DNA of 54,157 nucleotides, taken from the NCBI GenBank assembly GCA_017447815.1, contig JAFSMS010000024.1:1-54157 (forward strand), written 5' to 3'. The stretch is from Bacteroidales bacterium (lineage in GTDB: Bacteria > Bacteroidota > Bacteroidia > Bacteroidales > UBA932). Positions within the stretch are counted from its first letter, which is position 1, and each line of letters starts with the position of its first letter. The notes under the pieces were generated by a model, which saw nothing but the letters and a program-made list of their open reading frames with translations, was not told where the DNA came from and searched no databases. The position numbers and the translations under genes were made by a program. Below are positions 1-54,157 of this stretch, piece after piece.

Positions 1-2
1 CC

Positions 3-221
3 GGCGTAGGCAGTTCCACTCCGGCGCTTTATCTCTTTGAACGGGATCATGACTTCAAGCAGGAGGACCGGAAGGCGGCCTATACGCCAGCAGTGGGTTA
101 TTGGGTCAAGGAATGCAGCAAGGACAGGCTGGTGCTTGAGCGCTTTGAGATAAATACGGACGGGCCGAATCTGCTGGAGGGCGATGTGACGTTCCGGAGG
201 ATGGGGCTGTATACGAAGTAG
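3..221 (+). CDS. C-terminal part of an unrecognised protein
   Basis: This reading frame enters from outside the window and ends in a TAG stop, giving about 72 residues that finish in RRMGLYTK. The tail alternates charged and hydrophobic residues (for example KDRLVLERFEI), as in the strands of a small beta-barrel such as a lipocalin-like lipoprotein. I do not recognise the family. A lipoprotein N-terminus without a body lies 3.2 kb downstream (the remnant ending at 3604), so the two may be pieces of related genes, but that is only a guess. A REP-like repeat begins at the last base of the stop codon. Confidence 0.5.
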   Translation, partial: GVGSSTPALYLFERDHDFKQEDRKAAYTPAVGYWVKECSKDRLVLERFEINTDGPNLLEGDVTFRRMGLYTK

Positions 222-279
222 ATTCTTCGGCCTTTGGCCTCAGAATGACAGAACTGCCGTCACGTTGAGGTGGCGGCAG
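221..279. repeat. REP-like repeat plus small hairpin
   Basis: GATTCTTCGG at 221-230 and CAGAATGACA at 241-250 flank a short GGCC-rich hairpin. The same two words recur in the larger palindrome at 26391-26489, so this is a degenerate copy of an interspersed repeat. It is followed by a second hairpin with arms CTGCCG (254-259) and CGGCAG (274-279). The location just behind a stop codon fits a transcription end or mRNA-stabilising element. Confidence 0.55.
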
Positions 280-372
280 CGTACTAATCGCTAGGCCGCC
301 AAATTCTCTTTTCTTTCCCTTTGTTTAATCCTGTTAAGTGTTTTTACATAGTGCGGACACGGCCCAAAATCC

Positions 373-441
373 CGCCAAATAACCAAACAAAACTTCGCCA
401 AACAACCAAACGATTTTCCGCCAAATAACCAAATTGTCTTG
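373..441 (+). repeat. Three 23-bp direct repeats upstream of the ATPase gene
   Basis: The word CGCCAAAYAACCAAA begins at 373, 396 and 419, an exact 23-bp period, about two helical turns, so all copies lie roughly on one face of the DNA. The third copy ends just upstream of the promoter-like sequence of the next gene. Such phased iterons upstream of one gene suggest an operator, possibly for the ATPase itself or a cooperative regulator. There is no replication gene nearby that would make them a replication origin. Confidence 0.6.
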
Positions 442-461
442 TTTGTTTCATTTCCAATTCA

Positions 462-469
462 TATCTTTG
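462..469 (+). promoter_or_regulatory. Bacteroidales -7 box of the ATPase gene
   Basis: TATCTTTG matches the TAnnTTTG element of Bacteroidota sigma-ABfr promoters and lies 21 bases upstream of the ATG. TTTG at 442-445 could serve as the -33 element, although the spacing is short. Confidence 0.55.
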
Positions 470-490
470 CCAGGTAGATAGAAGCATTAT

Positions 491-1768
491 ATGGAATACA
501 AAAAGCGAATCGCAGACGGCATGCTCCGTGACAAATTGGACGCAATGGGCGCTATTCTTATTGAAGGCCCCAAGGCTTGCGGCAAGACAACAACGGCCGA
601 ACAGATAGCCGGCAGCGTGCTTTATATGGATGATCCAGATAAAATGGACACCTATCTGCAGTTGGTTGATACCAATATTAAACTCCTATTGGCCGGGGAA
701 ACCCCGAGACTGATTGATGAATGGCAGATAGCTCCTAAGTTTTGGGATGCCATTCGTCACGAGGTGGACCGTCGTGACGAAGACGGGCAATTCATTTTGA
801 CAGGATCCGCTGTCCCGGCCGATAGTGAAAAGATCTTTCATTCAGGAGCCGCCAGATATGGCTTCCTAACGATGCGCACGATGTCCCTTTGGGAATCGGG
901 TGAATCTTCTGGCAGTGTTTCGCTTGGCCAACTGTTCCGTGGGGTCAATACCTTGGATGGAAGATCCTCTATCTCTATCGAGGATCTTGCCTATTTGACT
1001 TGCCGCGGAGGATGGCCAAGCGCAACAAAGAAGAAGACACGCAAAGCGGCTTTGACCATCGCCACTGAATACTATGAAGCTACCACGAGAACTGACATTT
1101 CCCGTGCAGACGGAGTCTCCCGTGACGAAGAGAGGGCAAAACGCATCATGCGCTCTTATGCTCGGCAACAGGGTTCTCAGGCTACCATTCCAACCATTCT
1201 GGCCGATATTTCCTCCAACGAACAGAATGGTATCAGCGACGAGACAATTGCTTCTTATGTAAAGGCTCTAAAGAAGATCTTCGTCATTGAAGATATGAAA
1301 GCCTGGAATCCCAATCTTCGGAGCAAAACGGCAATCCGAACGTCGGACACCCGATATTATACTGATCCGTCCATCGCCGTGGCTGCCCTGGGTGTTGGCC
1401 CTGAGGATTTATTGAATGACCCGAATACTTTTGGACTCCTATTCGAGACGATGGCTGTCAGAGATTTGCGTGTATTTGCAGATTCCTTGGGTGGAGATGT
1501 TTATCATTTCCGAGACAAGGAGGGGTTGGAATGTGATGCAGTCGTCCATTTAAGGAATGGATCCTATGGATTAGTGGAGATAAAGTTGGGAGGCGAGACA
1601 CTGATAAAAGAAGGTGTGGCAACCTTGACCGAACTGGCGGGCAAGATTGACACGGAGAAAATGAAAGCTCCATCCTTCCTTATGGTTCTTACCGGCATCG
1701 GAGAGTATCCCTATCGCCGGGCTGAAGATGGTGTACTCGTTGTTCCGATAGGCTGTCTTAAAGATTGA
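491..1768 (+). CDS. AAA ATPase with DUF4143 domain
   Basis: The 425-residue protein belongs to the common family of ATP-binding proteins with an N-terminal AAA domain and a C-terminal DUF4143 region. A Walker A motif GPKACGKTT lies at residues 26-34, a Walker B-like RLIDEW near residue 75 and an LTGS sensor motif near residue 103. The C-terminus has a PD-(D/E)xK-like signature: ECDAVV, then a spacer, then VEIKLG. The cellular role of the family is not established; members are frequent in accessory regions and are often strain-variable. The gene stands alone behind the 23-bp iterons and converges on an acyltransferase gene, with a shared terminator between them. Length is normal for the family, so it is probably intact. 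Confidence 0.85.
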   Translation: MEYKKRIADGMLRDKLDAMGAILIEGPKACGKTTTAEQIAGSVLYMDDPDKMDTYLQLVDTNIKLLLAGETPRLIDEWQIAPKFWDAIRHEVDRRDEDGQFILTGSAVPADSEKIFHSGAARYGFLTMRTMSLWESGESSGSVSLGQLFRGVNTLDGRSSISIEDLAYLTCRGGWPSATKKKTRKAALTIATEYYEATTRTDISRADGVSRDEERAKRIMRSYARQQGSQATIPTILADISSNEQNGISDETIASYVKALKKIFVIEDMKAWNPNLRSKTAIRTSDTRYYTDPSIAVAALGVGPEDLLNDPNTFGLLFETMAVRDLRVFADSLGGDVYHFRDKEGLECDAVVHLRNGSYGLVEIKLGGETLIKEGVATLTELAGKIDTEKMKAPSFLMVLTGIGEYPYRRAEDGVLVVPIGCLKD

Positions 1769-1871
1769 CGAGACCTCCTTGTCCCTTTAATTGAGGGCTT
1801 ATAAATTAGCTTGTAAAAGTGCCAACCAATTAATTATCAATAGCAAAAGTGCTCCCGCCCGGGGCACCTTA

Positions 1872-1903
1872 AAACCGCCTTGTAGATATCTGCAAGGCGG
1901 TTT
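1872..1903. terminator. Bidirectional terminator hairpin
   Basis: Arms AAACCGCCTTG (1872-1882) and CAAGGCGGTTT (1893-1903) form an 11-bp stem, and the loop itself contains the palindrome AGATATCT. The stem is A-rich on the left and T-rich on the right, so it can terminate both the ATPase gene and the converging acyltransferase gene. Confidence 0.8.
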
Positions 1904-1936
1904 GTTTATTTAGGTGGCACGAAAAGTTGCACAAAA

Positions 1937-3061
1937 TCAGGACTGTTTCCTGTTTTCCCCTAGCACACACCAACGCATCAAGGGGATGCGGCGAATCACT
2001 TCATACAGCAGCGGAGAGAGTGTGAACACCGCGACCGTCAGGATTGCGTACATGGACCACGGCGGTAATTGGGTATAGATCTTCATCATATATCCCAGAC
2101 TGGCTATTACCAAGTAGTGGACGATATAGATGCCGTAGCTGGAGCGGGTCATATAGGCTGCGAAAGCCCCCGTACGGTCAAACTTTGCCTTGAACCAGCC
2201 CATCATTGCAAGGCACATCAGCCAGCCGTACAGGCAATTCAAAGGACTGCCCAGATACTGCGGCGAAGTATTGTCCTGTCCGAAGGTAGTACCGATAAGG
2301 ATTCCCCCGGATACAATGGCGCAGACCATAAGCGGAATCCAGGCTTTGGAGAGTTTCTCCTGCACCGCGTCATGGGAAAAGACAAAGTATCCCAGCAGGA
2401 AGGGCACTAGATAGAAAAGAGGCTTATACAGGTTCCATAAGCCGTCGAACGACTGAGGACGGGGCTCCATGATGAGTGTTTTCTCGCCCAGCCAAAAGAA
2501 AAGGCCAAGGAGGATGACCCAAACAAGGCCATACTTTACAGAGAAAGCCTTGCCAGATGCTCCGTGCAGACGGTCCTGCCCGTCAATCCGGCGCACAAGC
2601 AGCAGCACCAGGGACAGCAGCCAAAGAACCTGGATGAACCAGAGCGGTCCGGTGCCGCTAAACGCCATAATGAAATAACGGCCGACAGCGGGAACCCCGT
2701 CAAACACCCCTTGCCTCGTCGCCTCTACCGTATTGAAATACCCCACCATCCAGTGGAACACGAAGAGGCCGATAGTCCCCGGCACCAGCAGCTTCCGCGT
2801 GCGAGCCTTGAGCCAATCCCGCGCCGAATGCTTCTCCAGCGCATAGCGCGCACTAATCCCTGCCAGAAGGAACAACAGCGGCATGAACCACGGATACAGG
2901 ACATACATCACCACGTCCTGATACTGAGGCACGTCCGGGTAAGCGCCAAAACCACCGATTCCCCCGAAAACGCCCTTATTGTTGTAGAAATAGACTACAT
3001 GATACAGCAGAACCAGGAGGACCGTCACCCAGCGCAGATTGTCTATCCAATGCTTTCTCAT
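1937..3061 (-). CDS. Acyltransferase family 3 membrane protein
   Basis: The 374-residue protein starts with RKHWIDNLRWVTVLLVLLYH, the N-terminal signature of acyltransferase 3 (OafA/YrhL-like) proteins, which transfer acetyl or other acyl groups to sugars at the membrane. About ten hydrophobic segments follow, with the expected conserved His in the first one (YHVVYF) and a basic RIPLMRW end. The substrate cannot be read from the sequence; O-acetylation of a surface glycan is usual. Its start overlaps the stop of the AbrB-type gene by four bases (ATGA), so the two are translationally coupled. Length is typical. Confidence 0.85.
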   Translation of the reverse strand: MRKHWIDNLRWVTVLLVLLYHVVYFYNNKGVFGGIGGFGAYPDVPQYQDVVMYVLYPWFMPLLFLLAGISARYALEKHSARDWLKARTRKLLVPGTIGLFVFHWMVGYFNTVEATRQGVFDGVPAVGRYFIMAFSGTGPLWFIQVLWLLSLVLLLVRRIDGQDRLHGASGKAFSVKYGLVWVILLGLFFWLGEKTLIMEPRPQSFDGLWNLYKPLFYLVPFLLGYFVFSHDAVQEKLSKAWIPLMVCAIVSGGILIGTTFGQDNTSPQYLGSPLNCLYGWLMCLAMMGWFKAKFDRTGAFAAYMTRSSYGIYIVHYLVIASLGYMMKIYTQLPPWSMYAILTVAVFTLSPLLYEVIRRIPLMRWCVLGENRKQS

Positions 3062-3267
3062 TTCGTGATGTCTCCCATTACCTGATCTACTGCACTCTGG
3101 AAGATTTCGGTCTTCACCAGCGCCATACCTTTCTGGTCGCCAAGGAGGAGCAACGCATCTCCCGGCTTGATATCATAGACCTTCCTGGCATCGCGCGGAA
3201 TCACAATCTGGCCCTTTTCGCCCACCTTCACCACACCGAAGATGTATTTGCCGTCATTCTCTTGCAT
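3058..3267 (-). CDS. AbrB/MazE-type DNA-binding protein
   Basis: The small protein (69 residues from this start) contains a SpoVT/AbrB swapped-hairpin signature: VKVGEKGQIVIPRDAR followed by YDIKPGDALLLLGD. This is a DNA-binding fold used by AbrB-type regulators and MazE-type antitoxins. An ATG eight codons further upstream exists, but the -7 promoter box sits directly against it (3293-3300), so transcription would begin near or after that codon; I therefore prefer the MQENDGKY start. No toxin gene is adjacent. The next gene is the membrane acyltransferase, with which it overlaps by four bases, suggesting that it autoregulates this two-gene unit. Confidence 0.75.
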   Translation of the reverse strand: MQENDGKYIFGVVKVGEKGQIVIPRDARKVYDIKPGDALLLLGDQKGMALVKTEIFQSAVDQVMGDITK

Positions 3268-3292
3268 AGTTATATTTGTTAGAAATTTCATA

Positions 3293-3358
3293 CAAATATA
3301 ACTATTATTACTATAATTCCAAGCGTATGCAGTAAAATCTAAGTCTTCATTATATTTG
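3293..3358. promoter_or_regulatory. Divergent promoter region
   Basis: On the minus strand TATATTTG (3293-3300) drives the AbrB-type gene. On the plus strand an identical TATATTTG at 3351-3358 precedes the truncated antitoxin reading frame. The segment between is strongly AT-rich compared with its surroundings. Confidence 0.55.
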
Positions 3359-3374
3359 TAAAAATGATGTAACC

Positions 3375-3515
3375 ATGACTGCTGTTAGCATACGTGATTT
3401 TAGAGCAAACCAAAGTAAGTTAATACAAACTGTATCAAAGATGTCGGATTTCAAAAGTTTTTTTTGTTTCTGCCACTTATGCTGGTGGCAGGACTGTGCG
3501 GGTGTGAGAAGATGA
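3375..3515 (+). pseudogene. Truncated Phd/YefM-like antitoxin start
   Basis: The frame opens with MTAVSIRDFRANQSKLIQ, which resembles the N-terminus of Phd/YefM-type antitoxins (ISxRDFRANQxK). After about 26 residues the similarity stops at a run of eight T bases and the frame continues as unrelated Phe/Cys/Trp-rich sequence to a stop. It has its own promoter-like box. I read it as the 5-prime remnant of an antitoxin gene joined by deletion to a lipoprotein gene fragment. The family call rests on a short stretch only. Confidence 0.4.
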
Positions 3516-3604
3516 TTCCGGAGGTTAACCTGACAGATAATCTGGAAGGAAGCTGGGAGAAGGTGTACCCGGAAGGAGTGCAGGATGCGGGGCTGGTTAT
3601 ATGA
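3458..3604 (+). pseudogene. Lipoprotein N-terminal remnant
   Basis: In the frame following the T8 tract the sequence reads FLFLPLMLVAGLCGCEKM, a typical lipoprotein signal peptide with a lipobox Cys, followed by NLTDNLEGSWEKVYPEGV and then a stop after about 48 residues. There is no proper start codon before the hydrophobic stretch (the first ATG is inside it), and the body is missing, so it is a gene fragment. GSWEKVYPEG is the kind of opening seen in lipocalin-like lipoproteins, which may relate it to the tail at the beginning of the window. Confidence 0.45.
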
Positions 3605-3624
3605 TCCTCAAGGCCGCCCGGACC

Positions 3625-4110
3625 TTATTTCTTCATGGCTTTCATGATGGTGTCGATGGCGGCAAGGTTGGCCTTCACGTTCTTGTCCGAGGACGAAACG
3701 GGGACCAGGTTGCCGGCAAAGGCGGCCGTCGTTGCCTTGGTGAGGGCCGATGTATCCGTCCCGGCCAGTTTCTTAAGCCCGTCGATGACCTTGTTCACAT
3801 TGGCGGAGGTGATCATGTTGTTGGAACTTTTGATCAGATCGGCCGCAAACTGGTCGGTGTAGGACTTGCTGGCATCTACCAGCGAGTTGGCGCCGGTGAG
3901 AATCTGGCCCAGGTTGATGAGGTTGGTCAGGTTTCCGAGGTCCAGGGCGCCGGTGTTCTTGAGCACGTTGAAAATGGTGGCCAGGGCCGATCCGGTGGTG
4001 CTGCCGGTCGAGGCGGTGGTGCCGGTGGACAGGCCGCCGCCAAGGATACCGCAGGAAGTGAAGAGGGAGAGGGCGGCCACAGCGGCCACAATGTGTTTGA
4101 ATGCTTTCAT
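3625..4110 (-). CDS. Small lipoprotein of unknown function
   Basis: The 161-residue protein has a signal peptide ending in the lipobox LFTSC, then a Gly/Thr/Ser-rich linker, then a mostly helical body (for example NLTNLINLGQILTGANSLV and VIDGLKKLAG) ending in a Lys-rich tail. It is expected at the outer or inner membrane facing the periplasm. I recognise the general type as a conserved Bacteroidales lipoprotein but no domain with a known job. It follows the symporter gene by about 40 bases on the same strand and may be the last gene of that unit. Confidence 0.7.
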   Translation of the reverse strand: MKAFKHIVAAVAALSLFTSCGILGGGLSTGTTASTGSTTGSALATIFNVLKNTGALDLGNLTNLINLGQILTGANSLVDASKSYTDQFAADLIKSSNNMITSANVNKVIDGLKKLAGTDTSALTKATTAAFAGNLVPVSSSDKNVKANLAAIDTIMKAMKK

Positions 4111-4149
4111 GGGATTGTTGATTTATGGATGTTGAGTCGTTTGTAGATA

Positions 4150-5463
4150 TTATCGCTCGCGGCGAATCAGGCAGCACAGGCCGATGATGGTGAAGGCGGC
4201 GTTCATGGCCAGCAGTTCATAACTGAAGTGATAGCCGTTAAACCAGCGGACCGAGTTCACGTCCAGCATGAGGCACAACAGGGGGGCGGCCACGGCCACC
4301 ACGGGCACCCAGCGGTCCCGCACCGGCTTCTTGCAGCACAGGCCGAAGGCGAACAGGCCCAGGATGGGCCCGTAGGTGTAACTGGCCAGCCGGTAAACGG
4401 CATCGATGACGCTGGTGTTGTTGAGCGCGTTGAACACCAGGATGCAGACGGCCATCAGGACGGCCATCCCCGTATGGACCCGGGTGCGTTTTTCCTCTTT
4501 CCCGCCCAGGATGTCGATGGTGAAAGAGGTGGTGAGGGCCGTGAGGGCGCTGCCTCCGGCCGGGAAACCGGCCATCACCAGCCCCACGATGAAGAGGGTG
4601 GCCACCAGGCCCGAGGCCGGCAGCAGGCCGCTCCAGGTAACGGCCGGGAAGAGGGCGTCTCCCTTCGCGTCGATGCCGTGCAGGGCGGCGAACTGATACA
4701 GGTACACGCCCAGGAACAGGAACAGCGCGATGGTCACAATCTGCAGCAGAACGCTCACAATCAGGTTCTTCTGGGAGTCCCGGACGTTTTTGCAGGCCAG
4801 GGTGCGCTGCATCATGTCCTGATCCAGTCCGGTGGCCGCCACTACGGTGAACAGGCCGCCAAGCAACTGTTTCCAGAAGTATTCCGGATGGTTCACGTCG
4901 TCAAAATAGAAGACCCGCATCAGCGACGTGTCCGGCTTCCCCACTTCGCGCGCGATGAGCACCAGGCACAGGATCACTGCTACCAGCATGGCTGCGGTTT
5001 TCACGATATCCAGGCCGATGACCGCCTTCACGCCGCCCCGCACGGTATAGAGCCATTCCAGGGCCACCACCACCAGGGTGGTGAGCCAGAAGGGGATGCC
5101 GACGGGCCCGGCCACCAGCAGTTGCAGGGTGGCGATCATGAGGAACAGCCGCACGGACGCCCCCAGCATTTTGGAGATGAAGAAAAACCAGGCGCCGGTC
5201 TTGTGCGAGGCCGTTCCGAAGCGCTTTTCCAGGTATTCGTACACCGAAACCACATTGAGGCGGAAATACAGGGGCGTGAGCACAAAGGCGATGACCAGAT
5301 AGCCCAGGAAGAACCCTGCGCACATCTGGAGATAGCCGAAGCCCACCGATCCCACCATGCCCGGAACGGAAACGAACGTAACGCCCGAGAGGCAGGAGCC
5401 GATCATGGCGATCGCCACCTTCCACCAGGCCGTGGAGCGGGTTGCGTAAAAATCTTTAGCCAT
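4150..5463 (-). CDS. Sodium:solute symporter, first helix missing
   Basis: The 437-residue protein matches the SSS (SLC5-like) family of Na+-coupled transporters. It enters the family alignment at STAWWKVAIAMIGSCLSGVT and continues with FVSVPGMVG, VYEYLEKRFG, and GLDQDMMQRTLACK, all typical family blocks. Normal members begin with one more transmembrane helix and a short loop before this point, roughly 35-45 residues. Here an in-frame TGA lies four codons upstream of the ATG, and the upstream DNA codes for the LytTR protein in another frame, so the missing helix is not encoded nearby. Either this is an N-terminally shortened variant or a truncated gene. It overlaps the LytTR gene by eight bases. 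The substrate is unknown. Confidence 0.8.
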   Translation of the reverse strand: MAKDFYATRSTAWWKVAIAMIGSCLSGVTFVSVPGMVGSVGFGYLQMCAGFFLGYLVIAFVLTPLYFRLNVVSVYEYLEKRFGTASHKTGAWFFFISKMLGASVRLFLMIATLQLLVAGPVGIPFWLTTLVVVALEWLYTVRGGVKAVIGLDIVKTAAMLVAVILCLVLIAREVGKPDTSLMRVFYFDDVNHPEYFWKQLLGGLFTVVAATGLDQDMMQRTLACKNVRDSQKNLIVSVLLQIVTIALFLFLGVYLYQFAALHGIDAKGDALFPAVTWSGLLPASGLVATLFIVGLVMAGFPAGGSALTALTTSFTIDILGGKEEKRTRVHTGMAVLMAVCILVFNALNNTSVIDAVYRLASYTYGPILGLFAFGLCCKKPVRDRWVPVVAVAAPLLCLMLDVNSVRWFNGYHFSYELLAMNAAFTIIGLCCLIRRER

Positions 5464-6265
5464 TCGTGTTGTTCAAATTGTCTTTGTAGGACCGGCCCAC
5501 CGGAATGGGCGTGTCGATGCCCATGAGCCGAACCTCCGTGCTCTTGCGCTTTTCGATGCGCCAGACGGGCACGATGTAGGACCGGTGGATGCGCACAAAG
5601 GTTCCCGGGGGCATCAGTTCCAGCACATCCTTGAGGGGAATCTGCGAAACCACGTCGTCGCGGTGGTCCAGGTGGAAGCAGGCGTAGTTGTTGCGGCCTT
5701 CGACATACTGGATGGCCGACAGGGGGATGTGGACGGTCTTGTAGCCGGATTTCACCTGGATTTCCTCACCGGTTTCGGCCTCTGCCCGACGGGTTTCCAG
5801 CGCGCGGGCGGCATCGGCCGCAGCCAGGCTGGCCTCCTTGTCGGCCTCCAGGTCCCGGATGCGCGACCGGAGCACCCCCACGGGAATGCCGTTGCCTACG
5901 ACAGCCAGGAAAAGGACCCACATGGCCCGGACGTGGAGATACGTTTTCTCCACTTCCTCGGCCACTTCCGGGAAGTCCACGCGGGTGAGCGTCATCAGGA
6001 AATTCACCACCCCCAGCAGGAAAAGGATGCCCGCCACGGTGATGACGCCCCGCCACTGCTGGCGCAGGAGCGGCCCCAGGGCGTATCGGCACAGGGCCCA
6101 AACGCCGTACAGCCATGCGGCGAAGATGGCCACATAGCTGGGGTGCCAGAGAATCCAGTCCCCGATGGGGAAAAGGAACATCATCCCCGGCAACAGGAAG
6201 ATGCAGAAGATGATGTCCAGAATGGTGAGACCGTCTTTCACGGTTTTAGAGCGTATAACCGGCAA
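5456..6265 (-). CDS. Membrane-anchored LytTR DNA-binding regulator
   Basis: The 269-residue protein has about four hydrophobic segments in residues 15-125, a charged helical stretch (RSRIRDLEADKEASLAAADA, probably a coiled coil) and a C-terminal LytTR domain from about residue 165. The LytTR block includes IQYVEGRNNYACFHL and GTFVRIHRSYIV. LytTR proteins bind direct repeats upstream of their targets; the membrane part probably senses a signal in place of a histidine kinase. It is wedged between a TPR lipoprotein (20-base overlap if the ATG is used) and the symporter (eight-base overlap). A GTG eight codons inside would remove the first overlap, so the start is uncertain. Confidence 0.8.
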   Translation of the reverse strand: MPVIRSKTVKDGLTILDIIFCIFLLPGMMFLFPIGDWILWHPSYVAIFAAWLYGVWALCRYALGPLLRQQWRGVITVAGILFLLGVVNFLMTLTRVDFPEVAEEVEKTYLHVRAMWVLFLAVVGNGIPVGVLRSRIRDLEADKEASLAAADAARALETRRAEAETGEEIQVKSGYKTVHIPLSAIQYVEGRNNYACFHLDHRDDVVSQIPLKDVLELMPPGTFVRIHRSYIVPVWRIEKRKSTEVRLMGIDTPIPVGRSYKDNLNNTNG

Positions 6266-7883
6266 ATTCGATGTCGGTGGCGGCGCGCTCCTTGAAAGCC
6301 TTGTTCTTGAAGGCGTTCTCCAGGTTGGCCTTTACGCCTGCCGCATCACCCTCGCGGGCGCTGATGATGGCCTTCAGGTAGTGGACCCTGGGGTCTTTGC
6401 AGTGGACGGTGGCCTTGGCCTTGTCCAACTGGTCGGTGAGGATGTAGGCCAGGACGGTGTTGTTGCAGCAGCCGTCCACGTCCTTGAGCACCTGTGCGGC
6501 CTCTTCGTAGCGGCCGGTCTCGATAAGGACGATGCCCAGATTGGCCTTGGCGTCGTCGGTGCCGGCCTTGCGGAAGGCGGCCTCGGCGGCCTTGTAGTCC
6601 TGGTTGTGGAGGGCCAGCACGCCCTTGGCGTTGATCACGTCGGGATCGTTGGCATTCAGTTCATTGAAGCCGGCGCGGGCCTTTTCGTCCTTGCCCTGGA
6701 GGAGGTAGAGGGCGGCCAGGTTGAACTTGGCGCGCTCGCTGTTAAACTTGTTGATGGCTTTCTTGAAGATTTCTTCCTTCTGGGCGGGCTTGCGAACGAG
6801 GGAGGCCACTCTCAGGAGGGCTTCTTCGTCCAGCAGGCTCTCGTTGTTCTCGAGGAGGTCCAGGAGTTCCTCATTGGTGTAGTTCTTGAATTCCACGTTG
6901 GCGATGAGGCGGGCGCGGCGCAGTTCCGGCAGGACCTCTCCCTTGAGGGCGGTGTACACCTGAGACATGTTGCGGATTTCGTTTTCACGGACGGCGGGGT
7001 CGCTGTACATGGACAGGACTCTGAGGATGAGGTCCTTGTCTTCCAGGTTGCTCTGGGAAACCAGTTGCTGGAAGCCTTCCCAGTCTTCGCCGACGCTGCG
7101 GACGGTGGGATCGGCGGCTTCGTGGCCCTTGGTCACCTTGTCCCAGGCCTTGGTGGCCGATTTGGAACGGTTGTCGGACAGTTTGTTGTTCTTGTCAATG
7201 GCTCCTTCGGGGGAGGCGTAGGCAACGATTTCGGTGCTCTTGACGGTGGTGCGCTCGTCCTGGGCAATCTTGTCAAGGGCGGCCAGGAACTCCTTCACGG
7301 AATTGCCTTTGAGTTCGGAGCCGCGCACCTCGGAACTGTTCACCAGATACTTGATCTGGCCTTCGGTGGTGCTGGAGATCACTTCCTGGTAATTGTCGGC
7401 CTTGAAGGAGACGTTGCCGGCGTTCTTGACCAGCATGTAGGTGGTGTTGGCGCCGTCGGCCACTTTCTTGGTGGGCAGGTTGATGCTCTTGGTGCCGGCA
7501 ATCACCTTGCCGCGGAGTTCCAGGTAGCATTTTTCCATGCCTTCCACATAGTCAAAGTGAATCTTTTCGCTCACTTTCTGGCCGTCCTTGGAGACCACCT
7601 TGTAGTTGTTGCGAACCTTTTCTCCCTGATACTTGAAGGGTTTCATGGCGGCTTCACCGCCCTGATAGACGATCACGGGAGTGACTTCCACCACCACATT
7701 CGGATTGAAATAATCCTTGGGGTAGATGACATTGACAGTTGCGTCGATGGTACCGGCCACCACTTCCAGAACGGCGGGCTGGCACTCAACTTTCACATTT
7801 TCGGCCAGTTTGGCCATCTTTTCGGGGGAGGCGCAGGCTACGGTGAGCACTGCGGCAGCGAGAAATACAAAAAATCTTTTCAT
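6246..7883 (-). CDS. TPR-repeat lipoprotein
   Basis: The protein (545 residues from this ATG) starts with MKRFFVFLAAAVLTVACAS, a lipoprotein signal with lipobox. Residues about 30-200 look like beta-rich periplasmic domains, residues about 200-300 contain a region with VAYASPEG and NRSKSATKAW that resembles an OmpA-like or related fold, and residues about 370-520 carry tetratricopeptide-like helices (AKFNLAALYLLQGKDEKARA, AKANLGIVLIETGRYEEAAQ). Such proteins act as scaffolds in cell-envelope assembly. An in-frame ATG three codons upstream is also possible. A promoter box lies about 40 bases upstream and the gene leads the minus-strand unit that includes the LytTR regulator and the symporter. 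Confidence 0.75.
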   Translation of the reverse strand: MKRFFVFLAAAVLTVACASPEKMAKLAENVKVECQPAVLEVVAGTIDATVNVIYPKDYFNPNVVVEVTPVIVYQGGEAAMKPFKYQGEKVRNNYKVVSKDGQKVSEKIHFDYVEGMEKCYLELRGKVIAGTKSINLPTKKVADGANTTYMLVKNAGNVSFKADNYQEVISSTTEGQIKYLVNSSEVRGSELKGNSVKEFLAALDKIAQDERTTVKSTEIVAYASPEGAIDKNNKLSDNRSKSATKAWDKVTKGHEAADPTVRSVGEDWEGFQQLVSQSNLEDKDLILRVLSMYSDPAVRENEIRNMSQVYTALKGEVLPELRRARLIANVEFKNYTNEELLDLLENNESLLDEEALLRVASLVRKPAQKEEIFKKAINKFNSERAKFNLAALYLLQGKDEKARAGFNELNANDPDVINAKGVLALHNQDYKAAEAAFRKAGTDDAKANLGIVLIETGRYEEAAQVLKDVDGCCNNTVLAYILTDQLDKAKATVHCKDPRVHYLKAIISAREGDAAGVKANLENAFKNKAFKERAATDIEFAGYTL

Positions 7884-7919
7884 ATGATACATTAAGTTAA
7901 TAAGCAGATGCTAGTCCTA

Positions 7920-7957
7920 CAAATATACACATTTTATTTAAAAAATCAGTATCTTTG
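7920..7957. promoter_or_regulatory. Back-to-back promoters
   Basis: The minus strand has TATATTTG at 7920-7927 for the TPR lipoprotein gene, and the plus strand has TATCTTTG at 7950-7957 for the sigma-54 type regulator. Both match the Bacteroidota TAnnTTTG element, and the two boxes are only 22 bases apart. Confidence 0.65.
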
Positions 7958-7968
7958 CAAGAACTATT

Positions 7969-9180
7969 ATGGACTTACAGGCACTCAAGAATAAATACGA
8001 CATCATCGGCAACGATCCGGCCCTGAACGAAGCCCTGGAGACGGCGGTCAAATTTGCTCCCACCGGCCTCAGCGTCCTTATTCAGGGAGAGAGCGGCGTG
8101 GGCAAGGAAAGTTTTGCCCGCATCATCCATCAGTTCGGCCCGCGTCGGCAAAACGCCTTTTTCGCCGTGAACTGCGGCGCCCTGCCCAAGGAACTGGTGA
8201 ACTCGGAACTCTTCGGCCATGTCAAAGGCTCTTTCACCGGCGCCGTGGACACCCGCAAGGGCTATTTTGAAGAGGCCGACGGCGGCACGCTCTTCCTGGA
8301 CGAAATTGCCGAACTCCCGCTGGAAAGCCAGGCGCTCCTGCTGCGCGTGCTGCAGAGCGGGGAATACCGCAAGGTGGGCTCCAACAAGGTGGAGCATACG
8401 GACGTGCGCATCGTGGCGGCAACCAATGTCCACCTGTACGAGGCCGTCAAACGCGGAAAATTCCGCGAAGACCTTTACTTCCGCCTTTCCGCCGCCCAAA
8501 TCCGCATCCCTCCGCTAAGGGACCGAAAATCAGATATTTACCTTCTTTTCCGCAAATTCACTTCGGACTTCTCCGAGGTGAACGGCATGTGCAAGATCAG
8601 CCTTCGGCCGGATGCCATCCGCCTGCTGGAACAGTACCGCTGGCCGGGCAATATCCGCCAGCTCCAGGGCTTTACCCAAAGCCTTACCGCGCAGGTTTCC
8701 GTGAAGGTGACCCCCACCCTCCAGCGCATCGAACTGGGCGCCCAGGACCTCATGCCCTTCATGCCCCGCGAGGAAGGAGACCCCATTCCCGCCCTCTACG
8801 AGGGGCCGCAGCCCTCGTCGGCCTTCAATGCCGATGAGCGCCAGGCCATCTTCAAGGCCATCTTCGACCTCAAGCAGGAAGTGGACGCCCTGAAGGCCCG
8901 TCTGGACCGCCGTTCCCTTCCCGCACCGCCGGATCCCGTGGAGGAAGAAGCCGAATGGCAGGGCCAGGAAGAGATTTCCAGCCATGCCCCCATCTTCCAC
9001 ATGGAATCCCCGGAGCCTCCGGCCCAGGAGGAAAGCCTCAGCGTCCGCCGCAAGGAGGAAGACCTCATCCGCCAGGCCCTGGAGAAGTACCGGGGCAACC
9101 GCAAGAAAGCGGCCGAGGAGCTGGGGATGAGCGAGCGCACCCTCTACCGTAAACTTCCGCCCGAATTTCGTAAGAAATGA
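7969..9180 (+). CDS. Sigma-54 dependent transcriptional activator
   Basis: The 403-residue protein is an AAA+ enhancer-binding protein. The AAA+ domain starts almost at once (IIGNDPALNEAL), with Walker A GESGVGKE at residues 40-47, the sigma-54 contact loop as GSFTGA at 87-92 (the usual form is GAFTGA) and Walker B GGTLFLDE at 105-112. A Pro/Glu-rich linker with a predicted coiled coil leads to a Fis-type helix-turn-helix (RKKAAEELGMSERTLYRKL) at the end. There is no N-terminal receiver or sensor domain, so activity is probably controlled by level or a partner. The gene is followed by lptE with a four-base overlap, a gene order seen widely in Bacteroidales. Confidence 0.92.
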   Translation: MDLQALKNKYDIIGNDPALNEALETAVKFAPTGLSVLIQGESGVGKESFARIIHQFGPRRQNAFFAVNCGALPKELVNSELFGHVKGSFTGAVDTRKGYFEEADGGTLFLDEIAELPLESQALLLRVLQSGEYRKVGSNKVEHTDVRIVAATNVHLYEAVKRGKFREDLYFRLSAAQIRIPPLRDRKSDIYLLFRKFTSDFSEVNGMCKISLRPDAIRLLEQYRWPGNIRQLQGFTQSLTAQVSVKVTPTLQRIELGAQDLMPFMPREEGDPIPALYEGPQPSSAFNADERQAIFKAIFDLKQEVDALKARLDRRSLPAPPDPVEEEAEWQGQEEISSHAPIFHMESPEPPAQEESLSVRRKEEDLIRQALEKYRGNRKKAAEELGMSERTLYRKLPPEFRKK

Positions 9181-9683
9181 AACTGAAGGCCCTCATATCC
9201 ATGCTTCTGGCCGGCTGTCTCGCGGCGGCCTGCGGCATCTATTCCTTCACCGGCACCTCCATCCAGGCCGATGTGAACACCATCACCATCCCCTATGTGG
9301 AGTACCGTGCCCTCCGCGTGAACCCGGCCCTGTCCAACCAGATGACCGAGGCCCTGCAGGAGAAGTTCCGCCGCCTCACCCGCCTGGAGCAGGTCGATGA
9401 AGACGGAGACCTGGAACTGGTCTGCGAGATTACCGGCTACGACGTGAAGGCCACCGCCGTCACGGCCGACGAACTGGCGTCCCAGAACCGCCTCACCGTC
9501 ACGGTGAAAGTGAATTTCACCAACAACAAATACCCCGAGGACAACGTAGAGAACCAGAGTTTCAGCGCCTACGAGGACTTTGACGCCACCCTCACGCTGG
9601 ACAGCGTGGAAGGCGGCCTCTGCGAAACCATCGTGGAAAAACTGGTCGAAGACATCTTCAATGCAACCGTCGCGCAATGGTAG
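9177..9683 (+). CDS. lptE: LPS assembly lipoprotein LptE
   Basis: The 168-residue protein has a signal peptide with lipobox (LAAACG) followed by IYSFTGTSIQADVNTITIPY, the start of the LptE fold as found in Bacteroidetes. LptE plugs the LptD barrel and helps deliver lipopolysaccharide to the outer surface. Here the family is recognised from the conserved N-terminal block and from its place between the sigma-54 regulator and the small gene before secG. It starts inside the stop codon of the regulator gene (ATGA) and ends overlapping the next gene by seven bases, so it is translationally coupled on both sides. Confidence 0.85.
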   Translation: MKLKALISMLLAGCLAAACGIYSFTGTSIQADVNTITIPYVEYRALRVNPALSNQMTEALQEKFRRLTRLEQVDEDGDLELVCEITGYDVKATAVTADELASQNRLTVTVKVNFTNNKYPEDNVENQSFSAYEDFDATLTLDSVEGGLCETIVEKLVEDIFNATVAQW

Positions 9684-10270
9684 GTTCCTCTTATATCGAC
9701 ATTCACACCCTCACGATGGACGAACTGGCCGGCGTGGTGAACCTGTACCCCTGGTACGGGGCGGCCCGCGTGGAACTGTGCCGCCGGATGGCCCGCATGG
9801 GGGAGGACTGGGGAGAAGAGCAGTATGCCGCCGAAGCCCTCTATGTCCCCGACCGCAGCAAACTGGCCGTCCTGGTGCGCAAGGCCCGTACGGTGGACTG
9901 CTCCGACAAAGACCTCACCACCCTCCTTTCCTCGTACCTGGAGCCGTCGGCCGGGAATGTTCCGGAAACGCCGATGCGCGAAGTGCGCGTGGTGGGCGGC
10001 GATTATTTTTCCCAGGCCCAGTATGACAATGTGCGGCAGAGCGGTGACAGCATTTTCTCCCGTTTTGCCGGAAAAGCCGGCCGGAACACCCCTCCGGAGG
10101 ACATGAGCGGCTCCGAGATGGCCAACCGTTTCGCCACCGAAACCCTGGCCCGCATTTTCGAGGAGCAGGGCCGGACGGAGGAAGCCCGGCGCATTTATTC
10201 GCGTCTGATTTTGGAAATCCCGGAAAAAAGTGCTTACTTTGCATCCCTTATCGAAAATTTGGACAAATAA
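9677..10270 (+). CDS. Conserved Bacteroidales protein between lptE and secG
   Basis: The 197-residue protein has no signal peptide or membrane segment. Its N-terminal part ([20 protein letters not shown]) and C-terminal part ([20 protein letters not shown]) are helical, the latter resembling a TPR-type repeat unit. Proteins of this kind are found at this position in many Bacteroidales genomes but have no assigned function. The overlap with lptE and the 13-base gap to secG place it in one operon concerned with envelope biogenesis. Confidence 0.75.
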
Positions 10271-10283
10271 AAGATAAAACAAT

Positions 10284-10655
10284 ATGAACGCAGCGTTTAC
10301 AGTTTTGGTCGTTCTCATCATCATCGCGGCCATTCTCCTGATTGCGGTCGTCCTCCTGCAGAACGGCAAGGACGGCGGCCTGGCAACCAACTTCACCTCC
10401 GCCAACCAGACCCTCGGCGTACGCCAGACGGCCACCATCCTGGAAAAGGCCACCTGGTATCTGGTCGCCTTCATCCTGGTCGTTTCCATCATCACCGTCT
10501 TCGTCGGCCGCGGCAGCACCAACAGCGGTTCCAATGACGCCGTGAGCACGGAAATCGTCAACCAGGCCGAGCAGTCCGCCAGCGAGGCCCCCGCTTTCCC
10601 GATCTCCCAGGAGAATCCGGAAGCCCAGGAGACCCCTGAAACCCCGGCGAACTAA
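10284..10655 (+). CDS. secG: Preprotein translocase subunit SecG
   Basis: The 123-residue protein has the SecG architecture: a first helix ([20 protein letters not shown]), the conserved loop [10 protein letters not shown], and a second helix near residues 55-75. SecG binds SecYE and speeds protein export through the inner membrane. The C-terminal tail is extended and rich in Ser, Glu and Pro, as usual in Bacteroidetes. It closes the operon that starts with the sigma-54 type regulator. Confidence 0.92.
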
Positions 10656-10681
10656 AACATTGTTTTTTCTTGTTTTACCTG

Positions 10682-10750
10682 CCACCTCGACAGAGAGATT
10701 CGTCTGTTTGTCGAGGCGGTAGTTGTTTTGCCAATCTGACAATTTGGCAG
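10682..10750 (+). promoter_or_regulatory. Hairpin and operator-like dyad upstream of clpB
   Basis: A hairpin with arms CCTCGACA (10685-10692) and TGTCGAGG (10709-10716), extended by CC/GG, may terminate secG transcription. It is followed at 10736-10750 by the near-perfect dyad CTGACA-ATT-TGGCAG, which overlaps a second inverted pair, TGCCAA (10730-10735) and TTGGCA (10744-10749). The location 57 bases before the chaperone gene suggests a heat-shock operator. I did not see a clear TAnnTTTG box here. Confidence 0.45.
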
Positions 10751-10806
10751 AAAATCGGGTTCGGGAACGGAGATTGCCATAGTTCGGGAAAAAGGAGAAA
10801 AGAACT

Positions 10807-12975
10807 ATGGCAGAAAACAATAACAACAGCAATTTCCTGGAGCGATTCGCCATCAACCTCAACGAGCGTGCGGCCCAAGGCAAACTGGACCCCGTGATCG
10901 GCCGTGATGACGAGATTCGCCGTGTTCTGCAGATTCTTTCCCGCAGAACCAAGAACAATCCTATCCTGGTGGGCGAGCCCGGCGTGGGCAAGACCGCCAT
11001 CTCTGAAGGCATTGCCCAGAACATCGTGAACGGGCAGGTGCCGGAAAACCTGAAATCCAAGAAAGTCTATTCCCTGGACATGGGTGCCCTTATCGCGGGC
11101 GCCAAGTATCAGGGCGAATTCGAAGAGCGGCTGAAAGGCGTCGTGAAAGAGGTCGTGGACAGCGCCGGAGAGATCATCCTGTTCATCGATGAGATTCACA
11201 CCCTGGTGGGCGCAGGCCGCAGCAGCGGCGCCATGGATGCCTCCAACATCCTCAAGCCGGCCCTGGCCCGCGGTGAACTCCGTACCATCGGCTCCACCAC
11301 CCTGGACGAGTATCAGAAGTATTTCGAGGCCGACAAGGCCCTGGAGCGCCGTTTCCAGATGGTGATGGTGGACGAACCCTCGCCCGCCGAATCCATCGCC
11401 ATCCTCCGTGGCCTGAAAGAGCGTTACGAGAACCACCACAAGGTGCGCATCGAAGACGACGCCCTCATCGCCGCCGTGAACCTGTCGCACCGCTACATCA
11501 CCAGCCGGTTCCTCCCGGACAAGGCCATCGACCTGGTGGACGAGGCCGCTTCCAAACTGCGGCTGGAGATGAATTCCGTGCCGGAACCCATCGACGAACT
11601 CAATTCGGCCATCCGGCAGAAAGAGATCGAGCGCGAGGCCATCAAGCGCGAGGGCGTTTCCGTGAAACTGGAAAAACTCGAATCCGAACTCAAGCAGTTG
11701 CAAGACGAACGCGAGGGCCTCATGAAGCGTTGGAACGAGGAAAAAGACACCCTCGGCGGCCTGCAGACGGCCCGTCAGGAACTGGAAGACCTGAACCTCC
11801 AGGCCAAAACGGCCGAGCGCAGCGGAGACTACGCCAAGGTGGCCGAAATCCGCTACGGCCGCATGGCCGACACCCAGAAGCGTATCGATGAACTTACCGC
11901 CAAGGCCGAAGCCATCAAGAATCCGCTTGTCACCGAGGCGGTTACGCCAGAAGACATTGCCGAGGTGGTGGCCAAGTGGACCGGCATCCCCGTGAAGCGG
12001 ATGCTCGAGAGCGAGAAGGAAAAACTCCTGCGCATGGAAACCGAACTGCACAAGCGGGTCGTGGGCCAGGATGAGGCCATCCGCGCCGTGGCCGACGCCG
12101 TGCGGCGTAGCCGTGCGGGCCTCTCCAGCGAAAAACGCCCCATCGGCAGTTTCCTGTTCATGGGCACCACCGGCGTGGGCAAGACGGAACTGGCCAAGGC
12201 CTTGGCCGAATTCCTCTTCAACGACGAGAACATGCTTACGCGTATCGACATGAGCGAATACCAGGAGCGGCACACCGTAAGCCGTCTGGTGGGTGCGCCT
12301 CCGGGATATGTGGGCTACGACGAGGGCGGCCAGCTCACCGAAGCCGTGCGGCGCAAACCGTATTCGGTGGTGCTGCTGGACGAGATTGAAAAAGCCCATC
12401 CCGACGTGTTCAACGTGCTTCTGCAGGTGCTGGACGACGGCCGGCTCACCGACAACAAGGGCCGTACCGTGGATTTCAAGAACACCATCCTCATCATGAC
12501 CTCCAACGCCGGGGCCGACATCATCCAGTCGTACATGGAGCGTCTGCCCGAGGTGAACGGTCTGGACATGCAGGCCATCGCCTCGCGCCGTTCCCTGCTG
12601 GACGAATGCCGGGGCAAGGTGCTGGACGTGCTCAAGAAGACGGTGCGTCCGGAATTCCTGAACCGTATCGACGAGATCATCATGTTCGACCCGCTCACCA
12701 AGGCCGATATCCGCGACATCCTGCACATTCAGGAAGAGGACCTGCGGCACAAACTCGAGAGCAACGGCATCACGGTGGAGTTCAGCCCCGCCTTCGAGAG
12801 TCACATGGTGGAAAACGGCTACGACCCCGCCTATGGCGCCCGTCCCGTCAAACGCCTGATGCAGCGGGAACTGGTGAACCTCCTGGCCAAGAACATCCTG
12901 GACGGCACCGTCCACAAGGACTCCGTCATTCTGGTCGATGCTGCCGGCTCGGAAGTGTTAGTCCGAAACAAGTAG
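10807..12975 (+). CDS. clpB: ClpB-type disaggregase lacking the N-domain
   Basis: The 722-residue protein has two AAA+ modules: Walker A GEPGVGKT at residues 56-63 with ILFIDEIH, and Walker A GTTGVGKT at about 453-460 with [11 protein letters not shown]. Between them is a coiled-coil middle domain (about residues 290-400, for example [20 protein letters not shown]), which marks ClpB rather than ClpA or ClpC. ClpB works with DnaK to extract and refold aggregated proteins. Usual ClpB has about 860 residues; here the roughly 145-residue N-terminal Clp_N domain is absent, and the protein begins directly at the [20 protein letters not shown] region. No Clp_N sequence is visible upstream. Its 3-prime end overlaps the convergent phosphatase gene by 18 bases. 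Confidence 0.9.
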
Positions 12976-14214
12976 TGTTTTGAAGTCTTCCCAGCGGTAG
13001 AAGGAGCCGGGAGCGGCCATTTCCAGGGGAAGCGTGGCTTCCCTTCCGTTCAAGAGAATCTGGAACAGAAGTTCCGGATTCTTTTTGCTTTTAAAGAAAA
13101 TGAGTTGCAGGTTGCAGGCCATGGGAACGTCGTAACTGCGCCAGTAGTTCTCCACTTCGAAGGGGTTTTCCACCACCTCGTCCATGCCGTTCACGCCCAG
13201 CAGGGACAGCAGCGGCATCAGGGTGGAGTCGTGGGCGAAGCGCAGGCGCAGTTGTACGCGGCCGCCGGCGATATCCTCTTCGGCCTTGGAGACGAAGTCC
13301 TCATACAGGGCTTTCATGGCCTTGACGCGCAGGTTCCGGGTGTCGGGCGACGGACCCACGATCTGGTAGTCCCGGAAGTTGTTCACGCGCCAGAGGGCAT
13401 AGCGCTCCTCGGGAGTGTATAACTGGTACAGATGCTCCGGAACGGGTACGTCCAGGTTGTCCAGGGTGGACAGCATGGTGTGCATGTCAAAGCAGAACTT
13501 GTACTTGTTGTCCACCAGGCCGCGGGTTTTGGTGAACCACCGCTCCAACATGGCGTCCAGGTCCAGGACATGGTCCCGGAAGCGGTTGAACTTCACCTCG
13601 GCCTGCCCGTCCCTTTCTTCGGAAGAGTCGATGACGTCCGGCAGCAGATAGGCCTGGTACGGGTGGCCGTAGTCGGCATGGAAGGTGAAATCCTTGTCCA
13701 GGTTGTCCAGTTCGCTCAGGAAGGAGAACATGCTCACGATGACGCGGTGCGAAATGGTGGAGACAGCCTCTGCGTGCGTTTTTCCCTTGAAAACGGCGGG
13801 ATAGTTCCTGTAAATCTGCGAGGCAATGTAGTGATGCTGTGCCTGGCCTTTTTCCGTGAGGATGCCTTCGCGGCGGCAAAGGTAGGGATAGATATCCAGA
13901 TATTCCTTGTAGAACCGCTCGCCTTCCGGGGTGAGGAGACCCTTTTCGGCCGCCTTGTTCCAGACGGCCAGGATGTCTTCATAGACCGTGTTTCCCAGGG
14001 CGTAGCGCGCTCCGTGACGGCCCACGTGGCTCACATAGAAGGGTTTGTAGCCTTTGGGCGCCGGCGTGGGGGCCGGCTGGTCCGTGGGATAGAGGAAATG
14101 CACACCGCCGGTGCGCTCGAGATCGGCCGATATTTCTTCCCGGGTGTTGCGCTGGGCTGCCAGGGGAAGGACGGCGAAGGCCGCTGCCAAAAGGAGGACA
14201 AGGTTCTTTTTCAT
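12958..14214 (-). CDS. Histidine acid phosphatase, MINPP/phytase-like
   Basis: From [21 protein letters not shown], a cleavable signal peptide, the protein has 418 residues. A longer frame exists but starts in the preceding gene. The catalytic RHG motif appears as HVGRHGAR (His at residue 67) and the proton-donor motif as HD (residues 328-329, FAHDST). This two-motif layout is that of branch 2 histidine phosphatases, such as phytases and multiple inositol polyphosphate phosphatases; Bacteroides secretes such enzymes. The likely role is periplasmic or vesicle-borne phosphate release from inositol phosphates or other organic phosphates. It starts two bases after the stop of the C69 dipeptidase, so they form one operon. 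Confidence 0.85.
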
Positions 14215-14216
14215 AA

Positions 14217-16010
14217 TCAGTTCCCGGGGACTTTGATCGTTTGCCCGTGTTCCTGGGCGACGGTTTCTTTCCAGAGTTCGGTGTAACCGGGCCACTCGAT
14301 GCTCTCGGGCATGCCTTCAGAGTACTGGGAGTGCTTGAAGCGGCCGTTCTCGTCCTGCGGTTTCACATTGCCGTCCATGTATTTCACCAGCAGTTCCACT
14401 TCCAGGTTCTGCCAGTCGGCAAACTGCTTCTGGGCCGTGTTCACGGTATAGTTGGTCACATATTCCACGATCTTGGCGAAGGGCTTGCGCTGCACCATCA
14501 CGTCTCCCCGGGAGGAGAGTTTCTTCTGCAGTTTCACGGCCACCTGGTTGTACATCACCACGGCCATGCTGTCCACCGAGTGGGTGCGGCGTTCCATCTG
14601 CTCGATTTCGAACAGATCGGCCTTGGCCCTCACGTAGGGAGCCATGACGTTGTACATCTTGTAGCAGGCGTTGGAAATACGGTTGTTGATCCAGAAAGAG
14701 GCGGTGGGCGAGTAGTGGAGAAGGTCTCCGTTGCCCTCGCGGAAGCAGTCCGGCACGGCGGTGGTGGCGGTGTAGATGGGGGTGAGGTAGGAGGTGGCGG
14801 CATCGTCGGTGCCGAACCACAGGATGCCGCCCACTACGTCGGGAACGTAGTTGCGGGCCTGGCCCACCATCCAGAATCCGGTCTGCTGGGTGGCGATGGC
14901 GCGCTCGTTCACATAGGTGTTGCCTTCGGCGTCCTGGAATTCCATGGGCCTCCAGCGGTACGGGAGGGCGTTTCCGCCGGCGCCGATATCCTGGGTCATA
15001 TCCATGGGCGTTCCTTCGAAGTGGTCTCTCATGACATCGGCCACTTCCTTCACGCCGGCCTTTTTGCGGGGGAATACGAACAGGGGGAAGTCTCCCTCCA
15101 GGTTGTTGCCCATCACGTAGTCCAGGTAGGAGAAGGCGTCGCGGGTGACGGCGTTGCCTTCCTCATCGTAGAAGGAGAACCAGCCTTCGGTGAGGATGTT
15201 GAAGGCGCTCCAGGCGCGGGCGTCGCAACCGCGTACGGTGCCGAAGTCGATGGGGTTGTAGGCCTTCTTGAAACTGAAATCGCTGTCCAGGCCGTCGAAA
15301 TAACCCTTTTTACGGGCAAAGGAAATCACGTCCGGGGCATAGAGGCAGTTGTCGGGGTCGTCCATGGGGAACTTGCCGATGCGGGCCTGGTTGGCATGGG
15401 CGCAGATGGCTCCGTCCGGCACGCGCATGGCCACCCAGACGATGCCCTTGTTCACATTGATCCCGTTCTTGATGAGGGTGCCCTTGCCGATGAGTTCCAT
15501 GATCCAGGCTTCGTTCTTGTCGGCGATGGAGAAGGTTTCGCCTTCCGAGGCGTAACCGTACTCGTTGGCCAGGTTTACGATGACCTCGATGGCCTCCCGG
15601 GCGGTCCGGGAGCGCTGCAGGGCGATGTAGATGAGGGAACCGTAGTCGATTCCGCCCTTCTTGTCTTCCAGTTCCGGACGTCCGCCCCAGGTGGTTTCGG
15701 TGATGATGACCTGGTACTCGTTCATGTTGCCTACGGTCTGGTAGGTGTGGGGAACCTGCTCGATTTCTCCGAGGTAGCGGTGGGTGTCCCAGTCATAGAC
15801 GGGAAGCATGGTTCCGGGTTTCCAGTCGGCCGCCGGCTTGTAGTAAAGTTCGCCGAAGAGGTAGTGCGAATCGGCGGCGTACGAGACCAGCACGGACCCG
15901 TCCCGGCTGGCGCCGCGGGTGACGATGACATTGGTGCAGGTGTTTCCTTCCGCGCCCCAAAGGAGCAGGAAAGCGGCGGTGGCAAGCAAATAAAGGAGCG
16001 ATTTTCTCAT
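14217..16010 (-). CDS. C69 family dipeptidase
   Basis: The 597-residue protein has a signal peptide of about 24 residues followed directly by Cys25 in NTCTNVIVTRGASRDGSVLV. This is the N-terminal nucleophile of peptidase family C69 (PepD-like Ntn hydrolases), exposed by removal of the leader. Downstream blocks such as NEYQVIITETTWGGRPEL and WIMELIGKG are typical of the family. It should cleave dipeptides in the periplasm. The neighbouring phosphatase gene suggests a secreted nutrient-scavenging pair. No clear promoter box is visible on the minus strand in front of it. Confidence 0.88.
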   Translation of the reverse strand: MRKSLLYLLATAAFLLLWGAEGNTCTNVIVTRGASRDGSVLVSYAADSHYLFGELYYKPAADWKPGTMLPVYDWDTHRYLGEIEQVPHTYQTVGNMNEYQVIITETTWGGRPELEDKKGGIDYGSLIYIALQRSRTAREAIEVIVNLANEYGYASEGETFSIADKNEAWIMELIGKGTLIKNGINVNKGIVWVAMRVPDGAICAHANQARIGKFPMDDPDNCLYAPDVISFARKKGYFDGLDSDFSFKKAYNPIDFGTVRGCDARAWSAFNILTEGWFSFYDEEGNAVTRDAFSYLDYVMGNNLEGDFPLFVFPRKKAGVKEVADVMRDHFEGTPMDMTQDIGAGGNALPYRWRPMEFQDAEGNTYVNERAIATQQTGFWMVGQARNYVPDVVGGILWFGTDDAATSYLTPIYTATTAVPDCFREGNGDLLHYSPTASFWINNRISNACYKMYNVMAPYVRAKADLFEIEQMERRTHSVDSMAVVMYNQVAVKLQKKLSSRGDVMVQRKPFAKIVEYVTNYTVNTAQKQFADWQNLEVELLVKYMDGNVKPQDENGRFKHSQYSEGMPESIEWPGYTELWKETVAQEHGQTIKVPGN

Positions 16011-16039
16011 CGTATTTTGGGCTTTTTCGATTTATTGCG

Positions 16040-16047
16040 TAATTTTG
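16040..16047 (+). promoter_or_regulatory. Bacteroidales -7 box before the pheS unit
   Basis: TAATTTTG matches TAnnTTTG and lies 25 bases upstream of the ATG of the small secreted protein. It supports the downstream ATG as the start of that gene. Confidence 0.5.
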
Positions 16048-16072
16048 TCGTTTGACAACAGTTTACAAAGGT

Positions 16073-16489
16073 ATGAAAATTTATCGTTTATTGAACTTGC
16101 TTGCGGCTCTTTGCCTGTCGGTTTTTGTTGCAGGTGCGCAAAATCAGCCGCCCCAGACGCCTCAGGAGAAGGAGAAGCAACTTTTGGAGTTCGTCGATAA
16201 AGAGGTCCAGCGCCTGAGCAGCCTGCTGGATTTGGAATACTGGCAGGAGTTTTATGTCGATTCCACCCTCACGCACGACTACCGTGCCATGACCGAAGAG
16301 ATGGAATCCATGCAGAAGGCCAAGGTGGAAAACCGCGACCTGTATGTCAACGTGCAGGACAAGTGGATGCAGGCCATCGATGACTCCTACAAGCGTTTTT
16401 TCACTGAGGAGCAGTGGACCAAGTATTGGAAAAGCGGCGCCCGGCGTGCCCAGGAAGCCCGTGACAAGAGGAACAAAAAGAAAAAATAA
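16073..16489 (+). CDS. Small secreted helical protein
   Basis: The 138-residue protein opens with a signal peptide (KIYRLLNLLAALCLSVFVAG, cleavage near AQNQ). The mature part is helical and charged (KEKQLLEFVDKEVQRLSSLL) and ends in a Lys/Arg-rich tail (RDKRNKKKK). Similar small proteins occur in other Bacteroidales but I know of no function. The spacing of three bases to pheS suggests co-transcription. The basic end could bind RNA or lipopolysaccharide, but that is only a guess. Confidence 0.7.
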   Translation: MKIYRLLNLLAALCLSVFVAGAQNQPPQTPQEKEKQLLEFVDKEVQRLSSLLDLEYWQEFYVDSTLTHDYRAMTEEMESMQKAKVENRDLYVNVQDKWMQAIDDSYKRFFTEEQWTKYWKSGARRAQEARDKRNKKKK

Positions 16490-16492
16490 GAT

Positions 16493-17527
16493 ATGAAAGA
16501 AGCGATTGAACAAATTTTCAAGGAACTGAACGAACTCAAGGCCAATACCGCCAAGGAGGTCGAGGAGGCCCGCATCCGTTTTCTGGGCAAGAAAGGCGAA
16601 ATCACGGCCCTCATGGAGCAGTTCCGCTCCGTGGCGCCCGAACTCAAGCGCGAATATGGCCAGAAACTGAACGAACTCAAGAAAGCCGCCAACGCCCGCA
16701 TCGAAGAACTCAAGTTCTCCGTGGAGGAAAGCGCCCAGGCCGAAGCCCCCAAGGAAGACCTCTCCATGCCCGGAGACGCCCTGCCGCTGGGTTCCCGCCA
16801 TCCGGTTTCCATCGTGCGCCAGCAGATTGTGGACATCTTCCGCAAGTTCGGCTACGATGTGGCCGAAGGCCCCGAAATCGAGGACGACTACCATGTCTTC
16901 GAGGCCTTGAACTTCCCGCCCAACCACCCCGCCCGCGAAATGCAGGACACCTTCTTCGTGAGCACCGGGCACCTGAATCCGCTTCTGCTCCGCACCCACA
17001 CCTCATCCGTGCAGGTGCGCACCATGGAAAGCCAGCCCCTGCCCATCCGCGTGGTGTGCCCGGGTCGCGTTTTCCGCAACGAGGCCATATCGGCCCGTGC
17101 CCACTGCATCTTCCACCAGGTGGAGGGCCTGTACATTGACAAGGACGTCACCTTCGCCGACCTCAAGCAGGCCATCCTGCTCTTTGCCCGCGAGATGTTC
17201 GGCCCGGATACCGAAATCCGCATGCGCTCCTCCTACTTCCCCTTCACGGAGCCGTCCGCCGAGGTGGACGTAAGTTGCAACATCTGCCATGGCAAGGGCT
17301 GCAACATCTGCAAGGGCACCGGCTGGCTGGAAATCATGGGCTGCGGCATGGTCGATCCCAACGTCCTCAAGGCCAGCGGCATCGACCCCGAGCAGTACAG
17401 CGGCTTCGCCTTCGGCATGGGCGTAGAGCGAATCGCCATGCTCAAGTGGCAGGTGAACGACCTCCGTCACTATTTCGAGAACGACATGCGCTTCCTCAGC
17501 GAATTCGCCACCGCCACGGAGGTGTAA
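16493..17527 (+). CDS. pheS: Phenylalanine-tRNA ligase alpha subunit
   Basis: The 344-residue protein has the PheS layout: an N-terminal coiled coil that binds tRNA-Phe (residues 1-90, for example KANTAKEVEEARIRFLGKKG), then the class II catalytic core with GSRHPVSIVRQQIVDIFRKF, LLRTHTSSVQ, the motif 2 region PGRVFRNEAISARAH and the motif 3 region FAFGMGVERIAMLKW. A Cys-rich insertion, CNICHGKGCNICKGTGW, may bind a metal. The subunit activates phenylalanine and, with PheT, charges tRNA-Phe. pheT is not adjacent; the next gene is the pyrophosphatase, which removes a by-product of the same reaction. Confidence 0.97.
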   Translation: MKEAIEQIFKELNELKANTAKEVEEARIRFLGKKGEITALMEQFRSVAPELKREYGQKLNELKKAANARIEELKFSVEESAQAEAPKEDLSMPGDALPLGSRHPVSIVRQQIVDIFRKFGYDVAEGPEIEDDYHVFEALNFPPNHPAREMQDTFFVSTGHLNPLLLRTHTSSVQVRTMESQPLPIRVVCPGRVFRNEAISARAHCIFHQVEGLYIDKDVTFADLKQAILLFAREMFGPDTEIRMRSSYFPFTEPSAEVDVSCNICHGKGCNICKGTGWLEIMGCGMVDPNVLKASGIDPEQYSGFAFGMGVERIAMLKWQVNDLRHYFENDMRFLSEFATATEV

Positions 17528-17568
17528 TTCCGCTCCCTTTTTCGCAAGACAACTAATAACCAATAACT

Positions 17569-19755
17569 ATGACCTACCTGTTCTATTTGGTGCCGGTGGC
17601 GGCAGTGATTGCCCTGCTGTTCGCCTGGCTTTTCTTCCGTCAGATGATGAAGGAAAGCGAAGGCACTCCTACCATGAAAGAGATTGCGCAGTACGTGCGC
17701 GAGGGCGCCATGGCCTATCTCAAACAGCAGTACAAGGTGGTAATCATCGTTTTCGTGATTCTGGCCATCCTGTTTGCCGTTCTGGCCTATGGATTCGGCG
17801 TGCAGAACCCCTGGGTTCCGTTCGCTTTCCTTACCGGCGGTTTCTTCAGCGGCCTGGCCGGTTTCGTGGGTATGAAGACAGCCACTTACGCCAGTGCGCG
17901 TACGGCCAACGCCACCATGCGCAGCCTCAATTCCGGCCTCAGGATTGCTTTCCGCAGCGGCGCCGTGATGGGGCTCACCGTGGTGGGCCTGGGCCTGTTG
18001 GACATCGCCATCTGGTGGAGCGTCCTCAAAATTTTCTATGACCCCAGCGACGCGCAGAACCTGGTCATCATCACCACCACCATGCTCACCTTCGGCATGG
18101 GCGCCTCCACGCAGGCCCTCTTCGCCCGTGTGGGTGGCGGTATCTATACCAAGGCGGCCGATGTCGGGGCCGACATCGTCGGCAAGGTGGAGCAGGACAT
18201 CCCGGAGGACGACCCCCGCAATCCCGCCACCATCGCCGACAACGTGGGTGACAACGTGGGCGATGTGGCCGGCATGGGCGCCGACCTGTACGAAAGTTAC
18301 TGCGGCTCCATCCTCGCCACCATGGCCCTCGGCGCATCGGCCTTCTTTGCCGATGGCACCGACGTCCAGTTGCGGGCCATCCTCGCCCCGATGGTGATCG
18401 CCGCCATCGGCGTGATGCTCTCCATCATCGGCATTTATACCGTCCGCACCAAGGAAGGCGCCACCCTGCAGGATCTTCTCAAATCCCTCTCCGTGGGCAC
18501 CAACCTGGCCGCCGTCCTCATCGCCGTCCTTTCCTTCGGGGTCTTTTACCTCCTGGGCTTCCCGAATTGGTGGAAACTGGCCCTGAGCGTCCTCAGCGGC
18601 CTTCTCGCCGGCGTGATCATCGGCAAAGTCACCGAATATTACACCTCGCATTCCTACCGCCCCACCCAGAAACTGGCCGAATCGGCCACCACCGGCTCCG
18701 CTACCGTTGTCATCAACGGCGTCGGCCTGGGCATGCGCTCGACGGCCGTTCCGGTGATTACCATCTGCTTCGCCATCCTGCTGGCCTATGGCTTCTGCAC
18801 CGACTTCGTGTTCTCGCCGGACACGCTGAGCCTGGGCCTCTACGGCATTTCCATAGCGGCTGTCGGCATGCTTTCCACCCTGGGAATCACCTTGGCCACA
18901 GATGCTTACGGCCCCATTGCCGACAATGCCGGCGGCAACGCCCAGATGAGCGAACTGGATCCTTCCGTCCGTGAGAAGACCGACGTGCTGGACGCCCTCG
19001 GCAACACCACGGCCGCTACCGGCAAGGGCTTTGCCATCGGATCGGCCGCCCTCACCGCCCTGGCCCTGCTGGCTTCGTACATCGAAGAGCTCAAGATCGG
19101 CCTGGGTCATGTGGGCCGTACAGTGCTCCAGGTGGGAGACCGCACCGTGGAAACCGTGCATGCCACCATTACCGACATCGTTACCCTCTACGACATCTCC
19201 CTGATGAACCCCAAGGTCCTGGTGGGCATTTTCGTGGGCTCCATGATGGCCTTCCTGTTCTGCGGCCTCACCATGAACGCCGTGGGCCGCGCCGCCTCCA
19301 AGATGGTGGTGGAGGTTCGCCGTCAGTTCCGCGAGATTGCCGGTATCCTGGAAGGAAAACAGCGGCCGGACTACACCTCCTGCGTCCGCATTTCCACCAA
19401 GGCTGCCCAGCGCGAGATGATATACCCGTCCCTCCTGGCCATCATCGTACCCATGGTGGTGGGACTGCTGCTGGGCCCGGCCGCCGTGATCGGCCTGCTC
19501 TCCGGCGGCCTCGGAGCCGGTTTTGTCCTGGCCATCTTCCTGGCCAATTCCGGCGGCGCCTGGGACAATGCCAAGAAGTTCGTGGAAGAAGGTCACCACG
19601 GCGGCAAGAACTCCCCGGCCCACAAGGCCACCATCGTGGGAGACACCGTCGGAGACCCCTTCAAGGACACCTCGGGTCCCTCGCTGAATATCCTCATCAA
19701 ACTCATGAGTATGGTCTCCATCGTCATGGCCGGCCTGACGGTGATGCTGCACTAA
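17569..19755 (+). CDS. hppA: Membrane ion-pumping pyrophosphatase
   Basis: The 728-residue protein has about sixteen membrane segments and the family active-site blocks: [51 protein letters not shown] and [15 protein letters not shown]. Membrane pyrophosphatases hydrolyse PPi and pump H+ or Na+ outward. The potassium-site block reads [10 protein letters not shown], with Ala where K+-independent enzymes have Lys, so it is expected to be K+-dependent; many K+-dependent members pump Na+, but the ion cannot be settled here. The gene starts 41 bases after pheS. Confidence 0.96.
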
Positions 19756-19782
19756 CGTGCAGCGTTATCGCCCACGTTGCCC

Positions 19783-19864
19783 CCACCCGAAACCCCTCCC
19801 CTCGAGGGAGGGACTTTTCGCCACCCGCGCCCCCTCCTCGGAGGAAAATTGCGGTTTCGGGTGG
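19783..19864. repeat. Cloverleaf-like palindromic repeat
   Basis: A perfect 12-bp outer inverted repeat, CCACCCGAAACC (19783-19794) and GGTTTCGGGTGG (19853-19864), encloses two inner hairpins, one around CTCGAG near 19801-19806 and one with TCCTCGGAGGA near 19835-19845. The three stems could fold as a three-way junction. It lies just behind hppA and probably belongs to the interspersed palindromic repeats common in Bacteroidales; it may also act as a terminator. Confidence 0.6.
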
Positions 19865-19875
19865 CTCATAACTCA

Positions 19876-19930
19876 TTGATAATCATGTGTTTCTGTATAA
19901 TCCTCTGCGCAAAAAGCGCAGAGGATTGTA
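19876..19930 (+). repeat. Palindromic element, copy 1
   Basis: TTGATAATCA at 19876-19885 is followed, after exactly 13 bases, by a 12-bp stem AATCCTCTGCGC (19899-19910), loop AAAAA and GCGCAGAGGATT (19916-19927), then GTACGTAA. The same arrangement is repeated at 21835-21894 and, inverted, at 20133-20183. Confidence 0.7.
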
Positions 19931-19986
19931 CGTAATAAGTTGTGAATCAGAGACTTACCGATCACCTTTTCAAACCAACCCTTGCT

Positions 19987-20078
19987 CCAAGGTCTACACG
20001 ATGAACCGCCAGGCAAGTTTTCCACCCCTTTCTTTGCCCCAAGGTCCAACCGATGAACCTTCCGGCAAATTTTCCACC
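19987..20078 (+). repeat. Pair of 40-bp direct repeats
   Basis: Two imperfect copies, at 19987-20026 and 20039-20078, share CCAAGGTC, CGATGAACC, GGCAA and TTTTCCACC at equal positions, with a period of 52 bases. They sit between palindromic copies 1 and 2. I see no coding frame in them. Confidence 0.6.
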
Positions 20079-20132
20079 GATGGAATAGATGGAGGTGGCA
20101 GGTAACCGACTGATCTTCAAAGGCTTGCAGAT

Positions 20133-20183
20133 AATCCTCTGCGCAAAAGGAGCAGAGGATTGTATGTAAGTCTTTGATTATGA
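20133..20183 (-). repeat. Palindromic element, copy 2 (inverted)
   Basis: A 10-bp stem AATCCTCTGC (20133-20142) and GCAGAGGATT (20152-20161) has a nine-base loop. Read on the minus strand, TCATAATCA lies 13 bases before the stem, as TTGATAATCA does in copies 1 and 3, so this copy is in the opposite orientation. The 690-base gene-free stretch 19756-20445 is therefore mostly repeat material. Confidence 0.6.
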
Positions 20184-20249
20184 GTGTGTTAATTGCCACC
20201 CCCGGGGAAACAACAAAAGAGGCGAGAAATAAAAAAATTGGAGGGGTTT

Positions 20250-20269
20250 TACAAATATTTGTATATTTA
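20250..20269 (+). promoter_or_regulatory. Promoter-like sequence with palindrome
   Basis: TACAAATATTTGTA at 20250-20263 is a perfect palindrome and overlaps TATATTTA (20262-20269), one base off the TAnnTTTG consensus. TTGG near 20239 is at about the right distance for a -33 element. It precedes the small peptide frame and the fimbrillin-like lipoprotein, and the palindrome could be an operator. Confidence 0.45.
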
Positions 20270-20289
20270 GGGAACAAAAGGGCTTAATT

Positions 20290-20446
20290 ATGAAAAATTT
20301 TTATTTGCCCCCCTGCGGTTGAAGTTATTATCTTCGAAATGCATGAGAGTCTGCTCACCGGAAGCGACAAGTTGTCCACTCCGGTTTTTGGTGAAGAAGG
20401 AACCGCCGGCAGTGTCGGCGACATTTTTGAGGGAGGGCTGTTCTGA
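20290..20446 (+). pseudogene. Small KxYxPP peptide gene with frameshift at C6
   Basis: The ATG frame reads MKNFYLPP and then stops after two more codons because of a run of six C bases (20308-20313). Removing one C joins MKNFYLPP to AVEVIIFEMHESLLTGSDKL and further to GDIFEGGLF, about 51 residues. This matches the pattern of small Bacteroidales proteins that begin MKKxYxxPxxEV and carry LLxGS. The stop overlaps the ATG of the next lipoprotein gene (TGATG), so the two would be coupled. It is a decayed gene, a phase-variable one, or a sequencing error in the homopolymer. Confidence 0.6.
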
Positions 20447-21819
20447 TGAAACACATTTGCTTGACTCTTTCCGCCCTGGCAGGCCTGTTCCTTCTGGGTG
20501 CTTGCCAAAAAGGCCAGGAAGTTTCTCAGGAAGAAAGTTCCCGCACCATTACCATTACGGCCGATTCCGATGTCACCAAGACGCTCCTTTCGGACGCCGG
20601 CAGCACTTACTCCGTTTCGTGGCAGACCGGAGACAAAATCAGACTCATCGAGACCATTTACGCCAATTTCCAAGAGGGGGTACAAAATGATGCGGAAGAT
20701 ATTGTTCCGGTGAAGACTTATGAATCGGCCGGACTTGCCGCCGATGCCGCCAAGGCCGCCTTCCCCGTGTCCCTTTCGACCAGAAAGAATCCGAAATCGG
20801 ACAAATACCGCTATCTGGCGGTCTATCCCGCTTCCGGTAGTATCATGTCGACCGGTATTTGGACGGGACAGTCAAGTTATACCCGGACCGATTGGGAAGA
20901 CTTATTCAGTCAGGACAGTTCCTTCCCGGATCACAGTTACCTGATGTTATCGATCCCGACATATCAGAAACCTACCCCAACCTCCTTCGACCCCGATGCC
21001 GATCTGCTGGTTTCTGAACTGCTTACTTCCGACACGCCGATAGAGGGCGAGGTCAAGATGAAGTTCGCCCGAATCGGCACCATCCTGGATGTGACCCTGA
21101 GCGGTCTTCCGGCCGGTTCGCTGGTGAAAGATAGCCGGCTCGAATTCAATCCCACCGACTGGGGTGCCGACTACATGATACTGTACGACCCCGAACTGGG
21201 AAAAGTTACCCTTAAGGGAGGAAAATCGGCCGGAGAGATGTATATTGCCCCTGCCGGCGTTTATGCAGACGAATCGGGCAAGGCCCATCTTTGGCTCAGG
21301 GCCTTCTCCGGCCGACTTACCGACTGGTTTTCTTTCAAGGCTGTCGTAGAAGTTGCCGGTGTCCAGCAGACCTATTACAAGAAGGTGGACTTGAACAGCC
21401 TGGGCAAGGTCATCGAATTCCCCGAGAGCGGACTCACCCGCTTCGGCGTAGGCTTGCAGAGATTGTATAACATCTCGATGGCAAAATGGACGTTATCGGC
21501 TACCGCAAACTCTTTCGATTACACTATCCAGTACAGTTTGGATGGGGCTCCCACGGAGGGAATGGAAATCGGTGTCCTGGAAGCGGCCAACAATGACGAA
21601 GTTTGGAATCTTACGCTGGAAACCGCTGCTCCTGAGAAGATTGTGAAACTTACTCCCATCGAGACGCCTGCCGGTGCTCCTGCAGACAAAGTCTATTGCC
21701 GCTATACCCGTACGGGGCTGACTCCCAAGACAACGTATTGGTTCCGGAACTACGTGAAACTCTCTGACGGGTCTGTGTATTATGGCAACAGCGTCATGAG
21801 CGCCACCACCGCCGAATAG
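20446..21819 (+). CDS. Fimbrillin-like lipoprotein
   Basis: The 457-residue protein has a lipoprotein signal (LFLLGACQK) and a following domain with RTITITADSDVTKTLL, YSVSWQTGDKIRLI, a pattern typical of fimbrillin-family (Mfa-like) N-domains, in which a TKT motif and a W-x-x-GD motif recur. The C-terminal 110 residues (KWTLSATANSFDYTIQYSLD and YCRYTRTGLTPKTTYWFRNY) resemble a fibronectin type III-like domain. The protein is expected on the cell surface, either as a pilus subunit or an adhesin tip. It follows the small peptide frame with a one-base overlap. No other pilus genes are nearby. Confidence 0.65.
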   Translation: MKHICLTLSALAGLFLLGACQKGQEVSQEESSRTITITADSDVTKTLLSDAGSTYSVSWQTGDKIRLIETIYANFQEGVQNDAEDIVPVKTYESAGLAADAAKAAFPVSLSTRKNPKSDKYRYLAVYPASGSIMSTGIWTGQSSYTRTDWEDLFSQDSSFPDHSYLMLSIPTYQKPTPTSFDPDADLLVSELLTSDTPIEGEVKMKFARIGTILDVTLSGLPAGSLVKDSRLEFNPTDWGADYMILYDPELGKVTLKGGKSAGEMYIAPAGVYADESGKAHLWLRAFSGRLTDWFSFKAVVEVAGVQQTYYKKVDLNSLGKVIEFPESGLTRFGVGLQRLYNISMAKWTLSATANSFDYTIQYSLDGAPTEGMEIGVLEAANNDEVWNLTLETAAPEKIVKLTPIETPAGAPADKVYCRYTRTGLTPKTTYWFRNYVKLSDGSVYYGNSVMSATTAE

Positions 21820-21834
21820 GTGGCTGTTATTCGC

Positions 21835-21894
21835 TTGATAATCAATTATTTACGTACAATCCTCTGCGCAAAAAGCGCAGAGGATTGTACGTAA
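21835..21894 (+). repeat. Palindromic element, copy 3, probable terminator
   Basis: TTGATAATCA (21835-21844) stands 13 bases before AATCC as in copy 1. The stem here is perfect over 20 bp, from 21850-21869 to 21875-21894, with loop AAAAA. It lies between the converging lipoprotein and feoB genes, where it could terminate transcription from both sides. Confidence 0.75.
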
Positions 21895-21916
21895 GTTGCA
21901 GACAGTCAGCATGTTA

Positions 21917-22080
21917 TGTGCCACAAACGGAGCGGTCTGCGGAACGGCGCGAACCACGGGTGTGCCACAAACGGAGCGGTCTGCGGAACGGCGCGAACCA
22001 CGGGTGAACCACGAACGGAGCGGTCTGCGGAACGGGCCGAACCACGGGTGAACCACGAACGGAACGGCGCGAACCACGAA
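21917..22080. repeat. 44-bp tandem repeat array
   Basis: Units begin at 21917, 21961, 22005 and 22049. The first three are complete 44-bp copies sharing ACGGAGCGGTCTGCGGAACG and GAACCACGGG with few changes; the fourth lacks about 11 bases in its middle. The array ends about 20 bases before the feoB stop. The period is not a multiple of three, so it is not protein-coding repeat. Confidence 0.8.
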
Positions 22081-22101
22081 CAACGGGCCGCAGACCGGGC
22101 T

Positions 22102-24498
22102 TTACACCGGCCAGATGAGGAGGCCCACCCGGTAGGCGGCGAAGGCGCAGACCCAGGCCACCACGATGGTGTACAGAGCCAGGAGGATGGCCCAGCGCCA
22201 TTTGCCGGTTTCGTTCTTGGTGGCCACGAAGGTGGCGATGCAGGGGAAGTACAGCAGCACAAACACCATGAACGCCAGGGCGGCCGCCGTCGGAACCGTG
22301 GCTTTTAGGGCCGACTGAAGGGCGGTGTCATCGGCATCTCCCAGGCCTTCATACTCTTCGCCATCCTGGGCATACATCACGCCCATAGTGCTGATAACCA
22401 GTTCTTTGGCTCCGATGCCGGCCAGCAGGCCCACGTCCATCTTCCAGTTGAAGCCCAGCGGCTCGTTCATCGGCTCGATGAACTTGCCCAGCGTGCCGAT
22501 ATAGGAGTGCTCCTGCTGATAGGCCGTCGAAGCGTCTTCGTGGCGCGGGAAGTAGCCGAGGAACCAGATGGCGACGGAGAACAGGAGAATGGTGGTGGCC
22601 ATCTTCTCCAGATACTGCTTGCCTTTCTCCCAGGTATGGCGCCAGATGGCCTTTGCGGTAGGGACGCGGTACGGCGGCAGTTCCATCACGAACGGAAGGT
22701 CGTCGTCCTTCACGAACTTGGACAGCACGACGGCCGACAGGATGGCCAGCACGATGCCCAGCAGATAGATGCCCAGCAGCGCCGTGGCGGGGCTTTCGGG
22801 GAAGAAGGCTCCCGCGAAGAGCACGAAGATGGGCAATCGGCCCGCACAGGACATGAAGGGGATGATGGCGATGGTGATGAGCCGGCTCTTGCGGCTTTCG
22901 ATGCTGCGGGTGGCCATGATGGCCGGCACATTGCAGCCGAAGCCCATCACCATGGGGATGAAACTTTTGCCGTGGAGGCCGATCTTGTGCATCAGTTTGT
23001 CCACGATGAACGCCGCCCGGGCCATGTATCCGCTGTCTTCCATGATGGAGATGAAGAAATAGAGGATCATGATGTTGGGCAGGAACACCAGCACGCTGCC
23101 CACGCCGGCGATGACCCCGTCCACCAGCAGGTCCTTAAGCCAGCCGTCATCCATCATTCCGCCCACCCAGTCGCCGAATTCCGCGACCAGCCAGTCAATC
23201 CAGTCCATGGGATACTGGCCGATGGTGAAGGTGGCCCAGAAGATGAACCACAGCAGCAGGATAAAGATGGGGAAGGCCGCCCACTGGTTGGTGACGATGG
23301 CGTCGATGCGGTCGGTGAACGTGCGCTTGGGCCGCTCCTCCTGGTATTTTTCGTAGGTTTCGGCCAGGGCGCCCTGGATGAACGCATATTTGGCATCCAC
23401 GACGGCGCTTTCGGCCGATGTCCCCAGCAGCCCTTCTATCCGGGCCGATTCCTCCCGGCAGGCCTGGGCAATCTGCCCGGCGTTGGGAAGGCTGCCGATG
23501 ATGCCGGCCACCTCCTTGTCGGCCTCCAGGGTCTTGATGGCCAGGTAGCGCGTAGAATAGCGCGAGCGGATCGGCTCGTTGGCGTAGATGAGGTTCTTCA
23601 GGCGCGTGATGCTTTTTTCCAGTTCGGCTCCGTGATTGATGTGGATATGGCGGGCCAGATGCGGGTCCGACTGCTCGTAAATCTTGATCACCGTGTCGAA
23701 GAGTTCCGGAATTCCCTGCCCGTCCCGGCTCACCGTGGGGCAAATGGGCATGCCCAGGAGATACCCCAGTTGCCGGATGTCCAGTTTGTCTCCTTTGTGC
23801 TGGAGTTCGTCATACATGTTCAGGGCCATCACCGTCCGCAGGTTCATGTCGATGAGTTGGGTGGTGAGGTAGAGGTTGCGCTCGATGTTGGAGGCGTCCA
23901 CCACGTTGATCACCACGTCCGGAAGGGCTTCCAGGAGGTTTTTTCTCACATAAAGTTCCTCGGGGGAGTAGGCGCTGAGGGAATAGGTGCCGGGAAGGTC
24001 CACCAGGGTGATGTCATAGCCCTTGAACTTGAACTTTCCCTCCTTGGCATCCACCGTGACGCCGGAATAGTTGCCCACGTGCTCGTGGCTGCCGGAGGCG
24101 ATGTTGAACAGGGAGGTTTTGCCGCAGTTGGGGTTTCCCACCAGGGCGACCCGGATATTGTGATGGCGCTCCTCGGCCACATGGGTCAGGGCGCGGTCCA
24201 GCCTTTCTTTTTCTTCCAGGTCTCCGGGGAGGGCCTGCAGGTGCTCGTCGCTCACCAGGGCCTCGCGGGCTTCCTCTTCGGTCACCACCTCTATCAGCCG
24301 GGCCTCCTCCCTTCGGAGGGATACTTTATAGCCGATGATTTCATATTCGATGGGATCCTTGAGCGGGGCATTGAGCACCACCCTTACTTCTTTTCCCTTG
24401 ATGAACCCCATCTCAATGAGGCGTTTACGGAAACTGCCGTGACCATGCACACGCACGATGACGGCTTTTTCTCCCGTTGCGAGATCCGAAAGTATCAT
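22102..24498 (-). CDS. feoB: Ferrous iron transporter, FeoA-FeoB fusion
   Basis: The 798-residue protein begins with a FeoA SH3-like domain (residues 1-75: VIVRVHGHGSFRKRLIEMGF) fused to FeoB. The G-domain has G1 GNPNCGKT at residues 121-128 and G3 DLPGTYSLSAYSPEE, followed by a GDI-like helical part and the membrane domain with two gate regions (FGCNVPAIMATRSIESRK and GIGAKELVISTMGVMY). It imports Fe2+ across the inner membrane with GTP. The frame is open far upstream, but that part is antisense to the next gene; the ATG at FeoA is the natural start. TACCTTAG on the minus strand (24524-24531), 20 bases downstream of a TTG, may be its promoter. Confidence 0.96.
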   Translation of the reverse strand: MILSDLATGEKAVIVRVHGHGSFRKRLIEMGFIKGKEVRVVLNAPLKDPIEYEIIGYKVSLRREEARLIEVVTEEEAREALVSDEHLQALPGDLEEKERLDRALTHVAEERHHNIRVALVGNPNCGKTSLFNIASGSHEHVGNYSGVTVDAKEGKFKFKGYDITLVDLPGTYSLSAYSPEELYVRKNLLEALPDVVINVVDASNIERNLYLTTQLIDMNLRTVMALNMYDELQHKGDKLDIRQLGYLLGMPICPTVSRDGQGIPELFDTVIKIYEQSDPHLARHIHINHGAELEKSITRLKNLIYANEPIRSRYSTRYLAIKTLEADKEVAGIIGSLPNAGQIAQACREESARIEGLLGTSAESAVVDAKYAFIQGALAETYEKYQEERPKRTFTDRIDAIVTNQWAAFPIFILLLWFIFWATFTIGQYPMDWIDWLVAEFGDWVGGMMDDGWLKDLLVDGVIAGVGSVLVFLPNIMILYFFISIMEDSGYMARAAFIVDKLMHKIGLHGKSFIPMVMGFGCNVPAIMATRSIESRKSRLITIAIIPFMSCAGRLPIFVLFAGAFFPESPATALLGIYLLGIVLAILSAVVLSKFVKDDDLPFVMELPPYRVPTAKAIWRHTWEKGKQYLEKMATTILLFSVAIWFLGYFPRHEDASTAYQQEHSYIGTLGKFIEPMNEPLGFNWKMDVGLLAGIGAKELVISTMGVMYAQDGEEYEGLGDADDTALQSALKATVPTAAALAFMVFVLLYFPCIATFVATKNETGKWRWAILLALYTIVVAWVCAFAAYRVGLLIWPV

Positions 24499-24587
24499 AG
24501 TTTTTTCTGTTTTGCGCTGGGCGCTAAGGTACGGAGTCCGGGCGAGGTTGTCAATCCCCATTTGTTGGTATTCTTTGGGTTTTTGTC

Positions 24588-24595
24588 TATTTTTG
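24588..24595 (+). promoter_or_regulatory. -7 box of the HGSNAT-like gene
   Basis: TATTTTTG matches TAnnTTTG five bases before the ATG, which leaves almost no untranslated leader. It excludes the much longer upstream open frame as the true coding region. Confidence 0.55.
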
Positions 24596-24600
24596 CACTT

Positions 24601-25635
24601 ATGAACAAACGAATCGAAGCAATTGACGTCCTTCGCGGAATCACCTTGGCCTTGATGGTCCTGGTGAACAGCCCCGGTTCCTGGAGTGTCCGCTACCCCA
24701 TGCTCCGCCATGCCGCCTGGAACGGATTCACCCCCACGGACTTTGTCTTTCCCTGTTTCCTCTTCCTGATGGGCGTTTCCATGTTTTTCTCCCTGCGGAA
24801 GTCGGACTTCACCCTTTCCTGGAAAGTGGGAAAGCGTTTTCTCCTGCTGGTGGGAATCGGCCTGCTGCTCAATGTGACCGGCATGCTCGTGAACGGCCGA
24901 TGGGACCCCGCCAACCTTCGCATCATGGGCGTGCTGCAGCGGTTCGGCCTGTGCTTCGGCATCACGGCCGTGCTGGTGTGCAAAGTGCCGCACCGGTGGC
25001 TGGGCTGGGTGGCCGCCGGCATCCTGGTTTTTTATTCGGCCCTGCTCCTGCTGGGAAACGGCTATGCGGAAGACTCCGGGAGCATCATCGCCCGGGTGGA
25101 CAACGCCATCCTCGGGGAAAGCCATCTGTACCGCTGGGGCAACGGAATCGACCCGGAGGGCCTTCTTTCCACCATCCCGGCCGTCGCGCATACCCTGATT
25201 GGCTTTTTAATCGGTAAAGTATTGGCACAGAAGGACTTCCGTCGGATGGATTCCGCGGGAACGCTGCTGCTCGTGGGCGGTTTTCTGCTGATGTGGCTGC
25301 TGCCGCTGAACAAGAAAATCTGGTCGCCTTCCTTTGTCCTGGTGGTCTGCGGACTGGGTACGCTGCTGCTGAGCCTGCTATACTGGCTCATCGACGAAAC
25401 GCATCGCTGGAAGTACACCGGCTTTTTCAAGGTTTTCGGGACCAATGCGATTTACTGCTACCTGATGTCGGATGTGATGGCCTGGACCTGGCATCTCACC
25501 GGTTTCCAGACCTGGGCCATGTCCCAAGTACCTGAAACAGAGTTCACGTCGCTCCTGTTCGCCCTCTTCTGTGTCGGACTTATTTACCTGACGGCGCTCC
25601 CTTTATACAAAAAGAAGATCTTCCTCAAATTGTAG
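24601..25635 (+). CDS. HGSNAT-like membrane acyltransferase (DUF5009 type)
   Basis: The 344-residue protein begins RIEAIDVLRGITLALMVLVN and has about ten membrane helices with the blocks GFTPTDFVFPCFLFLMGVSM and ANLRIMGVLQRFGLCFGI. These are features of bacterial homologues of heparan-alpha-glucosaminide N-acetyltransferase, which move acetyl groups across the membrane to amino sugars. The short N-terminus before the first helix agrees with the chosen ATG, although the open frame extends 2 kb upstream antisense to feoB. The substrate is unknown; peptidoglycan or glycan acetylation is possible. Confidence 0.85.
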   Translation: MNKRIEAIDVLRGITLALMVLVNSPGSWSVRYPMLRHAAWNGFTPTDFVFPCFLFLMGVSMFFSLRKSDFTLSWKVGKRFLLLVGIGLLLNVTGMLVNGRWDPANLRIMGVLQRFGLCFGITAVLVCKVPHRWLGWVAAGILVFYSALLLLGNGYAEDSGSIIARVDNAILGESHLYRWGNGIDPEGLLSTIPAVAHTLIGFLIGKVLAQKDFRRMDSAGTLLLVGGFLLMWLLPLNKKIWSPSFVLVVCGLGTLLLSLLYWLIDETHRWKYTGFFKVFGTNAIYCYLMSDVMAWTWHLTGFQTWAMSQVPETEFTSLLFALFCVGLIYLTALPLYKKKIFLKL

Positions 25636-25652
25636 TTTGTGGAAATAATGCG

Positions 25653-25660
25653 TAAATTTG
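25653..25660 (+). promoter_or_regulatory. -7 box of the beta-barrel gene
   Basis: TAAATTTG matches TAnnTTTG. It overlaps an upstream in-frame ATG at 25658, which therefore cannot be used, and fixes the start of the next gene at the later ATG. Confidence 0.6.
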
Positions 25661-25693
25661 CACATTGTAACGAACATTCAAAACAAGGTAATT

Positions 25694-26365
25694 ATGAAAA
25701 AACTTATTGCAAGCCTTTTTGCCGCTTCCCTGATGCTTCTGGGAACCCAGGCCTATGCCCAACTCGTCGTGGGCGCAGGATATCTGCACAACATTGAGAA
25801 CACCAAGACCACTGACGGCAAGGCCGTCGGAGACGCTGTCCACCTGAATGGCTTCTACCTGGGCGGCAGTTATAACATCCAGTTCTCCAACTACTTCGGC
25901 GTGGCTCCCGGTTTCTATATCGATATGCTCTTCCAGAGCCGGAACACCGCTGACGGCGGCACCTTCGGCGGCATCCAGATTGCCGGATCGGCTTCCTATA
26001 ATTATACGGAAGTGGCCCTCAACCTGCCTGTGAACCTCACCTTCAAGATGCCGGTGGGAGACAATGCCGAACTGTTCGCCTTCGCCGGTCCCACTTTCCA
26101 GTATGGCGTGATGGCCCGTTCCACTTTCAACGCCGCCGCCTCCATCGGCCCCATCCATTATTCCAAGGGCGATTCCTACAATCACTATGGCGACAAGGGT
26201 GACACCAAGCCGTTCAACATCCTTCTTGGTGGCGGAGTCGGTATCGAAATCGGTGACATTCAGTTCCTTGTCGGCTACGACCACACCCTCCTGAATTCCG
26301 AGAAATCCGGCAACCTTGTTTCCGGTCGTCACCAGATCAAGGCTGGCATCAACTTTGAATTCTAA
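25694..26365 (+). CDS. Outer membrane beta-barrel protein
   Basis: The 223-residue protein has a signal peptide (KKLIASLFAASLMLLGTQA, cleavage after AYAQ) and then alternating strands rich in Gly and aromatic residues (VVGAGYLHNI, FYLGGSYNIQFSNYFGVAPG), ending in Phe (INFEF), the usual outer-membrane insertion signal. It resembles small eight-stranded outer membrane proteins of the PorT/OmpW-like type. A function cannot be assigned. It has its own promoter and is followed by a strong palindromic repeat that could end its transcript. Confidence 0.8.
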   Translation: MKKLIASLFAASLMLLGTQAYAQLVVGAGYLHNIENTKTTDGKAVGDAVHLNGFYLGGSYNIQFSNYFGVAPGFYIDMLFQSRNTADGGTFGGIQIAGSASYNYTEVALNLPVNLTFKMPVGDNAELFAFAGPTFQYGVMARSTFNAAASIGPIHYSKGDSYNHYGDKGDTKPFNILLGGGVGIEIGDIQFLVGYDHTLLNSEKSGNLVSGRHQIKAGINFEF

Positions 26366-26390
26366 TATTATTGATGTCCTTGTTTTCGTG

Positions 26391-26489
26391 GGGGCGACCA
26401 AAAAGTAGATTCTTCGGCAGGTAAACCTGCCTCAGAATGACATAGAACGGTCATTCTGAACGAAGTGAAGAATCTTTTTGGTCGGCCCC
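26391..26489. repeat. Long REP-like palindrome
   Basis: GGGGCGACCAAAAAG (from 26391) and CTTTTTGGTCGGCCCC (to 26489) form the outer arms, continued by GATTCTTC (26409-26416) and GAAGAATC (26467-26474). Inner arms TCAGAATGA (26432-26440) and TCATTCTGA (26451-26459) form another stem, and GGCAGGT/ACCTGCC form a third. The GATTCTTC and CAGAATGACA words also occur at 221-250. Between convergently folding arms there is no coding frame. It may terminate the beta-barrel gene. Confidence 0.75.
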
Positions 26490-26517
26490 ATGAATTTTAT
26501 AAAAATAACAGCGTATT

Positions 26518-27405
26518 ATGAAAACGTTAACCAAATTGTCAATCTTTCTGGCGGCTGCTTTTGTCCTCGCGGCTCCGGTCGGCTCGTTTGCACAGGACAA
26601 GACCATCAAACGGAAGGTAGCCATCGGCCGGTTCTCCAACGAGACGCAGTATGCCAAGGGAATCTTCTACGACAAAGACAATGACCCGATGAGAAAACAG
26701 GCGCTGGATATTCTTTCGTCCAAACTTGCCGCCAGCGAAAAGTTCATCCTCCTGGAGAGAGAAGACCTTGACGTTTTGGTTGCAGAGGCCGGCGAGGGTG
26801 GCATGAACAAGATCGGCGCCGACTACATCATCCTCGGATCCATTACCGAATTCGGGCGGAAGGCGGAAGGTCAGCAGAAAGTGTTCTCTTCCACCAAGAC
26901 GCAGACGGTGGAGGCCGGCGTCAGCATCCGCCTTGTCGAAGCGGCTACCGGATTGATTATCTACTCGGATGAGGCCAAAGGATATGCCGAAACGACGACC
27001 AAACAGACGCTGGGCGTCGGCGGAACGGCCGGTTTTGACGCAACGCTTAGCGACAAAGCCATTTCGGCCGCTCTGAGCCAACTTGTCGAAAACATTATCA
27101 ACAAGTGCATGGACAAGCCCTGGCGGTCCTATATCCTCTCTGTTGACGAGGGCTCTTACATTATCTCGGGCGGCGCTTCCCAAGGCCTTTCCGCCGGTGA
27201 TCGTTTCAATGTTTACCAGAAGGGGAAAGTCGTCAAGAATCCCCAGACCGGACTCAACATTGAACTGCCGGGGCAGAAAGTCGGCACCGTCTCCGTACAG
27301 ACTACTTACGGCGATACGCCGGAGACCGAAATTTCATTCTGCACTTATGAGGGAGAGGCTCTCGATGTGGAGAATCTCGGCAAGTACTACATCTCTGACA
27401 AATAA
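26518..27405 (+). CDS. CsgG/HfaB-family outer membrane protein
   Basis: The 295-residue protein has a cleavable signal peptide (cut after SFAQ, no lipobox Cys) and a CsgG domain: KRKVAIGRFSNETQY, KLAASEKFILLEREDLDVLV, ADYIILGSITEFGRKAEG, VSIRLVEAATGLIIYSDEAKG. CsgG family proteins form an oligomeric periplasmic cage and outer membrane pore; the best-known one secretes curli. A C-terminal region (GSYIISGGASQGLSAGDRF) adds a small beta domain. No curli subunit genes are nearby. The three following lipoprotein genes make the CsgG-DUF4810-GNA1162 set also known in Neisseria. Unlike E. coli CsgG it is not lipidated. Confidence 0.85.
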   Translation: MKTLTKLSIFLAAAFVLAAPVGSFAQDKTIKRKVAIGRFSNETQYAKGIFYDKDNDPMRKQALDILSSKLAASEKFILLEREDLDVLVAEAGEGGMNKIGADYIILGSITEFGRKAEGQQKVFSSTKTQTVEAGVSIRLVEAATGLIIYSDEAKGYAETTTKQTLGVGGTAGFDATLSDKAISAALSQLVENIINKCMDKPWRSYILSVDEGSYIISGGASQGLSAGDRFNVYQKGKVVKNPQTGLNIELPGQKVGTVSVQTTYGDTPETEISFCTYEGEALDVENLGKYYISDK

Positions 27406-27414
27406 AAGACGCGT

Positions 27415-27753
27415 ATGAAAAAGATGATGATCGCCCTGATCGGCGCGATAATGCTGTCCGGCTGCGGCGTCGGTTCCTATTCTGTCTCTTCCGGCAAGGC
27501 CGATGAGGCAATGATTTCCTTTGTCAGCGAGGCCCAAACGCCCATTACGGTGACCATTGACAATGAGTCCCATGATGTCCATACGGTAAAAACCAAAGCG
27601 TGGCACAGGGACAGGGATATCAAGAAAACCACTCAGAATACGATTTTCCTGGCGCCGGGCAGGCACCGTGTCGTCGTCACCATGAATGGGAAGGAGGTCT
27701 GCAACAAGGAGATCTTCGTCTCTGCACAGGAGCATAAAGTGATCGAACTATGA
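27415..27753 (+). CDS. Small lipoprotein of the CsgG operon
   Basis: The 112-residue protein has the lipobox MLSGCG and a mature part of about 95 residues with a beta-rich pattern (PITVTIDNESHDVHTV, GRHRVVVTMNGKEVCNKEIF). The second half resembles PEGA-like or carboxypeptidase-regulatory-like folds that hold a short peptide surface, but this is weak. I do not recognise a family. It lies between csgG-like and DUF4810 genes, overlapping the latter by four bases, so it is probably a fourth member of the same complex. Confidence 0.75.
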   Translation: MKKMMIALIGAIMLSGCGVGSYSVSSGKADEAMISFVSEAQTPITVTIDNESHDVHTVKTKAWHRDRDIKKTTQNTIFLAPGRHRVVVTMNGKEVCNKEIFVSAQEHKVIEL

Positions 27754-28190
27754 AAAAGGCGCTCCTGCTGATCCTGGCCGCGGCGCTGCTTTCTTCCTGT
27801 GGTCCGACCAATGCCTTGTACTACTGGGGAGGCGCTCAAAACGGCACCACCGCTTACGAGAATCTGGCCTATCAGTCCTATGACAAACAGACGCCCAAGA
27901 GCATCTGCAATCTCGTGGCCGTGTATGAAAAGATGGTGACCAATCCCGGGGGAATACGTCAGGTTCCGCCGCCCGGCATCTGTGCCGAGTATGGCTATCT
28001 GCTCCTTCGGCCCGAAACGGCGGACATTTTCATGAAAAATGCCACGGACGCTCAGAAGAAACTTTTCCAGTCCGACGACTATGGTGTCCTGTTCTCTGAG
28101 AGGGGAAAGGAAATGCTCCGGAAAGAAATGGAACTTTACCCGGAATCGGCCAGGTTCATCGAACCGTTAATCAAGAAACTCGCGCGCTGA
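27750..28190 (+). CDS. DUF4810 lipoprotein
   Basis: The 146-residue protein has the lipobox LLSSCG followed by the family hallmark ALYYWGG and a helical domain with IPPPGICAEYGYLL-like sequence (here VPPPGICAEYGYLLLR) and GKEMLRKEMELYPESARFI. DUF4810 proteins are lipoproteins that occur next to CsgG-like and GNA1162-like genes. The function is not established; a role as accessory to an outer membrane pore or in sensing envelope stress is possible. Confidence 0.85.
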   Translation: MKKALLLILAAALLSSCGPTNALYYWGGAQNGTTAYENLAYQSYDKQTPKSICNLVAVYEKMVTNPGGIRQVPPPGICAEYGYLLLRPETADIFMKNATDAQKKLFQSDDYGVLFSERGKEMLRKEMELYPESARFIEPLIKKLAR

Positions 28191-28191
28191 T

Positions 28192-28866
28192 ATGAAAAAA
28201 CTGTTCCCCCTTGTCGTCCTTGCCGTAATGGCCGGTTCATGCGGCACGTTGGATCAGGTGACGAGAGAATCGCAGTATGCGGCCATGTATCATGAGATGC
28301 CCGCTACGATCCTTGTGATGCCGCCCATCAACAATACCGCCAACGTCGAAGCCAAAGACCTGTTGTACACGTCCATCAGCCGTCCCCTCGCAGAGGCGGG
28401 CTACTATGTGATTTCTCCGCTGCTGGCGATGGATATTCTCAAAGCGGAAAGCGCATACGATGCCGAATTGTTTATCGACAAGCCTTTGACGAAGTTCAAA
28501 GACTACTTTGGTGCCGATGCCGTCGTGTTCTCTCAAATTGATGACTGGGCCAAGAAAGGATTCGGCATCGAGACGAAGATTCGGTATATCATAAAATCCA
28601 CGGCATCCGGCGAAGTCCTTTTCGACCGGAGTTGCGACCTTTACCTTGACCTCCAGCAGAGTTCGGGCGGCAACTCCGCGTTGTCTGCGCTGGTGGACCT
28701 GGCGGTTTCCGCGATAGCGACAGCCGCGACCGACCATATCGTCGCTGCAAGAAAAGCCAATTACTTCATTTTCCGCGATATCCCACGGGGCAAATACAGC
28801 CCCGAATATCTGCTGGATAAAGAAGTGATGGCGGAAAAGAAGGATATAAAAGCCGTCGTCAAGTAG
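28192..28866 (+). CDS. GNA1162/DUF799 lipoprotein
   Basis: The 224-residue protein has the lipobox MAGSCG and the GNA1162 family signature PATILVMPPINNTANVEAKD, then LAEAGYYVISPLLAMDILKAES and ADAVVFSQIDDW. The crystal structure of the Neisseria homologue shows a TolB N-domain-like fold. It closes the four-gene operon with CsgG and DUF4810. The stop codon lies one base from the end of the convergent queH gene, leaving no room for a separate terminator. Confidence 0.88.
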   Translation: MKKLFPLVVLAVMAGSCGTLDQVTRESQYAAMYHEMPATILVMPPINNTANVEAKDLLYTSISRPLAEAGYYVISPLLAMDILKAESAYDAELFIDKPLTKFKDYFGADAVVFSQIDDWAKKGFGIETKIRYIIKSTASGEVLFDRSCDLYLDLQQSSGGNSALSALVDLAVSAIATAATDHIVAARKANYFIFRDIPRGKYSPEYLLDKEVMAEKKDIKAVVK

Positions 28867-28867
28867 A

Positions 28868-29440
28868 TCAGTGGCGGGAAAACTCGCAGCCGCAAAAGAG
28901 TTGGTTGTAGAAGTCTTCCTCTTTGATAATCTGGTTCCGGCGTTCCTGCAGGCCGCCTTTGCGCCAGTTCTGCGCCCACCAGGAAACGCCCTCCACCTGG
29001 CTGCAGGCCCATCGGCCCGCCTCGTCCACCTGCTCCAGGCTCTTCCAACGGGAAGAAGCCAGGGTTGTTGAAAGGACCGTAAATCCGTTGGCCGATGCAT
29101 ACTGCGCCGCGCGTAACAGCCGCTGTTTGAAGCAATTCAGGCAGCGGCTTCCGCGTTCCGGCTCTTGCTCCAGGCCCTTGGCGCAGAGCCGCCACTGCTC
29201 ATGGTCATAGACATCGTCCACAATCTCGATGCCCCATTTGCGGGCATAGCGGATGCATTCGTCCAGCCGGTGGTCGTACTCTTCCCGCGGAAAGATGTTG
29301 GAGTTGGAGTAGAAGATGACGGGCGTGATTCCGCGCTCCATCAGGCACTCGACAATGGCGCCGGAGCACGGCGCACAGCAGGCGTGGAGGAGAATCTTCT
29401 CCGCCCCGCCCGGTACTTCCAACTGCAGGTTTGTCTTCAT
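28868..29440 (-). CDS. queH: Epoxyqueuosine reductase QueH
   Basis: The 190-residue protein carries the QueH (DUF208) signatures LHACCAPCSG near residue 18, the CLNCFKQRLLRAAQ block and CGCEFS at the C-terminus. These Cys residues hold an iron-sulfur cluster and a second metal site. QueH converts epoxyqueuosine to queuosine in the wobble position of tRNAs, replacing the unrelated QueG. The length is usual. A TATCTTTG box on the minus strand (29460-29467) lies about 20 bases before the start. Confidence 0.93.
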   Translation of the reverse strand: MKTNLQLEVPGGAEKILLHACCAPCSGAIVECLMERGITPVIFYSNSNIFPREEYDHRLDECIRYARKWGIEIVDDVYDHEQWRLCAKGLEQEPERGSRCLNCFKQRLLRAAQYASANGFTVLSTTLASSRWKSLEQVDEAGRWACSQVEGVSWWAQNWRKGGLQERRNQIIKEEDFYNQLFCGCEFSRH

Positions 29441-29459
29441 TCATGCCGTTATTGTCCGT

Positions 29460-29538
29460 CAAAGATACGGCTTTTTCGGCAATCCCCGTTATCCGCGTCC
29501 AAGTTTCCGGTCTTTTTCAAAGGAAATGCGTATCTTTG
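29460..29538. promoter_or_regulatory. Divergent promoters of queH and the antiporter
   Basis: Minus-strand TATCTTTG at 29460-29467 serves queH; plus-strand TATCTTTG at 29531-29538 serves the antiporter gene. Both match the consensus exactly. Confidence 0.65.
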
Positions 29539-29560
29539 CAGTCCCCAAACGAACTTAGTC

Positions 29561-30886
29561 ATGGCAATTCATACCGAAAAGACAGAACACCGGGCTCCGG
29601 CGGCGGGCAAAAGGAACGGCTGGCTGGCGCTGAGTCCGCTTTTCGTGTTCCTGGCCGTCTATCTGGCCGGATCGCTGGTGGCGCACGATTTCTACAAAGT
29701 GCCCGTGGCGGCAGCCTTCATCATCGCATCGGCCTATGCCATGCTCATTACCCGGAATGTAGAGAAGACGGACGACAAGATTGCCATTTTCTCCGAGGGG
29801 GCCGGCAACAAGAATGTGCTGCTGATGATCTGGATATTTGTCCTGGCAGGGGCTTTTGCGGCCACCGCCAAAGACATCGGAGCCATCAATGCCACCGTCA
29901 ACGCCACCCTCCACGTCCTGCCCGGAAATCTCCTTTACGCCGGCCTGTTCCTGGCGGCCTGCTTCATCTCGATGGCTATCGGCACGTCCGTGGGCACCAT
30001 CGTGGCGCTGGTTCCCATCGCTACCGGCATTGCGGCCGAAGCGGGGGTCGGCATCCCTTTCATGACGGCCATCATCGTGGGCGGCGCCTTCTTCGGGGAC
30101 AACCTTTCGTTCATTTCCGACACCACCGTGGCCGCCACCAAGAGCCTGGGCTGCTCCATGCGCGACAAGTTCCACGTGAACCTGTGGATTGCCGCCCCGG
30201 CCGCCATCCTGGTCACGGTGCTGTATGTGGTGCTGGGCCTGTCGGTGCAGGCGGCCCCTTCGGCCGCCCCGGTGCAATGGCTGGGGCTGGTGCCTTACCT
30301 GCTGGTCATCGGCCTGGCGCTGGCGGGGGTGAATGTGGTGACGGTGCTGGCCATCGGCATCGGCGTGAACGGGGTTATCGGCTGGTGCACAGGCGCTTAC
30401 GACTTCGTAGGGTGGATGGCGTCCATCGGCGGCGGCATCGGCTCGATGGGCGAACTCATCATCGTGTCGCTGCTGGCCGGCGGCCTGCTGGAAATCATCC
30501 GCTACAACGGCGGCCTCCAGTTTATCATCGACGGTCTCACCCGCCGCATTGCCGGCCGACGCACCGCCTCCCTCTCCATCGCGGCCCTGGTGTCGCTGGT
30601 GAACCTCTGCACGGCCAACAACACCATCGCCATCATCACGGTGGGACCGCTGGCCAAGGACATCACCGAGCGGTTCGGCCTGGATCCGCGGAAAGTCGCC
30701 TCCATCCTGGACACCTTCTCCTGCCTGGTGCAGGGCATCATTCCCTACGGCGCGCAAATGCTGATGGCCAGCGGTCTGGCCGGCGTTTCGGCCATCGCCA
30801 TCATCAGCAACCTCTACTATCCTTTCGCCCTGGGCATCGTGGCCTTCCTGTCCATCGTCCTTCGCTTTCCCCGAAGGTATTCTTAG
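29561..30886 (+). CDS. NhaC-type Na+/H+ antiporter
   Basis: The 441-residue protein has about eleven membrane helices and NhaC-family blocks: SMAIGTSVGTIVALVPIATG, GGAFFGDNLSFISDTTVAAT and ANNTIAIITVGPLAKDITER. It should exchange Na+ and protons across the inner membrane; some relatives are amino acid or malate-lactate antiporters. The ATG chosen follows the promoter box by 22 bases, although the frame is open upstream against queH. It is not in an operon with neighbours. Confidence 0.88.
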   Translation: MAIHTEKTEHRAPAAGKRNGWLALSPLFVFLAVYLAGSLVAHDFYKVPVAAAFIIASAYAMLITRNVEKTDDKIAIFSEGAGNKNVLLMIWIFVLAGAFAATAKDIGAINATVNATLHVLPGNLLYAGLFLAACFISMAIGTSVGTIVALVPIATGIAAEAGVGIPFMTAIIVGGAFFGDNLSFISDTTVAATKSLGCSMRDKFHVNLWIAAPAAILVTVLYVVLGLSVQAAPSAAPVQWLGLVPYLLVIGLALAGVNVVTVLAIGIGVNGVIGWCTGAYDFVGWMASIGGGIGSMGELIIVSLLAGGLLEIIRYNGGLQFIIDGLTRRIAGRRTASLSIAALVSLVNLCTANNTIAIITVGPLAKDITERFGLDPRKVASILDTFSCLVQGIIPYGAQMLMASGLAGVSAIAIISNLYYPFALGIVAFLSIVLRFPRRYS

Positions 30887-31000
30887 CGAACGTCTGCATC
30901 CATGAAAAAGGCCGGAAACTTGGATGCCCCCGCAACAACTGGTTAGCGGAAAGTTTTGCGCTACCAACATGTTGGGATTGCAGCCCCCGCGAATCCCCGC

Positions 31001-31101
31001 TATCTTTGCATCGGAAACACACACAAGCCATATAGTTAGCAAATAGTTAGATCCTTTTATTGTTGTTGAAACTTCCCGGCTGAGAAGCCCGGAAGTTTTT
31101 T
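31001..31101 (+). ncRNA. Candidate small RNA with own promoter and terminator
   Basis: A TTG at 30978-30980 and a TATCTTTG box at 31001-31008, separated by 20 bases, form a well-spaced Bacteroidales promoter. About 60 bases downstream is a strong rho-independent terminator (31069-31101). No coding frame of note lies between. The result would be a transcript of roughly 85-90 bases. It could also be the attenuated leader of the hemerythrin operon, but that gene has its own -7 box behind the terminator. The stretch before it (30887-31000) holds a hairpin GCATCCA/TGGATGC and the palindrome CCAACATGTTGG. Confidence 0.45.
31069..31101 (+). terminator. Rho-independent terminator
   Basis: The arms AAACTTCC and GGAAGTTT, extended across one mismatch by GGCT/AGCC, close a GAGA loop, followed by a T run to 31101. 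It precedes the hemerythrin promoter. Confidence 0.75.
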
Positions 31102-31125
31102 GTTGAGAGTCTGACAAAAAATCAT

Positions 31126-31133
31126 TAACTTTG
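31126..31133 (+). promoter_or_regulatory. -7 box of the hemerythrin-purine operon
   Basis: TAACTTTG matches TAnnTTTG. The ATG follows only nine bases later, so the mRNA would have almost no leader. The position behind a strong terminator supports an independent operon start here. Confidence 0.6.
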
Positions 31134-31142
31134 TTTCCCAAT

Positions 31143-31844
31143 ATGAGTAACAACGCCAACCATCATCTGATGAGCCCCGCCATGAAGATGGCGGACCTCA
31201 TGGACTTGGACTTTTCCCTGCTGGGCGTCGCTACCCGCATGGGCCTCTGTTTCGGTTTCGGAGAGGCCACCGTGGCCGAAGAATGCGCCCAAAGGGGAAT
31301 CGACCCTGAAACGTTCCTCCTCATCTGCCGTGTCTATGCCATCGAGGGCTACCGGCCCACCCGGGAAACCCTTGAAAATGCCAATCTGCAGGACATCGTC
31401 AAATACCTGCACCAGTCCCATGCCTATTACATGGATGTGGTGGTGCCGGAGTTGGCGGGCGCCCTGGAGCAGACCATCGAGCCGTGCGAGAATCGGCAGA
31501 AAAAGGTCATCTGGAAATTCTTCGCCGACTACAAGGAAGAACTTTCCAAGCATTTCGCCTACGAAGAGGGCAAGGTGTTCCCGTATGTGGAGGCCGTGCT
31601 GGGAGCCCGGAAGGACAGGCAGTTCACCATCGGCGAATACGAGGAGAACCACTCCAACGTGGAGGAAAAACTGGCCGACCTCAAAAACCTTATCATGAAG
31701 TACATCCCGCACCAATGCGGACAGCAGGACGTCTATCGGGTCCTGTTCTATATCTATTCCCTGGAGGAAGACCTGAACAAGCACACATTCATCGAGGACG
31801 GGATCCTGGTTCCGATGGTCGGGAGGATGGAAGGCCATGAGTAG
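31143..31844 (+). CDS. Hemerythrin-like (RIC/YtfE-type) protein
   Basis: The 233-residue protein has a DUF542-like N-terminal part (MADLMDLDFSLLGVATRMGL) and a hemerythrin helical bundle with the metal-ligand pattern LHQSHAYYMD, KHFAYEEGKVFPYVE, YEENHSNVEEKL and NKHTFIEDGILVP. Proteins of this type bind a di-iron centre and repair iron-sulfur clusters or respond to nitric oxide and oxygen. The next gene, a LuxR-type regulator overlapping by eight bases, is a frequent partner in Bacteroidales. Together they head the purine operon, which suggests that stress state or redox state controls it. Confidence 0.82.
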   Translation: MSNNANHHLMSPAMKMADLMDLDFSLLGVATRMGLCFGFGEATVAEECAQRGIDPETFLLICRVYAIEGYRPTRETLENANLQDIVKYLHQSHAYYMDVVVPELAGALEQTIEPCENRQKKVIWKFFADYKEELSKHFAYEEGKVFPYVEAVLGARKDRQFTIGEYEENHSNVEEKLADLKNLIMKYIPHQCGQQDVYRVLFYIYSLEEDLNKHTFIEDGILVPMVGRMEGHE

Positions 31845-32430
31845 GCGCATCCTCATAGTCATTCCTTCCGTCATAGCCGCAAAGGGCCTTGAACAAGTGT
31901 TCGCAGACCTGGGCGAATTCGAAGTCTGCGGCATCCTGCAGGACTTGCCCGGCTCGGTGGAGATCCAACTCCGCACCCTGGCGCCCGACATCATCATCGC
32001 CGACCCTTCCATCTGCGACTTCTCCTCCCGCGGCAGCCTCAAGACCCGCATCGCGGAATACACCGACGCGGCGGTCCTGGCCTTTGCCACCCAGCCCCTG
32101 GAGGAGGACATCCTGAAGCAGTTCGACGGCTGTATCGGCCTTCTGGACCCGCCCACGGCCGTTATCCGGAAAGTGCGCACCGCCATGGAGCAGCGCAGCG
32201 AAACCCCCAGGAGCGAAGGCGAAGAACTCTCCCAGCGGGAGAAGGAAATCCTCATCTGCGTAGCCAAGGGCATGCTCAACAAGGAAATCGCCGACCTGTA
32301 CAACATCTCCATCTACACGGTCATCACCCACCGCAAGAACATCACCCGCAAGACCGGCATCAAAACGGTGGCCGGCCTTACTGTTTATGCCCTCCTGAAC
32401 AACTTGATTGACATGAACTCAGTAGAATAA
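31837..32430 (+). CDS. LuxR-type DNA-binding regulator
   Basis: The 197-residue protein has an N-terminal receiver-like domain (RRILIVIPSVIAAKGLEQVF, then APDIIIADPSICDF) and a C-terminal LuxR helix-turn-helix (ELSQREKEILICVAKGMLNK and YTVITHRKNITRKTGIKT). The receiver keeps one Asp at the expected position (IIADPS) but lacks the acidic pair near its N-terminus, so phosphorylation is doubtful. The overlap with the hemerythrin-like gene suggests that it takes its signal from that protein. Confidence 0.85.
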   Translation: MSRRILIVIPSVIAAKGLEQVFADLGEFEVCGILQDLPGSVEIQLRTLAPDIIIADPSICDFSSRGSLKTRIAEYTDAAVLAFATQPLEEDILKQFDGCIGLLDPPTAVIRKVRTAMEQRSETPRSEGEELSQREKEILICVAKGMLNKEIADLYNISIYTVITHRKNITRKTGIKTVAGLTVYALLNNLIDMNSVE

Positions 32431-32432
32431 CT

Positions 32433-34512
<2,080 letters not shown>

Positions 34513-34516
34513 CAGT

Positions 34517-35500
34517 ATGACAACAGGAAACATTCGCCCCGCAACGATGGAGCGCATCACGACCCCCGCTCTGGCACAACAATTCATTGAAGAGCAAGTA
34601 AAAGAACTCCGTGCCCAAATCGGAGACAAAAAGGTGCTGCTGGCCCTGTCCGGCGGCGTGGATTCCTCTGTAGTGGCAGCCCTGCTCATAAAAGCGGTGG
34701 GCAGGCAGTTGGTTTCCGTGCACGTCAACCACGGTTTGCTGCGCAAGGGAGAGCCCGAGCAGGTGATCCGCGTATTCCGGGATGAACTGGACGCCAACCT
34801 GGTGTATGTGGACGCCACCGACCGTTTCCTGGACAAACTTTCCGGCGTGGCCGATCCCGAACAGAAGCGCAAGATTATCGGCGCCGAGTTTATCCGCGTC
34901 TTCGAGGAGGAGGCCCGGAAACTTTCCGGCATCAGTTTCCTGGCACAGGGAACCATCTATCCCGACATCGTGGAATCCGGCCCCGTCAAGTCGCACCACA
35001 ACGTGGGCGGCCTCCCGGAAGACCTGCAGTTCGAACTGGTCGAGCCCATCAAGTTGTTGTACAAGGACGAAGTCCGCGTAGTGGGCAAGCAGCTGGGACT
35101 GCCGGACAACATGGTTTACCGCCAGCCCTTCCCCGGCCCCGGCCTGGGAGTCCGCTGCACCGGAGCCATCACCCGCGACCGTCTGGAGGCGCTTCGCGAA
35201 AGCGATGCCATCCTGCGGGAAGAATTCGCCAAAAACGGCCTGGAGGGCAAGGTGTGGCAGTATTTCACCATCGTTCCCGACTACAAATCGACAGGCGTGA
35301 AAGAGGGCAGGCGCAGTTGGGACTGGCCGGTGATCATCCGTGCCGTCAACACCCGTGACGCCATGACGGCCACCATCGAGGAAATCCCTTACGAACTCCT
35401 GCACCACATCACCCGGCGCATCGTCACGGAGGTTCCGGGCGTCAACCGTGTGCTGTACGACCTCACGCCGAAGCCCACAGGAACCATCGAGTGGGAGTAA
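34517..35500 (+). CDS. Stand-alone GMP synthase ATP-pyrophosphatase subunit
   Basis: The 327-residue protein corresponds to the ATP-pyrophosphatase and dimerisation parts of GuaA, with the P-loop SGGVDS at residues 45-50, the block PFPGPGLGVRCTGAI and the C-terminus LTPKPTGTIEWE. There is no glutamine amidotransferase domain in front. By itself such a subunit uses ammonia to turn XMP into GMP, or it takes ammonia from a separate glutaminase subunit, as in archaea; no GuaAa-like gene is visible. A full-length GuaA is encoded two genes downstream. It sits just before glutamine synthetase, another enzyme that uses ammonia. Confidence 0.88.
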   Translation: MTTGNIRPATMERITTPALAQQFIEEQVKELRAQIGDKKVLLALSGGVDSSVVAALLIKAVGRQLVSVHVNHGLLRKGEPEQVIRVFRDELDANLVYVDATDRFLDKLSGVADPEQKRKIIGAEFIRVFEEEARKLSGISFLAQGTIYPDIVESGPVKSHHNVGGLPEDLQFELVEPIKLLYKDEVRVVGKQLGLPDNMVYRQPFPGPGLGVRCTGAITRDRLEALRESDAILREEFAKNGLEGKVWQYFTIVPDYKSTGVKEGRRSWDWPVIIRAVNTRDAMTATIEEIPYELLHHITRRIVTEVPGVNRVLYDLTPKPTGTIEWE

Positions 35501-35510
35501 GTTCCGGACT

Positions 35511-37685
35511 ATGACATCCCTACGAGAAAGAGCGCTCGCCGCAGCGTCCTCACGCAGGCCGGAAAGGCATTATGTGGAAAACGGCCCCGTCTCCTCTTAC
35601 TTCGGCCAGCATGTGTTTTCCCTGGAAACCATGCAGAAATACATGTCCGCATCGGCTTTCCAGGCTGTCCTGAACGCCCGGAAAACCGGCGGAAAGATAG
35701 ACCGGAAAATGGCCGATGAAATCGCTTCCGGCATGAAATCCTGGGCCATCGAACGGGGCGCCACGCACTATACCCACCTGTTCCAGCCGCTGACAGGCTC
35801 TACGGCCGAAAAGCACGAGGCCTTCCTCTCCCTCAAGGACGGAGACCCCCTGGAGCGCTTCAAAGGCAGCGCCCTGGTGCAACAGGAACCGGACGCCTCC
35901 AGTTTCCCCAACGGCGGCCTCCGCAACACTTTTGAAGCCCGCGGGTATTCGGCCTGGGATCCGAGTTCCCCCGCCGTCATCCTGGACGGGACCCTGCTGA
36001 TTCCCTCCGTTTTCGTTTCCTACACGGGGGAGGCCCTGGACATGAAAGTGCCCAACCTGCGCTCCATCCAGGCCCTGGACGCCGCCGCCACCGCCGTCGC
36101 CAAACTTTTTGACGGCAAGGTCACCAGCGTTTCCGTGAACCTGGGCCTGGAGCAGGAATACTTCCTGGTGGACGAAGCCCTGTACAACGCCCGGCCGGAT
36201 CTGCAACTATGCTCCCGCACGGTGATCGGCCACACATCGGCCAAAGACCAGCAGTTGTCCGATCACTATTTCGGGGCCATCCCTTCCCGCGTGGCCCTGT
36301 TCATGAAAGACTTTGAAACCGAGGCCTACAAGTTGGGCATTCCGCTCCAGACCCGTCATAACGAAGTGGCTCCCAACCAGTTTGAATGCGCCCCCGTGTT
36401 TTCCGAAATCACCACCGCCATCGACCAGAATATGCTCCTGATGATTGTGATGCAAAAGGTGGCGGAGAAACACCACCTGAAGGTGATCTTCCACGAAAAG
36501 CCCTTCCAGGGGGTGAACGGCAGCGGAAAGCACTGCAACTGGTCGCTCCAGACTGACACCGGAGTAAACCTCCTGTCGCCCGGGAAAACGCCCATGAAGA
36601 ACCTCCAGTTCCTCAGTTTCTACGCATCCGTGGTGCGGGCCGTGTGCAAGCACGATGCCCTTCTGATGGCATCTGTCTGCTCGCTGGGCAACTCCTACCG
36701 CCTGGGCGGGCATGAGGCGCCGCCGGCCGTGATGTCCGTGTTCTCCGGCTCTACCCTGAGCCGGGTGTTCGACGCCATCCTGCGCATGGAAGACTTCTCG
36801 GAAGCCTCCGAGGTCCAGCAAAGCATCGAACTGGTGAATTCCATCCCGGAAATCATTCCGGACAATACGGACCGCAACCGCACGTCCCCCTTCGCTTTTA
36901 CCGGCAACCGCTTCGAATTCAGGGCCACCGGCTCATCGGCCAATGCCGCCGGAACCACGTTCGTGCTCAACGCTGCGGTGGCCGAAAGCCTGGAGGAATT
37001 CCACCGGCGGGTGAGCCTCCTCGTGGACCGCGGAGAAGAAATGGACAAGGCCATCCTGGCCGTGATCCGCGACTTCCTTTCGGAGGCGTCCCCGGTGATG
37101 TTCGAGGGAAACGGCTACAGCAGCGAGTGGCAGGAAGAGGCCGTCCGCAGGGGGCTCACCCCCGTCACCAACGTCCCGCTGGCGTTCCAGGCATTCAGAA
37201 AGCCGGAATCGATCCAACTGTTCACCCGGACCGGCGTTCTCACCCCCAACGAGATTGAAGCCCGCGTGGAAGTGCAGGAAGAGACATATGTGAAAAAACT
37301 GCAGATCGAAGCCCGGGTGATCGGCGACATTTGCCTGAACCATGTGATTCCCGCCGCCGTAAGTTATCAGGATGTCCTCATGCGCAGCATCCAGGGCGGG
37401 AAAGAGGTTTTCGGCGAAGAATTCAAGCAGTTGTGCAAGGCCGATATCGAACTGTACCGGAAAATCGCCGCCTACATCAATGCCCTGGCCCAGGACAGCC
37501 AGGCGCTGGTGGACGCCCGCAAGAAAGCCAACCGCATGACGGACATGACCTCCCGGGCGCTCTGCTACTCGACCGATGTCCTCCGGCAAATGGAACAGGT
37601 GCGGGACAGCGCCGACCATCTGGAAATGCTGGTGGACGACGCCCTGTGGCCGCTTCCCAAATACCGTGAACTGCTTTTCTTCTAG
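35511..37685 (+). CDS. glnN: Type III glutamine synthetase
   Basis: The 724-residue protein matches the large GSIII (GlnN) family found in Bacteroides and cyanobacteria. Visible blocks are GPVSSYFGQHVFSLETMQKY, LGLEQEYFLVDEALY, TRHNEVAPNQFECAPVFSE, GVNGSGKHCNWSLQTDTG and NRTSPFAFTGNRFEFRATGS. It makes glutamine from glutamate and ammonia with ATP. The frame begins 21 codons earlier inside the previous gene, but the ATG chosen gives the family start. The glutamine formed would serve the full-length GMP synthase encoded next. Confidence 0.95.
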   Translation: MTSLRERALAAASSRRPERHYVENGPVSSYFGQHVFSLETMQKYMSASAFQAVLNARKTGGKIDRKMADEIASGMKSWAIERGATHYTHLFQPLTGSTAEKHEAFLSLKDGDPLERFKGSALVQQEPDASSFPNGGLRNTFEARGYSAWDPSSPAVILDGTLLIPSVFVSYTGEALDMKVPNLRSIQALDAAATAVAKLFDGKVTSVSVNLGLEQEYFLVDEALYNARPDLQLCSRTVIGHTSAKDQQLSDHYFGAIPSRVALFMKDFETEAYKLGIPLQTRHNEVAPNQFECAPVFSEITTAIDQNMLLMIVMQKVAEKHHLKVIFHEKPFQGVNGSGKHCNWSLQTDTGVNLLSPGKTPMKNLQFLSFYASVVRAVCKHDALLMASVCSLGNSYRLGGHEAPPAVMSVFSGSTLSRVFDAILRMEDFSEASEVQQSIELVNSIPEIIPDNTDRNRTSPFAFTGNRFEFRATGSSANAAGTTFVLNAAVAESLEEFHRRVSLLVDRGEEMDKAILAVIRDFLSEASPVMFEGNGYSSEWQEEAVRRGLTPVTNVPLAFQAFRKPESIQLFTRTGVLTPNEIEARVEVQEETYVKKLQIEARVIGDICLNHVIPAAVSYQDVLMRSIQGGKEVFGEEFKQLCKADIELYRKIAAYINALAQDSQALVDARKKANRMTDMTSRALCYSTDVLRQMEQVRDSADHLEMLVDDALWPLPKYRELLFF

Positions 37686-37688
37686 CCC

Positions 37689-39266
37689 ATGGACAAGATT
37701 GTCATTCTGGACTTCGGCTCTCAGGTCACCCAACTCATCGGCCGGCGCCTGAGGGAACTGAACGTTTTCTGCGAGATATACCCTTACAATAAGGTGCCGG
37801 TCCCGGATGCTTCCGTGAAGGGCGTCATCCTTTCCGGCAGCCCCTGCTCGGTGCGCGACGACAATGCCCCCCAGGCCGACCTGAGCCTCTTCCGGGGCCG
37901 TCTGCCCCTTCTGGGCATCTGCTACGGCGCCCAGTACCTGGCCCATACCGGCGGCGGAAAGGTGGAGGCCTCCGACACCCGGGAATACGGCCGCGCCCTG
38001 CTCACGGTGGTGGCCGACTCCCCGCTCCTGAAAGGGGTGAGCCGCCAGACGCAGGTGTGGATGTCGCACGGCGACAGCATATCGGCCCTCCCGGCAGGGG
38101 CGGAAGTGATTGCCTCCACGGCCGATGTGGTGAACGCCGCCTTCCAGTTCCGGGGCGAGCCCACCTATGCCGTGCAGTTCCATCCCGAGGTATTCCACAC
38201 CACCGAAGGCGCCCGGATGCTGGAGAATTTCGCCATGGGCATCTGCGGCTGCAAGGGAGACTGGACGCCGGATTCCTTCATCGAGACCACGGTGGCCGAA
38301 CTCAGGCGCCGGATCGGCGGCGAAAAAGTGATTCTGGGCCTGTCCGGCGGCGTGGATTCCACCGTGGCCGGCGTGCTGCTTCACAAGGCTGTCGGCCATC
38401 AGCTCACCTGCATTTTCGTGAACAACGGCCTCCTTCGCAAAAGCGAGTTCGACGGGGTGCTGGAATCCTACCGCGACATGGGCCTGAACGTCATCGGGGC
38501 CGATGCCTCGGCGGCCTTCCTGGAAGCCCTGAAGGGGGTGTCCGAGCCCGAGGCCAAGCGCAAGATCATCGGCCGGCTGTTCGTGGAAACCTTCGATTCC
38601 TACGCCAAGAAGATTGAAAACGCCCGCTGGCTGGCCCAGGGGACCATTTATCCCGATGTCATCGAGAGCGCCGGTATCCCCGGCATCGCCTCCAAAATCA
38701 AGAGTCACCACAATGTGGGCGGGCTTCCGGAAGAGATGAATCTCCGGATCGTGGAACCGCTCCGCATGCTCTTCAAGGACGAGGTGCGCCGCGTGGGAAG
38801 GGCCCTCGGCATCAAAGAGGAACTGGTGAGCCGCCATCCTTTCCCGGGACCGTCGCTGGCCATCCGCATCATCGGCGAGGTGACGGAAGAAAAACTGGCC
38901 GTCCTGCGGGAGGCCGACGATATCTACATCCGGAGCCTGCGCGCCTACGACTGCACGGGCATGGGCTTTCCATCGGCCTCCGACCCCCGCGTAATGGCCA
39001 CCAACCTCTACGACGCCATCTGGCAGGCCGGGGTGATCCTGCTGCCCGTCAAGAGCGTGGGCGTGATGGGGGACGAGCGCACCTATGAGAACCCCGTCGC
39101 CCTCCGCGCCGTGGTGTCCACCGACGCCATGACGGCCGACTGGTTCCCCTTCCCGTACGATTTCCTGAGGGATGTCTCCAATGAGATCATCCGCAAAGTC
39201 AAAGGCGTAAACCGCGTGGTCTACGACATCTCGTCCAAACCCCCGGCAACCATTGAGTGGGAATAA
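37689..39266 (+). CDS. guaA: GMP synthase, glutamine-hydrolysing
   Basis: The 525-residue protein has both GuaA domains: an N-terminal class I amidotransferase with nucleophile Cys78 in GICYGAQY and the downstream FHPEVFHT His-Glu pair, and an ATP-pyrophosphatase with SGGVDS at residues 219-224, ending in [11 protein letters not shown]. It converts XMP to GMP with glutamine. It is only moderately similar to the stand-alone synthetase four positions upstream in the sequence, so the pair is not a recent duplication. It begins three bases after glnN and ends the operon. Confidence 0.97.
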
Positions 39267-39273
39267 TTCTTTG

Positions 39274-39307
39274 AACAGCAGCAATCAAGGCATTGGTTGC
39301 TGCTGTT
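39274..39307. terminator. Bidirectional terminator hairpin
   Basis: Arms AACAGCAGCAA (39274-39284) and TTGCTGCTGTT (39297-39307) form an 11-bp stem between the converging guaA and AraC-type genes. It overlaps the last codons of the AraC-type gene. Confidence 0.65.
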
Positions 39308-40859
39308 TCCATTCTGCAGGCGCACAGCCGGTTTCTGCCTTGAAAGACCGGAAGAAACTGTTCTCGCTGGCGAAGCCGGCCTCCTCACTGATAGAGGCGA
39401 GTTTTTTTTCGGGATAGAGTCTCATCTGCTCCTGCGCAAAGCGAACGCGGTAAGCGGTAACAAAGCGCGGGAAGGAAAGCCCCATCTGGCTGTTGATACA
39501 GGCCGAAATATAGGTGGTATTGGTGTGAAGCCGTGTGGCGATATCGGCAATTCGCAGGTCCGGTTTGCGGAACAGTTGCTCCTGTTCCATCAGTTGTACG
39601 ATTCTCTCCTGAAGAGCGGGATAGGTTTTTTCGGGGACCGTTTCCTGCTCGGGATTCTTCCTGCGGCGAAGGCCGAAGAACAGGCCGATGCTGCCCGCTG
39701 CGCCCACAGCCAGCAGCCACCACCATCCTGCAATGTGCTTTTGCTGCGGTTGGGTGTGGAATAGCAACACGTCGCCCAGGGTGTCATAGGTGCTTTCAGC
39801 AAAACCGCCTGCCATCAAATAGTCGCCATCAGGCAGGGCCAGGGCCGCGGCTTTGTGGATGATCGCGTCCAGGGGCTCCGAATAGAAAACTTCCAATCCT
39901 GCAGGGGTCTCCTTGTAATCGATTCGCATCAGGTACAGCCGGCTGTCGGCATCGTACCCCTGCATCCAGGCGGTCCCGGAGGTGGATTCCACCTTCAAGC
40001 CGGCCTCCCACTTCAATGCGCCCCAGGGACCCTTCTCGGGCAGGGGAGAAGCGGTCTCCAGCAGGGAGAAGCGGCCATGGTCGATCAGCAGAATGGCGTG
40101 CTGTCCGTCGGCGTGAAAGACGGGAATCAGATAGGAGTATTCTCCTATGGCGAGGTGGCTTGGCGGGCAGGGCATATGTCCGTTGCCAAGAGACCATTCC
40201 TGCAGCAGCATCTCCTGGAAAGGCTCTCCTTGCAATGGATCCACCCATCCCTCGGGCAGCGCCTCCCCGTAGTTGTCCATATCTCCAAAGATAAAGGCAT
40301 TGTCTTCCGCCGTCAATAAGACATACGGAACGGACCTCGCAAGGCTCGGTTGCTTCACGATGGCGAATTGTTCCCCTGGCGGATAGCTTTCAAGCGCGTC
40401 CGGGGCATACCAGTTGCCGGCTACCAGGATGCTGCCATCAGCCATCTCGGCGGCGGTTGCGTGGGTGCGCTTCTGATCCAGAATGGGTCGTGGGGAAAAA
40501 CTGTGGGTGGCGGGGTCGTACACTTCGATGCCCCAGGTCTGTCCCACGCCGAAGTCCTTTTCGTAGCCTCCGCCCAACATCACTTCTCCGCTGCGCAGTT
40601 TGACGGCAAAGCCAGCATCATGCGGATAGAGGGTCTTGAGCGTATGCCACTTGCCGCGGCGGAAATACTCGGCCGTGTTGGTGGAAACAAAGCCGGTGGT
40701 GTGGCCGCCGAAGACGGTGTATTCCCCATTGCAAAGTTCCAGGGAGTGTGCTTCGCGGGGCGTTTCCAACGCCGGAAGGCGCTCATACGTCATGGGCGTG
40801 AAGGGTACGCCCTTCACATTCACGGACACCGCCAATATGACAGTCAGCAGAAGATTCAT
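39285..40859 (-). CDS. Kelch-like sensor with AraC-type output
   Basis: The protein (524 residues from this ATG) has a signal peptide or anchor (NLLLTVILAVSVNVKG), a periplasmic part of about 350 residues with kelch-like beta-propeller repeats (RTHATAAEMADGSILVAG, EVYDPATHSFSPRP), one membrane helix near residue 385 (WWWLLAVGAAGSIGLFFGL) and a cytoplasmic AraC helix-turn-helix (DLRIADIATRLHTNTTYISA, YPEKKLASISEEAGFASEN). It is a one-component sensor that could report an outside ligand directly to DNA. An earlier TTG in the frame is less likely than this ATG. The ligand and targets are unknown. Confidence 0.8.
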   Translation of the reverse strand: MNLLLTVILAVSVNVKGVPFTPMTYERLPALETPREAHSLELCNGEYTVFGGHTTGFVSTNTAEYFRRGKWHTLKTLYPHDAGFAVKLRSGEVMLGGGYEKDFGVGQTWGIEVYDPATHSFSPRPILDQKRTHATAAEMADGSILVAGNWYAPDALESYPPGEQFAIVKQPSLARSVPYVLLTAEDNAFIFGDMDNYGEALPEGWVDPLQGEPFQEMLLQEWSLGNGHMPCPPSHLAIGEYSYLIPVFHADGQHAILLIDHGRFSLLETASPLPEKGPWGALKWEAGLKVESTSGTAWMQGYDADSRLYLMRIDYKETPAGLEVFYSEPLDAIIHKAAALALPDGDYLMAGGFAESTYDTLGDVLLFHTQPQQKHIAGWWWLLAVGAAGSIGLFFGLRRRKNPEQETVPEKTYPALQERIVQLMEQEQLFRKPDLRIADIATRLHTNTTYISACINSQMGLSFPRFVTAYRVRFAQEQMRLYPEKKLASISEEAGFASENSFFRSFKAETGCAPAEWKQQQPMP

Positions 40860-41035
40860 GTTGTAAATATACAAATTACTCTATTATAATTCCAAACGGG
40901 GTAGGGTGCTCGTTTTGGATGGGAAAAGGGCGAAATGGCTTTTTATGCGCGTTGGAGCGGGGGAGTCTCAAATTATTTTACGAATTGTTAGTTAAAAATC
41001 GTGGAATTGAGACAAGGGAGTGTCGGGATATGTCC

Positions 41036-41043
41036 TACATTTG
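41036..41043 (+). promoter_or_regulatory. Promoter-like box of the metallopeptidase cluster
   Basis: TACATTTG matches TAnnTTTG and lies 23 bases upstream of the first ATG of the cluster. A well-spaced -33 element is not obvious. The rest of the 207-base gap before the cluster is AT-rich and shows no other structure. Confidence 0.5.
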
Positions 41044-41066
41044 AAAAAACAATAACCATTTTCCCT

Positions 41067-41372
41067 ATGTATTGTAAGTATTGCGGCGCCCAACTTCCTG
41101 ATGGCGCAAAGTTCTGTCCCAAGTGTGGTGGCACGTTAACCCCTGTTTCTGAAGCCCCTGAAGCCGATGCTCCCAAGCCTCGACCCGAACCTCAGCCGGA
41201 GCCGGAGGTGGAAGTGAAGGAAGAGCCCAAGAAGCCCTATATGAGCCTTAAGGAACTGTTTGCGGGAACCAAACTTACCATGGGAGGCGCTCCCATCGTC
41301 AACAAGCGGAATCTCATACTGTTTGCGGTAGCTTTGGTTGTCCTCGTTATACTGGGCCTGTGCAGTCACTGA
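41067..41372 (+). CDS. Tail-anchored zinc ribbon protein
   Basis: The 101-residue protein begins with the zinc ribbon YCKYCGAQLPDGAKFCPKCG, in which two CxxC pairs bind zinc. A Pro/Glu-rich linker follows (PEADAPKPRPEPQPEPEVEV), and a single C-terminal membrane helix (LILFAVALVVLVILGLC) anchors it. An upstream in-frame ATG precedes the promoter box, so the MYCKYCG start is preferred. Such proteins are often partners of membrane systems with unclear roles. It is the first gene of a five-gene cluster. Confidence 0.8.
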   Translation: MYCKYCGAQLPDGAKFCPKCGGTLTPVSEAPEADAPKPRPEPQPEPEVEVKEEPKKPYMSLKELFAGTKLTMGGAPIVNKRNLILFAVALVVLVILGLCSH

Positions 41373-41392
41373 TCCCCATAGCACTATAAACC

Positions 41393-41980
41393 ATGTTTTG
41401 CGAAGACGGGAAATACCGTTGGACCCATCCGTTGGATTTGAGGAAGAATCCGACCATCCTCATCCTGGTGTACAAACTGTTCGGCATCCTCTTCAGTATC
41501 CCGCTCCTCTATCTGGTTGTCCGTGCCGCCATCGAGGGCGACTGGGCCCGGGCCTGGGAAAACAGCATCAAGATCTGGCTCATTGTCATGGCCGTCATTG
41601 CCGTTATCATCTACCTTTCCTACCGGATGGTAATGGGATTCTACGGCGGCAAATTCATCGTCCACTTCACGCTGGACTCCCGGGAGCTGTCCTATCGGCA
41701 GGACGCCGTCCAGGAGGAACGGTCCAGAAAACTCGGCATCCTGGCCTTCCTCGTGGGCCTCTTGAGTGAGGATCCGTCCTCCATGGGCCAGGGCATGCAC
41801 ATGGCTTCCGGCAGTTCCCACACCGCCCCGCTCGACAAGATCCGGCGAATCAGGCCCTGCCGTTCCCAGCAACTCATCAAGCTGAGCCAGGGACTCCTCC
41901 AAAACCGGGTCTACGTGCAGGACGAAGACTTCGATTTGGTTCTTGGCTTCCTGCGCCAGCACTGTCACAACGCAAAATAA
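41393..41980 (+). CDS. Two-helix membrane protein of unknown family
   Basis: The 195-residue protein has two membrane helices (about residues 21-46 and 59-83) followed by a cytoplasmic domain of about 110 residues. That domain has alternating beta-type sequence (FIVHFTLDSRELSYRQDAVQ, IRRIRPCRSQQLIKLSQGLL, RVYVQDEDFDLVLGFLRQHC), which fits a PH-like fold, although I cannot confirm it. The gaps of 20 bases before and 12 bases after tie it to its neighbours. No function is known to me. Confidence 0.7.
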   Translation: MFCEDGKYRWTHPLDLRKNPTILILVYKLFGILFSIPLLYLVVRAAIEGDWARAWENSIKIWLIVMAVIAVIIYLSYRMVMGFYGGKFIVHFTLDSRELSYRQDAVQEERSRKLGILAFLVGLLSEDPSSMGQGMHMASGSSHTAPLDKIRRIRPCRSQQLIKLSQGLLQNRVYVQDEDFDLVLGFLRQHCHNAK

Positions 41981-41992
41981 TCACAGGTCCCT

Positions 41993-44900
41993 ATGAAACA
42001 AACCTCTGTTCAAAACCTTATCATAAACGCCCTTCTGCTTGTGGAGGCGGTGCTGATTGTGTTTTTCCTTCTGCGGATGATAACCAAACCCCGCGACAAG
42101 GAAGCCGGGCCCGTAGTGCCCGACCGTGAGTTGACTATTGCCGAGCAGGAAGGTGAGATCCCCCTGCCGCCTATAGTGGGCAATAGCAAACCTGTGGATG
42201 TGGAGCCCGTCGAGGGCATCCGTATCACGGCTGCGGAAAACGCCCTGGACAAGGACCGGGAGTTTAAGATAACTGCAGTTAGTGATAAGGACTGGGATGC
42301 ACTGGAAAAGAAGCTCTCCGATGTAAGCGAGGATCAAATGCTCTTCTGTTTTGATCTGGACGCCGGCATGGAGCCCGACGAACATCTGCCCGGCGAGTTC
42401 ACCCTCTCCCTGGACTTGGCAAAGATGGGCATTCCGCCCATCCTGCACGACAAGATTTCCGTATGGCGGCAAGCGGGAGACCAGATGTACCAATATACCA
42501 GCTGGCTGCAGAACGGAAAGTTGACCTTCAGCAGCGACCAAAACTGTTTTGTGATTTTTGCCCTTCCGTCAGGCTTGGCTCTTCTTAAAACGGTTGTCGG
42601 AGCCTTGGTTATTTTGGGAGGTGCAACCTACGCATATGAAACCTGGGAGAAGCATTCTGCCACTGGCGACCTATACAAGAACTTCTTCACCATGAATAAA
42701 GATGCGGTGAAGCTCGACATCAAAGACAGCTATGGAGACTTTACGGTGTACTTCCGTTTCAAGGACACCGAATATGCCGACCGCTTTGATACATATAAGG
42801 AAAACTGCGAGAATTTTGTTCGACGAGGCCAGGAACTGGAAGAGAAGGCCGAGACCGAATACGGGCGTCAGGTAGAGGAAAAATACAATGAGGAGCGGGC
42901 CGAATGGACTACTTGGCAGAAAATAATGGGAAGTGCCGAAGCAAAAAGGAAAGCCCGGGCGGCCATCGATAAAGCCGCCATCCTGGCCAAGTTATGCGAA
43001 GAAGACGCGCTATTGAAGCGTTATGCCGAAGGGATGCAACTTCCGCCCAGCATTCGGGACTTGGAGAGCATGCTCAAGTTGGCCAACCGTTATCTTACCG
43101 ATGACCAGGGACTGCGCCCCCAGACGTCTAATCTCGAAGTGGACTTAATCAACACGGGGCCCTCCGGTGAATACAAGCATACGGCTACAAAACAGTCGTA
43201 TATTCTGATTAATTATCCTAAAATGCTCAGTGGAGGCTCCTCGTATGTTCGGAAAGGAAATGGCGAAAATATGCTCCTGACCATCACCCACGAACTATTT
43301 CACCATAGGCAAAAGAACCATAACTGGCCCGCAAAAATGGACTTCCGCTCGGAGGAGACAACAGCGGCATATCAAGAAAATGATGCGGCTCTGTATTACA
43401 TCCGGAAAGGAGAGATTACTACAAACGCCCTCCAGGCGCTCGTAACCGGAAAATTTGTGGGAGGAGAGGGCTTTGATCCGTCACCCAGGGAGAATTATGA
43501 ATTATTTGGACGAGATTTTTCATTTTCTATCTCCACTAACCCCAATTGGGCCTATACTTACGCAGATTTTATGGATTTCCTGCAGCAAAAGAAGGAACTG
43601 AAAAGGGCCGTTAAGGGCGGAGTTATTATGGACCAATACGCTTATACGTCTTCCCACAAGGCCAATTATATGAAATGGTTTGGCATCAAGACGGATAAGG
43701 AGTTTGATGACTGTCTGCAAGAGTTTTGTGAGCAGAGTCTGGGTAAAATCAGGGACCGGCAGGGAAGCGCACAAGTGGCGGAGGACAGTCCGGATTTGGT
43801 TACGAAATCCTATGCGGTTTCCCCTCTGAATCCCGTCGTGAAAATTCCTGTAGTCAGAGGGTCTCTGATTATGCGCACCTTCGATGTGGATGGAGACATA
43901 AAGGGTGGTGCGTTTAACGCCTTCATCACGCTGGATAAAGCGCCCAAATCCCCGGATGAGATTTCTTTCTATACTTCCGCAGATTATTTTAAGACCGATA
44001 CGCAGAAAGGTAATTACTTCAGTGGAGAAAAGAAAGCCTACAGTGGTGCATACTTCCTCCGTACGGCCGGAATCCGCTCTTTTAATGTAGTCGCCCTTTA
44101 TGCCCCCGATGCACCCAAGATTGAAAAAGTGAAAAGGGACTATGTTTCCTTCAAGCTGCCCAAGCCGGAGAGTGTTCTGGTGAAGAACAAGTACATTACC
44201 CGTGCGCTGGTAACCTGTACCTTAAAGGACGGCAGTGAAAGGCGCATCCTGGCCTCTGCCGACAAATTTGGCAAGAAGGTGAAGTGGACCATTGACGGCA
44301 TTGGAGAAAAGGACTTTTCTCTCACGGTGAGATGGATTTCGGAAGGTGAAAACAGGCCGGTCTACGAATCCCCGGACTCTAAACCTGCCGTGCACGGCGC
44401 TATACCGCCAACCCCGGAGGCATCGGCCAACGTAAGCAAGGAAAAGAAGAAGAAAGAAGAAAAGAAGCAGGAGAAAAAGGAAGAGCCGGTCAGTTTCGCC
44501 AATCAGGGTGAGCAGGACAGCCAGGACAAGATGTCGGTCATGGATTCGGACCTCCCCGACATTGTCATAGACAAGCTCTCTATCGTTATTGACTTACCCG
44601 ACAGTGAGGCCGACGGACACCAGTTTGACCATTCACGCGCCCAACAGGTCTATTCCGCACAGGAGCTGAAGGTGACGAAAGAGAAGGATGGCTATCGCGT
44701 AGTTGGTCAGTCTAACCATAATACAGTCCTCAGCACCGGTCACGAAGGAGACTCCGGCTATCCCGGAAGTACATATGAAGACCACATCGATCTGGTTATG
44801 GACGAGGATTTCGTGGCGAAAGAGGGATCCTTCAGCTGGAGCTGGACCTATCACGACCTTCATACATCCGGTCCCAAATCTACTACTTGGTATAAGCAAC

Positions 44901-45127
44901 TATCCACCCTTTCGGCCCGATTCATAAAGGATGCCGACTTCCCTTCTCCCTATGTGACCTCTTCCCACGTGAGTCAAGGATACCTTATGACCACATTGAG
45001 CGCAGCTTGGAAGGGTCAGTTTGGTTCCTACCAAAGAAACTTTGTCCTTACCACGGACGATTTGAAATATTCCAGGAAAGGAAGCAGCAACGTTGAACTA
45101 CACTATGGTTTTAAAGAGGTGAAATGA
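41993..45127 (+). CDS. Large membrane protein with HELFH metallopeptidase motif
   Basis: The 1044-residue protein has an N-terminal helix (residues 9-27), a region with strand-rich sequence, a second helix near residues 195-215 (SGLALLKTVVGALVILGGAT), a charged helical part and then ITHELFHHR, with HExxH at residues 433-437. Glu454 and Glu455 follow within 17-18 residues (SEETTAAY), so a gluzincin-like zinc site is plausible. After this come beta-rich repeats, a highly charged linker (KEKKKKEEKKQEKKEE, near residues 815-835) and a last domain of about 190 residues with many Trp and Tyr. I recognise no family outside the motif. Base composition is lower in GC than in the housekeeping genes. 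Confidence 0.75.
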   Translation: MKQTSVQNLIINALLLVEAVLIVFFLLRMITKPRDKEAGPVVPDRELTIAEQEGEIPLPPIVGNSKPVDVEPVEGIRITAAENALDKDREFKITAVSDKDWDALEKKLSDVSEDQMLFCFDLDAGMEPDEHLPGEFTLSLDLAKMGIPPILHDKISVWRQAGDQMYQYTSWLQNGKLTFSSDQNCFVIFALPSGLALLKTVVGALVILGGATYAYETWEKHSATGDLYKNFFTMNKDAVKLDIKDSYGDFTVYFRFKDTEYADRFDTYKENCENFVRRGQELEEKAETEYGRQVEEKYNEERAEWTTWQKIMGSAEAKRKARAAIDKAAILAKLCEEDALLKRYAEGMQLPPSIRDLESMLKLANRYLTDDQGLRPQTSNLEVDLINTGPSGEYKHTATKQSYILINYPKMLSGGSSYVRKGNGENMLLTITHELFHHRQKNHNWPAKMDFRSEETTAAYQENDAALYYIRKGEITTNALQALVTGKFVGGEGFDPSPRENYELFGRDFSFSISTNPNWAYTYADFMDFLQQKKELKRAVKGGVIMDQYAYTSSHKANYMKWFGIKTDKEFDDCLQEFCEQSLGKIRDRQGSAQVAEDSPDLVTKSYAVSPLNPVVKIPVVRGSLIMRTFDVDGDIKGGAFNAFITLDKAPKSPDEISFYTSADYFKTDTQKGNYFSGEKKAYSGAYFLRTAGIRSFNVVALYAPDAPKIEKVKRDYVSFKLPKPESVLVKNKYITRALVTCTLKDGSERRILASADKFGKKVKWTIDGIGEKDFSLTVRWISEGENRPVYESPDSKPAVHGAIPPTPEASANVSKEKKKKEEKKQEKKEEPVSFANQGEQDSQDKMSVMDSDLPDIVIDKLSIVIDLPDSEADGHQFDHSRAQQVYSAQELKVTKEKDGYRVVGQSNHNTVLSTGHEGDSGYPGSTYEDHIDLVMDEDFVAKEGSFSWSWTYHDLHTSGPKSTTWYKQLSTLSARFIKDADFPSPYVTSSHVSQGYLMTTLSAAWKGQFGSYQRNFVLTTDDLKYSRKGSSNVELHYGFKEVK

Positions 45128-46773
45128 TGAAACGTACTGTGTTCATCCTCCTTACCTTCCTCTTCCCCCTGACCTTATCGGCCCAGGAGATCAGGGACAT
45201 GGACATCCGTGTGGAGGTGGCGCAGAACGGCAGCGCCACGGTGACCACCGACTGGGACGTCACCGTGACCAGCGGCACGGAATGGTACATCCCCGTGGGC
45301 AATCTGGGGCCCATGAAAGTGACTTCCCTCAAGGTGTCCGAAGACGGAAAGACCTTCGTGGACGAGGGGTTCAACTGGGATTCCGGCCGTTCCCTGGAGC
45401 AGAAAAAGAGACGGAGCGGCCTGGTCCGCAAAACCGACGGCGTGGAACTTTGCTGGGGCCAGGGTTCCCTGGGTGACCACAAATGGCGCTCGGTGGTGAA
45501 GATGACCGGCCTGGTGCAGGGCATGACCGACTTTGACGGCTTCAACTTCCAGTTCGTGAACACCCAGATGGTGGCGGGGCCGCAGCACGTGAAGGTGACC
45601 ATCGTTAACAAGACCGGCGGGCCGGAGTGGACATCGGCCGATACCAAAGTCTGGGCCTTCGGCTTCAAGGGCTCCATCTACGTGATAGACGGCGCCGTGG
45701 TGGCCGAGACAAACCGGCCCATGAAAAAGAGCAACCATGTGACCCTCATGGTGCGCTTCGACAAGGGGATGTTTGCCCCCGAAGTAACCAAGAACTCCTC
45801 CTTCGCCGCCATGGAGAAAACGGCCAAGAAGGGCAGCAGCTACAATATCCTCTCCGACACCAAGGCCTGGGGGCCGTATCTGCTGGGTGCCGGCATCCTG
45901 GCCCTTCTCATCTGGATTCTGGGCGCTTTTACCACCGGAAACAAATACCGGAAAAAGCTCTTCGGCACCCGCAAGATCGAGGGCTGGTGCCGCGACGTGC
46001 CGCTGGACGGCAATCTCTTTGCCGCTTATTATGTGGTGGATTCCAGCCGGCGTTTCTATCTGGACGGAAACAAGTATACCCGCAACGTCATGGGCGCAGT
46101 GTTCCTCAAATGGATGCTGGAAGGGAAGGTGAGCATCCGGCCCGGACGCACAAAAAAACGCATCAGAATGGTGCTGCAGGAGAACAGAGCGTTTGATAAC
46201 CCCGTAGAGGAGGAACTCTATGAGATGTGCGTAGATGCTGCTGGAAGGGACCTGATCCTGGAGCCCAGGGAATTCAAGCGCTGGTCCAGGCGCCACTATA
46301 CATACATCCAGAACTGGCCGTACCAGGCTCGGGGCAAGGGACGCAGTTTCCTGCTCCGGAAAGGCTTCATAGACAAGCGCGACCGCGGTACGGAAAAGGG
46401 CTTCGGCCCCATGAAGGAGGTGATTGAATTTAAGCACTTTCTTGAAGATTTCACCATCTTGAACCAGCGGGCGATTCCCGAGGTGCATCTTTGGAACCAG
46501 TACCTGATTTACGCAACGCTGTTTGGCATTGCCGATAAGGTGAGCCGGCAAATGCAGAAATCCTATCCCGTTGACTTTGCCAAGTATTCGCAGGACCATC
46601 TGTTTGAAGGGTTCAGCGTGGCTGCGCTGACATTCCTGGTACAGAAACTAGCCGAAGCGGCCGTGCGCGCAGCCTCCACGCAGGCGGCCCGCGAGAGCGG
46701 CGAAGGCGGCAGCAGTTCCGTTGGCGGTGGCGGCGGTCATTCCGGCGGCGGCGTAGGCGGCGGAAGCCGATAA
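45124..46773 (+). CDS. DUF2207 membrane protein
   Basis: The 549-residue protein has a signal peptide (FILLTFLFPLTLSAQ), an extracytoplasmic beta-rich domain of about 210 residues (EVAQNGSATVTTDWDV), a membrane helix near residue 260 (YLLGAGILALLIWILGAF), a cytoplasmic domain and a C-terminus rich in Gly (GGGGGHSGGGVGGGSR). This layout is that of DUF2207 (YciQ-like) predicted membrane proteins, whose function is unknown. Usual members carry further membrane helices in the middle. The ATG overlaps the stop of the metallopeptidase gene by four bases; a second ATG follows directly. Confidence 0.8.
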   Translation: MMKRTVFILLTFLFPLTLSAQEIRDMDIRVEVAQNGSATVTTDWDVTVTSGTEWYIPVGNLGPMKVTSLKVSEDGKTFVDEGFNWDSGRSLEQKKRRSGLVRKTDGVELCWGQGSLGDHKWRSVVKMTGLVQGMTDFDGFNFQFVNTQMVAGPQHVKVTIVNKTGGPEWTSADTKVWAFGFKGSIYVIDGAVVAETNRPMKKSNHVTLMVRFDKGMFAPEVTKNSSFAAMEKTAKKGSSYNILSDTKAWGPYLLGAGILALLIWILGAFTTGNKYRKKLFGTRKIEGWCRDVPLDGNLFAAYYVVDSSRRFYLDGNKYTRNVMGAVFLKWMLEGKVSIRPGRTKKRIRMVLQENRAFDNPVEEELYEMCVDAAGRDLILEPREFKRWSRRHYTYIQNWPYQARGKGRSFLLRKGFIDKRDRGTEKGFGPMKEVIEFKHFLEDFTILNQRAIPEVHLWNQYLIYATLFGIADKVSRQMQKSYPVDFAKYSQDHLFEGFSVAALTFLVQKLAEAAVRAASTQAARESGEGGSSSVGGGGGHSGGGVGGGSR

Positions 46774-46786
46774 TAAAACAACGACT

Positions 46787-47158
46787 ATGATAAAGAAGCT
46801 ATTACTCATTGTTTGGGCCGGCATCCTGGCTGGAACCCTCACGGCACAGGCCCAGAACTGGACGCTGTCCCAGACCAAAACTTATGGAGCCGGCGGTGCC
46901 TTATCCGAGAATCATTCGCTGACTATCGTCAAAGAATCCATGAAGATTGCCGCCATCGTAGGACGCGGAACAAAAAAAGATTTCATAGACCTGTTTTTCC
47001 TCCTCAAACAGTTTTCACTTCGCGAAATATTGGATTTGTACCTGCAGAAATATCCGGATGGATCAGTCTTTATTGCCATGAAAAGCCTGTCATACTTTGA
47101 AGATGCAGAGCCGGACCCCTGGTCAGCCTCGAAAAAGTGGGCTAAAAAGCGTAAATGA
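46787..47158 (+). pseudogene. Chimera of a secreted protein and AbiEii C-terminal part
   Basis: The 123-residue frame begins with a signal peptide (IKKLLLIVWAGILAGTLTAQ) and about 28 further residues of a secreted protein. From residue 52 (46940 on) it reads MKIAAIVGRGTKKDFIDLFF and YLQKYPDGSVFIAMKSLSYF, which is the C-terminal block of AbiEii/AbiGii nucleotidyltransferase toxins (KIxAIxGRGxKKDFIDL). The toxin part lacks its catalytic N-terminal half. The join looks like a deletion fusing two genes in frame. It overlaps the convergent DUF456 gene by 17 bases. Confidence 0.7.
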
Positions 47159-47636
47159 CAATGTAAAACAGCATGACGGCGCTGCAGATGAGTTTGAGGC
47201 CGGTGCCGAACATAAAGCCCAGGAAAGCCCCCAGGGCCGATTTCAACGATTTGGCAGGCGGCATCTGGGCAAACACCAACTCTCCGATGAGCGCGCCCAG
47301 CAGCGACCCCAGGATCATGCCCACCGGGGGAACGATGAGTCCCGCAAAAAGGCCGATCATGGCTCCCAGGCTGCCGTACTTGCTCCCGCCCGTGATTTTG
47401 GTGAACCAGGCCGGGACAATGTAATCCAGCACGCTCACGACAATCACGACGGCCAGCCACACCAGCAGGAAGGTGGTGCCCATGGGCTCTCCGGCCCCGT
47501 TGGTCCCGGAGCCCCAGATATAAAGGACGAGCAGCCCCACCCAACTCAGCGGAGGTCCCGGAAGGGCGGGCGCCACGCTTCCGATGATGCCCACGATTCC
47601 CAGGATAATGGCCAGAATGGCGATGAATGTTTCCAT
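47142..47636 (-). CDS. DUF456 membrane protein
   Basis: The 164-residue protein is almost wholly hydrophobic, with about four helices and Gly-rich turns. The blocks GSVAPALPGPPLSWVGLLVL and YGSLGAMIGLFAGLIVPPVG, then GMILGSLLGALIGEL, define the DUF456 family of small membrane proteins. No function is established. A TATTTTTG box on the minus strand lies so close to the ATG (five bases) that the mRNA would be nearly leaderless. Confidence 0.9.
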   Translation of the reverse strand: METFIAILAIILGIVGIIGSVAPALPGPPLSWVGLLVLYIWGSGTNGAGEPMGTTFLLVWLAVVIVVSVLDYIVPAWFTKITGGSKYGSLGAMIGLFAGLIVPPVGMILGSLLGALIGELVFAQMPPAKSLKSALGAFLGFMFGTGLKLICSAVMLFYIVIYAF

Positions 47637-47640
47637 GCTT

Positions 47641-47661
47641 CAAAAATATTGTTTATCTTTG
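47641..47661. promoter_or_regulatory. Overlapping divergent promoters
   Basis: Minus-strand TATTTTTG (47641-47648) and plus-strand TATCTTTG (47654-47661) are separated by only five bases. Polymerases for the DUF456 and aminopeptidase genes should exclude each other here. Confidence 0.6.
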
Positions 47662-47685
47662 AGGAAACAAAAGCCATACCAAAAT

Positions 47686-49080
47686 ATGTTCGCAAAAGAA
47701 GTGTATATGCGCCGCCGGGCTGCGCTCCTTGGGAAAATGCGGGAAGCCGGGCAGTCCGGACTCGTCCTTTTCGTGGGCAATGCCGATGCCCCGGCCCAGT
47801 ATAAAGACAATTGCTATAAATGGCGTCAGGACAGTTCCTGGCTGTATTTCATGGGGTTGGACGAGCCTCTGATGGCCGCCATCCTGGATATCGACTCCGG
47901 AGCCGAAACCCTTTTTGCCGACGATGTGGAAATTGACGACATCATCTGGATGGGCCCCCAGCCGTCGGTCCGCTCCAAGGCCGACGCCGTGGGCATTGCC
48001 CATACGGCCCCTTACGCGGCTCTGGGCCAGGCCGTTTCGCTGGCACAGAAAAGCGGCCGCTCCATCCATTTCCTGCCCCCGTCCCGCTATTTCAACACCC
48101 TCAAACTGATGGAACTGCTGGGCGTCAAGGATGTCAAAAGCAATGTGTCGGAGTCGCTTACAAAGGCCGTCATTTCCCTGCGCCTGATCAAGGAAGATAT
48201 TGAGATTGAGGCGCTTGACCGTGCCTGCGACCTGGGCTTCGAGATGCATTCCATCGGCCGGGATGCCATTGTCCCCGGAATTGTGGAGCAGGAGATTGTG
48301 GGTAAAATGGAAGGCATGGCCCTTGCCAAAGGCTGGGGCGTCTCCTTCCCCACCATCCTCACCCAGCACGGCGAAACCCTGCACAACCACGGACACGCCG
48401 CCATTGTCGAAGCGGGCAAACTGATGGTGATCGACGCCGGCGTTGAGAGCAACGAGCACTATGCCAGCGACTTCACCCGTACCTATCCCACTTCCGGAAA
48501 ATTCACGCAGAAGCAGCGGGAAATTTACCAGATTGTGTACGAGTGCAACGAACTGGCGTTCCAGTTGGCCAAGCCGGGCATCACCTACCGGGAAGTCCAT
48601 CTGGCCACGGCCCGCAAAATGCTGGAATGCCTCAGCGGCCTGGGTCTGGTGAAGGGAAACCTGGACGAGATGGTGGCCGCAGGCATTGCCGGCCTTTTCC
48701 AGCCCCACGGCCTGGGCCACAACATGGGCCTGGACGTGCACGACATGGAAGACCTGGGAGAGAACCTGGTGGGCTACGACCCCGACCAGACCCGCGCCCG
48801 GCAGCTGGGCCTGCGCTCCCTGCGCATGGCGCGCCGCCTGCAGCCCGGCCATGTGATTACGGACGAACCCGGCATCTACTTCATCCCCGCCCTCATCGAA
48901 AAGTTCAAAAGAGAGGGCCTGGGACACGATTTTGTGAATTACGCCAAACTGGAGGCCTATTATGACTTCGGCGGCATCCGCCTGGAGGACGACGTCCTTA
49001 TCACGGAGGGCGGCGCCCGCCGCCTGGGTTCCCGCCGCCTTCCCATCAGTCCCGACGACGTTGAAGCAGTCATGAAATGA
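47686..49080 (+). CDS. Aminopeptidase P family metallopeptidase
   Basis: The 464-residue protein has an N-terminal creatinase-like domain and a C-terminal pita-bread fold. The dimetal ligands are visible as VIDAGVE, SDFTRTYP, QPHGLGHNMG, DEPGIYFIP and RLEDDVLIT (Asp, Asp, His, Glu, Glu). Aminopeptidase P removes N-terminal residues before proline in the cytoplasm. The chosen ATG follows the promoter box by about 25 bases and gives the usual length. The stop overlaps the next start (ATGA). Confidence 0.92.
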   Translation: MFAKEVYMRRRAALLGKMREAGQSGLVLFVGNADAPAQYKDNCYKWRQDSSWLYFMGLDEPLMAAILDIDSGAETLFADDVEIDDIIWMGPQPSVRSKADAVGIAHTAPYAALGQAVSLAQKSGRSIHFLPPSRYFNTLKLMELLGVKDVKSNVSESLTKAVISLRLIKEDIEIEALDRACDLGFEMHSIGRDAIVPGIVEQEIVGKMEGMALAKGWGVSFPTILTQHGETLHNHGHAAIVEAGKLMVIDAGVESNEHYASDFTRTYPTSGKFTQKQREIYQIVYECNELAFQLAKPGITYREVHLATARKMLECLSGLGLVKGNLDEMVAAGIAGLFQPHGLGHNMGLDVHDMEDLGENLVGYDPDQTRARQLGLRSLRMARRLQPGHVITDEPGIYFIPALIEKFKREGLGHDFVNYAKLEAYYDFGGIRLEDDVLITEGGARRLGSRRLPISPDDVEAVMK

Positions 49081-49736
49081 ACGTCTTCACCCATTATAAG
49101 GCCGAGATCCGGTTCGCCGTCATCCTCGTCGCCGTCGTAGCGTTCAGCCTTTGGGCTTCGCGCTTTATTCCCGACGACTACTTTGACGGGGCCATCACGC
49201 CCATCCTTATGTCGGCCTCCACGGCCGTCGCCCTTTGCTGTGCCTGGATTACCGCCCGGCATACAGAGGGATACCGTTTGCGCAGGATATGGGCGTGGAC
49301 GCTTCTTCTCTGGGGCCTTCTGGATGGGATATATGTGGTTTCCTGGCTGTTCATGGGTAAGCCCGTGATGAATATGGGCGCATACGAGCTCACCACCATG
49401 GAGATTGCGCTTGGAAACCTGCTGGGCTGGTCCCTGCTACTGTTTCCCACGGAGGCGCTCCGCCCGGGTTGGTTAAACGTCCGGCGCGCCCTGCTTCAGA
49501 TCCTGCCCATGAACCGCACCTACCTTTCCCAGTTCATCCACGCGGAATACGACTGCAGTTTTTACCTTTTCGTGAACCGTTATCGCATAGAGGAAGCCAA
49601 GCGTCTTATGGCCGATAATCCCGATATGAAGATGGCTGAGATTTCGGCCAGCTGCGGCTTCTCTTCGCCCTCCGTCTTCAGCCGCACCTTCACCGCCATC
49701 GCCGGCCAGTCGCCCAGCGAATGGGGGAAAATTTGA
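49077..49736 (+). CDS. Membrane AraC-type regulator with apparent internal deletion
   Basis: The 219-residue protein has about four membrane helices in its first 130 residues and the end of an AraC helix-turn-helix (MNRTYLSQFIHAEYDCSFYL, VNRYRIEEAKRLMADNPDMK, SASCGFSSPSVFSRTFTAIA). Relatives with this layout are longer, about 300 residues or more. Here the membrane part (RRALLQILP) runs straight into MNRTYLS, the recognition helix of the first HTH, so the remaining helices and the start of the domain seem to have been lost. It may be inactive or a non-binding variant. It overlaps the aminopeptidase gene by four bases. Confidence 0.7.
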   Translation: MNVFTHYKAEIRFAVILVAVVAFSLWASRFIPDDYFDGAITPILMSASTAVALCCAWITARHTEGYRLRRIWAWTLLLWGLLDGIYVVSWLFMGKPVMNMGAYELTTMEIALGNLLGWSLLLFPTEALRPGWLNVRRALLQILPMNRTYLSQFIHAEYDCSFYLFVNRYRIEEAKRLMADNPDMKMAEISASCGFSSPSVFSRTFTAIAGQSPSEWGKI

Positions 49737-49807
49737 TTCTGCGGGAAATATCTAACTATTTTTACGATGAAAAAGAAGAAATTCTTCCTTTTCTGTGAAA
49801 ATATTGC

Positions 49808-49815
49808 TATCTTTG
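49808..49815 (+). promoter_or_regulatory. -7 box of the abiE locus
   Basis: TATCTTTG matches TAnnTTTG and stands 20 bases before the ATG of the antitoxin gene. The AraC-type gene ends 70 bases upstream, so the locus has its own promoter. Confidence 0.6.
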
Positions 49816-49835
49816 TACGGCATTAAATAATAGTG

Positions 49836-50468
49836 ATGTACCAGAAGAATCCATTATTGCAATTTGCCGGTATCCCCGTATCGGGAGCAGACATCAAGTC
49901 CTGCTTCCAAAACCTCGCGTCACCGGAAAAGAAGATACAAGCGCTGGAGAAAAGCGGCGAACTGGTCCGACTTAAGCGAGACCTCTATATCGTCAATGAG
50001 GAGTTTAGCGGAATGGTTACGGACGTGAGACTCTGTGCCAATCACCTATACGGCCCATCTTACGTTTCCTTCCAATGGGCGCTTCGCTATTATGGAATGA
50101 TTCCGGAACAGGTCTTCCTGATGACATCGGCAACCACCAAGCGTTCCCGTATGTTTGAAACCCCTATCGGGAACTTCAGTTATGTCCAGGTCACTACAAA
50201 ATACTTCCCCATCGGCGTAGAAAGCAGACAGGAAGAGGGTATCGGCTTCCTTATGGCCAGCCGGGAGAAGGCCCTGTGTGACACCATTTTACTGGACAAC
50301 TTTGTTCCCCACCAGTCTGTGAAATCTTTGGCCGTGTACCTTGAAGAGGATATGAGGCTGGATATGGATATCCTTTCAGAATTGGATGCCGATATTGTCC
50401 AGCAGTGCGCCCAAGCCGGACGAAAGACACAAATATTCAAGAATCTGATAAAGCTAATAAGGCAATGA
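49836..50468 (+). CDS. AbiEi-type antitoxin
   Basis: The 210-residue protein has an N-terminal winged helix (LASPEKKIQALEKSGELVRL, then KRDLYIVNE) and a C-terminal domain with YGPSYVSFQWALRYYGMIPE and REKALCDTILLDN. This is the AbiEi transcriptional regulator and antitoxin of the type IV AbiE system, which represses its own operon and neutralises the AbiEii nucleotidyltransferase. A GTG one codon earlier could also serve as start. It overlaps the toxin gene by four bases, as in intact systems, but the toxin gene is broken. Confidence 0.85.
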   Translation: MYQKNPLLQFAGIPVSGADIKSCFQNLASPEKKIQALEKSGELVRLKRDLYIVNEEFSGMVTDVRLCANHLYGPSYVSFQWALRYYGMIPEQVFLMTSATTKRSRMFETPIGNFSYVQVTTKYFPIGVESRQEEGIGFLMASREKALCDTILLDNFVPHQSVKSLAVYLEEDMRLDMDILSELDADIVQQCAQAGRKTQIFKNLIKLIRQ

Positions 50469-50665
50469 CAACATACGAGTCAATGCTGGCCGCTTATAGA
50501 AATGATAGCGGCAGCACGGCAACAAAGAACGCCGAGCAGGAGGTGTGCCAGAAGATTGCACTGGCCGGTCTGCATCGGGGCGGCTTTTTTGACCACGCCG
50601 CATTTTATGGCGGCACTTGTCTGCGTATGTTTTACGGCCTCCCCAGGTTTTCTTATCGCAAGTAA
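50465..50665 (+). pseudogene. AbiEii toxin gene, cut by the RIT element
   Basis: The first 63 residues are AbiEii-like, running up to AFYGGTCLRMFYGLPRFS, the first half of the nucleotidyltransferase motif (GGTxLR then FSxDxD). The left end of the mobile element then begins, and it supplies the codons TAT CGC AAG and a TAA stop. The two catalytic Asp residues and the rest of the protein are lost. The last five bases of the window (CTCAG), beyond the element, may be the start of the displaced 3-prime part. Confidence 0.85.
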
Positions 50666-50680
50666 AAGATTATCCAAAGT
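50653..50680. repeat. Left terminal inverted repeat of the RIT element
   Basis: The repeat starts with TTATCGCAAG and ends with TTATCCAAAGT. It matches the reverse complement of 54125-54152 at 27 of 28 positions. The TAA inside it ends the toxin frame. Confidence 0.9.
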
Positions 50681-50794
50681 ACCCTCCTCTCAGTTCCTAT
50701 AACTTTCTGATTTTCAACACTACTTTTGATAATATTGTTTTGATAAAAATACTGTTATCTTATGTATGAGCCCAAACATCATTAGTAACAGTAT

Positions 50795-52033
50795 ATGCAT
50801 CCAAAAACAACAAACATCAAAGAACTCGTGCGGGAGTGCGAGTTCTTTCTGCGCCAACTGAACTATTCAGAGGCCTGCATTGCAGTACACCGTCGGCAGT
50901 GGAATGACGGGATCATTCCCTATATGGCATCGAGGGGTATTGTCGAATACAATCCGATTATTGGCGCCGATTATTTGGCGTGTGCCACGAAGAACTCAGC
51001 GCCATCAACAAAACGTGCTCGCACCCGTAACATCCACATCCTTGATGAATACCTGGCAACAGGCAACGTCAGGAGGCGCATTGTTCATCTTGTAGACCAC
51101 ACATTACCTGGCGAGATTGGGAAAATTGCCCAATCATATTTGGCGTACATGAAAGAAATAAGGCGGTCTGAAGGGACTATTCTCAATCACCAAAGAATGT
51201 TGAGCTACTTCATCGTCGGGCTGAAATCTAAAGGGAAGGAGCACCTTTCTGACATTGACGAGCGTGACATACTTGACTTTGTTGACAATACGCAAGTTGC
51301 GAAGGATCATCACTTTTATACAATCCGCCAGTTCTGCAAATACCTTTATGAGCACGGACACGTGACCAGAAATCTTGGCTATGTAGTCGAACGCGCGAAC
51401 TTCCCTCAGAAAGAGAAACTTCCGTCCGTATATAGTGCAGAAGAAGTCAAGCAGATAGAATCTTCGGTCGAACAGTCCAGCAAGGTGGGAAAGCGTGACT
51501 ATGCAATCCTGCTCTTGGCATCAAGGTTAGGGCTTCGAGTATCAGACATTGCCGGTCTTACATTCGACAATATAGACTGGGACAATAACAGGATCGTCCT
51601 CAGGCAGCATAAGACTGGGAACCCCGTTGAGTTGCCGCTTTTACCAGAAGTCGGCGAAGCTATTGTCAATTACCTTCGCTATAGCCGTCCGGTATCAAAT
51701 CTTCCCAATGTGTTCCTGTCTGCATGTGCTCCGTATCGTCCAATGAATAGGCTCGGACTTAATGGCGTAGTTCTGCGAATCATGAGGGGTTCCGGGGTAA
51801 ATCTTAAAGGCAGGAAGTTTGGTCCTCACGCCATGCGCCATTCGCTTGCAAGCAACATGTTGAAGTCCGGAGCCTCCATATCCATCATCTCAGAGGCTTT
51901 GGGGCATGAAAGCAGCGAAACGACGCGTGAGTATCTGAGGATTGACGTTACCAGTCTGGCAAAATGTGCTCTGGACGTCACTCCGGTACCAGAATCTTTC
52001 TACAATCAGAATGGAGGGGCGTTCTATGATTAA
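50795..52033 (+). CDS. ritA: Tyrosine recombinase, first of the RIT trio
   Basis: The 412-residue protein has an N-terminal SAM-like core-binding domain and a C-terminal catalytic domain. The conserved residues are Arg248 in GLRVSD, Lys in RQHKTGN, the box HAMRHSLASN, His in EALGHESS and the Tyr nucleophile in TTREYLRI, so it should be active. It acts in site-specific strand exchange, together with the two following recombinases. The N-terminal part (LVRECEFFLRQLNYSEACI) is longer than in phage integrases. It overlaps the second gene by eight bases. Confidence 0.9.
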   Translation: MHPKTTNIKELVRECEFFLRQLNYSEACIAVHRRQWNDGIIPYMASRGIVEYNPIIGADYLACATKNSAPSTKRARTRNIHILDEYLATGNVRRRIVHLVDHTLPGEIGKIAQSYLAYMKEIRRSEGTILNHQRMLSYFIVGLKSKGKEHLSDIDERDILDFVDNTQVAKDHHFYTIRQFCKYLYEHGHVTRNLGYVVERANFPQKEKLPSVYSAEEVKQIESSVEQSSKVGKRDYAILLLASRLGLRVSDIAGLTFDNIDWDNNRIVLRQHKTGNPVELPLLPEVGEAIVNYLRYSRPVSNLPNVFLSACAPYRPMNRLGLNGVVLRIMRGSGVNLKGRKFGPHAMRHSLASNMLKSGASISIISEALGHESSETTREYLRIDVTSLAKCALDVTPVPESFYNQNGGAFYD

Positions 52034-53039
52034 CTACACCTACAAGAGCGTCTTCGCTCGTTTCTTCCTTGACTTCATACATATGAAGGATGCCATGGGA
52101 TACAGGACTCCGAAAATTGAGTACATATTCAAGGAACTCGATATCTTCTTTTCCAAAGAGACCGTAAAAGAACCGATTATCACGAAGCAGCTGATTGTAA
52201 AATGGCGGGGGGAGAAGGTGAATGAATCGGAACGGACATTGTATGACAAGTGGTCCATCATATCGCAGTTCTCCCGCTATATGGGGCATCTTGGCTATCC
52301 CTGTTATGTGCCTCCTATGCCGCTGAAGCACTTTAACCAAAACTCATTCATCCCATATATCTTTACCCATGAGCAGATACAAGCAATCTTCGATGCGAGT
52401 GACAGGCTCACAATGATATATAACAACATGGACAGCAAGATGTTCTGCGTTCCTGCGATGCTACGGCTTCTGTACGGGACTGGTTTGAGAATCGGGGAGG
52501 CCATCTCATTGACTAATGGCGATGTGGACTTTGAGGAAGGGACCATCCTGCTCCGGAAAACCAAAAATCAGCAGCAGCGTATCGTAATAATGTCACCTTC
52601 CTTGAAGGAGGTGTTGCGGCAATACGTGTCTTACAAGGGGAAACTGCCAATCCGCCACACGTTCGACAAGGACGCTCCTTTCTTTATATCTCCCAGCGGT
52701 TCCCCTGTAAGCAAGTGCGCATTCTATGGATGGTACAGAAAGCTACTACGGGCATGTAACATCCCTTTTATCGGTGACAACCGGGGGCCGCGAGTGCATG
52801 ACATCAGGCATACTTTTGCAGTTCATTCACTCATGAAACTAGTTAAGGAAGGTGTTGACATCTACTGCGCCCTTCCAATCCTTGCTACATACATGGGCCA
52901 TAAAACTTTGATGGGAACAGAACGGTATGTCCGGTTAACGCAGGAAATGTATCCAGACATCATCCATTTGGAGGAGTCCGTTTCCTCATATGTCTTTCCC
53001 TCTATCGCATTAATGAAACGAGCCGATGAAAACGAATGA
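52026..53039 (+). CDS. ritB: Tyrosine recombinase, second of the RIT trio
   Basis: The protein from this ATG has 337 residues; the frame is open further upstream inside the first gene, but MINYTYKSVFARFFLDFIHM is a normal recombinase start. Catalytic residues appear as GTGLRIGEA, KTKNQQQR, the box VHDIRHTFAVHSL, YMGHKTLMGT and the nucleophile in TERYVRL. The order of the three genes and the overlaps of 8 and 14 bases are those of a RIT element, in which all three recombinases are thought to be needed. Confidence 0.9.
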   Translation: MINYTYKSVFARFFLDFIHMKDAMGYRTPKIEYIFKELDIFFSKETVKEPIITKQLIVKWRGEKVNESERTLYDKWSIISQFSRYMGHLGYPCYVPPMPLKHFNQNSFIPYIFTHEQIQAIFDASDRLTMIYNNMDSKMFCVPAMLRLLYGTGLRIGEAISLTNGDVDFEEGTILLRKTKNQQQRIVIMSPSLKEVLRQYVSYKGKLPIRHTFDKDAPFFISPSGSPVSKCAFYGWYRKLLRACNIPFIGDNRGPRVHDIRHTFAVHSLMKLVKEGVDIYCALPILATYMGHKTLMGTERYVRLTQEMYPDIIHLEESVSSYVFPSIALMKRADENE

Positions 53040-54054
53040 CTTTTCCAAATACCTGTCAGGCTTCTTCACGGAGTATCTGTCATCGGAGCGTGGCGTAAGC
53101 CACAACACAATACGTTCGTACAGTGAGACGTTCGCTGCGTTCCTGGACTACATGGGGTCCATGCAGCATGTGGCCGCTGAGCGGTTGACGCTGAATCACT
53201 TGACACGAAAGAGTGTTGTCTCGTTCCTGGACTGGCTACAGGAACAGAAAGGAAGTAAAGACTCAACCCGTAACCAGCGTCTGGCCGCCATCCACGCATT
53301 CGCCAAATATATGCAGTACGAGGATGTCGCTCACCTGGAGCAGTGGCAAAGCATCCTCTCCATCAAAATCAAAAAAACGGTCAAGCGCAGTGTGAACTAC
53401 CTTTCAACGGAGGGCATCAAAGCCCTTCTGGAACAAATCCCGCAGGAAACCCGCACTGGCCGACGGGACTTAGCAATGATTACATTACTGTATGGTAGCG
53501 GAGCAAGAGTACAGGAGTTGGTGGACTTGACTCCTGAGGATCTGCATCTGGATAATCCATGCTATGTCACCCTTTTCGGGAAAGGACAGAAAAAGCGACT
53601 CATCCCTCTTCAAGGACAACTTATCGGACTACTGAAGTCATACATGGTCGAGAATCGCCTGGATGTCTTGTCCGCCAATCACCAGCCTTTATTCCAGAAC
53701 AACAGGGGCGGCAAACTCACAACAGCCGGGGTCGCATATATCCTGTCTCAATACTTTGCAATGGCGAAAACCGCACACCCGGAACTCTTTCCGGAACGAA
53801 TCAGCCCGCATAGCCTGCGGCATAGCAAAGCCATGCACCTGTTACAAGCCGGGGTCAATCTGGTCTATATCCGCGACATCTTGGGACATGTGTCCATACA
53901 AACAACGGAAATCTATGCTCGCGCCGACTCGAAGCAGAAACGGCTTGCATTGGAATCGGCATATACTGATGTGCTTCCCGAAGTGGAAAACAAAACCTCC
54001 TGGGAGAAAGACTCTGACTTAAGAATGTGGCTGAAGAGTCTGGGGAAGCAGTGA
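53026..54054 (+). CDS. ritC: Tyrosine recombinase, third of the RIT trio
   Basis: The 342-residue protein has an N-terminal core-binding domain (YLSSERGVSHNTIRSYSETF) and a catalytic domain with YGSGARVQELVDL, FGKGQKKRLIPL, the box SPHSLRHSKAMHL, DILGHVSIQTTEIY and its Tyr nucleophile in TEIYARA. All catalytic positions are intact. The protein is closest in style to XerC/XerD-like recombinases. It starts 14 bases before the end of the second gene and is followed by the right end of the element after 70 bases. Confidence 0.9.
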   Translation: MKTNDFSKYLSGFFTEYLSSERGVSHNTIRSYSETFAAFLDYMGSMQHVAAERLTLNHLTRKSVVSFLDWLQEQKGSKDSTRNQRLAAIHAFAKYMQYEDVAHLEQWQSILSIKIKKTVKRSVNYLSTEGIKALLEQIPQETRTGRRDLAMITLLYGSGARVQELVDLTPEDLHLDNPCYVTLFGKGQKKRLIPLQGQLIGLLKSYMVENRLDVLSANHQPLFQNNRGGKLTTAGVAYILSQYFAMAKTAHPELFPERISPHSLRHSKAMHLLQAGVNLVYIRDILGHVSIQTTEIYARADSKQKRLALESAYTDVLPEVENKTSWEKDSDLRMWLKSLGKQ

Positions 54055-54124
54055 AATATTATCCAAAGCCGTTTTAACAAGTAGAAATGTCAAACAACTG
54101 ATAATCAACATGCTCTTGGGGGCG

Positions 54125-54152
54125 ACTTTGGATAATCTTTTACTTGTGATAA
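54125..54152. repeat. Right terminal inverted repeat of the RIT element
   Basis: The repeat runs from ACTTTGGATAATC to TTGTGATAA and mirrors the left end with one mismatch. CTCAG follows to the end of the window and is taken as flanking DNA. Confidence 0.88.
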
Positions 54153-54157
54153 CTCAG

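Follow-up and report, generated by a model that had tools for sequence, protein, structure and literature searches.

On the reading of its sequence that fits best, the 1044-residue protein P3 (41993..45127, forward strand) is a zinc peptidase of the cell envelope, modular in build and ending in an exchangeable C-terminal tip, encoded in a cluster of four tightly spaced genes of the window (the whole 54,157-nucleotide stretch of Bacteroidales DNA analysed here). The open reading frames and spacing given in a preliminary description of the cluster were verified: all genes lie on the forward strand, with intergenic gaps of 20, 12 and -4 bases, the last an ATGA overlap of P3 and P4. P1 (41067..41372) encodes 101 amino acids with an N-terminal zinc ribbon of the form CxxC-x10-CxxC and a C-terminal transmembrane tail; P2 (41393..41980) encodes 195 amino acids, with a pair of transmembrane helices ahead of a small domain; P3 encodes the putative membrane-anchored zinc peptidase; and P4 (45124..46773) encodes a DUF2207 protein of 549 amino acids. 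No account of the P1-P4 cluster was present among the literature titles and abstracts listed. The proposal that none of the four proteins has a known role stands with one exception, a DUF2207 knock-out phenotype in Streptococcus mutans, where the protein influences biofilm as well as the tolerance of acid and oxidative stress (PMC10457818).

The metallopeptidase reading of P3 holds because the HExxH motif and a downstream glutamate are kept in all seven P3 sequences aligned. The HELFH motif occupies residues 433-437 (43289..43303, forward strand) and the codon of Glu455 lies at 43355-43357; H433, E434, H437 and E455 were invariant in 7/7 sequences, with 17 or 18 residues between HExxH and the glutamate. 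As only 16 of the 256 positions in P3 345-600 were invariant among the seven, the chance of four given positions all being so is approximately 1.5e-5, and the median pairwise identity of this zincin-type region was 26%. Glu454 had been put forward together with Glu455, and is a glutamate in only two of the seven sequences, leaving Glu455 as the candidate metal ligand. Gluzincins are defined by HExxH plus a downstream Glu, and P3 resembles these metallopeptidases in its HExxH-x17/18-E pattern of invariant residues but has no significant sequence match to any known family. The earlier statement that P3 lacks a recognised family was borne out by searches of Pfam, NCBIfam, PHROGs and the PDB, which gave no significant match for P3; neither P2 nor P3 reached a Pfam cut-off (best E-values of 0.002 and 0.01, respectively), known zincin families gave no significant sequence match and PDB sequence searches gave no convincing one. 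A Zn_peptidase_2 match to one of the seven members (E 0.082) was too weak to be used, as were Sialidase N-terminal (0.0088) and MtxA Ig-like (0.018) Pfam matches of single members. AF2 modelling of the peptidase region, run on two sequences, had block pLDDT values of 24-42 and gave no usable domain, so that no metal site was visible.

P3 was divided into an N-terminal transmembrane segment, a conserved domain (approximately 62-205), a helical stretch, the zincin-type region (approximately 345-600), an FnIII-like part (approximately 696-799), a charged linker and a mosaic tip (approximately 840-1044), with all limits except those of the FnIII-like part taken from alignment and not from structure. 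In an AF2 model of residues 46-800 from two sequences (mean pLDDT 38.6) the FnIII-like part alone was usable, and the VIA rows for P3 cover this part only. The large, multi-domain build of P3 with its FnIII-like part, and the presence of HEIGH in place of HELFH in one homologue, would suit an adhesin or structural surface protein whose HExxH domain is a relic or purely structural; we judge this quite improbable, as the four presumed catalytic residues are invariant in 7/7 sequences despite a divergence this great.

The N terminus of P3 is most likely cytoplasmic, with the rest predicted to be extracytoplasmic, so that a gluzincin-type peptidase anchored in the membrane might cleave periplasmic or surface proteins or peptides. 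P3 had been called a two-helix protein, which is not certain: a second hydrophobic stretch (190-208) had a mean hydropathy above 1.6 in six of the seven sequences (peaks of 1.62-2.16), but was absent from the G735 homologue, although the N-terminal and peptidase regions of that protein align with P3. Were this stretch a real transmembrane segment, the peptidase would be cytoplasmic together with the FnIII-like part and the tip, and only the N-terminal domain would lie outside. Such an arrangement, which can be likened to the membrane quality-control peptidase HtpX, draws further support from the lysine and arginine residues flanking the first transmembrane segment of the window P3 (four after vs two before), a distribution against an extracytoplasmic peptidase; in the G465 homologue they are even. 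We consider it unlikely, given the missing stretch in G735 and the FnIII-like domain and variable tip, features that are more usual in exposed proteins. P3 does share with HtpX-type metallopeptidases a membrane-anchored HExxH motif and possibly a role in quality control, but no Pfam match connects it with a family of that type, and a large extracytoplasmic body is likelier for P3 than a multi-helix membrane protein.

The C-terminal tip of P3 is mosaic. Species pairs with trunks 39-68% identical carried unrelated tips (linker and tip at 44393..45124, forward strand), and a pair with trunks only 17-30% identical carried a common tip. The FnIII-like stalk may bear an exchangeable tip by which the target is selected or contacted. 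Polymorphic toxin systems are marked by exchangeable C-terminal toxin domains; P3 has the mosaic tip, and the 20 Pfam families listed for its seven members included no toxin. A role in conflict or recognition, with P3 and perhaps the giant protein BIG (described below) as alternative effectors against competitors, phages or host molecules and the tip under diversifying exchange, would be in keeping with the mosaic tips, the existence of two kinds of giant protein, the occurrence of BIG in up to three copies per genome and the patchy distribution of P3 (6/400 genomes); with no toxin among those families, it seems to us a doubtful account.

P3 homologues, six in number (seven sequences with the window P3), were all from the window's genus and were found in 6 of 400 genus genomes, own genome included and two weak matches excluded; these (G508, 17.7 bits; G524, 13.0 bits) were short stretches in proteins with other features unlike P3. 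The P3 query matched two of 101 genomes (the window and G051), a two-row profile matched three of 393 genomes of the order, with two order-level matches (17.4 and 14.3 bits) excluded as chance, and a seven-row profile matched only the own genome across 247 genomes of the phylum. A profile of the N-terminal domain matched two of 149 family genomes, both matches being P3, and a pattern scan of the species collection returned the G051 record only. No P3 relatives were found in viral contigs, plasmids or phages. The pattern scan and tblastn reach close relatives only, so that homologues in Bacillota are possible; no P3 homologue was found in one Acetoanaerobium record with P2 and a BIG-like protein, which is weak evidence.

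The gene order around P3 fared less well than its motif. A conserved four-gene order with an invariant motif had been named as support for a system, and loss of the motif in homologues, or occurrence of the four genes together only here, as refutation; the motif was invariant in 7/7, whereas the order was not conserved and is largely refuted, P2 and DUF2207 standing beside P3 only in the window and in one other species (G051), in a different order. P3 thus adjoins P2 in only two of six P3 genomes, which argues against a module, and at the P3 loci of the other four (G478, G735, G732 and G465) tblastn gave no match for P2, DUF2207 or LemA. P2 lay on a separate contig from P3 in G478 and G735 and was not detected in G732 (96% complete) or G465 (99% complete), again against joint function.

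Matches to the P2 family came from 21 of the 200 genomes of the genus that were searched; those in G556 and G540 are short and partial, and are counted here but absent from the locus set. At the 18 other P2 loci, neither P3 nor DUF2207 lay within three genes, and confidence in both the module and the platform readings given below is lowered because of this. P2 was instead accompanied at 11/18 loci by BIG, a protein of approximately 1300 residues unrelated to P3 (profile comparison probability 0.2%); P3 tips did not match the BIG N terminus, and a signal-peptide stub at 46787 had no significant match to BIG. A possible PH-like domain had been suggested for P2, which would follow the two transmembrane helices as in YcxB/bacterial PH-like proteins. 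The AF2 model of P2 had helices at 20-48 and 51-84 (block pLDDT 69-84 over residues 21-80, 31-57 elsewhere, mean 56.3) and was of low confidence beyond residue 80, with no such domain discernible; of the 49 Pfam families listed for 19 P2 members, the first 25 included no PH-like or YcxB model.

P1 scored 38.2 bits against Zn_Ribbon_1 (Pfam cut-off 25), with two CxxC knuckles and a hydropathy peak at 83-101. The idea of a zinc-ribbon partner gained from the finding that a ribbon is fused to P3 in three of the seven P3 proteins and, N-terminally, to P2 at 7/18 other P2 loci, and the ribbon thereby appears to link P3 with P2; zinc ribbons join many proteins, and fusions common to P2 and P3 link them only indirectly. 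Zinc ribbons joined to a transmembrane segment, as in P1, occur in envelope-stress contexts with PspA/PspC systems, e.g. Bacillus subtilis ydjFGHL (PMC11237479). PspA, band-7, TPM and PspC families were not found by Pfam in eight proteins scanned around the locus.

P4 matched DUF2207 (25.4 bits, cut-off 24.4) and DUF2207_C (64.3 bits, cut-off 33), and has a signal-peptide-like N terminus, one transmembrane segment near 253-271 and a glycine-rich C terminus. LemA lay upstream of DUF2207 at 13/19 other loci of the genus (20 regions were taken and one, L071, was excluded for lack of a BLAST match to P4), a pairing also noted in PMC12631010. In this genus DUF2207 goes mainly with LemA, and its tie to P3 is therefore local. 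Like the DUF2207 proteins of such pairs, P4 is a membrane protein encoded in a small cluster of envelope genes, but LemA is not beside it; its neighbours are P3 and the stub, and zinc ribbon, P2 and P3 take the place of LemA. The three most similar P4 paralogues (44, 41 and 41%) are LemA-linked and the fourth (L057, 40%) is not, and P4 was probably recruited from such pairs. Divergent from the cluster (39285..40874, reverse strand) is an AraC-type regulator gene (HTH_18, 52.7 bits) with a possible Kelch-like propeller (Kelch model 16.7 bits, below the Pfam cut-off). Homologues of it lie beside related genes at 3/6 places in the own genome, and beside the G735 P3; a regulator of this kind may control some loci. 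It belongs to a paralogous family, of which the own genome has six long copies (one truncated at a contig end); it was therefore rejected as a specific regulator, its position beside the cluster being no more than suggestive. The counts of promoter and terminator patterns (7 vs 4.9 and 10 vs 8.1 in shuffles) were within about one standard deviation.

We tentatively favour, at somewhat less than even confidence, the reading in which P1, P2 and P3 form a module of the envelope in a single Bacteroidales genus, with P3 as its tip-bearing zinc peptidase. Small zinc ribbons would sit on the cytoplasmic face, on their own membrane stalk (P1) or fused to a partner, and P2, which crosses the membrane with two helices and is predicted to have both termini in the cytoplasm, would work with them, perhaps in a complex, as a platform carrying a giant protein, P3 here and the unrelated BIG at other P2 loci. 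Chance neighbourhood, in which the common operon of P3, P2 and P4 in two species reflects no joint function, is a serious competitor that we nevertheless think will probably not prove correct: the 18 P2 loci lacking nearby P3 or DUF2207, the four of six P3 genomes with neither P2 nor DUF2207 beside P3 and the frequent LemA-DUF2207 adjacency all speak for it, but P3, P2 and DUF2207 are together again in G051, P3 and P4 overlap by four bases and P2 is present in four of the six P3 genomes. More speculatively, and with low probability in our view, the module may belong to an undescribed envelope system in which a common platform of stalked zinc ribbons and P2 displays interchangeable giants, zinc peptidase or BIG, with species exchanging tips in the manner of conflict or recognition systems and the P2-BIG form ranging from Bacteroidales to Clostridia. 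The 7/18 P2 loci with neither zinc ribbon nor BIG nearby argue against a platform, also in the module reading favoured here.

If the module reading is right, P3 would represent a new family of membrane zinc peptidases that has no recognised relatives and whose tip can be swapped, and orphan zinc-ribbon membrane genes in bacteria of this kind would be explained as the platform on which large envelope proteins are interchanged. The exchange of P3 tips points to selection at the interface with competitors, phages or hosts.

The four genes lay on the forward strand at 41067..46773 with the coordinates and gaps of the preliminary description, an ATGA overlap joining the stop of P3 (a 1044-residue candidate membrane zinc peptidase) to the start of P4. 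P1 (101 residues with a transmembrane tail) and P4 (549 residues) passed Pfam cut-offs as a zinc ribbon and a DUF2207 protein, respectively; no Pfam model reached cut-off for P2 (195 residues, two transmembrane segments) or P3, and P3 was without a match in PHROGs, NCBIfam and PDB sequences. P3 gave a single match in its own genome (a 2.5 Mb assembly of 118 contigs, the window being one entire contig of 54,157 bases). It was matched in 8 of 400 genus genomes, of which six were kept: the window's, its nearest relative G051 (a Bacteroidales metagenome assembly, isolate RUI178), G478, G732 (two copies, G732a and G732b), G735 and G465. The two further matches (17.7 and 13.0 bits) were dropped, and no P3 was found in the 246 other Bacteroidota searched.

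Although the seven P3 proteins share a median of only 26% identity per pair over region 345-600, where just 16 of 256 positions are invariant, H433, E434, H437, E455 and E462 are the same in all. HELFH was found in six and HEIGH in the seventh (G465), with 17 residues (18 in G465) from the second histidine to Glu455, a spacing that fits gluzincins. With H433, E434, H437 and E455 present in all seven, the earlier proposal of a metallopeptidase survives as a sequence-based prediction; Glu454, named there as an alternative to Glu455, was not conserved.

The C-terminal tip of P3 behaved differently from the rest of the protein (the trunk). Between the window and G051, P2 was 85% identical and P4 83% over the 86 residues that G051 has of it, and trunk regions of P3 were 68, 40, 49, 47 and 55% identical. 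Along P3, identity starts at 86% (opening 50-residue alignment block; up to 94) and drops to 18-26% across the final 180 residues; over the last ~200, similarity could not be detected (z 2.4, with the top score of 200 shuffles above that of the real alignment). Tips were likewise without similarity between G478 and G732a (z 0.7; trunks 48-66% identical) and between G732a and G732b (z 1.1; trunks 39-59%). Similar trunks with unrelated tips argue that the tip has been either exchanged or diverging very fast. Exchange is favoured by G732b and G465, which carry a common tip on trunks only 17-30% identical; these two tips align at z 14.4, with BLAST E values between 2e-8 and 3e-10 and 95% in hhalign across 74 columns. 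This was the sole clear match among 21 tip pairs; the G051-G735 pair reached z 4.7, yet scored below its best shuffle.

Of 200 genus genomes, 21 had a match to P2, and 18 loci were read apart from those of the window and G051. A zinc-ribbon gene lay within three genes of P2 at 10/18 loci, a zinc ribbon was fused to P2 itself at seven, and BIG, an unrelated protein (~1270-1480 residues by mechanical ORF), was nearby at 11; seven had neither zinc-ribbon gene nor BIG, and none had P3 or DUF2207 near P2. BIG occurred in 12 of 200 genus genomes, 11 of them with P2 (assuming the same genome sample, and with a BIG profile made from P2-linked copies), and P2 was present in 4/6 P3 genomes. P3 and BIG showed no relationship. 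An Acetoanaerobium (Clostridia) record held a zinc ribbon-P2 fusion (E 1e-29) and a protein with a C-terminal part like BIG (BLAST E 2e-19); P3 was not found there. These counts and fusions point to a recurring set in which zinc ribbon and P2 are often accompanied by BIG, and to a separate link of zinc ribbon and P3, with P2 and P3 occurring together in two species. The strict four-gene system proposed earlier was thus not upheld, and a looser modular set with a mosaic tip was found in its place; P3 may be one of several giant proteins on one platform.

BIG, a family of proteins around 1300 residues long, was noted at L092-L100, L106, L108 and L110, with up to three copies in a single genome. 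The conserved C-terminal part holds a D-x-D-x-T motif, and three BIG proteins scanned had no Pfam match over cut-off except the zinc ribbon of one. L110 (NZ_CP154629.1, Acetoanaerobium noterae) is labelled a plasmid and is chromosome-sized at 2.6 Mb.

In the genus, 19 DUF2207 loci were read, and 13 had LemA directly upstream (one checked with Pfam; one further locus cut on that side), and neither P3 nor P2 was found at any of the 19 within the stretch fetched. The window's P4 was closest to LemA-linked copies (44, 41 and 41%), followed by a non-LemA copy (40%), and the order in G051 was P3-P2-P4. P4 was probably recruited.

Divergent from the cluster is an AraC-Kelch regulator gene (39285..40874, reverse strand). 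This genome has six long copies of it, three of which (in the window and on contigs 12 and 80) adjoin zinc-ribbon, P2, BIG or DUF2207-like genes, the DUF2207-like gene on contig 80 being recognised by BLAST and without a Pfam match, and in G735 such a gene is divergent from zinc ribbon-P3; the tie is suggestive. At L132, L134 and L135 (genomes G000 and G008), other AraC-Kelch regulators adjoin lipoprotein-like genes whose products have similar RPV motifs at their ends; this may reflect a broader pairing of sensor-regulators with surface proteins.

Directly past P4, at 46787-47158 (+), a signal-peptide stub is followed by a part resembling the C terminus of an AbiEii-type toxin (Pfam 13.0 bits, under cut-off). 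An AbiEii-like N-terminal part (50468-50665, +; 27.8 bits, over cut-off) lies apart from it, following an AbiEi-like antitoxin gene (49833-50468; 36.6 bits, under its cut-off); the two AbiEii-like pieces would be either a single gene, rearranged, or two copies. Beside the AbiE-like pieces, three tyrosine recombinase genes in a row (50795-54054, +; Phage_integrase), each overlapping the next, may mark where a mobile element ends.

In published work, zinc ribbons are joined to transmembrane segments in PspA/PspC envelope-stress contexts (PMC11237479), LemA pairs with DUF2207 (PMC12631010), and knocking out DUF2207 in S. mutans alters both stress tolerance and biofilm (PMC10457818); passages on the zincins and zinc ribbons of systems concerned with lipids or with conflict hold nothing matching the P1-P4 cluster (PMC12419801). 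We tentatively propose, at slightly below an even chance, that P3 belongs to an envelope zinc-peptidase module carried on a zinc-ribbon/P2 platform; the changing tip suggests that the target of P3 differs between species.
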